From contig CM060194.1 in NCBI GenBank assembly GCA_030549335.1, positions 63,764,547 to 63,828,546 of the forward strand: a DNA stretch of 64,000 nt. Reading direction: 5' to 3'. Shown one piece after another: positions 1-64,000 of this stretch; positions within the stretch are counted from its first letter, which is position 1, and the number at the start of each line of letters is the position of its first letter. The position numbers and the translations under genes were made by a program. Origin of the DNA: Pontederia crassipes. Taxonomy: Eukaryota > Streptophyta > Magnoliopsida > Commelinales > Pontederiaceae. The notes under the pieces are model-generated. The model saw nothing but the letters and a program-made list of their open reading frames with translations. It searched no databases and had not been told where the DNA came from.

Positions 1-740
1 ACATCATACGAAAAGAACCTAATTCCAATGAATTGCCATCATGTTATACAAGGAGATTTCGATATCACCCACCTCTTTTCTGGATTGTTCCTTGTACGAC
101 GCCTTCTCAATCCACGATAATCACTTTCCCCTTATCGTTCATCACCTACGAGAAATCCCGATTGGGAAAGGGGTAAGGGGACGATGCTAGAACTAAGAGA
201 AATGCAGAAATGAAGAAAAAACTAAATGAACCTTGCTGTAATGCCCCTTTCTTCTTTGCTAGATGGATTGCCTTAGAGAGGAAGAGAGAGGAGTGAATGA
301 GAGGAAAAAGGGGGATGTCCAAGAGAGGTCCTCTTTATATAGGAATTTTGGATGGGAGGAAATGTCCACATTGTCCTTCTTGATATTATCCATAACCTTA
401 TCCACTCATATGCATAGGTGTCTATTCTTGATCTTATCCATAACCTTATCCATTCATATGCATAGGTGTCCATTCTTGATCTTATCCATTTGGTTCTCTA
501 TTTACTTATTTATTTATTTATTTTAGTTGTCACAGTGGCCCTCAGTCATTGACAGCGTCTCTTCGTGCTTGCCACCGACGTATATATCGTTCGACCGCCG
601 AGAGCACAGCAACAGCGCTCACACGGCTCCAAATGAAATCGGCGGTGTCGTGTCCCTTCATGCTCACCATCTACTGCTACAACAATGCCGAGCGACGATC
701 TTCTAGCCAGAGGCCACGTTCAACCAGGTCAAGGAATATA
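1..740. other. Unassigned left edge, possible promoter/leader
   Basis: I recognise no protein here. On the minus strand a TATATAAAG box lies near 333-341, followed downstream by a pyrimidine-rich stretch. This could be the promoter and leader of a gene or of a repeat running off the left edge. From about 541 to 740 the DNA is less AT-rich than what follows, but no frame looks like a known family. Confidence 0.3.
372..500. repeat. Short tandem repeat, 48-bp unit
   Basis: A unit containing CATAACCTTATCC and ATATGCATAGGTG recurs with a 48-bp step (starts near 391 and 439), giving about 2.7 imperfect copies. It creates short spurious ORFs on both strands. Confidence 0.8.
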
Positions 741-2780
741 ATTGTAACTATATTATGATAGTTTTTGCTCATAATAAAAAATATTTTACATTTAATAAAA
801 TGAAATTGTTAACTAAAAAAATATTATATCTTCTTATTTATGTTAACTAATCTTATTTGCAAATAAAATTTAGCATCATAATATCATCATTCAATTATTA
901 AAACAAACACTTGGTATTCTTATTATTAATTTGTGTTTTAAAATCTTAACTTCATGGTTATTTTTTTATAAATAATATATTGCCTCTTTGTATTTAATTA
1001 TATATAAAAGCATCCATAATTATTCATATATAAATTATATGTTGACTCTTTATATTCTATTGTATTTATCATAGTATAACATAACTAATGCATCCTTAAT
1101 TAATTAATAATCTATTAAATGCATCCTTAAATGTATTGAATTCCACCAATTATATGTTGACTCTTCAATTTTAATATATTTTATGCTCATATTAAAACAT
1201 TTTAGATTTAATAAAATGAAAACGTATGAAATAATGAACATTAGATCTTCTTATTGATATTAATTAATTTGGATCTTAATATATATATATATATATAATT
1301 CTCACCATTAGATAGAATCTAATTATATTATTTTTTATCATAATAAAAATATTTTATATTTAATTAAAAGAAAATGTGTGAACTGATGAATATTAGATCT
1401 TCTTATTTATACTAATTAATTTTGTCTGAGGATTTATAATGAATCTCTTACACAATGACCTTTTCTTTTTTTTTTTTTTGGATATTCTTATTATTATTCA
1501 TGTTTATTTTCTTTAATTATTATCTCCACATGTCATTAATTGAATTATTTAATTCTTTGCAATCAAGTACATTTCGTATTCTCATTATAGATTTGGGTAT
1601 TAAAATTTTTAAGTCTTCACTAATAAGTTGTATTTTAACTCTTTATATTATGTTGTAGTTTTTATTTTTAATTAAAAAAATGTCTAGATACATGCACTCT
1701 TAAATAACGAGTACAAAATTTCTAAGGCCATGATTAATTTTTCATAAATTATATGTTAACCCATTGAATCGAGTTACATTTTTTATTATGCATGTGAACT
1801 AATGGACATTAGGTCTTCCTATTAATGTAACTAATTCTATTTGAAAATGAAGTGTAAAGTAAGTAAAATTGTGATGAAAAAATATCTTTATCTCTTTAAC
1901 ATTCTAGCTAATATGAATTAGTTTTTAAGATAATATTTAATATTTGAATATATGACATTTCAGTACATACATACATACATAGTGGCAAGTCATATAAAAT
2001 ATTTACATGATATAAAAAACTATAGTAATGTCGAAAGTAATGATTCAATATATCGATTTGAACCCTTCATTTTGCTAATTCAAATCATTCTTGTAGAAGC
2101 TCACCGATCTCAAATTTAGGAGATATTGAAAAAATCAATCTCATTTCTTTCTTAACATATGATATTATTTCAGTTAAACTTTTTTAGTTATCCATTGGTA
2201 GCAATATTTTAATGTATCTTTCCAAGACACATGCATGAATATAAATTAAGTAAACTACACGTTTTAATATTATAAAAGACAATATATTCATTATAGTCAT
2301 TTGAAATATTATAAAATATAACCTTAACTACTATCTTATTCAAAATTGTAAAATGTTTATAGATATGTTATATGGTATAAAAAATTCATACATTTTATAA
2401 ATGATAATAAAAATAAAATTATATTTTAAAATATATTTAAATTGTGAACATATTTTAAAACAAAGATGAGTATCGACGATGAGGGTCCCATATAATTTAT
2501 ATAATATAATATATACATATTTATTAAATTAGTCTAATTGTATAATTAACCTTATATATTGACGCAATTTGTTATTTAATTACTACTATATTATTATTTC
2601 ATTGTTAATTCATGTAAGTTTTAACATTTTCTTTTAGTTATGATACAATAAACTAATATATTTTAATTTTGATTCAATATCATTACGATTTAAATCGGAT
2701 ATCCTGATCCCAGTGACCGATCCCAATTAAATATATATATTTTTATGTATTAAAATTTTAACATTTCTTTTCAAACTATG
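741..2780. other. AT-rich spacer without genes
   Basis: Very AT-rich DNA with many short stop-laden frames, an (AT)n run near 1279-1297, and several related lines such as repeated LTTAGATCTTCTTAT-like DNA wording around 1225 and 1395. This suggests decayed repeats. I see no coding or RNA gene. Confidence 0.6.
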
Positions 2781-2782
2781 AT

Positions 2783-2959
2783 AGCAGCAAGTTGTCGGGG
2801 ATTCAGCATCGCATCGCGGTGTACTACATCCGTAGGGCGAACGATAGGGAAGAGCTCGCCTACGCTGCCCGCATGGCAAAGAACAATGCGTCCGTTCGAC
2901 TGATGTTGCTACAGTTCCTGCCACCGGAGGGATCCGGGGGAAGAGGAGATGGACGATGA
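2783..2959 (+). pseudogene. CHX cation/H+ antiporter fragment
   Basis: A GC-rich island of about 180 bp in AT-rich DNA encodes 58 residues in one frame. It includes HRIAVYYIRRANDREELAY, then ARMAKNNASVRLMLLQFLPP. This matches the cytosolic C-terminal region of plant CHX (CPA2) cation/proton antiporters, where a hydrophobic strand is followed by a DDREALAY-like motif, AxRMAxxP and a second strand ending in RFL. Nothing upstream or downstream continues the family; the transmembrane part is missing and the frame ends in TGA. It is an isolated fragment of a gene that normally encodes about 800 residues, best read as a dead gene scrap. Family assignment rests on motif recognition only. Confidence 0.6.
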
Positions 2960-5384
2960 TCACATTATCCACTGTAATTTATAATTTTAAAAATAAATAG
3001 AAAATTATTATGTAATATTAAAAAAAGATAAAATGAATAATTGCTTTGAGAAATATGAATATTCAAACTATTTAAAAATATAATTATTATGGAAATATTA
3101 TATTCATTATTTCACAGTTTAAAATTTTTCATATTATAATTTTATATGGAAACAAAAAAGTTAATGGAGGTGATTTTATTCTATTACTTTCTTTTTTTTC
3201 CTATATTTTGAGTTATTTCTCTTTCATGTCATGCACAAATTTATTTAATGAAAAAATGATAACTTAAGTATATTCATTACCTTTAGTTAATTGTAACAAA
3301 TCATAATTATTTTTTAATTTGAAAAACCACATACTTATATCTACTTAACTCCGTTAGAGTGGATAAGAAGAGTCATAATTATTTTTTTCAATTTCAAATA
3401 TCACACCGGCTAACCATACATCTTTAATTATTATTTAGAGTAGGATTTGAAAAAAAACAATATTATTTTCTTATAAATATATGATATTATTTTAGCTAAA
3501 ATAATTATTAATTATTGATAGAAAAATTGTAATATATTCTTTTTAACACACATGCATGAATATAAAATAATACTTATTCTAATATTACAAAAGGCATAAT
3601 ATTTTTTGCAATCATCTTAAATATTTTAAAATATAAAATTCACTTAAATTTATCTTATATAAAATATTTATAGATATAATGTATGGTACAAATAGTAGTT
3701 ATATATTATATATTATAATAAAAATATAATATAATATTTTATTAATATATTTATGATTATTTTTTAAAATATATTTAAATTGTGCGAAGCGCGATTGAGT
3801 TAAACTAGTTAATTATTAATTGTCAATAATGTTGAAGGTTAAACAACTATACATATGCATGTTCCATGAATTCATGTCAATAATGTTAAAGGTTAAACAT
3901 TCGATTTCATGTTCCACCTGCCTGCCAGGATTCTATGAGAAGGTGCGTAACCTTCGTGAAGATGACAGTACGTGTTCCGATATCTGACCTTGGTTTTTTT
4001 AATTCTATGAGAAGGTACTGATTTCTTTGGGATCTATTATTGCACTTTGTTTCTTTGTAGAATGAAAACTCGTGCCTTTAATTTGTGGATCTCAAATATG
4101 AAGCACCAGATACTCGAACAGTGCCTTTGTTTCTTTATCATTTTCTATTTTTTATTTAAAGTTGTATGGAATAATTCTATATCAATATCTCGTGGCCATT
4201 CAATCATAACAAAAATTTTATGACATTTGATTATAATCACGCAAAGACCTCTTCACTAGTCTATATATCTATATAGAAAAACCTAATGCATTGGGAGCTT
4301 CACATTGTAGATTTCATTTTTCTCCAAGTGTTTTGAATTCTGTACACAATTTAACATGCATAAATAAGGTTAGATCTTTCACCTTCCATTTTATCTCTTT
4401 TGTAGCCTCGACTCACTCGTCAATATACCACTCACTCATCTATATATATAATTTTTACTCCCTACAACTCCCGCATTCGTTCATCTATTTAATCCATTCA
4501 CTCAGTGACGGAGACAACATAATTCTGTAAACTTTACATAATTAAGCTCCTCCTAATTTTTTGAAACATTATATATAGTAATATATATATGGAGAATGCC
4601 CTAAATTTTTGAACTTGGCATAATTATAATGCGTTGTTGTATCAATAAGAGAATATATGTGTACATTTATAAAAGATTGTAGTATAACATGTGTTTTTAT
4701 GAATGTATAATATATGTACTAATAAATTTAACTCGTTTTTATAAAAAAAAATCAAATTAATTAGTTGTCATAAATAGTTGCATTTTCTTTTAACATGATA
4801 AACATAAAAAGAAAAAAAGATATGAATGATGAATAACAAACAATTATTTTAATCTAAATAAAATAATAATTATTATTATATGTTGATTCTAATATAATAT
4901 TTTTTATTTCTTAATTTGATTAATAAAATTAATATATTTATTTATTTCTTTTTTATATTATGTACTTGCCCCCGTAATGATCCTGGCTCCGTCCTTGCAT
5001 TCACTCAATTATTTTCCTTCCATGCTTCGCGTCTAATCTTACATGTCTTATATATCTTATATCTTATCTTATATAAAGCTGGATTCAAAGTGGCTGTTTC
5101 CAATTGCTCCTCATTCAGTATTGATATCTATGTTTTTCCTCATTTTTTTGTTATTTATCATTTTTTCCTCATCTTTTCTCATATGGAATATGAAGTAATC
5201 TTATTATAATACCTCCATAGAAAACGTGTGACACTTCAAATAATCATTTTATGCCTTTATCACCTCATTATGATAAGCCATTTAATAGCTCCTCACTCAA
5301 TCTCAAGTCGTCTGGCCTCACCATGTAATAATAATGCCCTCACCCTCAGCACAACACCACCAACCCAGCCATCATCAGCAGATC
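2960..5384. other. AT-rich spacer
   Basis: No recognisable gene. The DNA is AT-rich with decayed repeats. Around 3811-3900 a phrase containing GTCAATAATGTT...AAGGTTAAACA occurs twice, a small local duplication. Short ORFs here have no family resemblance. Confidence 0.55.
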
Positions 5385-6005
5385 ATGTACCATGTACCGC
5401 AACATGTACCGCAGCACAGTCGGAGGGAGAAGCTCAGGTTCCGGGCAGACAGCTCCCCTCCTCCTTTGTCGCCTCCTACTTCGCTTCTACGTAAACCTTC
5501 TAACATGGGAGCGTTCTGTCATCCTTCCTTTCTTCTGTCCTACTACTACTCCGACAACCCTAGCTACTGTGGCCTGGTCCGACAACCCTACTCTCTTCTA
5601 ACATGGATCCAAACGCTCAAACTTTTTCGCCGGACGAGCGCCATCATTCGATGATCTCTCCGCAGTGAGGCTTCTCTTTGTCCCTCTCTTCAATGCCAAG
5701 GCAGCCGCACCAGTTCGGCATTCGGCCGGCTCCACTCAGCCTCTTCACGGGCTATGTTGCCGTACTCAACCGATCCAGGTTCCTAGAGCCCGCGCGGAGG
5801 AGGTGATGCTCTTTGTGGCGATGATGACGTGTTGTTAGATGCGAAACTGATGGAGGAAGCCCTCACGGATCATCGCAGGAACGACTTCTGCAGTGATCAG
5901 GTGGAGCCTTCGGTTCCGAGCGAGTGACAGTAATATTGGAAGAAGACCAAGCTCATTGACATGCTAGATGAGGTGATCACTGAGCTCAAAGATAAACTCA
6001 TTTGA
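5385..6005 (+). pseudogene. BEL1-like homeobox pseudogene (N-terminal half)
   Basis: The order of recognisable pieces follows a BEL1-like (BLH) TALE homeobox protein. First comes MYHVPQHVPQHSRREKLRFR. Then, near 5730-5805, comes FTGYVAVLNRSRFLEPARR, which is the SKY box (SRFLxPAQxLLEE). Near 5944-5990 comes WKKTKLIDMLDEV, the start of the BELL domain (KKxKLxxMLDEVxxRYK). These sit in different frames with several stops between them, and the homeodomain is absent. The gene is therefore dead and truncated at its 3' side. No intron is needed, so the piece could be a first-exon capture. BLH proteins pair with KNOX proteins in the nucleus; this copy cannot. Assignment is from motifs only. Confidence 0.65.
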
Positions 6006-8869
6006 TTACATGTAAACCCAACTTCAATTCACTACTTTTTATATATTCTACTTGCTGATCCAATGAACTCGACGTCCGCTTATCTTTTTGTATCTTAATG
6101 TGATTTATTGATCCACGAGGAAGCAAGTTGTGACTAGAAATTTTGTAATGTTCCATCACGTCAAAGTTTAATTTCTTTGGATGCACTTAACGGATCTTTG
6201 ACACTGTTGATGACATGAAATGCATCGATACCCACCATATAGTTGTTCTATGATTAGGGTTTTGTTTTCTCTTTTCTCTCACTATCTTTGCATCTTAGAG
6301 AATTATATGGACTGAAAGATTTGTTCAGAATTTATTCATATCATTCCCATTCTAAAAAAAATTTGCTCCAACTTAAGAAGGGGTCTATGCACTGATACTA
6401 AGCATGACATGTCTGTAATTTCGTCCATAATTTTTATATTTGTTGTAGTGACATGTCTGTGTTTTCGGAGAAATTATAGATCGTCGAAATCGTCTGTAAT
6501 TCTCATATTTGTTGTAGTGACAACTAACATTGAATTCAATAGTCTTAAATTGCTAAAGAGTCACATATGATTTATAACAGATATCATATATAGGTGTTAC
6601 TTAACAAATACGTATATATTTGTAATAAATAGAAAACTTAATCTGTATGAATCATGACGATTTTATTTATGCATATACAAATCTAGGCCAATAAGAAAAG
6701 TGCAAACATGTTCTTCAAGTATACTATGTTTCTTGAGACTAGGGGCCAAAACCTTTCGACGACACTTCATCTTATTATTGATAGATAACATATATATTCA
6801 ATGGAACCTCGAACATTTTTACAAAGTTCATCCTTGCTCACTTGAAAATCTCGTAGCTGATCAGCCATTTTGTCTTCCTATTTTGAAATCACTCGTGATC
6901 ATTATTCTATGTTATATTTTTCTCATGAAAGGTTGATTTTTTATACATAAAAGAAAAAGGAAAATAATGAAAGAATGATTAAGATCAATTACTTTGAGTA
7001 TTGGCTTGGATGATTGAGTCATCAACCATCATTGTTCTCGAAAATGTTATATAGAAGCTAATGTTGCTCAGAAAATAACGAATGATAAATTTCGTCATAA
7101 TATAACCCATTTTTTTAAAAAGTAACTACTTTATTCTGTTCCATTAAATATTTATAGTTTTAATATAGATAAATGAGGTTACTGAGTATTAGAGCACCTC
7201 GCTCTACGCTTTAGTGTAGAGCGCATATTTCTCATCATTTATTTAATTTAAGAATAATAATTCATTATTAGATTAATAATATACTTCTTAGATGAAATAA
7301 TATATATTTGTTGAGATAATTTGATAATAAAAAAGTATCATCTAAGGCTAAATAAATTATAGTTGTTGAATTAATCATATTTATTAAAATAGCTTGATCA
7401 TGATCATCTGATAATTCGATGATACTAATATTAATCATATTTACTATTTAACACATTTTTTAAATTACTATATATTTATTTTATTAATCTAATTAATAAA
7501 ATCAGTGCTCTACATCCGTTCTACATGAAATGCTCTACTTATACACTTTTCTCTAAATAAATATTTGTCCATATAATGTCGGATTTACACCATCAAATTT
7601 AATAGTTTAAAAACTTTATGAAGCTAAATATAAAAAATGATTGATTTTTTTGTTCTTTAATCCAATCAAAATATGTCACGCCAAATTAAAAAAAATGTGT
7701 AAGTCAGTGATTTTTTGTCCAATAAAGAAAAAGAGAGGCCATATGTTCTACATTTGTTCGCGCAAAACTAATATGTAGCAAAAATAATAGTATTCTTTCG
7801 ACAAAAAAACTAACTAGTCATTATTATTAAATTTTAATTAATATAAGATTAAAATTAATGCTTCCAATAATATATTATTAAAATTAATAGACTAACGAAC
7901 TCTAGTCATTATTATTAAATTTTAAGTATCTAAAAAAGCTTTAAAAAATGGGTGGAAGAATGCCCAATTGTATATGCTTTCGGAAAATGGAGGCCAACAC
8001 CGCTAGATCACAGACTTGGCATTTGACTATATTATATTTGTATATATGATTTATATCTGCTATTCTCATCTACAAGTAGTGAATGGATTGGAAGTTTTAG
8101 TACAATATACTATAAGTGACATTTTATCATATATTTGAGTGACAAGTAGACGCAGGGAAGAGGAAAAGCAAAACCATGGCAGACATGTACTGCGACTAAG
8201 GCAGTGTATTTCAGTTTTTTTTTTTTTTTTTCCTTCAACGCACTGTGAATAAACAAGTTGTGACATCGAAGTGCAAATAGAAAAGAATCTAAATTACCAG
8301 GGCATTCTTTTAAGAATCAAGTTGTCGCAACATTTAGTTAAAGCATTTGCTACCTTCTAGTTTTACAAACCAGATATACTTAATTTGACACATTGGTAGG
8401 TAGGCTTCAACCACATATCCCATGTTCTGGTACAAATGATCTTTATGCTTCAGAAATACATTCTAGAAGATGTGAGACATCATTGATGATACAAGGAAGT
8501 TTATGAAATATATGGTACATCCTAAATAGAGTAACTCTCACAAGGTAGTAGTATACATGCCAAAATGTTCTTTAATATTCTTATTACATCTCAAATGTGT
8601 ATTCTCTAACATGGAGAAGAGGGTGCCAATTCTCCATATGTTTTCATGCTGCAACTAGTGCTGATTATGACACCCAACTCCGCAAATATCCAGAGTGATG
8701 GATCAAAAACTTTTGCGAGAAGTCACCTTGACCTGGTAAATGGCAAACGTCTATATTCATAATTATCACACACACGGTTAAGCCATCAAAATATGGCATC
8801 CTAGTCACTTCGAGAACAACACAAAGGAGACGGAACTTGAAAATATTACCCCTGCCAATGTTGATGCTA
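6006..8869. other. Gene-free stretch with decayed transposon ends
   Basis: Two direct repeats of about 70 bp near 6405-6520 each end in TTTGTTGTAGTGAC, which looks like the end of a CACTA transposon. A MITE-like segment follows at 7190-7537. The part from about 8280 to 8869 directly follows the stop codon of the minus-strand protease and probably includes its 3' UTR. No other gene is supported. Confidence 0.5.
7190..7537. mobile_element. Possible small MITE
   Basis: The left end reads TAGAGCACCTCGCTCTAC. The right end, read on the other strand, starts TAGAGCATTTCATGTAG, so about 7 bp are perfect and the match weakens inward. The interior is AT-rich and non-coding. No convincing target duplication was found, so the superfamily is left open. 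Confidence 0.35.
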
Positions 8870-12549
<3,680 letters not shown>

Positions 12550-13702
12550 TTTCGGAAGCAGGTGGACGGAGCTGTGAGAGAGAGAGTGCGAGAGAGAGGA
12601 AGCGAAACTTTTATTACTGGAGAATGGGCATTGGCCAGTCTGTGTGAGATGTGTCATGGGGTTAAATGCGGACATGGGCCTTGTCGGCCCACAACCTGGC
12701 GGACACGTTAATGGTGGACTTCTTGTCGCCGCCGTTACCACGTGTGCGTGATCGACTGGATCTTGGATCCACACGTAGAATTTGTTTTATTTGTTTATTC
12801 TTTTTGCTTTTGGGTGAAATAATCTTGCCTATATTCTTGTTGGATTTGTTGCTCGTTTATAGGTGCATTTTTCTCTCCTTTTGAATCATTTTTTTAGTCG
12901 TAGTGCATTTAGCATCAGTGATGCATCGTAGAAATGCAATATATTATGTTAATTTCCACTAAATTTAATGCAAAAAACTTAAAACTTTGAAACTTATCGT
13001 TAATTCACCAGCTTGTTAACATCGATAACATGCCTGCATGGCGAAGAGCTTCATAATCTCATTAATACTTAAACCAACCATTTTTCTATATATGGAATTC
13101 AACGAAAAAGTAAGATTGAAAATAAAACTTTCGAGATAGCAAGGGGTGCAGTGCAGGATGTGGAAGTTTTATAATCAATAGAAACATAGAATGCTAACAT
13201 AACCACGACGTTCTTGTGATGTCCACATGGGTGCTCCATGTAGCAATTATAGCTGTCTCTTCGGAGACATTCGATAAAAATAGCAATTATAGCTCATACG
13301 AAGCGTGCTAATGTTGCTCCTCCAAGGACAAAATAAAGGGCCGCTTATACACTGCAGTCCGTAAAAAAAAAACAATACAATTTCATTTTTAATTAAAAAT
13401 TATTCGTAATTTTAAGTTCAAAACGTATGCACCAGCCAGTGTTATATACTACAGTACAGTAACGTAGTCATTTTTCCTTTTTCAAAATAAACTGATGCAG
13501 TAACATCGGGTGAAAGTTCCATACAACTCGGTAAAAAAAAGAAGTTAACAAGCCAATTGAAGTTTATCATGGAGTTTGACCCCCTGCAATATGATACAAG
13601 AAAATATATTGATGTACATGAGTTCCCAGAGGGATTACCGACAGATGTTATCCTCAGAATCTGTAGAATTCGCATGCAGGTTGAAACCAAAATTGGTAAT
13701 AT
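12550..13702. other. Spacer between protease and 132-aa gene
   Basis: This stretch holds the protease promoter (right next to 12549) and, at its right end, the 3' flank of the minus-strand 132-aa gene. A phrase TAGCAATTATAGCT occurs twice near 13240 and 13281. No gene is seen. Confidence 0.5.
12739..12744. promoter_or_regulatory. G-box (CACGTG) upstream of protease
   Basis: A CCACGTGT palindrome core lies about 190 bp upstream of the protease ATG. G-boxes bind bZIP and bHLH factors and mediate ABA and light responses in plants. Its use here is inferred from position only. Confidence 0.4.
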
Positions 13703-16700
13703 CTAACGATCTTGAAATGATGCATTCATGAGATTAACTGCAAGGTCCATGGACTGCATAACCGGGAAAAATAACATCAGAAAAATAGAAAAAGTAGTAT
13801 CTATTTTGTAATCTGTAACTGAAACTATGAAGCCAAAGTTGTCATATAAGCCGAAGTTGTCTAAAATGAAATACTGACATGACAACATCCATTTAACATG
13901 ATAACAAGACACCTTTTTTTGTCTACATAATAGGAGAATTTTGAAGTATGCTATTTGATGTGGAATATTTGGATTATTTCCTCTAACCACCCCTAAACTA
14001 TCACGATTTTTCACATCTAACCTCAAATTACGAACTTCGTTTTTTGGGTCAATAACCTTTCACGATTTTTCCAATTTGATCCTTCCGTCCAATTCCGTCG
14101 ACTTCTTTGTTATTTTTTATTTTTCACATTTGTGAAAAGTCCATTATATCCTTAGATAAATGTTATTCTATTTTTCTTAAAATAATGATGCCACCTGTGT
14201 CGCCGAAGCGAAAGGGCGGTGCCGGCCCCCCTGAACGAGCTCGCCAGCTCTTGTGTCGCCGGAGCAAAAGGGGGGCGCCGGCCCTCCTAATCTCCCTCAC
14301 CGCGCGCGAGGGAGAAAGGGGGGCCGGCGCCCCCTGAGCGAGCTCGCCCGCTCCGACGAGCTCGTTCAGGTGGGCGCCGGCCCCCCCTTTCTCCCTCGAG
14401 CGGCGCGGGCTCGTTCAGGGGGGGGGCGCCGGCCAGGAGGGAGCTCGCCCGCGCCGGCAAACTCGTTCAGGGGGGCGCCGGCCCCCCTTTCTCCCTAGCC
14501 GTGCGTGAGGAGAAAAGGGGGGCTGGCGCCCCCCTGAGCGAGCTCGCCGACGTCCCTCGCCGCGCGCGAGGAGGGGGGCGCCACCCCCCCAATCTCCCTT
14601 GCCGGCGCCCCCATGAGCAAGTTCGCCCGCCCCCCTAATCTCCCTCGCCGCGCGCTATGGAGAAAGGGAGGCCGGCGCCCCCCTAAGCGAGCTCGCCCGC
14701 GCCGGCGAGCTCGTTCAGGGGGGTGCCGGCCCCCCTTTCGCTCCGGCCCGCAGTCTTTTTTGTTATAATTTTATTATATATTATTTTAAGAAAAATAGAA
14801 TAACATTTATATAAGGGTATAATGGACTTTTCATAAATGTGAAAAATGAAAAATAATGGAGAAGTCAACAGAATTGGACGGGAGGATCAAATTGGAAAAT
14901 TCGTGAAAGTTTAGGGACCAAAAAAAATGAAGTTCGTAGTTTTGGATTAGATGTAGAAAATCGTGATAGTTTAGGGGTGGTTAGAGGAAATAACCCAGAA
15001 TATTTTGAAGTAAAACAACCACAACTTTGGTTTATACAATCATGAACTAAAATGAAATGCTTTGTTCTTAGGGTAGAACTGCATACTTCTTTCTTTCATC
15101 TCAGACCAATTCTTGGTGCAAATGAAGTTAACGTTCTTCTAGAATTCAGTTTTGATAGGAGGAAAAGACCTTTATTAGGTCCCAATTGATTCATCTCTAT
15201 GTTTGTATACAAGTAGTTAATCATTAATGGACAGAAGGTCAAACTAGAGAGTCATGCCCTCATTTTCTCACTTGGAATCAATTATACCTACTTCCCTAAT
15301 TCTTACAAAACCCTGAGTTTTTTAAGGGAGAAAATTAGTTCCTATTGATGAGTTTTTTCCTTCATAAATGTTCCAACTTGTACAATGAGCCTAACAATTT
15401 TCATTCCACAAGTCCTTACTCATAAGATAGATTTTTTAAAAAAAATACTCAGAAGATAGATTTGTAGGTCAAACAACTAAAACATCAAAGACATGTTTCT
15501 TTTTTCTTCGTCTCTTTTTTTTTTTTTTTGAGGAGTCAAAAGAAATATTTCTTCTTTTCTAAAATATCTTCTCTAGTTCCACAACCTAAACCAGTAAACC
15601 TCAACCCAACATACTCCCACTTCTTCTTCCCTTCTGTACTAGCCAATTTCTGTGCACAATGGTGAAGGCTTAAAGAACAATAAAACACCTTTTTTCACAC
15701 CTTGCCATGAAGATACTAATGCTTTGAAATTCTGTAAACTGCTCATGCATTAAATAACGTATATCCTGCACATCAACACTTCCTTTTTCAGAGAAGGTCA
15801 AGTTCCATTAAATGAGAACTTTATGCTCCACAGTAGTGTTTCCCTATTGAATATACCTAAAAGTATGGACTGAATTTTCTTTTAGCGATTGTTGATTTTG
15901 AACATTTTAGATGGATGTACTAGCCTAATCAATCACGAAAGTACAATTTCTAATGCTGATAGATTTGATAGAAAAGGTCAATATTTACTTTACGTCTTTG
16001 GATTTGAAGAGAACCCCGACGAATGACTGAGAAGTTAATTACTTGTTGTTCAAATGCATATTGTTATGAAGAAAATATAACAAGGTTATAATCACCTTTC
16101 CAAGAGTCTGCATTCCTCGTCCAATAGGTTCCAAAAACTTGAAGTCAATCTCAATTGGCCATATCTGCAAAGGACTAAACTTAGAAAAGTACAGAACATA
16201 TATACAGAGATGAACGCTTCAGGAAGAGAACACATTAATTAACAGGATAAAAGATCCATTAGTGGCAAAATGCTATATAAAAGCAACCTTTCAATTCATG
16301 TAACAAGCTTCATACTTATAGCAAAACACATATCAATTCAACTATGCCGATTCAATATCTCAAACACAACAGAATCAGAGATTTTAATTTTACAGAGATG
16401 TTAAACTTTTGCAATGAGCTGCTAACACTAGCAAAACCAGAATGACGTAAAATACTCATCTGAATTCAGTAGTGCCACATTACCTGGTACTGACCAATAT
16501 TATTATGAAACTTAATAAGAATGCAAAATAATACATCAAGTTTCAAGAGAAACTAATAAACATATCACACACAATCTAAGTTAGAACTCATCTGACCATC
16601 TCTATTCTTAAATTAATGCATCAATCCCCCAGGTTACTCCAAAAACATACTTGCGTCTTCGTTCAGATACTCGATTAACCAGTACCAGCAAGTGTTATAG

Positions 16701-17183
16701 TTTCCGCACATAGCACAATTTTTTTTAAGGGAACATAACACAAATTATATAGCATTCACATCAGAAGTGAAAAAACATAGGCAACTTTAAGCTCCATAGA
16801 GCCGTACCTTCAAGCCAAGCAACTTGACGGGCTTTGTGAGCCCTGGCACGAGGCAATCAGGTCCAGCCGCCTCCAGCCTCGCCTCCATGCCAAAACCTTC
16901 TCCGACGGGATCCGCATGCTACGCCAGTGACAATCACAATAAAAAACCCTAGAACCGACTACCGAAAATTCAAAGAAAGCTAGCTAACGCGAGATAAAGA
17001 CCCGGGAAAACAAACCTTCATGATAGCGAGGGCGTAGTTAGCCCTGGGGTCGCTCGACTGGATGCGAAGCACGGGATTCTGGTGGATTCTGGGCACGGGC
17101 TTGACACCGGAGGGGTTCGCCCTCCATGGGACGTCCTCGGCAAGCATCGCCCTCTTCGAGGCGGCGGCGCTAGAGGACGCCAT
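13703..17183 (-). CDS. Conserved 132-aa plant protein, function unknown
   Basis: Four exons join in phase 0 to a complete 132-aa protein: 17183-17016 (56 codons), 16918-16808 (37), 16164-16096 (23) and 13753-13703 (16 plus stop). The protein contains AEDVPWRANPSG near its start, then PVPRIHQNPVLRI, EAAGPDCLVPG, PVKLLGLKIWPIEIDFKFLEPI, and ends MNASFQDR. I recall this pattern (EDVPWR, GPDC, KLLGLKVWP, EPxGRELQxxGK, MNKSFIDR) from small uncharacterised proteins shared by land plants. I cannot name a function. No transmembrane segment or catalytic motif is visible. An in-frame ATG at 17270 would add 29 residues rich in Ser, a possible targeting extension. The later ATG is preferred because the conserved part starts close behind it. 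The 2.3-kb last intron hosts a foldback element. Confidence 0.8.
13971..14996. mobile_element. Mutator-like foldback element, copy 1 (GC-rich core)
   Basis: Inverted arms of about 220 bp face each other: the left begins GGATTATTTCC and includes CTAAACTATCACGATTTTTC, and the right mirrors this. Flanks GGAATATTT and AGAATATTT (8 of 9 identical) look like the 9-bp target duplication of Mutator-like elements. Between the arms lies about 540 bp of very GC-rich DNA built from GAGCTCG, GGCGCCGG and CCCCCCTTTCTCCCT motifs. There is no transposase, so the element is non-autonomous. It sits in the last intron of the 132-aa gene. Confidence 0.8.
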
Positions 17184-17640
17184 GAACGCTGCGGCCTCCG
17201 GCTGATACGACGACGACGACGACGACGACTGCGAAAGGATAGAAATTGGGTTCGGCGCAGAAGGGTTCAATATCCGGAATAGCGGTGAGGCGTTATACTG
17301 TACTGCTTTATGTACCGGAACGTAGTTGTGGGAATTTTATAAATGCACCATCTAAATTGTAGAATATTTTTGTAACTGAAAAAAAAAACAGAGAGTTAGA
17401 GCTTAGGCCCGGTTTGGTTGCGGAACCGAGTGGGAACCGCAGCCTTATTCCGTTCGGTTCCGTCAAACGGGAGGTGGAACCACAGTTCGTAGCCGAGAAT
17501 CGAAGCGCGGAACAAGAGCGTCACGTGACTATATTCGCTCACTTTTGTTCCATTAAAAAACATGGAACCGTGGTTCGCCACATCGGCCCGCGTGGTATTT
17601 TTTCCTTTCACTTGCCCTTCGCACTGTAGTCGTCTCTTAT

Positions 17641-18286
17641 CCGCCGAAACCCTCTCAACTTCGCCCTTTTTTCCTCTTAGTCATCGCGTTTTCCGTCGAT
17701 CGCCCGCGTCTGCGCTGTCGTCAGAGTTCCTTTCGGCCTCATCGGATTCGTCGACCCCGTCGACAAAACCCCCCAGGCCTTCGCCTTCCCACTATCGCCT
17801 TCGCCTTCCCACTGCCGCTTTCGCCTTCGACACATCCGAGCGCCAACTTACATCGGCCGAATCTCAGGTGCGTCAAATTCATTCTCATCGATTCATGCTT
17901 CTACAAAGTCTTCTCGTCGATGTCTGATTTAGTCCTTCATATTAGTTTTCCCCCTTCTGCTATCCGCCGGAACCCTCTCAACTTCGCCCCTTTTTCCTCT
18001 TCGTCATCGCATTTTCCTTCGGTCGCCCGCGTCCGCGCTGTCGTCGGAGTTCCTTTCGGCCTCATCGGATTCGTCGTCCCCGTCAACAAAACCCCCCAGG
18101 CGTTCGCCTTCCCACTGCCGCCTTCGCCTTTCCACTGCCGCTTTCGCCTTTGACACATCCTAGCGCCAACTCACATCGGCCGAATCTCAGGTGCGTCAAA
18201 TTCATTCTCATCGATTCATGCTTCTACAAAGTTTTCTCGTCGATGTCCAACCACCAGGCATGGATCTGATTTAGCCCTTCATATTA
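17641..18286. repeat. 323-bp tandem duplication in transposon leader
   Basis: Two adjacent copies share CCGCC(G/A)AACCCTCTCAAC at their start (17641 and 17964), and both later contain TCGGCCGAATCTCAGGTGCG. They lie ahead of the Myb/SANT gene, probably in its promoter or leader. Confidence 0.85.
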
Positions 18287-18863
18287 GGTATCCCCCTACT
18301 GCTGAAACCTAATTTGCGCTTCAAGGGCGTCGTGCGTCTTGCGTGATGCTTTCGGGTAGTGCCAGGTATCTTATTCTGGAATTACGCGTTTCATTCATCC
18401 CATTACATTTTACTTTCTAATTGGAGTCGTGGCCTTAGGGTTCAGGTCGAGTGGAGAAGCCGTTCGGGATCGTTGTTGTGCGTGGACGCAGTAGAACTTC
18501 TGAATTGAGCTGCCAACATCGATTTCAGGTACTATTTGAAATTGGCTTCGACTAGTAATATTAGCCTTGCTGATTGCTGAGCATTATGTTTGTTTTGTCT
18601 ATGATATAGCGAAAGAATCGTAAGTTCTAAGAAGATAGAACACTGTGGGGAAATCACATTTCTCAAGTACCCGACTACACACTCAATACATTATATCACA
18701 GCTAAATTCAGTGCATCTACTTATATCATTACAATCAATCTAGTCAAATACACAAAACTCTCTCCAATTTATGACGAAAATTTTAGTTCTTAAATTCAGT
18801 GCATTGCATTCCTTTTTGTGTGGCATGCATAATTTTCATACAATCTAAGGCAGGGAACACTAC

Positions 18864-19925
18864 TTGTCGAATTACATGGAAAAGGAGAAGGGGAAAGTAG
18901 TCGCGAAGTCGTCGGGCCGCAGAAAAAGATGTGCGGAACATTTTCCTATATCTGACATATGGAGTACCCCAATGTCATCCGCCTTAGTTGGACTGCTCAT
19001 GCAAGAATATGTCGACGAACACATGCTAAGTGGGTCATTCTGTCCTGAAGTATGGTTAAGGATTAGGTCTAATTTTAACAAGATGACATGGAAGGAGATG
19101 GAAGTGACGCACTTAAAGAACCATGTCAAAGTCTTAAGAAGGTACTACAACTTAATCCGACAATTGACGAACAAAAGTGGGTGGGGTAGGGAGAGGTTAT
19201 CACGGTGAGTTGTGTCTACTACCAACACTGATTCCAAATTAGTTTTAGCAACTCCAATCTTAAATCACTCACCTTATGCCATATTTGTATGAACAGACGA
19301 ATCCAGATTTTGCGAAAATCAGGAACAAGACTTTTCCATATTATGAGACATTCGATATCTTGTATAGGGACACTGTTGCAACGGGAAAGAATGCATGCCA
19401 CTCAGAGAATCCATTACAGGAGGGATCAGGAAGTTCCCATGATGACATAGTGGACATGACGACTGGGGAACATGAGCAAGAGGAAGTTTCCCAGGTTCCG
19501 CTGAATGAGGGCTTCGAAAACATTGACCTTGATGAAGGCAGCCAAAGCCCCCTACAAAAAATGGAACCAATGAAACTCGTCGAACTATGTCAACCGGCAA
19601 GAGGACTCGTTCAAATTCAACACCAGAAAGTGATAGGCCCAAGAAGGAGAGGATGCAAGACTTCTTAGAAGACTTCGTAGTCACCGCGAAGGAGAGGCTG
19701 CAGCTTATGAAAAGTAAAGTGGAGCGGAAAGAAACAAAAGACCGAGAGAACATTACCGAGGCTGCCTCCTACATGGCAAAGCTAGACGAACGAGTTCCAA
19801 ACATAGTGGGGGAAGCACGATTGGCATGCGCAACCGCACTCCTCAATCCCATCAATCAGTACCTTTTTACTCAATGTCAAGATGATGTCTCCTTGCGTGC
19901 TTGGATAGGTAGGTCAATTGCATAA
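18864..19925 (+). pseudogene. Harbinger Myb/SANT-like gene
   Basis: The first exon (18864 to about 19204) encodes a trihelix-like Myb/SANT domain. It has SALVGLLMQEYVDEHMLSG, then FCPEVWLRIRSNFN and THLKNHVKVLRRYYNLIRQL, as in the DNA-binding partner protein of PIF/Harbinger transposons. A second exon near 19298 continues NPDFAKIRNKTFPYYETFDI and the acidic tail. The reading frame then changes at a C/A-rich run near 19545-19560. The last part (MSTGKRTRSNSTPE onward, to 19925) is in another frame and holds the conserved helix ending in LNPINQYLF. This partner normally helps the transposase bind DNA and enter the nucleus. The exon 1-2 junction does not resolve cleanly, so exact splice sites are left open. 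Confidence 0.7.
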
Positions 19926-20506
19926 TATAGCGGCAACGCTTGCGGATCTGGTCCCTCCGTTAGTGCCTTCAATTATGCATCCCCGGGCAGCACTTCAGGA
20001 TTACCCACTCCAACCCCCCCTCCCTCCTTATAACAGCTCAGCAATGTTCGGGGGTGCATTCGAAGGGTTCGGGGCTTCACACTACCCCCCTTACGCACCA
20101 CCGGATAGTAGCTACCCTACAGTGATGGGTTCATATGTCTCCCAACGTCCACGACCAAGGAGCCCTCGAGGTGGCTAATCGTCCGAACGTGTCCCCAACT
20201 TTATCACAATTTTCCTATTTCAGCTATCTAGTGTATCCAACTTTGTCAGCATGTTTGAATCTGATTCGCACTGTCTTCCTTTATATGTCTTTATCGAGAA
20301 ACTTCTGTGCCAATGTTATGATGTCTCAATTTCAAATTGTTGAACTTTAATATTCATGATTTGCAGTAATATTGTGTGATGTGCTTATTCATGTTATCAA
20401 TGTCTCCATGCTTATAAATGAAGTTAGTGTTGTTTGTAATCAAATTTGAATACTTCAACATGCTAGACAATTGAATACATTTTTTCAAGTTATATTCGCC
20501 GAAGGC

Positions 20507-21868
20507 ATGTCTTCTACTAGTGACGACACATCCCTTGAGCTAGAGGATAATGTATTAGAAGAGGAGGTTATGGCGGCATTACTTGTGGCACACCATAATG
20601 AATCGAGTGACGAATCAGAGACATTACCCATTCCAAGGAGGAGGTGTAGGACTCGACCCTACTCCGGCCATGAAGCCATCCATGAGATGCTGGCAGGCCA
20701 CCCGACACGGGGTTACGAGAATTTTCGTGTTAACAATAATATTTTCTTCAAATTAGAAGAGTTGTTATCCAGTAGAGGACTCCTCACTTCATCGCGGCAC
20801 GTTTCTGTGCGTGAGCAACTAGTCATATTCCTAAGTGCAATTGGATGCTCAAATAGTAACAGGGATCTTCAAGAGGCATTCCAACATTCTGGAGAGACGA
20901 TTTCGCGCTATTTCAATAGTGCTCTAAAAGCAATATGCTCCCTGAGCGAAGAGTTCATTCAACAACCAAGTGCCACCGTTGGTGTCCACCCCCGAGTGCC
21001 CGGGAATCATCATTTCTATCCCTACTTCACGGTCAGTTTATACTACTCTACCACTACATGTTTTTTTCTCGTATAATGATGTCAATGCAAATCTTATGCC
21101 ATCTCATTTTGTGAAGTGAATGTTTCGCTCCTGCCTTGTAGAATGCACTTGGGGCTATCGATGGCACTCACATACCTGCACACATTAAGAAGTCGAAGCA
21201 AATTCCTTTCCGCAATCATAAAGGCTTCTTATCGCAGAATGTAATGGCTGTTATTTCCTTTGACAACTCCTTCTTGTGTGTGTGCACTGGGTGGGAGGGT
21301 TTAGCGGATGACATGAAGGTCTTGAAATGGTGCATAGAAGAGGGGGATTTCGTCGTGCCAGATGGTGAGTATATCATAGTACTCTTATACATCTGAAGAC
21401 CTTGCCCATCACAATATATTTCTAACTTTTTTCTGGTCCTTAAATTGTGCAAGGAAGTTCTATCTTGTTGACTCAGGCTATGCAAATACCGATAAGTTTT
21501 TGGCACCATACAAGGGGGGTAGATACCACTTGGGAGCTTTCCACAATGAAGCGGCTACACCGTACACTAACGCACAGGAGAAGTACAATCATCGCCATGC
21601 ACAACTACGTAACTGTGTGGAAAAAACTTTCGGGATTCTCAAACAGCGTTTCCGAATCCTCCAACTGCCAATTCGTCATCATTTTAAGATGCAATGTCGA
21701 ATTGTCATGGTATGTTGCGTGATACACAATTTTGTAAGACGTTATCAGGGAGAGGACATATATTTCAACATGAGATTGGAACGAGAACCTCCAGAGCTTC
21801 GGCCGGATGATAGGGTTCCATGCATTGATGCTGGACGAGATGACGAGGAGAACAACTACGCGACCTGA
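20507..21868 (+). CDS. Harbinger DDE transposase
   Basis: Three exons are visible: 20507-21031, 21142-21364 and about 21452-21868. The N-terminal part has a helix-turn-helix-like region (SVREQLVIFLSAIGCSNSN...LQEAFQHSGETISRYF). The catalytic triad of the DDE_Tnp_4 family can be seen. The first Asp is in GAIDGTHIPA at the start of exon 2. The second is in LVDSGYAN at the start of exon 3. The Glu is in CVEKTFGILKQRFRIL. The C-terminus ends in an acidic DDEENN tail. The first junction is in phase (…YPYF-T|N-ALGAIDG). The second needs one extra base for the obvious frame, so either a less usual splice site is used or the gene has lost a base. It would act in the nucleus with the Myb/SANT partner. 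Confidence 0.8.
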
Positions 21869-23161
21869 TCTGTGGGATGATTGCAGACAGTCGTTGAGGT
21901 AAGTTCTTTATTTTGACGATGTGTCCTCGGCCTAAAAGTTCTATATTTTGAGGTGCATATTAATGTCTTCACAAAGGCAGGTCATTTACTTTGAAGTGCT
22001 AATAACTTTCTTCATCCCAACGTTTTCAGGTTACCGCGTTGCTGAACTTCCATGCTGTGAAGATCATAGGTACATTCTCAGTTTTTTAACATCTTCGAAT
22101 CGTTCAAATCCAATCCAGTCTGATTTGTTTCTACAATTTTATCACAGATGACGAAGCTGATGACCCAGTGCTCCAATTTGCTCATTGCCAATTGTCCATC
22201 ACAATTTCTTTTAAATTTGTCTGAACTTAGTTGTCACCTACAGTGTAATATGCGACTAAATTCCCTTGTGAACTACAATGTAAAATGTTACTCGACTTGG
22301 TTGTTCGAATGTTGGATTGTTTCATGATACTTAAAGGTTGTTCAATTGCAAACTTTGTGCTTCGTGCTGGTCCATATGCCCTGAATGTCACTCCACTGGG
22401 TTGTTCAATTGTTCATTTGTTTCACGATACATGACAGTTGTTCAAACTTTGTGCTTATGTCATACAAGAGGAGCACCTTTCTACCACATTGGGTTCATCA
22501 GCGTCCATATTCTTAGTAACACTGCAACATAATTGCTAAGATACAAACCACTTTGTTAGCTGTCCACAATAATTACACAAAATAACTTATGATAAGATTT
22601 TGATTCCTGTCACAACGTCTCTGTAGTATTCTTAGCAAGATTTCAGCAGTTATTTCTTATAATTTCATCTCTCGGACGGCATATAGTTCAATCACATAAA
22701 ATGGTTCAGGTTATACAATACAAACCTAGACGAGCATGCCTTTTTACAAACAAAGCACAATTCCCTCAAACCTAAGAACAAAGGAACCAAGATATACATC
22801 TCCCAAAACCACAGCCAGCTTTATTATTATGATCAAGGGATAGAAGAAGATGGCCCTTGAGAGCATCGCCCTTCTCTTGAAGGCTGACAAGCAAACTGTC
22901 GAAGCTCTTCTTGAAGGAATCCACACCCTCGCCCTCATGTGGTATTCTGATATCTTACAATTATATATATATATATATAGCTTCATCCAAAAGATATGGT
23001 TAATTTAATGATGAATGCAACGGCAATTCACATGGATGCAAGATGTCGTGACAAATTTCTAACTCATAATGTGTAAGTCACGACAAAGCAATAGGTCGTC
23101 CATAAAGTCAAAAGTTAATACTAAATTCTTACAATGCAACATCACAACTAAATTCTTATAC
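21869..23161. other. Transposon interior without clear gene
   Basis: This follows the transposase stop. It probably holds the transposase 3' UTR and the 3' flank of the opposite-strand ORF. Two phrases with GGTTGTTCAATTG (near 22336 and 22402) show a small duplication. An (AT)n run lies near 22961-22978. No family was recognised. Confidence 0.5.
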
Positions 23162-23554
23162 TTATTTCCCTTCTAATCTGTGACCCTCCATACCACAAAC
23201 ATAAATGTTAACATGAATAAGAAAGATAAATATTACAAACATCACTAGTACTGCCTTCCTCCTCGCACATCTGCATTCACAAAGCTCACTTCTTGTGCGA
23301 TCCTGGCTTGTAGTCTTCAAGCTACCTGTCTCATTCTCTGCTGCTCCATCTCTGGATGCCTCGAGCCTTGTTGGTCTCTCGTACAACATGTCATAGTACT
23401 TGAACAATGATTCCAAAGATTCATCGTATGAGTCAAACCTCTTATACAAACAACATGAATAACCTAAAACTTGTTCCGCACATTCTGTCCACGTGTCGTA
23501 TACACCCCTCTTGCGACCTTCATAAACCACGTAGAACCTGCAAGGACTCATCTC
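23162..23554 (-). CDS. RNase H1-type hybrid-binding-domain membrane protein in Harbinger
   Basis: From the ATG at 23554 this 130-aa ORF opens with CRFYVVYEGRKRGVYDTWTEC, AEQVLGYSCCLYKRFDSYDESL. That is the small N-terminal domain of RNase H1 (also named after caulimovirus viroplasmin) that grips RNA/DNA hybrids: YYVVxxGRxxGIYxxWxECxxQVxGxxxxxYKxFxSxxEA. No RNase H catalytic domain follows. A hydrophobic stretch (VLVMFVIFIFLIHVNIYVC) lies near the C-terminus and could be a membrane anchor. A possible splice acceptor (CGCAG) lies just upstream near 23588, so it may have an earlier exon. It lies tail-to-tail with the transposase inside the same element. It is unclear whether it is cargo, an accessory gene or a captured host exon. 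Confidence 0.55.
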   Translation of the reverse strand, partial: EMSPCRFYVVYEGRKRGVYDTWTECAEQVLGYSCCLYKRFDSYDESLESLFKYYDMLYERPTRLEASRDGAAENETGSLKTTSQDRTRSELCECRCARRKAVLVMFVIFIFLIHVNIYVCGMEGHRLEGK

Positions 23555-23599
23555 CTGGCTATGTGCTATGAGGTTCCTCCTGCGAGCGGAAAGAAACAT

Positions 23600-24690
23600 A
23601 TAAGTTGCAATCTATTTCAGTACAATGAAAGTTGAAGGTTATGCATAATATGAATGACACAATTCATGCTCTTACATTGACAGAGTTGATTACGATCCAA
23701 TTGCAACTTTTAACACAAACGTAATATTGCACCAAGTATGCCGTTGTCAACCTACTTTGCCTTCATGAGCGAAACATTCGTATCTTGTGAACTAAATATA
23801 TGGCTTAATTTCGTAGTTTGTGGGTGGCAAATTAGTATTTTTGCAGAAACTTAGGTCTTAATATCAATAGTTTCTTTCCGTGATCATTGCTCCAAACAAG
23901 TTTTTATCGATGTAAAATGTGAGGAGCTGCTAATTGTTTTGTCAAATTAAGACTGAATTGAAGGCTTGTACTGCCCTATTCGACACTTCCTCCCATCACG
24001 AATTTACATTCTGAGAGATAATACATATGACTTCAAATAAGGGCTGAAGTTTATTGTGATAGTAGTAACAAAATATGATCACAGAATCGCAACATAACAG
24101 AGTACACAACAATATGCGACAGATCATCAAACAAGAAAAAAATAGGAACGAACTCAAATGCTGCTTCATGGAGAAGGGGGAATCATCTCAACCGGCTCCA
24201 AGGTAGATCTCCCGAGGGGTGTGAATGCGAGAGCGAGGGAGGGAGCGAGGGAAGGTTGGAGGAAGAAAGGACCTGGCCGAATTGCAGAGGCGGCAGACTT
24301 GCTGGGCGACAATGCTTGCCTCAACCAAACGAGAGCTGGAGATCCTCACGAGAATGGTTGCCTCCACCGCCAACCTCCGACAGCGGACGACGTATTTCAC
24401 TCGCATCGAAGATGGTTGCCGTCGGCTCAAGCGCATATTCCGACCGGGTGATGAGTCGTCCGTCGTGTGCCCTAGCCGACAATCGTCGACGATTAAAGAG
24501 AGGGGTAAATGGCTCACAAATGATTTAATAAGGAGAGGGGTAAAGTTGTCATTTTGCACGAGGGTTCCCATTTGGTTCTCCAAACATCATGGGACTGTGA
24601 TGTCAAATCGAATTTTAGTTCCGTCTACTACTATCCAAACACACTCCGAACTAATATGTCAATTCAACTACGAGGCCTTAGAGGTGAAAC
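23600..24690. other. Right part of the Harbinger element
   Basis: Several overlapping ORFs exist on both strands around 24158-24720 because of moderate GC content, but none resembles a family. The inverted counterpart of the left subterminal region lies at 24562-24585. Confidence 0.4.
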
Positions 24691-25475
24691 AAAGACCTCC
24701 ATTTATTAATGACATCGTTTGATTTAGCTAATGATAATTAACTATTAACTGATATTACTTTCTCACCATTTTAACCTCTTTTTGTAATTAAATTATGAAA
24801 TGTAGTCAAACAAAAATTGTTTATGAATAACAGTAAATTACATATAGACACAGTACTATTTTCATCCGTTTGTTTCATATAATTTTTCTATTAATTAGAT
24901 AGTGGGTTTTGCTTATCTAACTATGAGTATATAAATTTTCCATTATCACTTTCACTTATCTCTTTAATTTGACAATAACATCATGTTGTGATCTGGTCTC
25001 ATTTCTTGAGATCCGATCGGGATCGGATGTAGATTACCATGTCTCAAACTAATTAAATATATTATATTAATATTTCAATTATTTTAAAATATTATAATTA
25101 TATTTATTTAAATTAAAAATGTCATTTTTATTTTTATATATTTTAAATATACATTATATTATTATATTTCAAATTATAATTATCATATTTAAATAATAAT
25201 AAAATTTTATTATTTTTAATTTTTTATGATTAAATCAAGATAATTGAGAATTTCTCGATTTTTTTAACCCGATTTGATTGGGACTGATTTTCTTTCTTGA
25301 AAATTGGAGCAAACTGGGACGGCGTGGTCCCGATCTCGATTTTGTTCACCCCTTTATCCTTTTAATGTTTATTACTTAATAAATTTCAATAAAATCATTT
25401 TACCTAAAATTTTCTTCAACTTTTTTTTCTTTTTTCTTTCCAATTACAATGAGAGGTGGATGCACTTGGTAAGAC
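24691..25475. other. AT-rich spacer
   Basis: No gene. Near 25270-25355 the wording GGTCCCGATCTCGATTTTGTTCACCCC resembles, over short stretches, the end of a hAT-like MITE, but no partner end was found. Confidence 0.4.
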
Positions 25476-26017
25476 TAGGGGTGTTCATGGGTCGGATTTG
25501 ACCCGACCCGACCTCGGACCCGACCCAACCCGTCCGATTTTGATCGGGTCGGGTCAGCCCTCTTTAGAGGGATGGATCCGATCCATCCCGACCCGGTTCG
25601 GGTTGGGTTGGATCGGGTCGGGTTACCCGACCACCATTTTTTTTAAAAAATTTTTTCCTTACTTTTTCTATTATTTAATATAAAAATATGATATAATATT
25701 TATTTTAAAAGCATAAAATAATTTTTTAAGCATTTATATATTATTTTCCATATTTAAGATATTTTATTTTAATATTTTTTTATTTTTTTAGTATAAAATA
25801 TAGGCTAAAAACTAAAAAAATAAAATAAATAAAATAAATTCGGGTCGGGTCAACTCGGGTCGGAAAATTCCGACCCGTACCCGACCCGAACCAGGGTCGG
25901 GTTGAGGTCGGGTCGGGTCGGGTCCGACCCGACCACGGATCCGACCCGACCCAAACTAGTTTGGGTCGGGTCGGATCATCGGGTTCGCGGATCGACTCGA
26001 CCTGCTGAACACCCCTA
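25476..26017. mobile_element. hAT-like MITE rich in GGGTCG repeats
   Basis: A 542-bp element with 12-bp inverted ends TAGGGGTGTTCA and TGAACACCCCTA lies between identical 8-bp flanks GGTAAGAC (25468-25475 and 26018-26025). An 8-bp duplication is typical of the hAT superfamily. Both subterminal zones are dense in CCCGAC/GGGTCG motifs and the middle is AT-rich. No transposase is present. Confidence 0.9.
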
Positions 26018-27490
26018 GGTAAGACTAAAAATAAAGGAGTGCACAACATCCCACTAGTAGGATTCAAATTGGTGTTCTCTTGATCTTCAAGTGACAATGT
26101 GTATCACAATGCTACACCCTCCGTCTTCTTACTGAAATATTTTTACTCATGACTGATTCGTGCGGTGTTTAAATGTGTTAATCACATAAACAAACTCTTT
26201 TCTTTTGGCTTGCCAACTATCAATTTTTTATAGCGCTTGTACTGAGTGAATGTTTAACAGAGACATTTATAAACAAACGGATTCTTAAGTGAAACATTTA
26301 ACCTAAACGCTGCCTTATTTAAATTGTACCATGCTTGAGACTCGATTGTAGGTTCATGAAAGTTTTAAACCTTTGCTCACGATAGGACACTTAATTAACG
26401 AGTTTCACGAACCAAAAGGGCTAACTAACTGTAATAGATTATTGAAAATATGTGTTTTGAATCAATTTTATAGACATTAATAATCATATACTTTGTCATC
26501 AATGGATGTAAAAACACAACCCTTAAAAAATGTCAAATATAATGAAAAAAAACTCAATATTTAAAATCGCTTTTAGGGCAAATCAATGCATTTCGATGAA
26601 TTTTATTTATTAAAATTATTTTTATAAATTTTTCCTAAACTATTATGATTTTTCTCATTAAATCTTAAACTACGGACTTATTTTTTTATATCCCTAAACT
26701 ATAATATTTTTTTCACTTTATTCCTTCTGCCTATTTTTATTATGTTTTTTGTTACTTTTAATTTTTTATTTATGAAAAGATTAAATTACCCCTCCACTTC
26801 ACAAAAATATGAAATAACAAATATAAAAAATAAAAAAATCGTTGGAAGGATTAACGTGGTAAATAAAAAAATTATCATTTATAAAAAGACTAAACTATCA
26901 TCTCCTTGATTTTTTTTCTTTTTTTATTTCTATATTTATTATTTGATGTGTTATGGAGGGAAGGATAATTTAGTTCTTTTATAAATGAGAAAAATCAAGA
27001 GTAATGGAAAAGATAGTAATGAAAAAATCATGATAGTTTAAGAATAAGATAAAAAAATAAGTTCGTGCAAAAAATCCTGATACATCAGGAGAGATTTATA
27101 AAAATAATTCTATTTATTATCAAAATATTTGATATATATATATCAAATTATCAGTTAATCTTAGTTAAATGATAAATCAAATATAATAATATAACCATAT
27201 ATAATTTCTTTTTTTTTTCGGTCGAGTATACCTTCTTTTCTTTATAACTCATGTTTCATCCCAAATGGTGTTTGAATTTTCAACCCGGTACCGACATTTT
27301 TGTACCGGTTCCCCTCCTATCCTCTCCGGCTCCCCTTCCCGGTAAACGGACACACACACACCCCCATCCCCCACCATCGACTCCGACTCCGACTCCCTCT
27401 TTCCATCCCGCCGGCGGCCACTCCACTTTTAGTTTTTCCTATACATCCGCCGACCACCACGGTTTCGCCAACTCTTCCCAGCCCTCGGCG
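26018..27490. other. COG1 upstream region
   Basis: Besides the MITE at 26613-27110, this holds the promoter of COG1. The in-frame stretch from 27251 to 27490 is open but low in complexity (Pro/Thr/His-rich) and is more likely 5' UTR than protein. A clear TATA box was not found. Confidence 0.45.
26613..27110. mobile_element. Mutator-like MITE, copy 2
   Basis: A 498-bp palindromic element lies between perfect 9-bp repeats TATTTATTA (26604-26612 and 27111-27119). Its ends (AATTATTTTTATAAAT) and inner wording (CTAAACTA...GATTTTT, GACTAAATTA-like) match copies at 13971 and 59446. AT-rich, no ORF, lies about 400 bp upstream of the COG1 start. Confidence 0.85.
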
Positions 27491-30400
27491 ATGCGATCCC
27501 CTGCTCCGCCGCGGTCGCCGGCGGCGCCCGCTGGATCTCCCGTCGCGGCCTCCGGAGCCAGCGTATTCACCTCCGGCGTCCGGGACGCGGAGTCCCTCTT
27601 CCGAACGAAGCCGATATCTGAGATCCGGTCGGTGGAGGCTGCCACTCGTCGGGAGATCGACGTGAAGAAGGAGGAGCTCCGGCAGCTCGTTGGGCAGAGC
27701 TATCGCGATCTGATCGACTCCGCCGACTCCATTCTGCTCATGCGCTCCTCATGCCTCTCCCTTTCCTCCCTGCTTTCTTCCACTGAGGCCGCCCTCCTCA
27801 GCCTCGCCTCCTCCGTCGAATCCACCAATTCCGGACCCAGCGCCGCCGTGACCGCCGTACATCCAGACACCGCCCGCGCCCGTGTCTACGACACAGCCTC
27901 CCGGGTCAAGTACTTGGTGGACTCCCCGGAGAACATCTGGGGCATTCTCGACGAGTCCATGCTCCTCGAGGCATGTGGCCGCTACCTCCGCGCCCGGGTG
28001 GTCCACGGCCTCATCAGCGTTGAGCGCGACACACTCTCTAGGTTCCCTCTCCTCCGCCACCAGTGGCAGATCGTCGAGAGTTTCCGCCCACAGATCTCCC
28101 AGCGGAGCCGTGAGCGCCTGACCGACCGTGACCTCTGCGTTGACGCTTATGCAGATGCCCTTGCTGCTGCTGCCACCATCGACGACCTCGACCCTATGCA
28201 AGTGCTCTCTCTCTTCTTGGGTTCCCGGCGGTCGTGGATCTCCCAAAAGCTGGCGGCCGTGTCATTTGATGCAGATGCATCAGCTTCTATACTCTGTGAT
28301 ACAACGAAGATAATTCGGGCGACTTTGGCACAGGTAGCTCAGATTTTCATTCACGCCACAAGCGAAATGCCACTCTTCTACAAAATGGTGCTGGGATCGC
28401 CCCCTGGCACACAATTATTCGGAGGTATTTCCAATCCTGAGGAAGAAGTGAAGCTATGGAAATTGCACAGAGAGAAGTTGGAGTCGGTGATGATTCCATT
28501 GGAGCCGGAATTCATAGCTGAGACCTGCTCATCCTGGCTGAAAGGTTGTTGTGATGAGATCTTTGGAGACCTATCTGGGGGCAAAAAGTTGATTGACGCC
28601 ATTGGAACTGGAGAACAACTGGCTTCCACCGAGAAGATTATTCATGACTCTTTGGATGGTAGGGAGGGGCTTGAGGAGGGCTTGGAACAATGGCTGATGA
28701 GTGCATTTGGGTCTGAGATCAAGTCTCCATGGGATCAACTTTGTGGCCTTATTCTGAAAGATGACAAGGATATCCTGGAAAATAGACTGGAAGTGGCATT
28801 GGTGAAGAGGATGAAGCAGATAGTCTGTCTGGGGTTTGAAAACTTAAGCAGAGACGTCAACGTGAGAAATTCAGTTGAGGCAATTGTAGTAATGGATGCC
28901 CATCCAGATGATGGGAATGAAGTCCCAACATACCTAAGACAAACTTCCACCGGGGGTTCTGCTTGGTTCTTGGAGTCAAATCAAAAGAAAACTGGAGCGA
29001 TGTTCGCATTCAAATCAATGGCCGAAGAAAATGATTTCCGGAGTTGCCTAAATTCGTATTTTGGAAGTGAAGTTAGTCGAATCAGGGATTTATTGGACAG
29101 CAAATGCAGAAATATACTAGAGGATCTTTTATGCTTCATGGAATCTCATAACTCAACTCTTAGGATAAAGGAATTGGCACCATACCTTCAGGAGAATTGT
29201 TATGGAACAATCTCTAGTATAATTCAGGAACTTGAAGAAGAACTTGGAAAGCTTTCCATTTCTTTAGAAAGTAGTAAGAAAGATAAGGATTCTTTATCAC
29301 CTTCTACATTTGTTGAAAGATCTCTTTTTATAGGGCGCCATTCATTTGCATTTAGGAACTATTCAACTCACATACCACTAATACTTGGTTCTCCAAGGCA
29401 GTGGGTGAAAGAACTAAGTGGTGCTACATCATCTAACTTACCATTGTCTCCTCTGCCAAGGCAATCTAAGGTTTCTTTTGAGACACCATTCTCATTTAGC
29501 CCTCGAAGGCACACTTATGATAGTCCCAGAAGCCCCAAAAAAGAATTTCTTGATAGCCCTAGAAGGCAAACAATATCAGCTGCTGCTGCATTGTTTGCAG
29601 TTGATGACATCATCAACCCTAGGTTCGATGAGCTCAACAGAGCATTGCGAGACCTCAGCATCAAAGCTCATAGCCTATGGATAATTTGGGTTGCTAAGGA
29701 GCTATCAATTATTTTCACAAGAGATCTTAAAGAAGATGATGGCTTATCTGCATCAAATCCTTTACAGGTATCGGATAATTACTTTTTTCATAATTTCACC
29801 TGAGCAAACATAAATGACATAATGTCAAGTATCTTACATTGAATACTTGTGTGATCTTCAAATAATAAACCTAAACCATGGCATTCTTTCTTGCAAAAAG
29901 GAAAAAAAAAATGATTGTCTGGTGGAAAATATGAAAAGATAGTCTACTGAAGCAATGGAACATTATGAAGAGGCTATTGCCATTAGTAGAATATGATGCT
30001 TGAGCGATGTCAGCTAAGGCCTCGCCGTCATATCTATAACTAACCTATTGAAAATACAGAGCGCACATGATTGTATTTTGTCATAAGGGATAGGATGATG
30101 TCTTATTGATAATCTGTTCTTATCTTGAAGTTGGTGATTAAACGCATGTCCATTGTTTCAAATTAAGTGTTCACTCTTGCAGGGTTGGGAAGTTACGGTA
30201 GTCAAACAAGAAGAATCCAAGAAGGGCCAGTTGGAGATAACAATTTCTCTTCCCTCCATGCCTTCGCTCTATGTTACTTCCTTCCTGTTTCGAGCATGCC
30301 TAGAAATTCATAAAGTTGGAGGCCACATACTTGATAAATTCATACTTCAAAAGCTTGCATGGGAACTTTTAAAGAAGGTATACTCTCTGACTTATTTTCA

Positions 30401-33400
30401 TTCCATGCCTGGTTACTTGGCGCAGCTTATTTACTTGCTATATCATCTAGTTTCGAATTATACTAGAAATAAGAACTTTTCACCAACTCTCCTTTTTTTT
30501 CTCCTAGACAATTTACTGAAAATAGGTCTGTTCATGACAATGTAAAAGAGGCCATGAGAATGAAACTAGTTTCTTAGATCAATTTGAAATTTGTTTTTGT
30601 TAAAAGCAATATGAGGCCATATAGTGGGACAATTACAGTAATGTGGCAATCATCCTTGCCAAAAACGAAAAGGAAAGCAGTATCTCTCTTAAAGAAAAAA
30701 AAAACATTTTGAGGGCGACATGAATTTACTAAGATGGAAAGATCAACGTATTAATAGATGGGAAATTCATATGCATAAAAGCATGAAATTGAGACTCTTT
30801 CAAAAAAAAAAAAGCATGAAGTTACATTTTTCAAAATAAAATACGAAGTTTCCTGAAAGTGTTAATTACCACATATACATATTCTTAGACTATCTCTATT
30901 GTTGAGATTATTGTTAATAATGTTATTTGTAGGTGTTCTTGTTATTAAACGATAATATGTCTTTGTCATACATCTTTTCTAATGGTTTTGTGACTTTTGT
31001 CATGATTTGTGTTGTTGCACATCTTTGATCGTAGTGTGCTTTGGTTAATAACAAGGGTAATTCCATGGTTCGTCCCCTGAAACAAGACCTCAATAATTAG
31101 GATTAGCCATTGGTGTGGAAAATTTCCCATTAACACTCCCACCTTAAACTGGGTTTTCAGTCCTGTGGGTGTTTAAATACTAAGGTTAACACTGAAATAA
31201 ATAGATAGGGTTAGTGGTTTTATTATTATCTTCTTAAGTACTCTATTGACCTCTAAATAAATAAGTAGGGTTTGTAGTTTTGTTATGTCTTCGTAAGTAA
31301 ACTGTTGACCTCATTTTCTTCTTATTTATAAAGTGAAGTGGACCTTGATATATCATGATAAATCATTTAGGTGAAAGCAATGAAACGATTTACATTTATC
31401 CTTAATTCATTATTTGCCAAAAGAATGATATATGCACATGAAAATGATATACCATCTTTGTTACATGCACAATTATCTTTATGTTAACTTCGTTCATGAA
31501 TATATTATTCACTGACAAGTTAAATGAAATATCACCACCAAAGTGGATGGAAAATATTCATAGTTTTTATGTTATTCACCTTTAGTTAACCTCTAAGGTA
31601 TAGAGATTAATTAATCAATTGCTAATTTGGTTTCAAGCTATAGCTTTGCACAATTTGATCTTTTTTATGTATATGCACTTATTTATTTGTTTCGCTATAC
31701 ATTTCAAAGAACTAGATGAGTTGTAATATCAATTTATATCTGGGGTTTATCTTTTTCTGTGATACATGTGACATGGATGTGAGGTTCTAGACATAAGTTC
31801 AAACATTCCCAGAAGGTAGAGGAAAATCTGATTTGCTGTTACTTTTTTTCCGAGGGGAATTTAATTTGCTTTTATTACTTTCATATCAATCAAAATTATC
31901 ATAGCTAATTATCATCTGTGTATGCATCATGCAAATAAAATCTCATGTGTGTACTTCAATAGGTCGTTGATATCTATGAAAGATTCTTAGCAGCCATGGA
32001 GAGTGGTGAATCTCAGGTGTCAGAAAAGGGGGTTCTGCAAATGTTGTTAGACTTTCAATTTCTAGCTGACATTCTATCTGGGGGAAAGGATTCTGCTTCT
32101 AATGGCCCTGAAGCTGACCATGAAGCTTTGTCAAGAACTACGACATTGAAGTCTTCTTTCAGGCGAAAACAGTCACTGGTCCATCATGTTTCTACTAATG
32201 TGGAATCCGTGATAAGGCTAAGAGATAGGCTTTCTCAAAAGCTGGATCCGATTGATTGGGCAACGTAAGTGTCTTCTGCATATGATTTTTCAGTAGAAAA
32301 AATGAATTATATTGATTTTTCTCACATTACTGACAGTTACCTGAAACTCTGCTGTTCTTCTATTTATTTTGTGGATTTTTTATTGTTGTTTTGAATGATT
32401 GACGACCAATGTTAATTTACTTTAATTTTTCAGGTATGAGCCTTATCTTTGGGAAAATGAGAAACAATCATATAAGAGATATGCTGTTCTCTTTGGGTTC
32501 TTTGTTCAACTTAATCACATGTATACCGAGAGCATCCAAAAGTTACCTACAAAGTCAAATACAGGTTCAAATATAATGAGATGCTCTACAATTCCACGCT
32601 TCAAGTACCTTCCAATCAGGTAACATTTCCTTTATGGCAGCCTTTTCTTTTTCATTTCTTCGAACAATACAGTAGACTTTTATTGAATCAGACCATCAGC
32701 CTAATAGCTGAAAAAGATAGTATTGACTGTCATGCTTTGATGTCCTTTTATTTTCTTTGAGGATCTATACTGTAAAACCCACCAACAGCTTGCTCTTCGC
32801 ATTGGTGCCTTACCTCTTCTGAAAATGACTTGTATGCATTACTTATGCCAACTTTTCCTTCATTCAGAAAAAAGGAAATCAAACCAAGTAAAATGGGAAA
32901 AGATAGTATTCAGTTCAGCAAAAAGTTTAAAAAACTTATTATTATTTTTTTTGAGGAGAAAAAGGATGACCACCAGAATTGTGGTTGTCATCCAGCTATA
33001 TATAACTGTGGAATGAAAGTCATGTACAAAAGTATGCTCTCAAAGGGAAAGCAGCGACAGAATTGGAACATATCTCGTCAAACCAAAATCCCGATCCCCA
33101 AAAAAAGATGCGGTGTACAAAAATTCTCAACTAGGCATCTCTCCCCACCCAAAAAATGCCAAAGTGGCCAGGGTACCAATTAAAATGTCGCCAATGATGT
33201 CTCCCACCTCGATCTCCGATGTGGCCGAACACGAAGTGACCTCCACACATTCTCCAAGAACAGACTTCTGATGGGTTTAAAAAACTTATTGCTCTGTTGT
33301 AAAGGTTCACAGTTGAGTTCCACGTGGTTGACCTCATGTCAGTGGAATAGGAGTTTCTGAAGGGTGAAACCCAATATATCACTGTTGCAATAGAAATATT

Positions 33401-35013
33401 GAAATAAATAAGTGGAGGACGCTTCTAAAAAAAAAGAAGTGGAGGACGTCAATTATTTTTAAGACAAAATAGAGGGTTAGACTGGTAAAACAAGGGGAAG
33501 AAAGATGTTTTCTTTCATCTAAACACAAAGGAGGGCAAATTTTAGAATAATTGGTAAACTAAAAGGTCACTCTTTTTTTGAGGGGAAGGAAAGGTCACTC
33601 TTGAAAGTAGAAATGTTTGCAAACAAAATTATAAACTGTCACAAATTTCTTGGGGGGTGTTATTGAGTAGTTAAATTATTTGTTATTACACTTGTCTTAT
33701 TTTGCATAGAATTGCATAATATGCATTTTTTGAGAAATTGACTACTATCTTGTCCAAAAAAGTCGTTTGTAACCTCGTTTTTATTCCATTGTCATTTATT
33801 GCTCTAGTGCCCCTGCCTTGTCTACAAGAACACAAAATAAGTCGGTTCAGTCTTCTACTGATGAGACACCAGTGAGGAGCCCCTGGAAAGCATATTCAAA
33901 TGAACAGTCTCCGAAAGCTGACTTTGACGATCCTCTAAATTTTGGAGTTGCAGCTCCATTGTTGAAGTCTTTCATGACCCAGGTACTAATGTTAAATCCT
34001 ATTGCCCTTTGCTTTTCAATACAATTTTGTTTAGGACTCTTGGTTTATTTAAGTCTTTTTTGCGGCTCTTCATGCCCCCAAATTGTTAGTTTTGGGGCAA
34101 TTTTAGCTTGTTATATTTTGCATATACAGAAGTTTTGGAGTTTTTTATCTTTACAATGTTGATATTTTATCTAGATGCCCAAATCTTGAAATATTCATAT
34201 TGAATATTGATTAAAATAAATAAAATTATTTATGTTTTTTTCCAGAAGGAAAAATGTTTTATTGAAATAATGTGGAACTGTTTTCCTTCTGGGTTCACAT
34301 CATTCAAAGCTCACTTCTACATGAAAATTGAGCCGCATTCAATAGTTTCATAATTGATTATAGATCGAAGTTATTGCACTTAAGGATTAGTGATACATGA
34401 AATCTCCCAATGCATTGCATACCTTTTAAAAAGTTTATTCAGAACTAGTGTATCCTATTAATGTCAGTTAACCTTCAAAAGTTTTTGGACTCAGATTCCG
34501 CCATATGGCTTATTGTTCTCAGTTTCTTGTTTGTTGTCTATTTGGTGCATTTGTCACTTTGTCTTTTGCATGACCTCTAAAAGTTTGAGGATGCAGACAG
34601 TGTCATCCTGAAATCTGCCGCATCAATCTCTGAAAATTTCCCGGGTTCCCTATTATTGATTAAGAAGGTTTACCTGGGTTTCATTTTTTGTTATTATTTC
34701 CAAGATGTGCGAAGGCGTGGTCCTCTCTTGCAAAGTGGGATGTCGGCAGCAATTTATGCTTTTACCAGTGCAAGAGCTTAGTGATTTTTTTTATTTGAAC
34801 TAAATGACATCCCATTTTATCACTGCACTTTAGGTTGGCAGTAAGTTCGGGGAAGGCACATCTATGTGGGGATCTATGCTTTCAGATGGCCAAGTTGGGA
34901 AACTCAAAGATAGATCTGCAGCAGCCATGTCTACATTTGGTGACATGCTTCCTGCCCCAGCAGCTGGACTTCTATCTTCTCTTACATCAGGGACCTCCAG
35001 GTATGAGTCTTGA
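27491..35013 (+). CDS. COG1: Conserved oligomeric Golgi complex subunit 1
   Basis: This is subunit 1 of the COG tether, which captures retrograde vesicles at the Golgi and keeps glycosylation enzymes in place. Six exons join in frame to 1104 aa: 27491-29767, 30183-30377, 31963-32264, 32434-32619, 33808-33982 and 34834-35013. All introns are GT-AG. The Vps51/COG1 N-terminal domain is clear at residues 31-115 ([19 protein letters not shown], then [23 protein letters not shown]). This helical region joins subunits of the tether. A Ser/Pro-rich stretch ([17 protein letters not shown]) sits near residue 680, and the end GGLLSS-like tail closes at RYES. The ATG at 27491 is chosen over 27251 because plant COG1 proteins begin shortly before the RDAESLF motif. 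Length agrees with plant homologues (roughly 1070). The first exon is GC-rich and the later ones are not. Confidence 0.93.
32941..33274 (-). pseudogene. 5'-truncated retrocopy in COG1 intron 4
   Basis: A 334-bp insert is bracketed by the 16-bp direct repeat GTTTAAAAAACTTATT (32925-32940 and 33275-33290). Read on the minus strand it starts abruptly and carries a short open frame ending [27 protein letters not shown] and a stop (33131). About 190 bp of non-coding sequence follow and end in an A-rich tail (CAAAAAAAATAAT) next to the repeat. This is the layout of an L1-type processed pseudogene cut short at its 5' end. I do not recognise the source gene; the peptide looks like a hydrophobic C-terminus. 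Confidence 0.6.
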
Positions 35014-36503
35014 TTGTGAGAGAAGAAACTCGCATTTCTTAAAGAGTGGTTCGGACGGATAATCAGCCAGAGATGCAGCTGCTGGTTACAGCTATCAGCT
35101 TTAGAGGGTATTTAAATTCAGAAGTTTTTTTTTTTTTTGTCTCAAAAGGATCAAATGATTACTGAAGCTTCTGACATCATCTCTGAAACTCTACACTGAA
35201 TTGGGAAATGCATATTGAGTTTTGCAGAGAACAGGCGTAAGGAGAATGCACAACGGAAGCTGCCCAAATCCCATTTCTTACTCATTTTAAAGTTGAAGAG
35301 AAGTGATTTCAGACCAGTTGTAGAATCCGCATGCATGCGGAGTTTTGTCTCAATACCTGTAATCCATTTTTTAGGAAGGTCTGTTTCACTTTGTATAGGC
35401 CAATGCTATTTTTTTTTCCTCCCCGCTCTCTCGCTCTCTATTCGTCTTATTCACATTCAAGATGTAAAAACGATCGAAGCAAAAAGTATATTTATTATCC
35501 ACGTATACTTGGGAGGGTTTTGCAGCGACGAGTTTGATCTTTCTGGGTTCTCTTAATGACATGCAAAACGTTGTATCACTGCAATCTCACATCAGTTGAA
35601 GGAAAGGATAATTTCTCGCATACTGATAAAAGAAACTACGACTTGTGTCATCATGAAGATAATCCTGATAATTGGTTTCATACGAGCCCTCGTTCGTGTA
35701 TCACGCCGTCATTTCATATCTTTTCCCATAATTTCACTGGGACAACAAAAATCGAATTTCATCATGACATGATGTTGAATTAAACGCTAAGAGGATTAAA
35801 AATTATATAAGAAAGTCATATTTTCATGTAAAGTTCTATACATCTAATATTTTTTCAAAGTTTTAAGAATTAAATGCGCGATAAAGGCCTATTCACCAAC
35901 CAAACTCTATTCCAGGAGGTAGTGGTTATTTTCCGGGTAGAAGAGGGAGCACAAGGGTAAAATAGACAAAAAAAACAAATGGCATTAGGATTTTGATTTA
36001 ATTGTAAATGGAATCAGTTATTGAAGATATCAGGGATTCCACAAGGTAATGATTACTTTTGCCATCCTTGATATGGTCTCGCTTTAAACAGTATGTATCC
36101 TATCAGATACAAAGAACTAAAAAAAAATCAATGTCAATTTAGTGCAAAAAGAATATGCTTGAAAATAAAAAGAAACTGGAAATGTATGCTATCTCCACAT
36201 CAAAGAATTTTACTCGAACAAATGATCAGAAAGTACAAATATCGTGATAACTAGTAAAACCATAACTCATACAATTTATGTATATTTAAAAGATTCCATC
36301 AATTGACATGCCACGTGAAATTAATAAAAATAAGTGAAAATGCAAAAAGAAAAGGTGCTTTGAGATATACTATTTCATCTCCCAGAACCGACCCAAAAAA
36401 GAATATTGGAGCTACTAGTTATCTGAAGCATATCCACAAATGATACATTAAGTTACAGTAGCGTAGTAAAGAAGAAAAAAAAAGGACTTCGGTGGCGGTT
36501 TGG
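35014..36503. other. Convergent 3' flanks of COG1 and PP2A B'
   Basis: COG1 ends at 35013 on the plus strand and the PP2A gene ends at 36504 on the minus strand. The stretch between them should hold both 3' UTRs. No other gene is visible; ORFs such as the one near 35215 have no family features. Confidence 0.6.
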
Positions 36504-39500
36504 CTAATTGACCAGAACCATGTCATCACCATTTTCAGTCTTGCCCGAAGCTGCAGCTTCCAGCCTTCTCCATGTCAACTCACGTTGTTCTTCCAAGGCT
36601 TTGGCCTTAGCTTCTTTCTCTATGTACTGTCGTTGGCATTCCTCAAAGAGCTCGCTGTCCATGTCCAGAAACATCTTCCGGACATTCGCTGTTAGGCCAT
36701 GAACTGCCTGATTCCAGTGGCCCTGCATGTTCCTCTCCAATGCTTGAAATATAATTGGCAGTATGGCATTCCGGTTTGGGGCAATCAGGCTGACAATGTG
36801 ATCATTATTCCAAAGGAAAAGAGCTCGTTCAGATACCTGACAACCATTTTTCATATTCAGTACAAGTAGGAGATGCATTAGAAGACATGGAAATCTTGTG
36901 GATATGAATGTTTCTGGGGAACAATAAACTAGCAAAATGCTTAGCTAACTTTTAACCAAAAGAAAAAAAAAGAAAAGAATAAAGGAAGCCAGAAAAAGAA
37001 CTTTAGGTCTAGTTCTGACAAGGTCACAGCAAATACAACAACAATAGGTATTGTATGATATGGCCACAATAGAAATAAGATGATTTCCCTTATACATTCC
37101 CTTTGATCTGTTGTATGAGTTTTGCAAATGGCATCGCCTAAGAATAAAGAAATAAAATTATATTCCTTTTGAGTCACTTTCTCTTTTCGAAAATGATATC
37201 CATGCTAAAGAATGCATATGCAGAACTTATATTTCGCAACTCACATCTTCCATAAGTTTTGTATTAGAAACCCTAGCTATGAAGTAGAAAAGTTCCATTT
37301 TCATGAAGTCTGGTATGAATGTACGATCACAACCAGTAAAGATATTATGACAATGCAGATGAGTCCCAGTTATCAAGAGGAAGAGGGTGTCTAACGAAAG
37401 TAAATTAGCAAGTTCTAACAAGGAGTTTCGAACCAGATCTATTTTTTTTTAGGAGATTCGAACCAGATCTATAACTCACATGTATCAAGGACAACACATT
37501 TTCTCTTCTATGAAATATGGATATTATTATCAAGATACTACTCAAAAGTTCAAACAAGATTTCAGGCTGTTTTTTAGCTTCAGTTACAAAGTGCAACTAA
37601 GAAAGTGACAGGTGAAAATAATTACTTCATTTTTAAAATGTCTAGAAATACAACTAAGAAATAATGCAAGTCAGAATATAGTTTAAACTAAAATAAATAA
37701 GCCAAGCAAACTTGGCTTCCAGCAAGGCTCACAACAAACTTGTAAAGTCATCTGCCTCTAAGAAAGCAAAAGATGGAACTTTCTTCAAAATTCTAACTAA
37801 GAGCTTGATTTCCATGCTAGTCTCCATAATTGGCAGTTATAGAAGCAATTTCCTTGAGTATTAACTAACTATTTCTTAGTGATCCATAAGAGATCTTGCC
37901 TGTTCAATCTCTTTATTAAAATAGTTACAAAACTAAAAGACGCTATGAATTTCCATGTAATTGTTTATCCAGGAGCTTGATTTCCATGCTAGTCTCCGTA
38001 ATTGGCAGCACAGAAGCAATTTCCTTATGCATTAACTAACTATTTCCTAGTGATTCATAACAGATCTTGCCTGTTCAATTTCTTTAAAACTAAAATACAC
38101 TACAAATTTCCATGTAAGTGTTTATCTATTGTAGAAATTCTTGATTCAGTCAATTGGGCTAAAACATTGAAGTAATTTTTGCACAATATGCATCATGACT
38201 CTTTAATCAGTCAATTGGGCTAAAATACTCTTTAATTTTTGCACAATATTCTATTTATTCTCTGCTGCTGATTTGCTTGTGGGTTTGTTTGTGGACATCA
38301 TTCTGAAGTTAGGGGGTGTGCCGGAGAATCTGAGACTTTGGTCAGTCGCTTCCTGGCTTTTTAATCCGTTCACATTCACCATTGGCACTAGAGGAAACTG
38401 TGAGCCTCTGGTTTGTGCAGTTGTCCTCTGGATAATCTGTTGCCTTATGAAGGGTATAACTTCTACATCTTCATCTTTGTTTACTGTCCATTGAAATCAA
38501 TTCTTGATTCCATGATATCCTTGAACATCAATCTTAGGTATGGATTCTTGTAACTGCTCGTTGGCTTTCATTATTTTAAGGACTTGTTGCCTTGTTGGGT
38601 TACATTTAAATGAAGGCACACCATGAAAGAATGATTTCTGGTAATTTACATAGCCAACATAAGTAGTTTGCATTTGTTTATTGTGATTATTCTTATGAAG
38701 AATCAATTAAGCATGTCATTCCAACACCAATAATATAGTTTTTCTGCCTTTCTCTATACTTTCAAAGAGTTGTGTGAAAATTATTTTGATTTAAGTTACG
38801 TTTTTTACCTAAATTTAAGTCATCAATGAACCTTTTACTGATTTTTCTTGTTCATCTGGTACATAGACAAGGTAGTTCAGGCAGCATTTTGGTATGGGAT
38901 TATTGTCCATTCCGAATCTACCCTATAATATATGCTCTTCCTATCGTGTTCGTTCTAAGCAGACAAACAATCAGTTCTTCAGGAAAGCCTGCCCTTGGGC
39001 AGTGGAGTTCTAGTGAAAATAACGCACAGAGTACTTCGTGTACAAGAGCATCAAGTTCATTTATATGCTGGAGACCTATGTTGGTGTCTATGAGAAGCGT
39101 TCTAACATGGGAGACAATTGCATTTGGCTTATTTTCTGGAGCTACATTTTCCCTGTCAACTGCTTTTTTCTTCTATGTCTATGGATGGGACTTTCTGAAT
39201 GAGGCATTATTGTATCATCTCACACGCACCGACCCAAGGCACAATTTTTCAATATATTTCTATCACATTTATCCCTCTTCAAGTTTCCATGACCTGAGCA
39301 TAGCGCCTGATGTTTATGATGCCCTTTCATAGGGTAAACCAGTAGTTGCACTGGAGTCAACAATAATCTCTCATGGTATGTTATCCTCCTAACTCCGCCT
39401 ATGTTTTATAGCCGGTCCCAAGCCCGGATAAAGGAGGAGGGTTGTGTTAGGCCCTGACAGCCAGCGTAAAATTCTGTCGAATCTCATGAACATGGATCAT

Positions 39501-42013
39501 CGAATGCGTCGTATGATCTATGTAGCCGACCCCACCTAGTGGGATAAAGCTTTGTTGTTGTTGTATGCATCATGACTCTTGTTCTAATTTATTTTAAAGG
39601 TATCATAACTGTCAACCAAAGAGAACAAACACGTACAGGGCAACTTAGGAGATCAAAGTGGCATCTCCTGTTTGTACACAAGCTTAAGCATGTAACATAT
39701 GATCTATATGTCATTTAAATAGACCTCGTTAAATATAGAAAATAAAATTTCCAAACTTTCCAAATATAAATATATTAGACAAGGTTGAAAAGTTTAAAAT
39801 AATACATTGCCCTGTGTCATAAATGGCACTCAGTGGTCATTGTTCTGTCCCTTTATGAAAACATGTTTCTTGTGCCATAGAATCTTTGTGACTGAAATTA
39901 GTCAATATGCTTGAAGGAAAACAAACTTACAAAACAAAATATTATGTCTAGTACTAATTATAAGATTGACATCATCCTCTCTGTTTCTGGGTTCATCCTA
40001 TTATAGTAGAACAACTTAATGTGTGAAAAATCAAATGTGGAGGCTGCCTTCTCAGAAATAAAAAATCACAACAGAGAAGGAGAAAAGGAAATAAAGAAAA
40101 AAGAAATATATGAGAAACAAAGGAGAGGATATCTCCACAAAAAAAAGGTTAATTTTGTTTGCAGGTTTTCTTAGTCGATTGAGCCCTTTGTTATCCATGT
40201 ACTCTGGGTAGTTTTATGATCATAGCGACTCTTTGGATCTGATCAAGAATAAGTTTTTTGTTGCAATTAAGATCGAGTATTGACTTGGGATTTGTGACGG
40301 TTTCCATTGGAATCTGAAAACAAGGGGAAGATGATTGACTGTGATGCATATCATACTTTGGGAGGAATAATAAATAAACAACTTTTTTAGGGGAGAACTA
40401 GAACAAAATTATGTGAAATATTTCTCATAACATAAAAAATAGTAAAGGTGAATACAAATTTATGATATTTCAATTTTATTTGAGCTCCACAATTCCATCA
40501 TAAGTTCCAAGCGTAGATTAACAAGGGTTGTCAGAGGAATATATCCTTCACTTAAAACAGCAATGTTGCAATATTTATCTCGTCACTTGAAAATATATGT
40601 TACTCTGTCAATTTCTAGGTTTATGTTTGGTCTTCTAAGAGAGATAGATGATTCAAAATGACCACTTTCCAGGGACAACGAAGATCAGTAGGATTGTATA
40701 ACTTATATACACTTGGATGACTAGTTTATAATCATCCTTCAACCACTAGTTGAATACTGACATTAGGCAGAAATTTCAATGTTTTACAGTTAGAACTGCA
40801 TGAATATGGAAGAGGCACCTACCTGAAAGTGTGAGCTATTGAGGCATCTTGCAATCTGCTTGAACAAAGGAACCATGCACCGTTGGAACTCCACAGATTG
40901 TGTGGCCTCGAGAACCTCTTCCAGCTCACCAAGAAACAGCACCTCCTTCTGACAGTTGGTTACTGGCCAGTACTTGAGCAACCCCCTGATGATCGTGTCT
41001 GCAAGCTTGTAGTCCTTCTCCACGAACTGCGTGATACAGTAAGCCAGTTGCTGGTGATATAAGCTTACTGACTTGGGCTTGTGGAGAGGGAGAAGGGCGC
41101 GCACCAGGAAGAGCTTGTGCTCCTCCTTCATGGGCAAGGCGAAGCCATTGATGATGCTGCCAAGAATCTCTAATAGTTCGCCGATGCCACTGTGGCGCTG
41201 GGTCTCGAAAATGAAGCGGTAGAAGATGTTGTTAATGGCCTTGCGGATGAATGGGCGGTGAACCATGAACTTCCCATAGATACGGTGGAGAATTGTCTTG
41301 AGGTACTCGCGTTCGCGGGGATCCTCGGAATCAAAGAGGTCGAGCAGACGGAGCACGAAAGTGTGGTCGACAAATCGCTTGGCCACCTTGGTATCAGTGT
41401 CCGAGGAGACTATGTATCGGAGGAAGAGCTCGTAAACGAGTTGGAGGTGCGGCCAGGAGGGTTCGAGGTAGGGGTCCTCCTCTTCCGGGTCCGCGCTGGC
41501 GGCCTCTGAAGAGCCTGTGTTCTCGTGGGACGCCGGGGGAAGGGGGCGAAAGATGTTGACAGCGACGGTGCGGACGAGCTCTTCCTGCACGGGCTCGGAG
41601 AGGCGGCCGGAGCCGGACTGGACAAAGTCGATGAGCTCCAACAGGGTCTGGCGCTTGGTCTCTTTCTCGCGAGGGTACTTGAGGGTGTCGGAGAAGTCGA
41701 AGGCCACGGTGCAGATCTGGAGCTTACGGAGGAAGAGTGCCTGCCTCTCGGGCACGGGGACGTCGCGGAAGAGGGATAGGGCCTCGATCGACGGCGGCGC
41801 AGGCGGCCCGACCGCCGAGGAGACGGGCGGAGGGGGAGGGGCCGGCGCCGCGCCACCGCCAGGGACGGAGGAAGAGAGGGTGGTCCGGGTGGCGTGGTTG
41901 ACGGTAATGGCGGAGGCAACAACGGGGGGTGCGGCGGCAGCGGCGGGGTTGTTCTCGCCGGCGTCCGGTTTGGGGCCCTTCCGGCCGCCCAACTTGATGA
42001 TCCTGTTAAACAT
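36504..42013 (-). CDS. PP2A B' (B56) regulatory subunit
   Basis: This is a regulatory subunit that selects substrates and location for protein phosphatase 2A. Two exons, 42013-40823 (397 codons) and 36836-36504 (110 codons plus stop), join in phase 0 to 507 aa. The start [17 protein letters not shown] resembles the alpha/beta group of plant B' subunits. A Pro/Ala-rich linker (about 23-75) is followed by the all-helical B56 domain, with [74 protein letters not shown] and [21 protein letters not shown]. Exon 2 completes it with [18 protein letters not shown] and ends in a Lys/Glu-rich helix. All core motifs are present and length is usual for the family. The 4-kb single intron carries foreign gene pieces and a SINE. 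The isoform name is not certain. Confidence 0.93.
37801..38130. repeat. 172-bp tandem duplication in PP2A intron
   Basis: Copies starting at 37801 and 37973 both open with GAGCTTGATTTCCATGCTAG and continue through GATCTTGCCTGTTCAAT. They differ by scattered changes and small gaps. Confidence 0.85.
38255..39375 (+). pseudogene. Chimeric PIGM / pseudouridine-5'-phosphate glycosidase fragment
   Basis: Two host gene pieces are joined in the PP2A intron, on the opposite strand. The first is from GPI mannosyltransferase 1 (PIGM), the ER enzyme that adds the first mannose to GPI anchors. Exon-like part 38255-38453 has [20 protein letters not shown]. After a retained GT-AG intron, part 38867-39271 has [26 protein letters not shown] (one base missing between them) and [20 protein letters not shown]. 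The second piece starts at about 39272: [13 protein letters not shown], a TAG, then [14 protein letters not shown], the N-terminus of plant pseudouridine-5'-phosphate glycosidase (PUMY/PsuG). It stops at an exon-end GT. The kept intron means the donor was genomic DNA or unspliced RNA. The copy is dead. Confidence 0.8.
39391..39563 (+). mobile_element. Au-type SINE, shortened copy
   Basis: It begins AACTCCGCCTATGTTTTATA and contains GGATAAAGGAGGAGGGTTG and CCGACCCCACCTAGTGGGAT. It ends in a (TTG)n tail, the features of plant Au SINEs. Compared with the full copy at 54655-54884 it lacks about 50 bp in the middle. It lies directly behind the PIGM/glycosidase chimera and just before a 17-bp direct repeat. 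Confidence 0.85.
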
Positions 42014-42072
42014 TGCTGCTTCAGTTGCCGCTGCCGCGGCGGACGACGACGCCGCCGGAGGCGGAGAACACG

Positions 42073-42081
42073 AAACCCTAA
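42073..42081 (+). promoter_or_regulatory. Telo-box in PP2A B' leader
   Basis: AAACCCTAA, directly extended by CCCTAAC, lies about 60 bp upstream of the PP2A ATG. Telo-boxes are common near the start of plant genes active in dividing cells. An effect here is inferred. Confidence 0.4.
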
Positions 42082-42450
42082 CCCTAACTGAACAGAATAT
42101 AGGAAAAAAGAACCCTTTTTTGTGCGGTTCTCTCCGAGGAGGAGGAAGAGGATGACGAGGGACTAAATCTTAATAAGGAGAACAGTTGAGAAGGCGAGAG
42201 AATAATGGATCGGAGAATAAGAAGAAGAATGAAGGAACTGGGGATGTTCCCAATCCATAATTCTGGGACAAAAATATGAGAAAAAGGATTATTAAGAACA
42301 AGGCTAAATTATAATTTGGGTAAAAAAAAGGGGAGTTCTTTCTGCTTTGAGAGGCGAGAGAAATATAAAACCAAAGGGAATAGTTGCAGATGGATTGATT
42401 GGAGAGAGAGAGAGAGTGAATAAGGACAGTTGGATGGATTAGTTGCTTGG

Positions 42451-42458
42451 TATTTATA
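42451..42458 (-). promoter_or_regulatory. TATA box of PP2A B' gene
   Basis: On the minus strand the motif reads TATAAATA, about 440 bp upstream of the ATG. It predicts transcription starting near 42420 and a leader of about 400 nt. The (GA)n tract would then lie at the start site. Confidence 0.5.
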
Positions 42459-44234
42459 AAGGTAATTAAACTACCTGCTTATGGACAATAATAGGATTAG
42501 TTCCAGTTATTTAATTAATTAAGAAGGGTAGTAATAGTAATAATAATAGTGCTTAGTTGTTGGTCCTATTTCGTTGGCTCGGCATCATGCCGATAGAAGA
42601 GATCTCAGATCGAACGAATCGGCCCATTCTTCTTCCTATTTTGTTTGGTAGTTTTTGTTCTTTTGTCTTCCTTCTTAAACTTAAGACTACAATCTTGTAC
42701 TCTTTTAATTAGCCACAAAGTGATAACTCAAGACCCAATACATTGATGTATGAGTAGATCAAACCCATAACTGGTTAAACTAGTAAAAGCTCACCGGTTT
42801 GACTCAATGCCCAAACATTTTACCTCTTAACGTTCTAATTAACTTGGAGGCATGGAAAATGAAAAAAAGAAAACTAACCAGCAGTGACTGAACTATCTAA
42901 CGGTGGTGGCGTTGCAAATTTTTATTATACGCTCATATACATGTGTATATATTATATACAGATAAGTAAGCATACATGAGAGATTTGGTCTCCTAGATTC
43001 AGCTCAAATTGTCATGTAAGTTATTCTTTGCAATTGTTTTTGTTTACCTTGTGAAATTATTATATCATAAACATTAATTAAGATCTTGTCACTTCTAAAT
43101 GAAGCTAAAAATCAATCAATTGAATAGATAATATATTCGTGATACAATATTTTTCTTAATTACATAAATTTGCAACATATGTTGGGTCCCCACCAATTCC
43201 GAATCCCAAGGAGCTCTTCTATGCAGAATACAAAAGTTCGCGAGGCCTACAGTGAAACAAAAATTACAAGGACGCAACGTGATGCAGATAAAAATGTCGA
43301 CAAGTAGTTCAACTCGGAAACTCTCGTCACGCAATTGAACGGCCAATTCCAATAATCAGAAATTGGAACAAAAAGAGGGAGAAATGGGGGGAACAAGAAA
43401 ATCTGGGAAAACCGAAATGAGCCTGCAACTCATCAACCAGAGCCGGAGAAACCGCAGTCGCGCTATTGTTTTTCAACTTGTGTAGCAAAATGGCAGTCCC
43501 GTGCGTGGAGACACTTCAGGTCATATAATATTTGACCTTGTGTTACATCATAAAGGAACATGCAAGCAATACCGTAAAAAATCTTCGATCCAAACCATCC
43601 AACAGTGCTAATATCATGAGAACTAATGTATCTGCCAAATCCAACAATGGCTAAAAACTAATCTACAAAATCTCACAGTTTGAGATCTTAATGTCAGCAG
43701 TTAGGTCAAGAGATGATGCCAACAAGCGTATCAAAAGAAAACGAGGTCAGCATAGACTGAAGTACCCAAAACAAAGCACCCACGCAAGCCAATCTGCAAT
43801 TAGAGCCAACAACGAAGCATCCAACTTCGGTCTGCGAGGCAGGGCAAATTGCTCATCGGAAGAAGCTCAAAAACTGCCTCCAGCACAGAGTGAACGCAAA
43901 ATGACAAATGCCTGGCCATTGGATGTGCACAGTAAACATGATGAGTCCATACATCATTTACAAATGCATCAACCAAGCCAAATGCAAAAAAGAAGACACA
44001 TAAATCACAGGAGTGCGCCAACTAGCAACAACCACAGAATTCCAAAGATAACACCAAGTTACAATAGCAACGGTTCAGATAGTTTTGCTGCCACCTTAAA
44101 CAGTGATCTGGTTCAAGCAGGTACAATATCCTTTCTGATCAAGCATTAAAGTGATAGCTAACAGTACTACAGCCGAAATACTGAAACGATACAGCCAAAC
44201 TCTAGAAGAAACTGCATAAAACAGTCTGAATTGA

Positions 44235-47200
44235 TTAGTAGCGATCGTCATAAGATGGACGCCCTCCCCTGCTTGGACGATCATAAGGTCCAGCTCTATC
44301 TCTGTAACCACCTTCATAACGTGCAGGTCCACCACTTCCATACCTATCACTTCCAACACCACGAGGTCCATCCCTGTCATAACCACCACCTCTTGCTGGT
44401 CCATGTCGGTCATATCCACTGCCACGAGGACCTACATCTACTTCATAACTTCGCTCCTTGCTGTAACCATTTCCAGGGTAACGATCTGGAGGGGCACTGA
44501 CATACCTATCAGCACCAAATCGATCAGCAGGAGGTCCATAACGATCACTGATGTAATTATCACGACCACCAGCATATCGACTATCTCTGCTATCAAAACG
44601 TTCTCGGTCATCATAACGACCACCATCATACCTATCATCCACATAACGATCACTGTAGCGGTCTGACGCCCCAAAGCGATCCCCACGGCCACTCCCTCCA
44701 CCAGCACCTCCAAACCTAGACCGAGAAGATACTCTCCCACCATCCCCACCAGCAGAAGGGCATTCACGTGCCCAGTGTCCAGGTTTCCCACATTTGAAGC
44801 AATCTGAACGCCCTACAGGTGGTGGCCCATCAGCACCACGATAGCCTCCTCTTCCACCTGAAGAGTACCTGCCACCACTGTAGCCATAGCCAGTATCATC
44901 TGAGCTTGCCTTTGGTTGGGCCTTGTTCACAGAAATTTCCCGTCCATCCAACTTCCGACCATGCATCTCACTGATAGCTGTCTCAACTGCACGTGCATCC
45001 GAAAATGTAACGAAACCAAATCCACGAGGACGTCCAGAATCTCTATCAGTCATAATCTATACAAAGAGAAGACACTGAGAATAAATAAAAATATTTCAAA
45101 TATAAGTATGATCTCATGAAACACAATAATAAGGATAAAGAAGTAATTCCTCAAAGTAACCCAATACTTTCCATTTAAAATGGATTTCATCAAATGAATC
45201 TTCATCTCAAGATTTTTATTCCCTTGATGGCATTCAAAATTAGTAAAGAATAAAGTTGCTTGACATAAGGCACAACTACATGCCTCAGTGGTGGAGAGAT
45301 GAAGTATAGAGAGCCCATATTCAAAGGGTGGAAAAGGACAATACAAGTTCAAGAGAGAAAAGACTTGAAACCCAAACATGGCTTTCAGAACCTGAGAAAT
45401 CTTGCAGGGGTATCAGAAAACACATTGAGGTAAAAAATATTACGATGAGGAAAAATGACCTAAGCTAGAAGGAATCAGAGTGGACCAGTTGTCATCATGA
45501 AAAGATAACTCAAAACAGCATGAACTCCATTCTAATAATAAAGGTTTGTGCATCCAATTGCACAGAAGAAGAGTTTCAGCCTGACATAGTATTAGAAATA
45601 TGAAGGAAGACTTGGATCAGTCATTTGCAAAACAATGTGGTAATACCCTTCGGAATAAAGAGAAACAACAAAGTAAATTGTACCCAAAGATTCAACAAAA
45701 AATAACTTGGAGTAGAATTTACCAATCAGATTCATAAGAGGATTTAAATTCATTTGTGTCAATTAAACAGAACAGAAAATGCAGCCACAACAAATATTAT
45801 AATTCTGAGAATGACTACAAAACTTACCAGATGAACGAGGATACATTCTTCACATACAAATCTGAGGCACCACAAATTAATCAGACATCCATTTTCAAAT
45901 TTAAGTATCATTTCAAAATTCACGTCATTTCCAACTGAATAATCTACTTTCGCCAAAAACGTGCATCCTAGCAATAGCTCTTAAAATCCTTATTTGATGA
46001 TGTGAGAATGCCCCAAAGCATTCCCTTTTCGTTGAATAACAACATTCAATTTAATCCTCACTTTTCTCTGATGCAACAACACTTGTCATCATACACGAAT
46101 TATAAAACAGAACGACTATCAGACTCGAGATACCCAAAAAAGTCTGATCACATCCATCTTTTTTTATGCCTTGATACTCATTCACCAAGAAAAAAGACAG
46201 GTAAGCTTCAATATCTTCTCTGAACTGTCTCTGGTCACTTAGTTATAATTGATTAACTCCTAAAATCCTCAAGGAAAACACAAACAGCCAGTACAGGTAA
46301 ACAATGGGCTAGCTCAAATTTATCAAGGTACTTTTTGTTTTCAAGCATAATCCGCCATTGGAAATGAGAGATTGACAGGATTGTGATTATTAGAAGCATA
46401 TATGGCAAATCCAGCCAACGTGGAGTCACCGTAGCTTTAACTTCACAGAGAATGATTACTACCTTGGCATGGTTTAGCAGTTCAGGCAACAAACCAAAGG
46501 CCAGATTAGAGCAATGGAAATGATTAAAGATCTCCCTACAAATATAGGACAGGTAAAACCAGATTTGAAATCTTAATGGTGGTATTAACCACATATCTCA
46601 GCTGGCCCTAAGCAGCAACAAGAAACTAAGCTCACATGAATAAACAAAGTACCATTTAAATTTCTCATGGATCAGAGGGCAGGTCAAATTCAAAGCTGTT
46701 GGCACTAAAAGATGTTTCTGAAATTGCTGATGCACGAATGCACTCATCTGAAATACAATAGTTTTTTTCTCCTGCAGAAATATTGAATCAAAATAACTCT
46801 GAAATAACTCTTGGAAGCATTACCCTTTATCCAACTAAAAATGGCAAGCGGATCTGGAATACATGAAATCAAAGGGTGAAGAACAAGCTTTAGACTAGGA
46901 GATGAGTCACACAGAGGGCCAAATATCAACTCCCTTTTTCAGCAATGAGGTTCCCATGAACGAAGTGTCAAGATCCCCCTAAATGTCATCCAGCAAGGCT
47001 AACCGATTGCAGTAAAATGGTACTTTATTCAATCATGATTCAGACCCATTCTACTATGACGTTGTCAGCAGACCTCGAACCAATTATATGTTGTGATAAT
47101 AGAGGGACAGCAAAAGTGCATGAAAACAGCACCATATTCAATCTCAGTTTGAACCATTCTACGATGAAGCTGTCAGCAGATGTCAAACCAATTATATATT

Positions 47201-49390
47201 GTGAGGATGGAGGGACACATAACAACTAACAATTATATCTAGAACACATCCAAGTGCTGGAAATAGGAAAGGAAGCTAGGAAGACGACCATAAAAATATC
47301 TGATTAGAAATCATGATGCCATGGTGGAAGATGCCACAGATTTCTGAACTAATGACAGAACTGCAGAACCTCCTTGCAAATTCCAAGGCCTTTTAATCAA
47401 CCTCTAACAAAACGATAACTCAGTTTGACAATGAAGTATTTCGCACAGCTCAATCAAAAACCTGCCAGAACTGAATAACCTAAAGGAAGACATTGGCAAC
47501 TCGACAAATCCTTAGAGCACTAGTGAACTGTCCATGTACACTAGTAGCGAGGTAATGTACCACTGCATGCCAGCGGAACAGCACAGTAGCCATGTTATTT
47601 ATATACAACCACATTCTTTCTCTCGAAAAGATATATGGAATGAGGTGGCCGTGCCAGATATTAGAAGGCATTCTTTTCCAAAAAATCGTAGGAAATCTCG
47701 ATAGTATGCACTTCCCTTGAGCTGTAAGATGTTCGCCAGCAATACACTATAATGGACAAGTTAACCAGCCTTCCGGCGTAATAGTTGGATAATTTTCCAT
47801 TTTAGTGCTTAAATTCAACCCCACCCCCCCACGGCAAAAGTAACTGTGCAAGTAGATGGTCTCTATCTTGACTGTAAGCAACAACAAAAGTATGTCAAGG
47901 ATACTACACCGCTGCAAACCAGATTGTCTGAAATCAACTTCAAGCAGTTCCCAGAATCAATAAAAGATATTAAATAAAGCAGCCAAGACTGAAAGTTAGC
48001 CAGTCATGCCAAAACAACAGCCACAAAAAAATGAACTCTTCCCAGTAGGATCTCAATAGGCAAAGGTGGCAGGTGTACTTTCAGCAGACCACTAACAACC
48101 TTTTGCATGTTCTTCAGATGTAGACAGCTTGATCATTCACTCTCCAGATGCAACCGAAATAGTGTAAACAAAAACCATGTGTTTCAACGTGATAGACCCA
48201 TGATGTCCACATCTCCTCATGAACTATCTCACATGACAATAAACACATCAGGAAAACGCAATTTGGAAAAAGATCAAGTGATGAACTTTATCCATGAGAA
48301 AGAGATTATAATAAATAATTGTAACATCTTTCCTGATTTGAGTGCCCTATAAAAGAGTTTTTTAAGGGGAAAAAAATGCACCCCTCAATCAAGAAAATGT
48401 TAGAAATTTTAAACCAGATAAACAATGGATAATGCCAAAAGCCAACATTTTATTCCTTCATCAGAAATTTCTCCCATTGGAATAAAGCATATAAGAAACA
48501 GCACCTTTTTTGCATAGATATGTAAATTGTCTACATGTTTCTCATTTTATGTTTTAGAGAAAAACACAACTTTCATTCTCAAAAAACCAAAGAAAAAAAG
48601 AACATATCAGCGAAACAGCAATGAACCTTTTAGTAATAGAAAGAACAAATATCAGATACAGTTTGGTTTCTTTTGAATGAACTTTTTGAAGGTCGGAACA
48701 CTTTAAATGGCCCTTAAAAGCACAATCATGAGAATTTGAACTCAAATCATAATCAAATATTGACTCTATATTATTCCTTTTGCATGTAACTCAATCGTGA
48801 GCATGTGAACTCACATCATAATCAAGCATGGACCCTATATTATTCTTTCTGCATGTAACTGAATCAAAATACATTCAATATAAGAGCAAAAGAGGCAACA
48901 GGCAAGCTCCATGCACTAAACCTCTCTGGCAAGCAGAGGTCAGTGACCCCAATTCTAGTGTTTGAAATAAACATCAGTTAACAAAGATTGCAGTTTTGAA
49001 TCCCGAAAGGCATAATATATAATTTATGCAAATCTCAGTAAGGAAAGAAATAAGTACTCATGTTCAGATCAGGAATTTTGTAATCTGTAATCACAGAAGG
49101 CATTAGTATGACAAGTATCTTAGCATTTGACCTTCGAATCCCTTGAGCGCATCACATAGTATATCCCAATATCAACCACAAGAACATACGATACCGCATC
49201 CGCAACATCACACAGATAATAAACGTTCTACAACTACACCGCAAGAAAAGATGGAAAAAGATTAATCATTAGTCCTTACCTGGGCCTCAATGACCTTGCC
49301 GAAGCGGCCGAACTCATCCTCAAGGAGCCTCTCTGTCGTCTCCCAAGACAAACCTCCAACGAAGATCCGATTCTCCTCCTTTCCGGCCAT
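44235..49390 (-). CDS. RZ-1-type glycine-rich RNA-binding zinc-finger protein
   Basis: This is a nuclear hnRNP-like protein of the RZ-1B/RZ-1C type, which binds purine-rich exonic RNA and SR proteins in splicing and transcription control. Two coding exons, 49390-49280 (37 codons) and 45056-44235 (273 codons plus stop), join in phase 0 to 310 aa. The split lies inside the RNA-recognition motif. RNP2 is IFVGGL (9-14) and RNP1 is RGFGFVTF (48-55). A Gly/Tyr/Ser linker leads to one CCHC knuckle, [14 protein letters not shown] (123-136). The C-terminal half is rich in Arg, Asp, Tyr and Gly (repeated DRY, RYD and GGYD units), a low-complexity tail that may phase separate. Length matches Arabidopsis RZ-1C. 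The 4.2-kb intron is long; a second, 5' UTR intron is possible between about 49403 and 49600. Confidence 0.93.
47015..47225. repeat. About 105-bp tandem duplication in RZ-1 intron
   Basis: Two adjacent imperfect copies share TTCTAC(T/G)ATGA, TGTCAGCAGA and AACCAATTATAT. They produce a short plus-strand ORF with an internal protein repeat, which is not considered a gene. Confidence 0.75.
48738..48850. repeat. Tandem duplication in RZ-1 intron
   Basis: Two neighbouring copies contain AACTCA(A/C)ATCATAATCAA, then CTATATTATTC and GCATGTAACT. Both lie in non-coding intron sequence. Confidence 0.7.
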
Positions 49391-50262
49391 GTGCGGCTAC
49401 AGGGATTACGTCTTTCAAAACCCTAACAAAGAAAATAGGAGAAAAAACATCAAAAAAAGGGTGACATCGAAGAGAGAAACCGAGGAGAAAACCGATCGAA
49501 GTCGGCAATTTCTGCCATTCACGTAGTCCACCAGTCATGATTCGGACGGAAATCCCTAAAAATAGCTGGGACGACAAAGAGAGAAGATGAGTACCTCAAA
49601 AGAAAGAAACCACCGAGAAGGGGTCAGAGCTGCGGGAAAGAACTAGGGCTTCATGAACAAAGGGGCGCGGCGCGTGCACTTATGTATCCTAGTCCTAGGG
49701 TTAATGCAAATAGCCCCTTCACTTATGCGGATATTGTAGAATAGCCCTCGCGTTCGAATAGTATTGGACCAGGCCAAAATCCACATGCTTCTCAACTTAA
49801 ACCGGCCCATCTTGCTGTAAATCATTTAAATTTTGACTTTTAGTTTGATTGTTTATTTATAAAAAATAAGACACGTATGTGGTATCATGCTGCCATATGT
49901 ATCATTTCAAACTTATTAATTGTTTAATTAATTAACCGTGATCTATTAAGTTAAGTATTAATTGTTAAATTGATATTTGGGAAATAAAAAAATGGCCAAG
50001 TCCATAACCGAGATGGGGGAAGCGATTTTGGAGACTTTATCTGTACACACAAAGGAAATGGAAAAAAAGACATTCGAAATTTTCATTTAAATCAATGAGA
50101 TGAATTTCATTTTCCTTCTTTTCTTTTATTGATCATCAATGTAAATTACATTTGCTGTGGCCTGTGGGATGAGGATCAAATTTACATTCTGTACAAGATT
50201 TGATACAACTATCTATTATAGGCTTAGATGTACATCTTTTTGCAGTCAGACAATGTATTGGG
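49391..50262. other. RZ-1 leader/promoter and 3' flank of the ATPase gene
   Basis: A telo-box AAACCCTAA lies at 49418-49426, about 30 bp upstream of the RZ-1 ATG. On the minus strand a donor-like GAG|GTACTC near 49600 and an acceptor-like CTGTAG near 49403 could frame a 5' UTR intron. The part near 50100-50262 probably holds the 3' UTR of the ATPase gene. Confidence 0.5.
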
Positions 50263-53200
50263 TTATTCTGGCAAGAGCGGGAGACGAGAAACACTGGAGC
50301 CAGCATTCCCATGAGCTATGGAATTGAGACCCGCTTGTTTGCTTGACGGCGGTCCATTGTTCGTGGTCGATGGCCCTTTCTTGTTTAACTTCAGAGGAAG
50401 TATCTGCAACCTGGAGTTCAACTCGGTACCAGACTTCTCTGCGGCTAGCTGATAGCTCTCAACAAGCTCCAGTTGTCGAGCAATGATCTCCGAGCACCTA
50501 GGAAGTAGTTCCACAGGTTCTCCACCGGGGATTACTATGTATTCTATAGCCAATCGCACCTCCTGATGCACAAATAAAGCAAGCCATTTGAGTTGAAGTA
50601 ATAACGGAGACAGCTATCATTTGATATTTTGAAATGAAAACATCAAGTTTGTTTAAATTTATTCAGCAAACTGAAGTAAATATGATGCACATAAACTTGA
50701 GTCCAATTTACGATATTATGCTTGTAAATCTAAGACTGCAAATCCAAAATCTATGAGAACCATGAAACTTAACATTTGCCCAAGTCTCAGTCTTTACATC
50801 TATAAGGTAGAGTAAATTCAACATTTCTCCTAAAAAAAGAGTAAATTCAACATTTAAATGGATATCTTCTTCTCCAATGCCTATTATATGTTTTCCAACT
50901 TTAAAATCAAGCTGTCTCACATAGAGAGGGAAAAAAGAACAGCAACATTAACCATTAATAAAGATCTTCGATCATAGAAGGTGTTACTGATGAAATAAAG
51001 TACATTAGTGGCGCATAGTCTGAACATGTGTATTTTCTTCTCGAGATCAAGACAATTCCTGCAATATTTTTCATAGGATGTCGAGGAATAATCCTCCCTA
51101 TAATACTTTTTTTAGTGTCTTAATATTTACTTTGTCATTAATTCGTTGATCCATGTTCATAAGATTCGACATGATTTTATACTGGCTGTCGGGGCCTAAC
51201 ACAACCCTCCTCCTTTATCCGGACTTGGAACCGGCTATAAAATATAGGCGGAGTTTCATTTAGTGAGAAAATGGTAGAGAATCGTTTGAGATGGTTTGGT
51301 CATGTTCAGAGAAGACCATTAGATGCGCCAGTAAGAAGAGTAGATCAAATAATTTGGAGTCCGATTAAAAGAGGGAGAGGGAGGCCAAGGCGGACACTTG
51401 GCGAACTAATAGAGCAAGATCTATTGGTGAATAATATACCGAAAGGTTTGGTTACTAATAGAGCGGAATGGCGTCGTATGATCCATGTAGCCGACCCCAC
51501 CTAGTGGGATAAGGCTTTGTTGTTGTTGTTGTATTAAACTGCTACAACCATAGTTCAATCCAGTACTTAAGAAATTAAATAAAGATAAAAGTAACAAGGA
51601 AGCCAATTATCGTATTAGAAAAGTCAGCTGCGGTTGGCCATTAAGAAGAAAATTTTGACAAGGCGTTACTCACCTCCAAGGCATCAAGTTCCTCCAGAGT
51701 TGGTATTCTCTTAGGTGCATTATCCTCAACTTCAATATCCTTGCCAATACTATGGGATGGACTATTTAGAACAGGACCAAAATTGTCCATCCCAAGAATC
51801 ATTTTAACAGCCTTTACCATTTGGGCCATTGTGTTCTCCTGACAGATAAATATAATGAGCTTAACAAATACAGACAACAAATGCAATATTGCTTCACTGT
51901 GAATCCAACCAGAACATTGCAACACGGAGAATGGTCATAATAGGAAGTTACCTTGATAACAAATATAGGCAACTCATGAAATTTCGCTACACTGCGAATC
52001 CAAGGATTTTGATTCATTTCATAACTTGATGCCAGAATCGCATTTGCCATTCCAATGTCATCAGTCACATCAATATCATCCTCAAAACCCATTACAGTAG
52101 CCACTTGCAGCAAATCAGCTTCCAGTATCTGATTAAAAGATGAATGCAGTGGATAATTTTACAATCATTTCTAAGGTTTCATCAACATTTTAGAACAAAC
52201 TACTTAACCATATGATCTTCCTATAAATTTACCAGCAAAAGAAAACATGAGAATAAACAATACATGTCAACTATGGTGATCTAACATATATATCAAAATG
52301 ATCAAATTGCTACAGTTGACTAACATTGTCATGATTAAAAAATATCTCCATATAGACCAATAAAAAATGACTAGAATGTGTCATAGAACTAAACTAATTT
52401 TGGATTTTTATATTTCAGCAAAATCATTGTTCTTTTAGAGGAGAATTCCCCGTGTTAAAGAAGGAACAGGTGATTGAATTGTGTATGAGGAATGAGCTAC
52501 AGTTATAAAGCAAGTATCTGTTGCCTTTTTGCATAAGAACAAAGAGGACATGCAACTTCCAGTTCTTTCTCAAAATAATAACTTATCTGAATTATTTAAT
52601 TCTCAACGGAACCCACTATAGGACCATTGCAGCATTCACATTTTTTGTTGAAAGTGAAAGAGAGTGATAAAAGGATGGCTACCAGCCTTGTGCAGCCATC
52701 CACCGTGATAAAACATGAATTTCAGCATTCACAATTAACATTTTTCAACCTACACACTACATCTTGATATTACCTTGTATGTGTAGACGCGAACAGGTGA
52801 GGTCCCCGAGGTACTTCTCCCTTTCTTGTCAGAATCAACTTGACCAGGGTGCATCTCAGTCCCTTTATGGCTGATTAAAGGCTCCTGCTTATCATACTTC
52901 TCGAGTATTTGAACTGGAATATGATTTGTCAAGTCATTGACTTCCATCTTCCTCACTTCAAAGAGAGGTGGTCTCCCTGATTCCATATAAATAATATAAC
53001 CATTTTGTAACAAAACCACAAACTTTACCGGATAATCATGAAACAGGCAACAATAAATAACAATGAGGAAACCTGCTAGAATAGCATCAACAGTAGCTTC
53101 TAACTTATGATGAACTCTGCACTCAGTTTTGGATATCATCTCAACAGCACATGTAAATGTAGGAGGTCCTTTTCTCTCAAGTATTGTTTTCTGTACTTTC

Positions 53201-56149
53201 CTTTTCCGTGCCTCATCATCACCAAGAGTAACACTCTGTTATCATTGATGATTAGACTGTTAGATTATCAAATATTACAAAAGTCAGGTAGTCAAGATGG
53301 CATGGAATAACAGTAATGAAACTGGTAAATCAAAACAACAACAATGTGTTAAAAATTTGTTCATTATCACGTTAGTAATACAAAGCAATATAACTGGGAT
53401 CACCATGGCACTAAGGAACAAGTGCATGATTTCCTTATGTTTTTCTTTTTTACAATCTAAAGGCAAGCAAGTATAAGGCCAGATTAATATATGAGACAAA
53501 ATTATTTGTGGCAGTCATTAATAAAAGATGTCATAAAATTATTCAAAAAATATTTTGAAATGTGGTTGGAAAAAGGGATGCAAATAGCACGATTTATGTG
53601 ATTTATGAAAATTATGCATCTCACAACTATCATTCACTATACTATACTCCCTCCAGCAAACCAATTTTCTTTTGGTATTTTAACTCAGTATTATGCAGCA
53701 GTGAGCAGCCATTGCAAAATCATTCAGGATTTGAGAGTAGCTATAAAAAGAAAGATAGGTTATATGTGCAGCTCATGAATCATTCTCATTAGACCTAAGA
53801 ATAAACTAAATCTTGATGAGAGCACTGAGCATGTGAGCTATATAACATTGAAAGTGAGACAAAGGCTTTCAATAAAAACAGAAAGTGAGAGAAAGGGGAA
53901 GGATAACTTGATACCTCTATCCCTCCAACAAGAGCCTGTAACGAAGGGTTTTTTATTATGCTATCTATTGTTACACCATGGGCTGTCCCAACAAGTTGAA
54001 CACCTCTTTGAGCAATGGTACTGGCTGCCATAGCTTCAAGTTCTGTTCCAATTTCATCAATTATAATAACCTCAGGCATGTGATTTTCAACGGCTTCGAT
54101 CATAACCTGAAAAAGCATTCAAACTTCAAATTAGGAGTCGTTCAGGTAGAAATGCATAACTAGAAAATCCACTTGGACATACTGCTTTCTGATATATGAT
54201 ATTTAGAGAAGTGAAACAACCAGGAAGATACTCACATTGTGCTGCATGTCAACATTTGGAACCTGCATTCTCCTTGCACGCCCAATTCCAGCATGAGGTA
54301 CATCTCCGTCTCCTCCAATCTCGTTGGAGGTGTCTACAATGACAACACGTTTCATGTGCTCATCGGCTAGAACTCTGGCTATTTCCCTGCATGAAAAAAC
54401 TTTTATCAACACAAATGGATCTCAGTACTTATTTTCGTAACATTTAGATTGCAGTATGACATTCTTTTTCTTTGCCTAACATTCTGCATATGTACTGCAT
54501 TTTCATGAAAGTGGTCATACAGGAACAACTGAAATCCTTAATCGATTCATGGATACTTGATCACAAATGTGTACCAAAAGTTGAATAGGTGCCATGTGAT
54601 TCAAATTACAATGTGGGTGTACTACAAAATGGTAAATGACAGAGAAATGGAACAACAACAACAACAACAAAGCCTTATCCCACTAGGTGGGGTCGGCTAC
54701 ATGGATCATACGACGCCATTCCGCTCTATTCGCGTTACTTACGGGTAACGACCTAGCATTAACACAATATATTCGTTGATCCATGTTCATAAGATTCGAC
54801 AAGATTTTATGTTGGCTGTCGGGGCCTAACACAACCCTCCTCCTTTATCCGGGCTTGGGACCGGCTATAAAATATAGGCGGAGTTGACAGAGAAATGGAA
54901 CATTGAGGAAAAATATATCTATGGAATGGGAAATAAATTATGCAAATCTGAATTCACCAACTTTGTTGCAAGAATCAAAAACAACAAAAGAGTAAATTGT
55001 GTTGTCCTAACTTCCAACAATATATTCAAGATAAGATGTGGATTCAATGCTTACACTACAGTGGAAGACTGAATGGCATATGCATGAAAACTGTATGTCG
55101 ACCATTTCCACATGCTTCTATTTCATTTTTCAAATAAATAGTGGGATGTAACATGAGAAACAGATTCACAACTCATTTGATTACCTAATCAAGGTTGTCT
55201 TCCCAACTCCAGGAGGTCCAATTACCAGGATTGAACCTCCACTCTCAACCAAATCATGGATCATCGCGGCACTACCAGATATGGCCCGACCTACACGACA
55301 AGTAAGGCCAATTATCTGCATCTTGCGGTTCCTAATGGCGCTGATCCGGTGCAATGACCGGTCAATACCAGACCGATTGTCATCCGAGAAATCACCAACC
55401 TGTGCAACAACCTTAGTTACATAAGTTCAAAAGCAAACATTCATTAATCATGGACAACCAAGTATAGATGCATAGATGGCAGGATGATCCTTCCAATAAA
55501 TGTTACCACGTCCCATCGTATGAATTAAATCCTAAGTAACATAAATTCAGAAGTGCATAATGATCTACCACAAAGTCTACGTTGAATAGATGCAAGCAAG
55601 CACAAGTTAACGCAACTATAAACCATTTATGTGAAAGCATTAGCTAAAATTATGTGTTGTGATCTAATAAATCTGGCACAATATCGAAACCTTGGAAATC
55701 GCATGTCGAAGGTCCTCAACGCTGACGGTCTCCTCCGACATGGTCCAGTCCCCGGACGGGAACCGCGCGATGGGCCGCCTGCCCAAGTCCATCACAACTT
55801 CGATCAGCTCCCGCACATCCGAATGCCGAACGAGCTCTCTCCGCAGCCTCGATGGCACCACCTCCAGGAACAGCTCCAGCTCGTCGTGCAGAGCAACCGC
55901 AGCACCGGAAGCTACGGTTTCGTCGAATCCGGTCCTCGTCGTCGAGGCGGTGGCGGAGCTTCCGTTAGTGCCGCTGCTCCAGAGGGCGCAGCGGTCGCCA
56001 TCGGGCCTCCGGATCGACGGGGCGATCGCCGCCTTCCGGGACGAGCTCGGCGACCGGCGCCGCAAGGGGGAGGCAGAAGAACAGGAGACGACGAGGCCAC
56101 AGGTCGGCGTTTGGAATCGGTAGGAGCCGGGAACCAAAATCTTCAACAT
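50263..56149 (-). CDS. ycf45/SPD1-like P-loop ATPase, probably plastid
   Basis: Nine exons join in frame to 674 aa: 56149-55691, 55399-55185, 54386-54236, 54106-53915, 53235-53073, 52976-52774, 52128-51952, 51838-51674 and 50562-50263. The N-terminus is rich in Ser, Arg and Ala and could be a plastid transit peptide. The ATPase core is clear: Walker [10 protein letters not shown] (214-222), a middle part with [18 protein letters not shown] and [10 protein letters not shown], and Walker [10 protein letters not shown] with Asp292-Glu293. It is followed by [21 protein letters not shown], which resembles the SpoIIIAA-like ring ATPases. This is the nuclear family related to the algal plastid gene ycf45 and to Arabidopsis SEEDLING PLASTID DEVELOPMENT 1. 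The part after exon 5 is less conserved. The exact role is unknown; plastid location is inferred. Introns 2 and 8 hold SINE and LINE pieces. Confidence 0.9.
51141..51255 (-). mobile_element. 5' half of an Au-type SINE
   Basis: This 115-bp piece matches the first half of the complete SINE at 54655-54884, almost base for base, from AACTCCGCCTATATTTTATA to ATCAACGAAT on the minus strand. It stops there and lacks the 3' tail. It lies head-to-head against the LINE piece to its right. Confidence 0.85.
51262..51536 (+). mobile_element. 3' end of a LINE
   Basis: An open frame (51271-51504) encodes [36 protein letters not shown] and [13 protein letters not shown], the usual C-terminus of plant LINE reverse-transcriptase proteins. 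A (TTG)n tail follows. Only the last part of the element is present, as expected for 5' truncation. Its last 75 nt are identical to the tail of the SINE at 54655-54884. Confidence 0.85.
54655..54884 (-). mobile_element. Complete Au-type SINE in ATPase intron 2
   Basis: A 230-bp element reads from AACTCCGCC to a (TTG)n tail on the minus strand, the same direction as the host gene. It is flanked by the perfect 18-bp duplication TGACAGAGAAATGGAACA (54637-54654 and 54885-54902). Length, tail and long target duplication all fit a SINE. The perfect repeat suggests fairly recent insertion. Confidence 0.95.
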
Positions 56150-56981
56150 GTTTGCCAGCGATTCCGCAGCTGACTAGTCGACGTGCAGAGAGATGCGTAC
56201 GAGTTTTTTTTATATATATATAGATTGGTTGAGATATTTTGTCGAACAGGTTGAGGGGAGCAAGGAAGGATGGGAAGGAATAAGAGGGAGGTAGATTCCG
56301 AGGGAATCTCGTGAAGAGTCTTCTCGGTCGAGAACGAGAGGGCCGCATCGGTTGCCCGCCCGCCCGCCCGCGCGCGAGCAGAAACGCGAGGTCTGCAGGC
56401 CACATGTTTGTTGCGGGGCCGCCGAGAGGGACTTTGGCGCGGCGAGTCCTTGTACGCTTTTGTTGCTTATGCGAATTGTGTTCCTGCGCTCGGCAAGGCA
56501 AGGAGCGGACGACGTCGGACTTTTGATTTGAATCGCTTATTTGGGAGTTGTTGTCCACGTTAAAACTTTAAAAAAAAAGTCTTTATTTTACAGTATACCG
56601 TACGGTCAAACTTTGAAATCATGCAAAAGTCACATGGTGGATACTGTGAATGATGATGATAATGAGTAAAAATAAATAAATAATATGTACATCAACCATT
56701 ATTAGCTTGTAAATTTATTAAAAGTTGTCATTCAAAATTTTATCACGAATTATTTGTTTTATTCTTTAACATGACACAAAAAATAGTAGGGGTTAAAACT
56801 AACATGGAATAATTATATTTTTTAAAAAAATAATTATAAAAACGATGTTCTCATTTTTTTATAGATTTTATATTATTATTCGTTAGATCAATCAATTATT
56901 ACTTGACTATTCGTATCCACTATTTAAATCTTATATCGACTAAGCTAGATGGATTTAATTATGCCAAGGCAATAAGACTAA
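56150..56981. other. Promoter region of the ATPase gene and spacer
   Basis: A TATATATATATA tract at 56211-56222, about 65 bp upstream of the ATG on the minus strand, may serve as TATA box. A GC-rich part follows (to about 56530) and then AT-rich spacer. ORFs in the GC-rich part lack family features. Confidence 0.5.
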
Positions 56982-57286
56982 GGTTGCGTTTGGCAACACC
57001 CGAACGTGAAAATCAAGTTCGGCATCGAAAATCTCGCCGAGTTTGAGAAAGTTCGGCATCGAACTGAACATTTTAAGAAAAATTACGACATGAATTTCGA
57101 GGGGGAGAGAGATGAGCGCCGGAACATTTGCAAGTTCTCGCGTAAGACGAGAACTTTTTTCGAGAACAAATCGAAACAATCACGTTTGACCGTAATAATT
57201 ATTATGACGGGCTCCACCAAAATAATTAATGATGTTTGGCAAAATATTTCAATGTTCTGATTTATTCTTGCATGTCAAACGCAATC
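56982..57286. mobile_element. Tourist-like (PIF/Harbinger) MITE
   Basis: A 305-bp element has ends GGTTGCGTTTGGCA and TGTCAAACGCAATC (12 of 14 bases pair) between TAA repeats (56979-56981 and 57287-57289). A 3-bp TAA duplication and this length are usual for Tourist-type MITEs. No ORF of interest lies inside. Confidence 0.8.
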
Positions 57287-57563
57287 TAAAGATATCAAAC
57301 AAATTACAATAAAAAATAAGACTAAAGTTTTGAGAAATTCAATTATTCAGGAGGAGAATCAAGTTTTAGTGAGCGCATTCAATTCGTGAAAACGTAAATG
57401 TAGATAAAATTGATTGATGTAGGAAAAAAAAGAAAAAAAAATAAGAGACCCTTGGAGCTTATTAAATTAAGAATAAAGAATTGTATTCTCGTTTTCTAAC
57501 CTTTTTTTTACATAATTTTAGAAAGAGGAAGAGACCGAGAAGTTACACCTAATTAACTATTTG

Positions 57564-57606
<43 letters not shown>

Positions 57607-59445
57607 AGAGCTGACCACTGACCAGCCCAGCGATCCCGTGCCCTACAAATCCATGGAGAAAAGTAGCTACCTGTGTAGCTACAAATCCAAAATGTTAACA
57701 TATGTGGGCTATATCTTTTTCCCAATATACATGTACGTTTACTATGCAACTATTAGTTGTAAAGTTAGTTTTGATAGTATTCTTATACATTTTTTTTTCT
57801 TTTTAGATTACAAGAAAGGTCGAGGGAGACACGTAGATTTAAATTATATGACTCTCATTTTTCAGCATTCTAGCAAAAGAATAATAATAATTTGGAGCAG
57901 TGTTCGTCTTAAACGATCTATGAATGTAGGAGAATCCAAGAGTGGAAACCCCCATGAAAAGTTATTTAAGTAGAAGGTGCCGCTGAATCCAGGAGTCCTA
58001 CTTCTTTGTGACTATTGCAATTTTAATGAAAGGCTTATATAAATTTTCTTGAGGTTGATATTAAAAAGTTGTTGAATCATCGTAATACTTTTTAAATCTC
58101 TCATTTGACACTATTTTACTGCATAGTTCGGTTAAGAATAAATCTCGGAAATATAACGTACATACGGATCAGTATACGTAGTTAATGTTATCATCCGAAA
58201 TTAATTTTACAACTCACTATTTTTTTTTGGCAACTTGAACAATAACAATGCCTATAGGAGTTCTGTTCTTTAATTTTATCATCTTTTCATTATAGTTAGC
58301 ATCTGATAGTAATGTGGACTATTTAAATTTGTGCGACATTATTGAGCACATTGGTCACGAGTTGAAAAATAAATTTACTAAAGAGCTCAACTAATTTGGT
58401 ATAGATCATCTCGAATCGTATACCTGTAGGTGAAGCCTCCAATAAAAGTTTTCTACAGTTACATAGACTTGAACTCGATATTTTATTTAAATGAGAAGGA
58501 GCCGGTTATCAATTCATTCTAAATCCTGATGATTTTCTTTTAGAATGGCATTGTGTGATTTTCTCGCCTTTGAATTGTGATATATATGAGGAAGTTGGAG
58601 TTACATGTAGTGCAAGTTGTGCATTGATCCTCAGCCTAACAAAGTTGAATGGGAAACTCAATTTGGAGGCGTAACAAAACTGGCACACGCATCCTCAAGC
58701 TGTCCTCATGCCCACTATACAACATGTGTTGGTTCTCCTGATACCACTTTTGAGATGCTCATATGCACGATTCTATTTTCTTCTTTCTATATGTGTGTAT
58801 GCATGTGGTCGATAAGGGCCATTCCATGTGTGGAGGATAATGGGTCACTTGACCTCATTAACTTTTCAATTACTTTAAAATACGCATAACATGACTACAT
58901 AATTAAAATGTCTTTATAAAAAATTAATGTAAGAAATACACAAAAGTTTATTTAATTATTACCCACAAAATTTTAAAATTTCAAACTCTTTACGTTTATC
59001 TTATAGATGAAAATTTGCATGTAATAATATTCCCGTAATTCCAAGTAGAAACTTGAAAATTTTTTTTCTTGTTCCATGTGTGTGTTTGTATGTGAACAGC
59101 TGTTGTAAGTTGGTATTTTTGGCAGATAATATTGACACAAAAAAAACTCATTTACAACCAACTATTTGAGCCTCAAAGTGGTCGGTCATATATATACTCA
59201 CAACTTGACTCGTATATTAACTTATGCGTAGCTCATAAATGTCATGATCTGTTTCAGAATCTTGAGCTAGCAAATTACCCAAAAAAAATGCATATATTGA
59301 TAGCAAGTAGGTACCGTGGTGGACGCATATCAATGGATACTTTTGATACCGCAGGAGAAAAGGATGAAAAATGTCTACAAATATTATTGATTTGAAAAAA
59401 ATACTAACATTCATAATCATACAAATATTTTCCCTCGATTTATAA
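57287..59445. other. Gene-free repeat-poor spacer
   Basis: No gene is recognised; short ORFs (for example near 57638 and 58617) show no family features. It contains a homopolymer G run listed separately. Confidence 0.5.
57565..57604 (+). repeat. Homopolymer of 40 G
   Basis: Forty consecutive G residues follow TTGC and precede CAAGAG. Such runs are rare in plants, can form G-quadruplexes and are hard to sequence, so the exact length is doubtful. Confidence 0.85.
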
Positions 59446-59981
59446 GGATTATTTCTATAAATCTCCCGTAAACTATCACGATTTTTCGTATCTAACTTCA
59501 AACTACGAAATTATTTTTCTATATCTCTAAACTATCATATTTTTTTAATTTTAATCATTATGTTTACTTATGATACATTTTCCTTTCTTACGTTATTTTT
59601 TAATTTTCTTATTTATGAAAAGACTAAATTACCCCTCCCTCTATAACACATCAAATAATAAATATAAAAAAATAAAAAAATTTGTGGGAAGGGTAATTTA
59701 GTCTTTTCATAAATGAAAAAATTTTTTGTTGACCACTTTAATCCTTCCAATGATTTTTTTTATTTTTTATATTTACCATTTCATATTTTTCTAAAGGGGA
59801 GGATAATTTAATCTTTTCATAAATGATAAAAAGTAAAAGTAACAGAAAACATAACAAAAGTGGACGGGAGGAGTAAAGTGGATAAGTTGTGATAGTTTAG
59901 GAATCTAAAAAAATAAGTTCGTAGTTTGAGGTTAGATGTGAAAAATCGTATTAGTTTAGGAGAAGTTTATGGAAATAATCC
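59446..59981. mobile_element. Mutator-like MITE, copy 3
   Basis: Inverted ends GGATTATTTCTATAAA and TTTATGGAAATAATCC enclose 536 bp with CTAAACTATCA and GTTCGTAGTTTGAGGTTAGA arms like those of copies 1 and 2. A nested second palindrome with TTAGTCTTTTCATAAATGA lies near the middle. No clear target duplication remains. It is AT-rich and without an ORF. Confidence 0.75.
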
Positions 59982-60090
59982 ATATTTTATAAGGTTACTG
60001 CACTAAAAAAAACTTGGACTCTAAATCTCTATTTGATACATGTCTATAGAGTTAGACATAGAAACAACTTAGGCCAATTCATCACTACAA

Positions 60091-60430
60091 TAATTTAAGT
60101 TATTAGTGACGGAGCCATGTGTGATAAATTCATAGCTAATTCTATAACAAATAGTCTTATTGACAATTTGTGATGAATTTGGGTCATAATAAATCCGTTG
60201 TTAAATCCTTGTCACTAATAGTGACAAAATAATATGTCACAAATTCAGTCATTATTTAAGTTGATATCTGTCACTAGTTTGTCACTAGTTTGTCACTAAC
60301 TTGTCACAAATGTCAGGCTTAACGCAATGCAATTTTGTAACTAATCGATCACCAAGCCGTAGTTACATTTTGTAAGCAATCAATAGCTAATCTGTCACAA
60401 CATATTGACAACAAATCCCTTCTACTCAGT
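60091..60430. mobile_element. CACTA-type end fragment
   Basis: It starts CACTACAATAATTTAAGTT and is followed by many short TTGTCAC/GTGACAAA motifs, the subterminal repeats expected of a CACTA element. No matching right end was found, so only one end is claimed. Confidence 0.5.
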
Positions 60431-60797
60431 CTGCGCATGTCACAAGGCATTTTTCGTGATACAATGCGCAAAGTCTTGCGACGCCAATGTTATCCAACTT
60501 AAACATTCGGCCACTCAATGTCGTACAAGAATACATGCAATCGCCTCATACTATGTAATCTTTGCATAATACCAAGTTATTTGTCCTTGTGACATAATCC
60601 TATAAGGTCTTTATGAATGATTAAGTTACTAGTAAAACATTAGTCTTTTACATTTTTTACTTTTGTATTTAGACTCTCTTACCTGCGTTATATTAGGGAG
60701 GAGTCCACTAGTATATTCACAAGTCCATATGTATTTTATATTTTTATATAATACAAGTAAGCTTTCTAATTCTAGTGTCTAACATTGAGAATAAGGT

Positions 60798-62412
60798 CAC
60801 TACTAGAAAAACGCTTATTACCAATAGTCCACAGCCCGAAAACTATCGGTAACGCAATTACCGACAATTTTTCAATCGGAATCGATCCATCGGAAAAACG
60901 CTCGTCGCAAATCGATTTGCGACGGTCGAAAAAAAATCCGTCAAAAAAATCGACGGTCAGAACCGTCGGAAAAAAGTATCCGACGATTGCAATCATCGGA
61001 AAAGACCGGCGGTTCGAATCGTCTGAAAGTTTCCGACGGTTGCAACCGCCGAAAAACGTCGGCGGTTTGAACCGTCAAAGTTTTCGACGATTGCAACCGC
61101 CGGAAAAGGCCGATGATTCGAACCGTCGAAAGTTTTCGACGGTCGCAACTGTCGAAACTTTCGACGGCCGTCGCAACCATCAATCTTTCGTCGGTCGCAA
61201 CTGTCACAAAGAATTTTTTAAATATAAAAAAAATAGGCGGCCGGATCGGGCCACGGCCAAATTCGGCCGCCCTCGGCAGGATGGCCGGATCCGGCCGCTG
61301 GGGGATGCATCCGGCCCCCGAGCGGTCGGATCGGCCGCCAGCGGTCGGATCCGACTGCTGCGGTCGGATCCGGCCGCCTGGAGGCCGATTCGGCCGCTCG
61401 GGGGCCGGATCCGACCGCCAGCGGCCTCCGGCCGGAGAGAGAAAGAGAGAGAGACGTCGACGTCCGGTGCGGTGCGGTGCCGGGGGGTCGCCGGCGTCCG
61501 GTGCGGTGCGGTAGATCTTCCGGTGTGGGCCGGGAGAGGGAGAGGGAGAGAGAGAGGAGAGGAGGGAGAGTGAGAGAGAGAGGAGGGAGAGAGGAATTAT
61601 ATATAAGGGGAAAGAGAAAGCGAGAAAAGGAAAAAAAAAAGCGGGATAATAAAATTTTAATTACCGACGATTCCGACCGTCGAAAACGTAAATATTAATT
61701 ATTTTTAAAGTTACCGACGGTTGTGACCGTCGAAAATATATTTAGTTATATATAATATTAATTTTTTATTTTACCGATGGTTTGCACCGTTCGTAATCAT
61801 TACCGACGGTTTGCACCGTTCGTAATCATTACGATTTGGGCCGTCGCTAGTTATATTAATAAAATACTCATATATGATATTATTATACATTTACCGACGA
61901 TTACGACCGTCAGAAATTGCGGCGGATTTTGCGACGGATGGGTATCCATCAGAAATATCGACGTTCCTAACCGTCGAAAAATAAAATAATAATATAGTAA
62001 ATTATATAATTTATTATTTTACTTTTCGACGGTCGTAACCGTCGAAAAATCCGTCACAAATTATGACGGATGGGTATCCGTCGGAAATATCGACGTTCCT
62101 AACCGTCGAAAAATAAAATAATAATATAACAAATTATATAATTTATTATTTTACTTTTCGACGATGGTAATCGTCGGAAAATCCGTCGCAAATTGCGATG
62201 GATGGGTATCCGTCAGAAATATCGACGTTCCTAACCGTCGAAAAATAAAATAATAATATAACAAATTATATAATTTATTATTTTTATTTCCGACGGTCGT
62301 AACCGTCGGAAAATCCGTCGCAAAATGAACCATCGTAAAATCCGTCGCAAATTGCGACGAATTTCAAATCGTCGAAAATTGTCCGTCGAAAAATGACAAT
62401 TTTCTTGTAGTG
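60798..62412. mobile_element. Complete non-autonomous CACTA element
   Basis: The ends CACTACTAGAAAA and TTTTCTTGTAGTG match CACTA transposons, and GGT repeats (60795-60797 and 62413-62415) give the 3-bp target duplication of the superfamily. The subterminal parts are full of short CGACGGT...ACCGTCG palindromes. A 131-bp unit with GACGGATGGGTATCC occurs three times near 61900-62290. The middle (about 61230-61600) is GC-rich with CGGATCCGGCCGC palindromes and then GA-rich. No transposase gene is present. Confidence 0.92.
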
Positions 62413-64000
62413 GGTGGCAACCCACATTGTAACCCTTCTTGGTGCCACATGATTCTCCTAACAAACTTTTGGATGTCATGTGCTCACATTGGTGCCTTAA
62501 TGCGTTAGTGCCACGGTCCCCGTGACAACTCGTTGAACACTCACGTCACGTTCATGATTGAAAGCCTATAAGAGCAACCTATGACAAGTCACCTCGACCA
62601 TAATACTTTTGTTGCTTACTTAGAATAGGCTTGGGTGGTGTCTTTTCGTCTAGTTGTCACACGAGATTTTGTGTTCGAAAATGACCTTGTGATAAGTGGA
62701 ATCAAAATAGTTCATTCTGCTCGGATCCATGCTATAATGATCCACTCGTGTCATCACAATGTGCCCTAACGTGAAAAAAGTGCTTCTGTTCGCCAAATTT
62801 GTATGCCCAGGTGCATTACTACCATGATCCTTGATCGTGGACGCCAACATGAATGCTTGGTAAGCATCATCATCGCATGCCTAGTCCTATCCCCTAGCAA
62901 GTTTCTCATGCGCTCGTGTCGTACCAAGAAACGCCTAGCATGTACTATTATGACAAAGTGATTGCCCCGCCTAATCGGGATAATCATACATCATTCACTT
63001 AAGCAAATTGCCACTCCATAATACAATTAAGAATCCTGAAGTATCGTGTTGCATCGAGAAGAGTGGCTTCATGCCGAATTATGTTGGTCTTGCGTCACTC
63101 GTACCAAGATGTTGCATTACATGCTCGGTCGTGTAACTCGAAGTACTCGTGTCAATTCAGAAACTATCGTCATGCCTAGCCATGGCGCTACTCAGTATTC
63201 TATAATGTTGTATTGTACATCCAGTAGTGCAACGTGAAACTCCCAACTGCTTCGTGACAGAAGTTGACCAAATGTCAAACATCAAAGTTAAACGTCCCTT
63301 TCGGCTATGGAACAACATTCACAAACATCTTGTCGAATTGTCAACCCAGTTTACCTTGTCAAGTGTCTTCCGACAAACAACATAATGTTTTTATATAATA
63401 CAAGAAAGTCGTGGGGTGGCAACCCACATAAATGATCCTTCTCGATGCCACGTGATTCTCTGGATGACCCTTCGGATGCCAAACGCCTGCATTGATGCCT
63501 CAACACGCTAGTGTCACGGCCCCATGATGACTCGTTGAACACTCTCATCACATCCATGATTGAAAGCCTATGAAATCGACTATCAGCAAATCATCTCGTT
63601 CATAATACTTTTGCTACTTACTCAAAATAGGATTGGCTGGTGTCCCTTTGCTTAGTCCTCACACGAGTATTCGAGCATGATACACACAGAGGAAGGCTTC
63701 ACGACTTCACCTTCCAGAATCCAGTAATAAGAGCTCTCGTCTGGTGCAACTATTTTCGCAGATGTATGGGGCCCTAGCCCCAAAAAACTTTGGATGATCA
63801 TCGCTACTTCGTTATATTTGTGAATGATTTTAAATGTTTCTCTTAGTTGCTTCCCATTGTCAAAAAATCTAATGTAATGAAGTTATTTCCCAATTTCCAT
63901 GCATTCTTGGAAAGACAATTTCATCCTCATCTCCCCTCTCTCCAAATAGCCCACCTTCACCCTTGTCTTGCATCGCCTGTGACCTCAACAACCCATTAAC
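62413..64000. other. Repetitive DNA of unknown family, right edge
   Basis: No gene is recognised. A segment starting GGTGGCAACCCACAT occurs at 62413-62690 and again at about 63414-63690, in the same direction, including GACTCGTTGAACACTC and ATGATTGAAAGCCTAT. The copies differ at scattered sites and belong to an unidentified dispersed or tandem repeat. Confidence 0.55.

What the first reader, a model, noticed from the sequence alone, without database searches (positions are those of the whole stretch)
38187..39580. Fused PIGM and pseudouridine-glycosidase pieces ending in a SINE tail, flanked by a 17-bp repeat
Seen: PIGM exon, retained PIGM intron, PIGM exon, then the N-terminal exon of pseudouridine-5'-phosphate glycosidase, its splice donor, and an Au-type SINE ending in (TTG)n. 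Immediately after the tail comes TATGCATCATGACTCTT, which also occurs at 38187-38203 just before the block. Known: LINE-type retroposition leaves such duplications beside the 3' tail. Inference: a read-through RNA from a glycosidase locus with a SINE in its intron was retroposed using the SINE tail, joined to PIGM RNA by template switching. This would be SINE-tail-driven movement of host gene pieces, akin to transduction. A complication is that about 45 bp at the 5' edge repeat the DNA just upstream of the first 17-mer. DNA-level capture (Helitron or Pack-type element) or local rearrangement stays possible.
Basis: partly seen in the sequence, partly recalled or inferred. Interest (0 to 1): 0.85.

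Follow-up and report, generated by a model that had tools for sequence, protein, structure and literature searches.

The report
SINE-tailed chimera of two host RNAs
In a plant-like genome a short mobile element was copied into a new site together with partly spliced RNA pieces of two unrelated genes, and some other copies of that element show similar gene pieces, so it may be a repeated source of gene shuffling.

Summary
Block 38204-39563 is bounded by an exact 17-bp duplication. A paralogous site on contig C11 (L023) lacks the block and has a single 17-mer with one mismatch: an empty site. The block is RNA-derived: the PIGM piece (source: the C5 copy) and the glycosidase (PUG) piece each cross an exact exon-exon junction, while a later PIGM intron is retained. 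PUG runs 15 nt into intron 2, then abuts the exact 5' end of a full-length SINE whose (TTG)n tail abuts the second 17-mer. Neither PUG gene found has a SINE at that place, so read-through is not supported; template switching from SINE RNA onto host pre-mRNAs is. The 5' edge is a patchwork copied from the flank just upstream. Other copies act alike: L029 is a second two-gene + SINE chimera with a splice junction and visible back-and-forth switching. C27 to C14/C8 and the L071 family look like 5' transductions, which a 2026 review calls unreported in plants. A type-P1 twister-like motif (under Rfam's cut-off) sits exactly at the SINE 5' end.

The parts
38187..38203 (+). target-site duplication, left copy (17 bp)
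   Evidence: single copy with one mismatch at the empty site L023
38204..38254 (+). 5' filler: patches copied from 38146-38164 and 38173-38189 of the upstream flank, joined by short stretches without a clear source
   Evidence: (score 27.5, shuffle maximum 14.0)
38255..38453 (+). PIGM piece, two exons spliced exactly (16 nt of upstream exon to 38270 | next exon from 38271)
   Evidence: source C5 copy (L009)
38454..38866 (+). retained PIGM intron (GT...AG, limits set by reading)
38867..39273 (+). next PIGM exon, cut inside the exon; last 2 nt (TC) shared with PUG
39272..39290 (+). 3' end of PUG (pseudouridine-5'-phosphate glycosidase) exon 1
39291..39375 (+). PUG exon 2, spliced exactly to exon 1; a C-to-T change gives a stop at 39330
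39376..39390 (+). first 15 nt of PUG intron 2 (GTATGTTATCCTCCT)
39386..39445 (+). type-P1 twister ribozyme-like match (RF03160, 59.4 bits, E 1.7e-12, under the gathering score 67.2); expected cleavage point (recalled) = SINE 5' end
39391..39563 (+). full-length SINE with (TTG)n tail
39564..39580 (+). target-site duplication, right copy

Best explanation
A single target-primed retroposition made the block. LINE machinery (probably RTE clade, because of the TTG tail) nicked the site and primed on the tail of a full-length SINE RNA. It copied that RNA to its 5' end, which is probably set by a twister-like ribozyme. It then jumped to a partly spliced PUG pre-mRNA ending 15 nt inside intron 2, then with 2-nt microhomology to a partly spliced PIGM pre-mRNA from the C5 copy, and finally onto the target flank just upstream of the duplication, copying two patches of it before joining. 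Shown: TSD, empty site, two exact splice junctions, retained intron, full-length SINE, flank-derived filler. Inferred: order of events, the enzyme, ribozyme activity, nascent pre-mRNA as acceptor.
For: TSD plus empty site. Exact exon-exon junctions in both host pieces. No SINE at +15 of intron 2 in either other PUG match. All pieces in sense orientation; no TSD between them. SINE 5' end exact. Insert is young: 3 substitutions of its own where C5=C6=C12, while the flanks are 94.7% identical to the empty-site locus over 4149 columns, 100 of them mismatches. Independent second case L029 (C13): a TSD encloses 714 bp of one locus (C3), two further A/B switches with 6 and 2 shared nt, a spliced piece of another gene (C6, 100%), and the SINE joined inside an exon.
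Against: Of 69 other SINE copies looked at, 44 have an ordinary adjacent TSD, 6 a short extra, 2 a host piece inside the TSD, 17 were not settled; in the 40-copy C1 sample none had a host piece with its TSD. RNA ligation before reverse transcription would look the same at the PUG-SINE joint. A lost PUG allele with the SINE cannot be excluded. No LINE partner was identified.
Confidence: 0.72

Rival explanations
1. One reading: a PUG allele carried this SINE in intron 2; its read-through RNA was retroposed from the SINE tail (5' transduction), with one template switch to PIGM RNA.
For: The mechanism seems to occur here: C27 holds the SINE in an intron-like place with its own 11-bp TSD, and C14 (L045) and C8 carry the same exon-like piece + intron start + SINE in other contexts. 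L071-family copies on C4 and C13 show a spliced kinase exon pair + intron start + SINE. PUG too ends in an intron, 15 nt after a donor.
Against: Both other PUG matches lack the SINE there, and the search found only 3 places for this piece, the window included.
Confidence: 0.2
2. RNA ligation first: the ribozyme leaves a 5'-OH on the SINE RNA, and the host tRNA ligase joins it to a fragment of host RNA; the ligated RNA is then retroposed.
For: Twister-like motif at the SINE 5' end; the joint to PUG has no shared bases. A chloroplast isoform of plant tRNA ligase circularises hammerhead retrozyme RNAs in vitro (passage in PMC7761336).
Against: L029 alternates A-B-A-B with a 6-nt shared TTGATG, which ligation does not explain; PIGM-PUG has a 2-nt overlap; cleavage was not tested.
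Confidence: 0.06
3. DNA-level capture (Helitron, Pack-type element) or rearrangement.
For: A retained intron looks genomic.
Against: Exact loss of one PIGM intron and of PUG intron 1; TSD and empty site of LINE type. Element termini were not searched for.
Confidence: 0.01
4. Two events: a PIGM-PUG retrocopy first, the SINE later beside it.
For: Both kinds of insertion exist.
Against: No TSD lies between PUG and the SINE; one TSD pair encloses all. Ordinary copies carry their TSD at the SINE 5' end (44 of 69).
Confidence: 0.01

Closest known systems
Tripartite WEIRD/Mg-SINE/MGL chimera of Magnaporthe (PMC2104539; abstract, outline and part 1 of the Results section seen)
   Same: Three RNAs fused, two template jumps, 14-bp direct repeats.
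   Different: There the 3' anchor is a LINE and the cargo a noncoding RNA plus a truncated SINE; here the anchor is a full-length SINE and the cargo two partly spliced protein-gene RNAs.
Mammalian LINE-1 chimeras with small RNAs, Alu and mRNAs (PMC13174262; abstract, outline and passages seen)
   Same: Fusions inside one TSD pair; template switching or ligation discussed.
   Different: Anchor is LINE-1; its mRNA cases recurrently join at splice sites (cis or trans splicing proposed), here joints lie inside exons or an intron.
5'-transducing SVA elements (named in the review PMC13317346, passages seen)
   Same: Host sequence upstream of a non-autonomous element, as in our C27 and L071 cases.
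   Different: Human SVA; [quoted passage not shown]
Twister at the 5' end of RTE retrotransposons (one sentence, 'in preparation', in PMC7761336, passages seen)
   Same: 5'-terminal twister; our SINE also has the (TTG)n tail that PMC3747384 (passages) gives for RTE LINEs of flowering plants.
   Different: Here it heads a SINE; activity untested, score under Rfam's cut-off.
L1-like retrocopies in dicots (PMC4838847, passages seen)
   Same: RNA-based duplication with TSD.
   Different: Poly(A)-tailed hallmarks; 'template switch' occurs 0 times in its text; its one intron-holding case lay between LTR segments.

Membership tests
LINE-mediated template-switch chimera | whole block inside one target-site duplication, empty site known | tested here: met
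LINE-mediated template-switch chimera | pieces from separate loci, fused in sense orientation, 3' piece a retroelement with its tail at the TSD | tested here: met
LINE-mediated template-switch chimera | cargo copied from RNA (introns precisely absent) | tested here: met
   one PIGM and one PUG intron absent exactly; another PIGM intron retained
LINE-mediated template-switch chimera | driving LINE identified | not tested
5' transduction (read-through) for this block | source locus with the SINE at the same distance in the PUG intron | tested here: not met
   absent at +15 in both other PUG matches
5' transduction (read-through) for L045 | source locus with the SINE and its own TSD beside the same upstream piece | tested here: met
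   C27, TSD TATCTATTTTG, 102 of 102 bp of the head identical
5' transduction (read-through) for L045 | daughter SINE derives from the source SINE | tested here: inconclusive
   SINE body of L045 differs from C27's at 8 sites and not at all from an ordinary copy (L053); later decay at C27 or a switch within the SINE could explain it
type-P1 twister ribozyme (RF03160) | Rfam gathering score | tested here: not met
   59.4 against 67.2 bits, though E 1.7e-12; 11 of 11 SINE-bearing sources given matched, at 44.8-63.4 bits
type-P1 twister ribozyme (RF03160) | self-cleavage | not testable with these tools
   needs the bench
RTE-mobilised SINE | (TTG)n tail and TSD | tested here: met
   tail rule from PMC3747384
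RTE-mobilised SINE | 3' end shared with a resident RTE LINE | not tested
   no genome search left
Au SINE | similarity to the published Au consensus | not tested
   no consensus at hand; PMC3747384 says Au-like SINEs end in T tracts, which does not fit the TTG tail
Helitron or Pack-type capture | captured genomic DNA with its introns kept | tested here: not met
Helitron or Pack-type capture | element termini around the block | not tested
   no search for termini was run

The most novel reading that the evidence does not exclude
A SINE family with about 4,950 copies holding its exact 5' 32-mer, RTE-like at both ends (twister-like 5' end, TTG tail), works as a recurrent exon-shuffling engine. 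Its ribozyme-set 5' end is the docking point at which reverse transcription jumps onto nascent, partly spliced host pre-mRNAs. Uncleaved co-transcripts give 5' transductions, and some headed SINEs become mobile lineages of their own.
Probability: 0.45. Interest if true: 0.85.

Novelty: new variant of a known kind. Interest (0 to 1): 0.74.

Why it matters
It gives a junction-resolved case, with empty site, of a SINE carrying pieces of two unrelated genes into an intron of a third, plus signs that this recurs in the same genome. That would add an RNA-level, SINE-driven route to plant exon shuffling, which is usually credited (recalled) to LTR elements, Pack-MULEs and Helitrons, and offers candidate plant 5' transductions, which a 2026 review says are unreported. 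The twister-like 5' end makes a testable link between ribozyme cleavage and gene capture.

Tried and rejected
Rejected: DNA-level capture (exact splice junctions); chance 17-mer; separate SINE insertion (no inner TSD); a SINE at +15 of PUG intron 2 in the genes found; trans-splicing (the PIGM-PUG joint lies inside exons, the PUG-SINE joint 15 nt inside an intron).

Led nowhere or undecided: a source for the 42-bp extra of L082 outside its own site (none with up to 3 mismatches; 27 nt of it copy its own flank). Filler of L049, L066 and L085 did not beat shuffles (P 0.41, 0.054, 0.416). TSDs for L028, L032, L038 and L054 were not found in 1.5 kb nor in about 3 kb more. Thirteen of 40 C1 copies were not settled (broken or missing 3' end, microsatellite, SINE next to SINE, or no TSD in 900 bp). 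(110-bp flanks of 13 of the 17 unsettled copies) was not decisive, because the query stopped at the SINE; only 3 of the 17 were then queried across the joint. No TSD for the C8 copy of the L045 piece in the stretch held. Pfam gave no convincing family for the two L029 source pieces. No paper on plant SINE-host gene chimeras was noticed in the listings of ten searches; that library lacks most subscription journals.

Rows dropped: L006, L007 and L008 duplicate L042, L028 and L029 and were not counted.

Full report
CHECK. The 17-mer TATGCATCATGACTCTT stands at 38187-38203 and 39564-39580. A paralogous region on contig C11 (L023, reverse strand) runs through the site with one 17-mer (one mismatch) and no insert: window 37746-38203 aligns to 4582-5039 at 97.8%, and window 39566-43179 to 5025-8703 at 94.4%. 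So the block 38204-39563 plus one 17-mer was gained on the C12 side.

PIECES. The genome (1.13 Gb, 43 contigs, not named) gave four PIGM-like loci besides the window (C5, C6, C12 and a diverged one on C6). The insert matches C5 best (993 of 1003 aligned sites, against 965 of 995 for C6, 945 of 981 for C12 and 862 of 990 for the diverged one); 19 sites are shared by insert and C5 against C6=C12, 3 changes are the insert's own and 6 are C5's own. The alignment also shows C5 and the insert sharing a 1-nt deletion in the coding region that the other three lack, so the source copy was itself decaying. The first 16 nt of the PIGM piece are the end of the upstream exon, joined exactly to the next exon; in all four loci that exon end is followed by a GT donor and lies several hundred bp before the next exon. 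The next intron (38454-38866) is retained. The PUG piece is 19 nt of exon 1 joined exactly to exon 2, then 15 nt of intron 2. PIGM and PUG share 2 nt (TC) at their joint. One frame is open across the joint up to a stop at 39330, made by a C-to-T change; the PIGM part is broken further up, so this may be chance.

SINE. In other copies the SINE begins with AACTCCGCCTATG, usually with its TSD directly before it. In the window that start is 39391, directly after the PUG intron piece. Neither other PUG match (C12, C11) has a SINE at that place. The window SINE body differs from an ordinary copy (L053) at 6 sites.

5' EDGE. 38204-38254 contains 38146-38164 and 38173-38189 again, as two exact patches. 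Best alignment to the 150-bp flank: 27.5, against a maximum of 14.0 in 500 shuffles. Of six other SINE copies with short extras, L082 (27 nt exact; 27.0 against 12.0) and L041 (20.5 against 16.5) clearly, and L056 weakly (10.0, shuffle maximum 11.5, P 0.01), also copy sequence from just upstream of their TSD; L049, L066 and L085 do not beat shuffles. L085's extra repeats the SINE's own start instead. A last template jump onto the target flank would give this; repair by an end-joining polymerase would too.

IS IT ALONE? I classified 69 non-window SINE copies: 29 top-scoring ones and the first 40 listed on contig C1. TSD adjacent: 44 (20 + 24). Short 5' extra of 10-42 nt: 6 (3 + 3). Host-derived piece inside the TSD: 2 (L029 and L045, both in the first set; none in the second). 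Not settled: 17 (4 + 13). L029 (C13) has TSD GAAGGATGACTAGCAT 855 bp before the SINE. Inside lie 714 bp matching C3 at 98% (exon plus unspliced intron by reading) and 18 + 93 bp matching C6 at 100% across an exact exon-exon junction. Between them the copy goes A, B (14 nt), A (22 nt), B, with 6-nt and 2-nt overlaps and a short repeat within A: a record of repeated switching. The SINE is joined inside that exon with 2 shared nt (AA); the source exon has no SINE there in C6 or C5. L045 (C14) carries 102 bp found unchanged at C27 beside the same kind of SINE, which there has its own 11-bp TSD; C8 carries 95 bp of it and a SINE with other flanks. Against a simple daughter relation, the L045 SINE body differs from C27's at 8 sites and equals L053's; decay at C27 or a switch within the SINE could explain it. 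Three of the 17 unsettled copies were queried across the SINE joint. L032: about 252 bp match C5 (99%) and C6 (97%) up to the SINE boundary and stop; C25 shares the joint. L071: a kinase-like exon (MAP3K-like by recall; Pfam Pkinase only E 0.0047, under its cut-off; best PDB hit E 0.24) with 36 nt of intron, present at C8 without the SINE and at seven other places with the joint (C23, C12, C2 over the full query; C13 twice, C4 and C10 over the last 130-146 nt). On C4 and on one C13 copy that exon is preceded by the same 16 nt, which continue its reading frame, instead of the intron: spliced, by reading; the second C13 copy lacks them. L105: C8 matches up to 3 nt short of the SINE; another place on C7 is identical over the whole query with the SINE. 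For L032, L071 and L105 no TSD was seen, so they are probable, not proven.

RIBOZYME. Rfam gives one match in 38187-39600: type-P1 twister at 39386-39445, E 1.7e-12, 59.4 bits, under the gathering score of 67.2. All 11 SINE-bearing sources given to one search show it at the SINE 5' end (44.8-63.4 bits). The consensus starts ccuuUAAcgCcGCC; from recall, twister cuts between U and A, which is exactly the SINE start. Outer stem P1 falls in the flank: in the ten alignments shown 0 to 3 of its 4 pairs are not standard, 3 in the window, so activity is open. PMC7761336 has one sentence on twister at the 5' end of RTE elements, and PMC3747384 gives (TTG)n tails to plant RTE LINEs. The SINE therefore looks RTE-like at both ends (inference).

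MECHANISM. The PIGM piece has an upstream intron removed and a later one kept, and the PUG piece has intron 1 removed and ends in intron 2, as in transcripts being spliced while made. This suggests nascent pre-mRNAs as jump acceptors (inference). The PUG-SINE, L071 and C27 joints lie 15, 36 and 40 nt after a donor-like GT, which fits either nascent 3' ends or SINEs inserted early in introns; I cannot separate these. For the window, the PUG genes found favour switching.

CONTEXT. The insert lies, antisense, between two exons of a PP2A B56 gene (40790-42169 and 36504-36944, minus strand; PF01603 5.7e-147 and 7.2e-35).

NOVELTY. Template-switch chimeras are known in mammals and fungi (PMC13174262, PMC2104539). 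A SINE as anchor, partly spliced protein-gene RNAs as cargo, signs of recurrence, flank-copied filler and a twister-like SINE head are what I did not find described. [quoted passage not shown] the whole word SINE occurs 0 times in its main text there (a word-start count of 1 stands in the listing). Ten searches of an open-access library showed no plant case in their listings; that is not proof of absence.

Noticed in passing
window 39386-39445 and SINE copies in L027, L029, L031, L045, L048, L051, L053, L060, L072, L083, L090: Type-P1 twister ribozyme-like motif at the SINE 5' end, under Rfam's cut-off but E 4.7e-7 to 2.2e-12; predicted cut (recalled) equals the SINE start.
   Followed up: partly
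L060 (C27), L045 (C14), L059 with L106 (C8): Same exon-like piece + intron start + SINE at three places; C27 has the SINE's own TSD: a possible plant 5' transduction lineage, though the C27 SINE differs from L045's at 8 sites.
   Followed up: partly
L071 (C1:656949), C23, C12:38598323, C2:23343210, C13 (two), C4, C10, and C8 without SINE: Kinase-exon-headed SINE in several copies, two of them spliced to 16 nt of the previous exon: a possible headed SINE lineage.
   Followed up: partly
L085 (C1:2766669-2767829): The 11 nt between TSD and SINE repeat the SINE's own 5' start, as if its end was copied twice.
   Followed up: partly
L009 (C5) and window about 38896: The PIGM copy on C5 shares a coding 1-nt deletion with the insert and has two more indels: a decaying but once transcribed and spliced paralogue.
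   Followed up: partly
window 51141-51255 and 54668-54885: Further copies of this SINE on the minus strand, found by BLAST; TSDs not examined.
   Followed up: no
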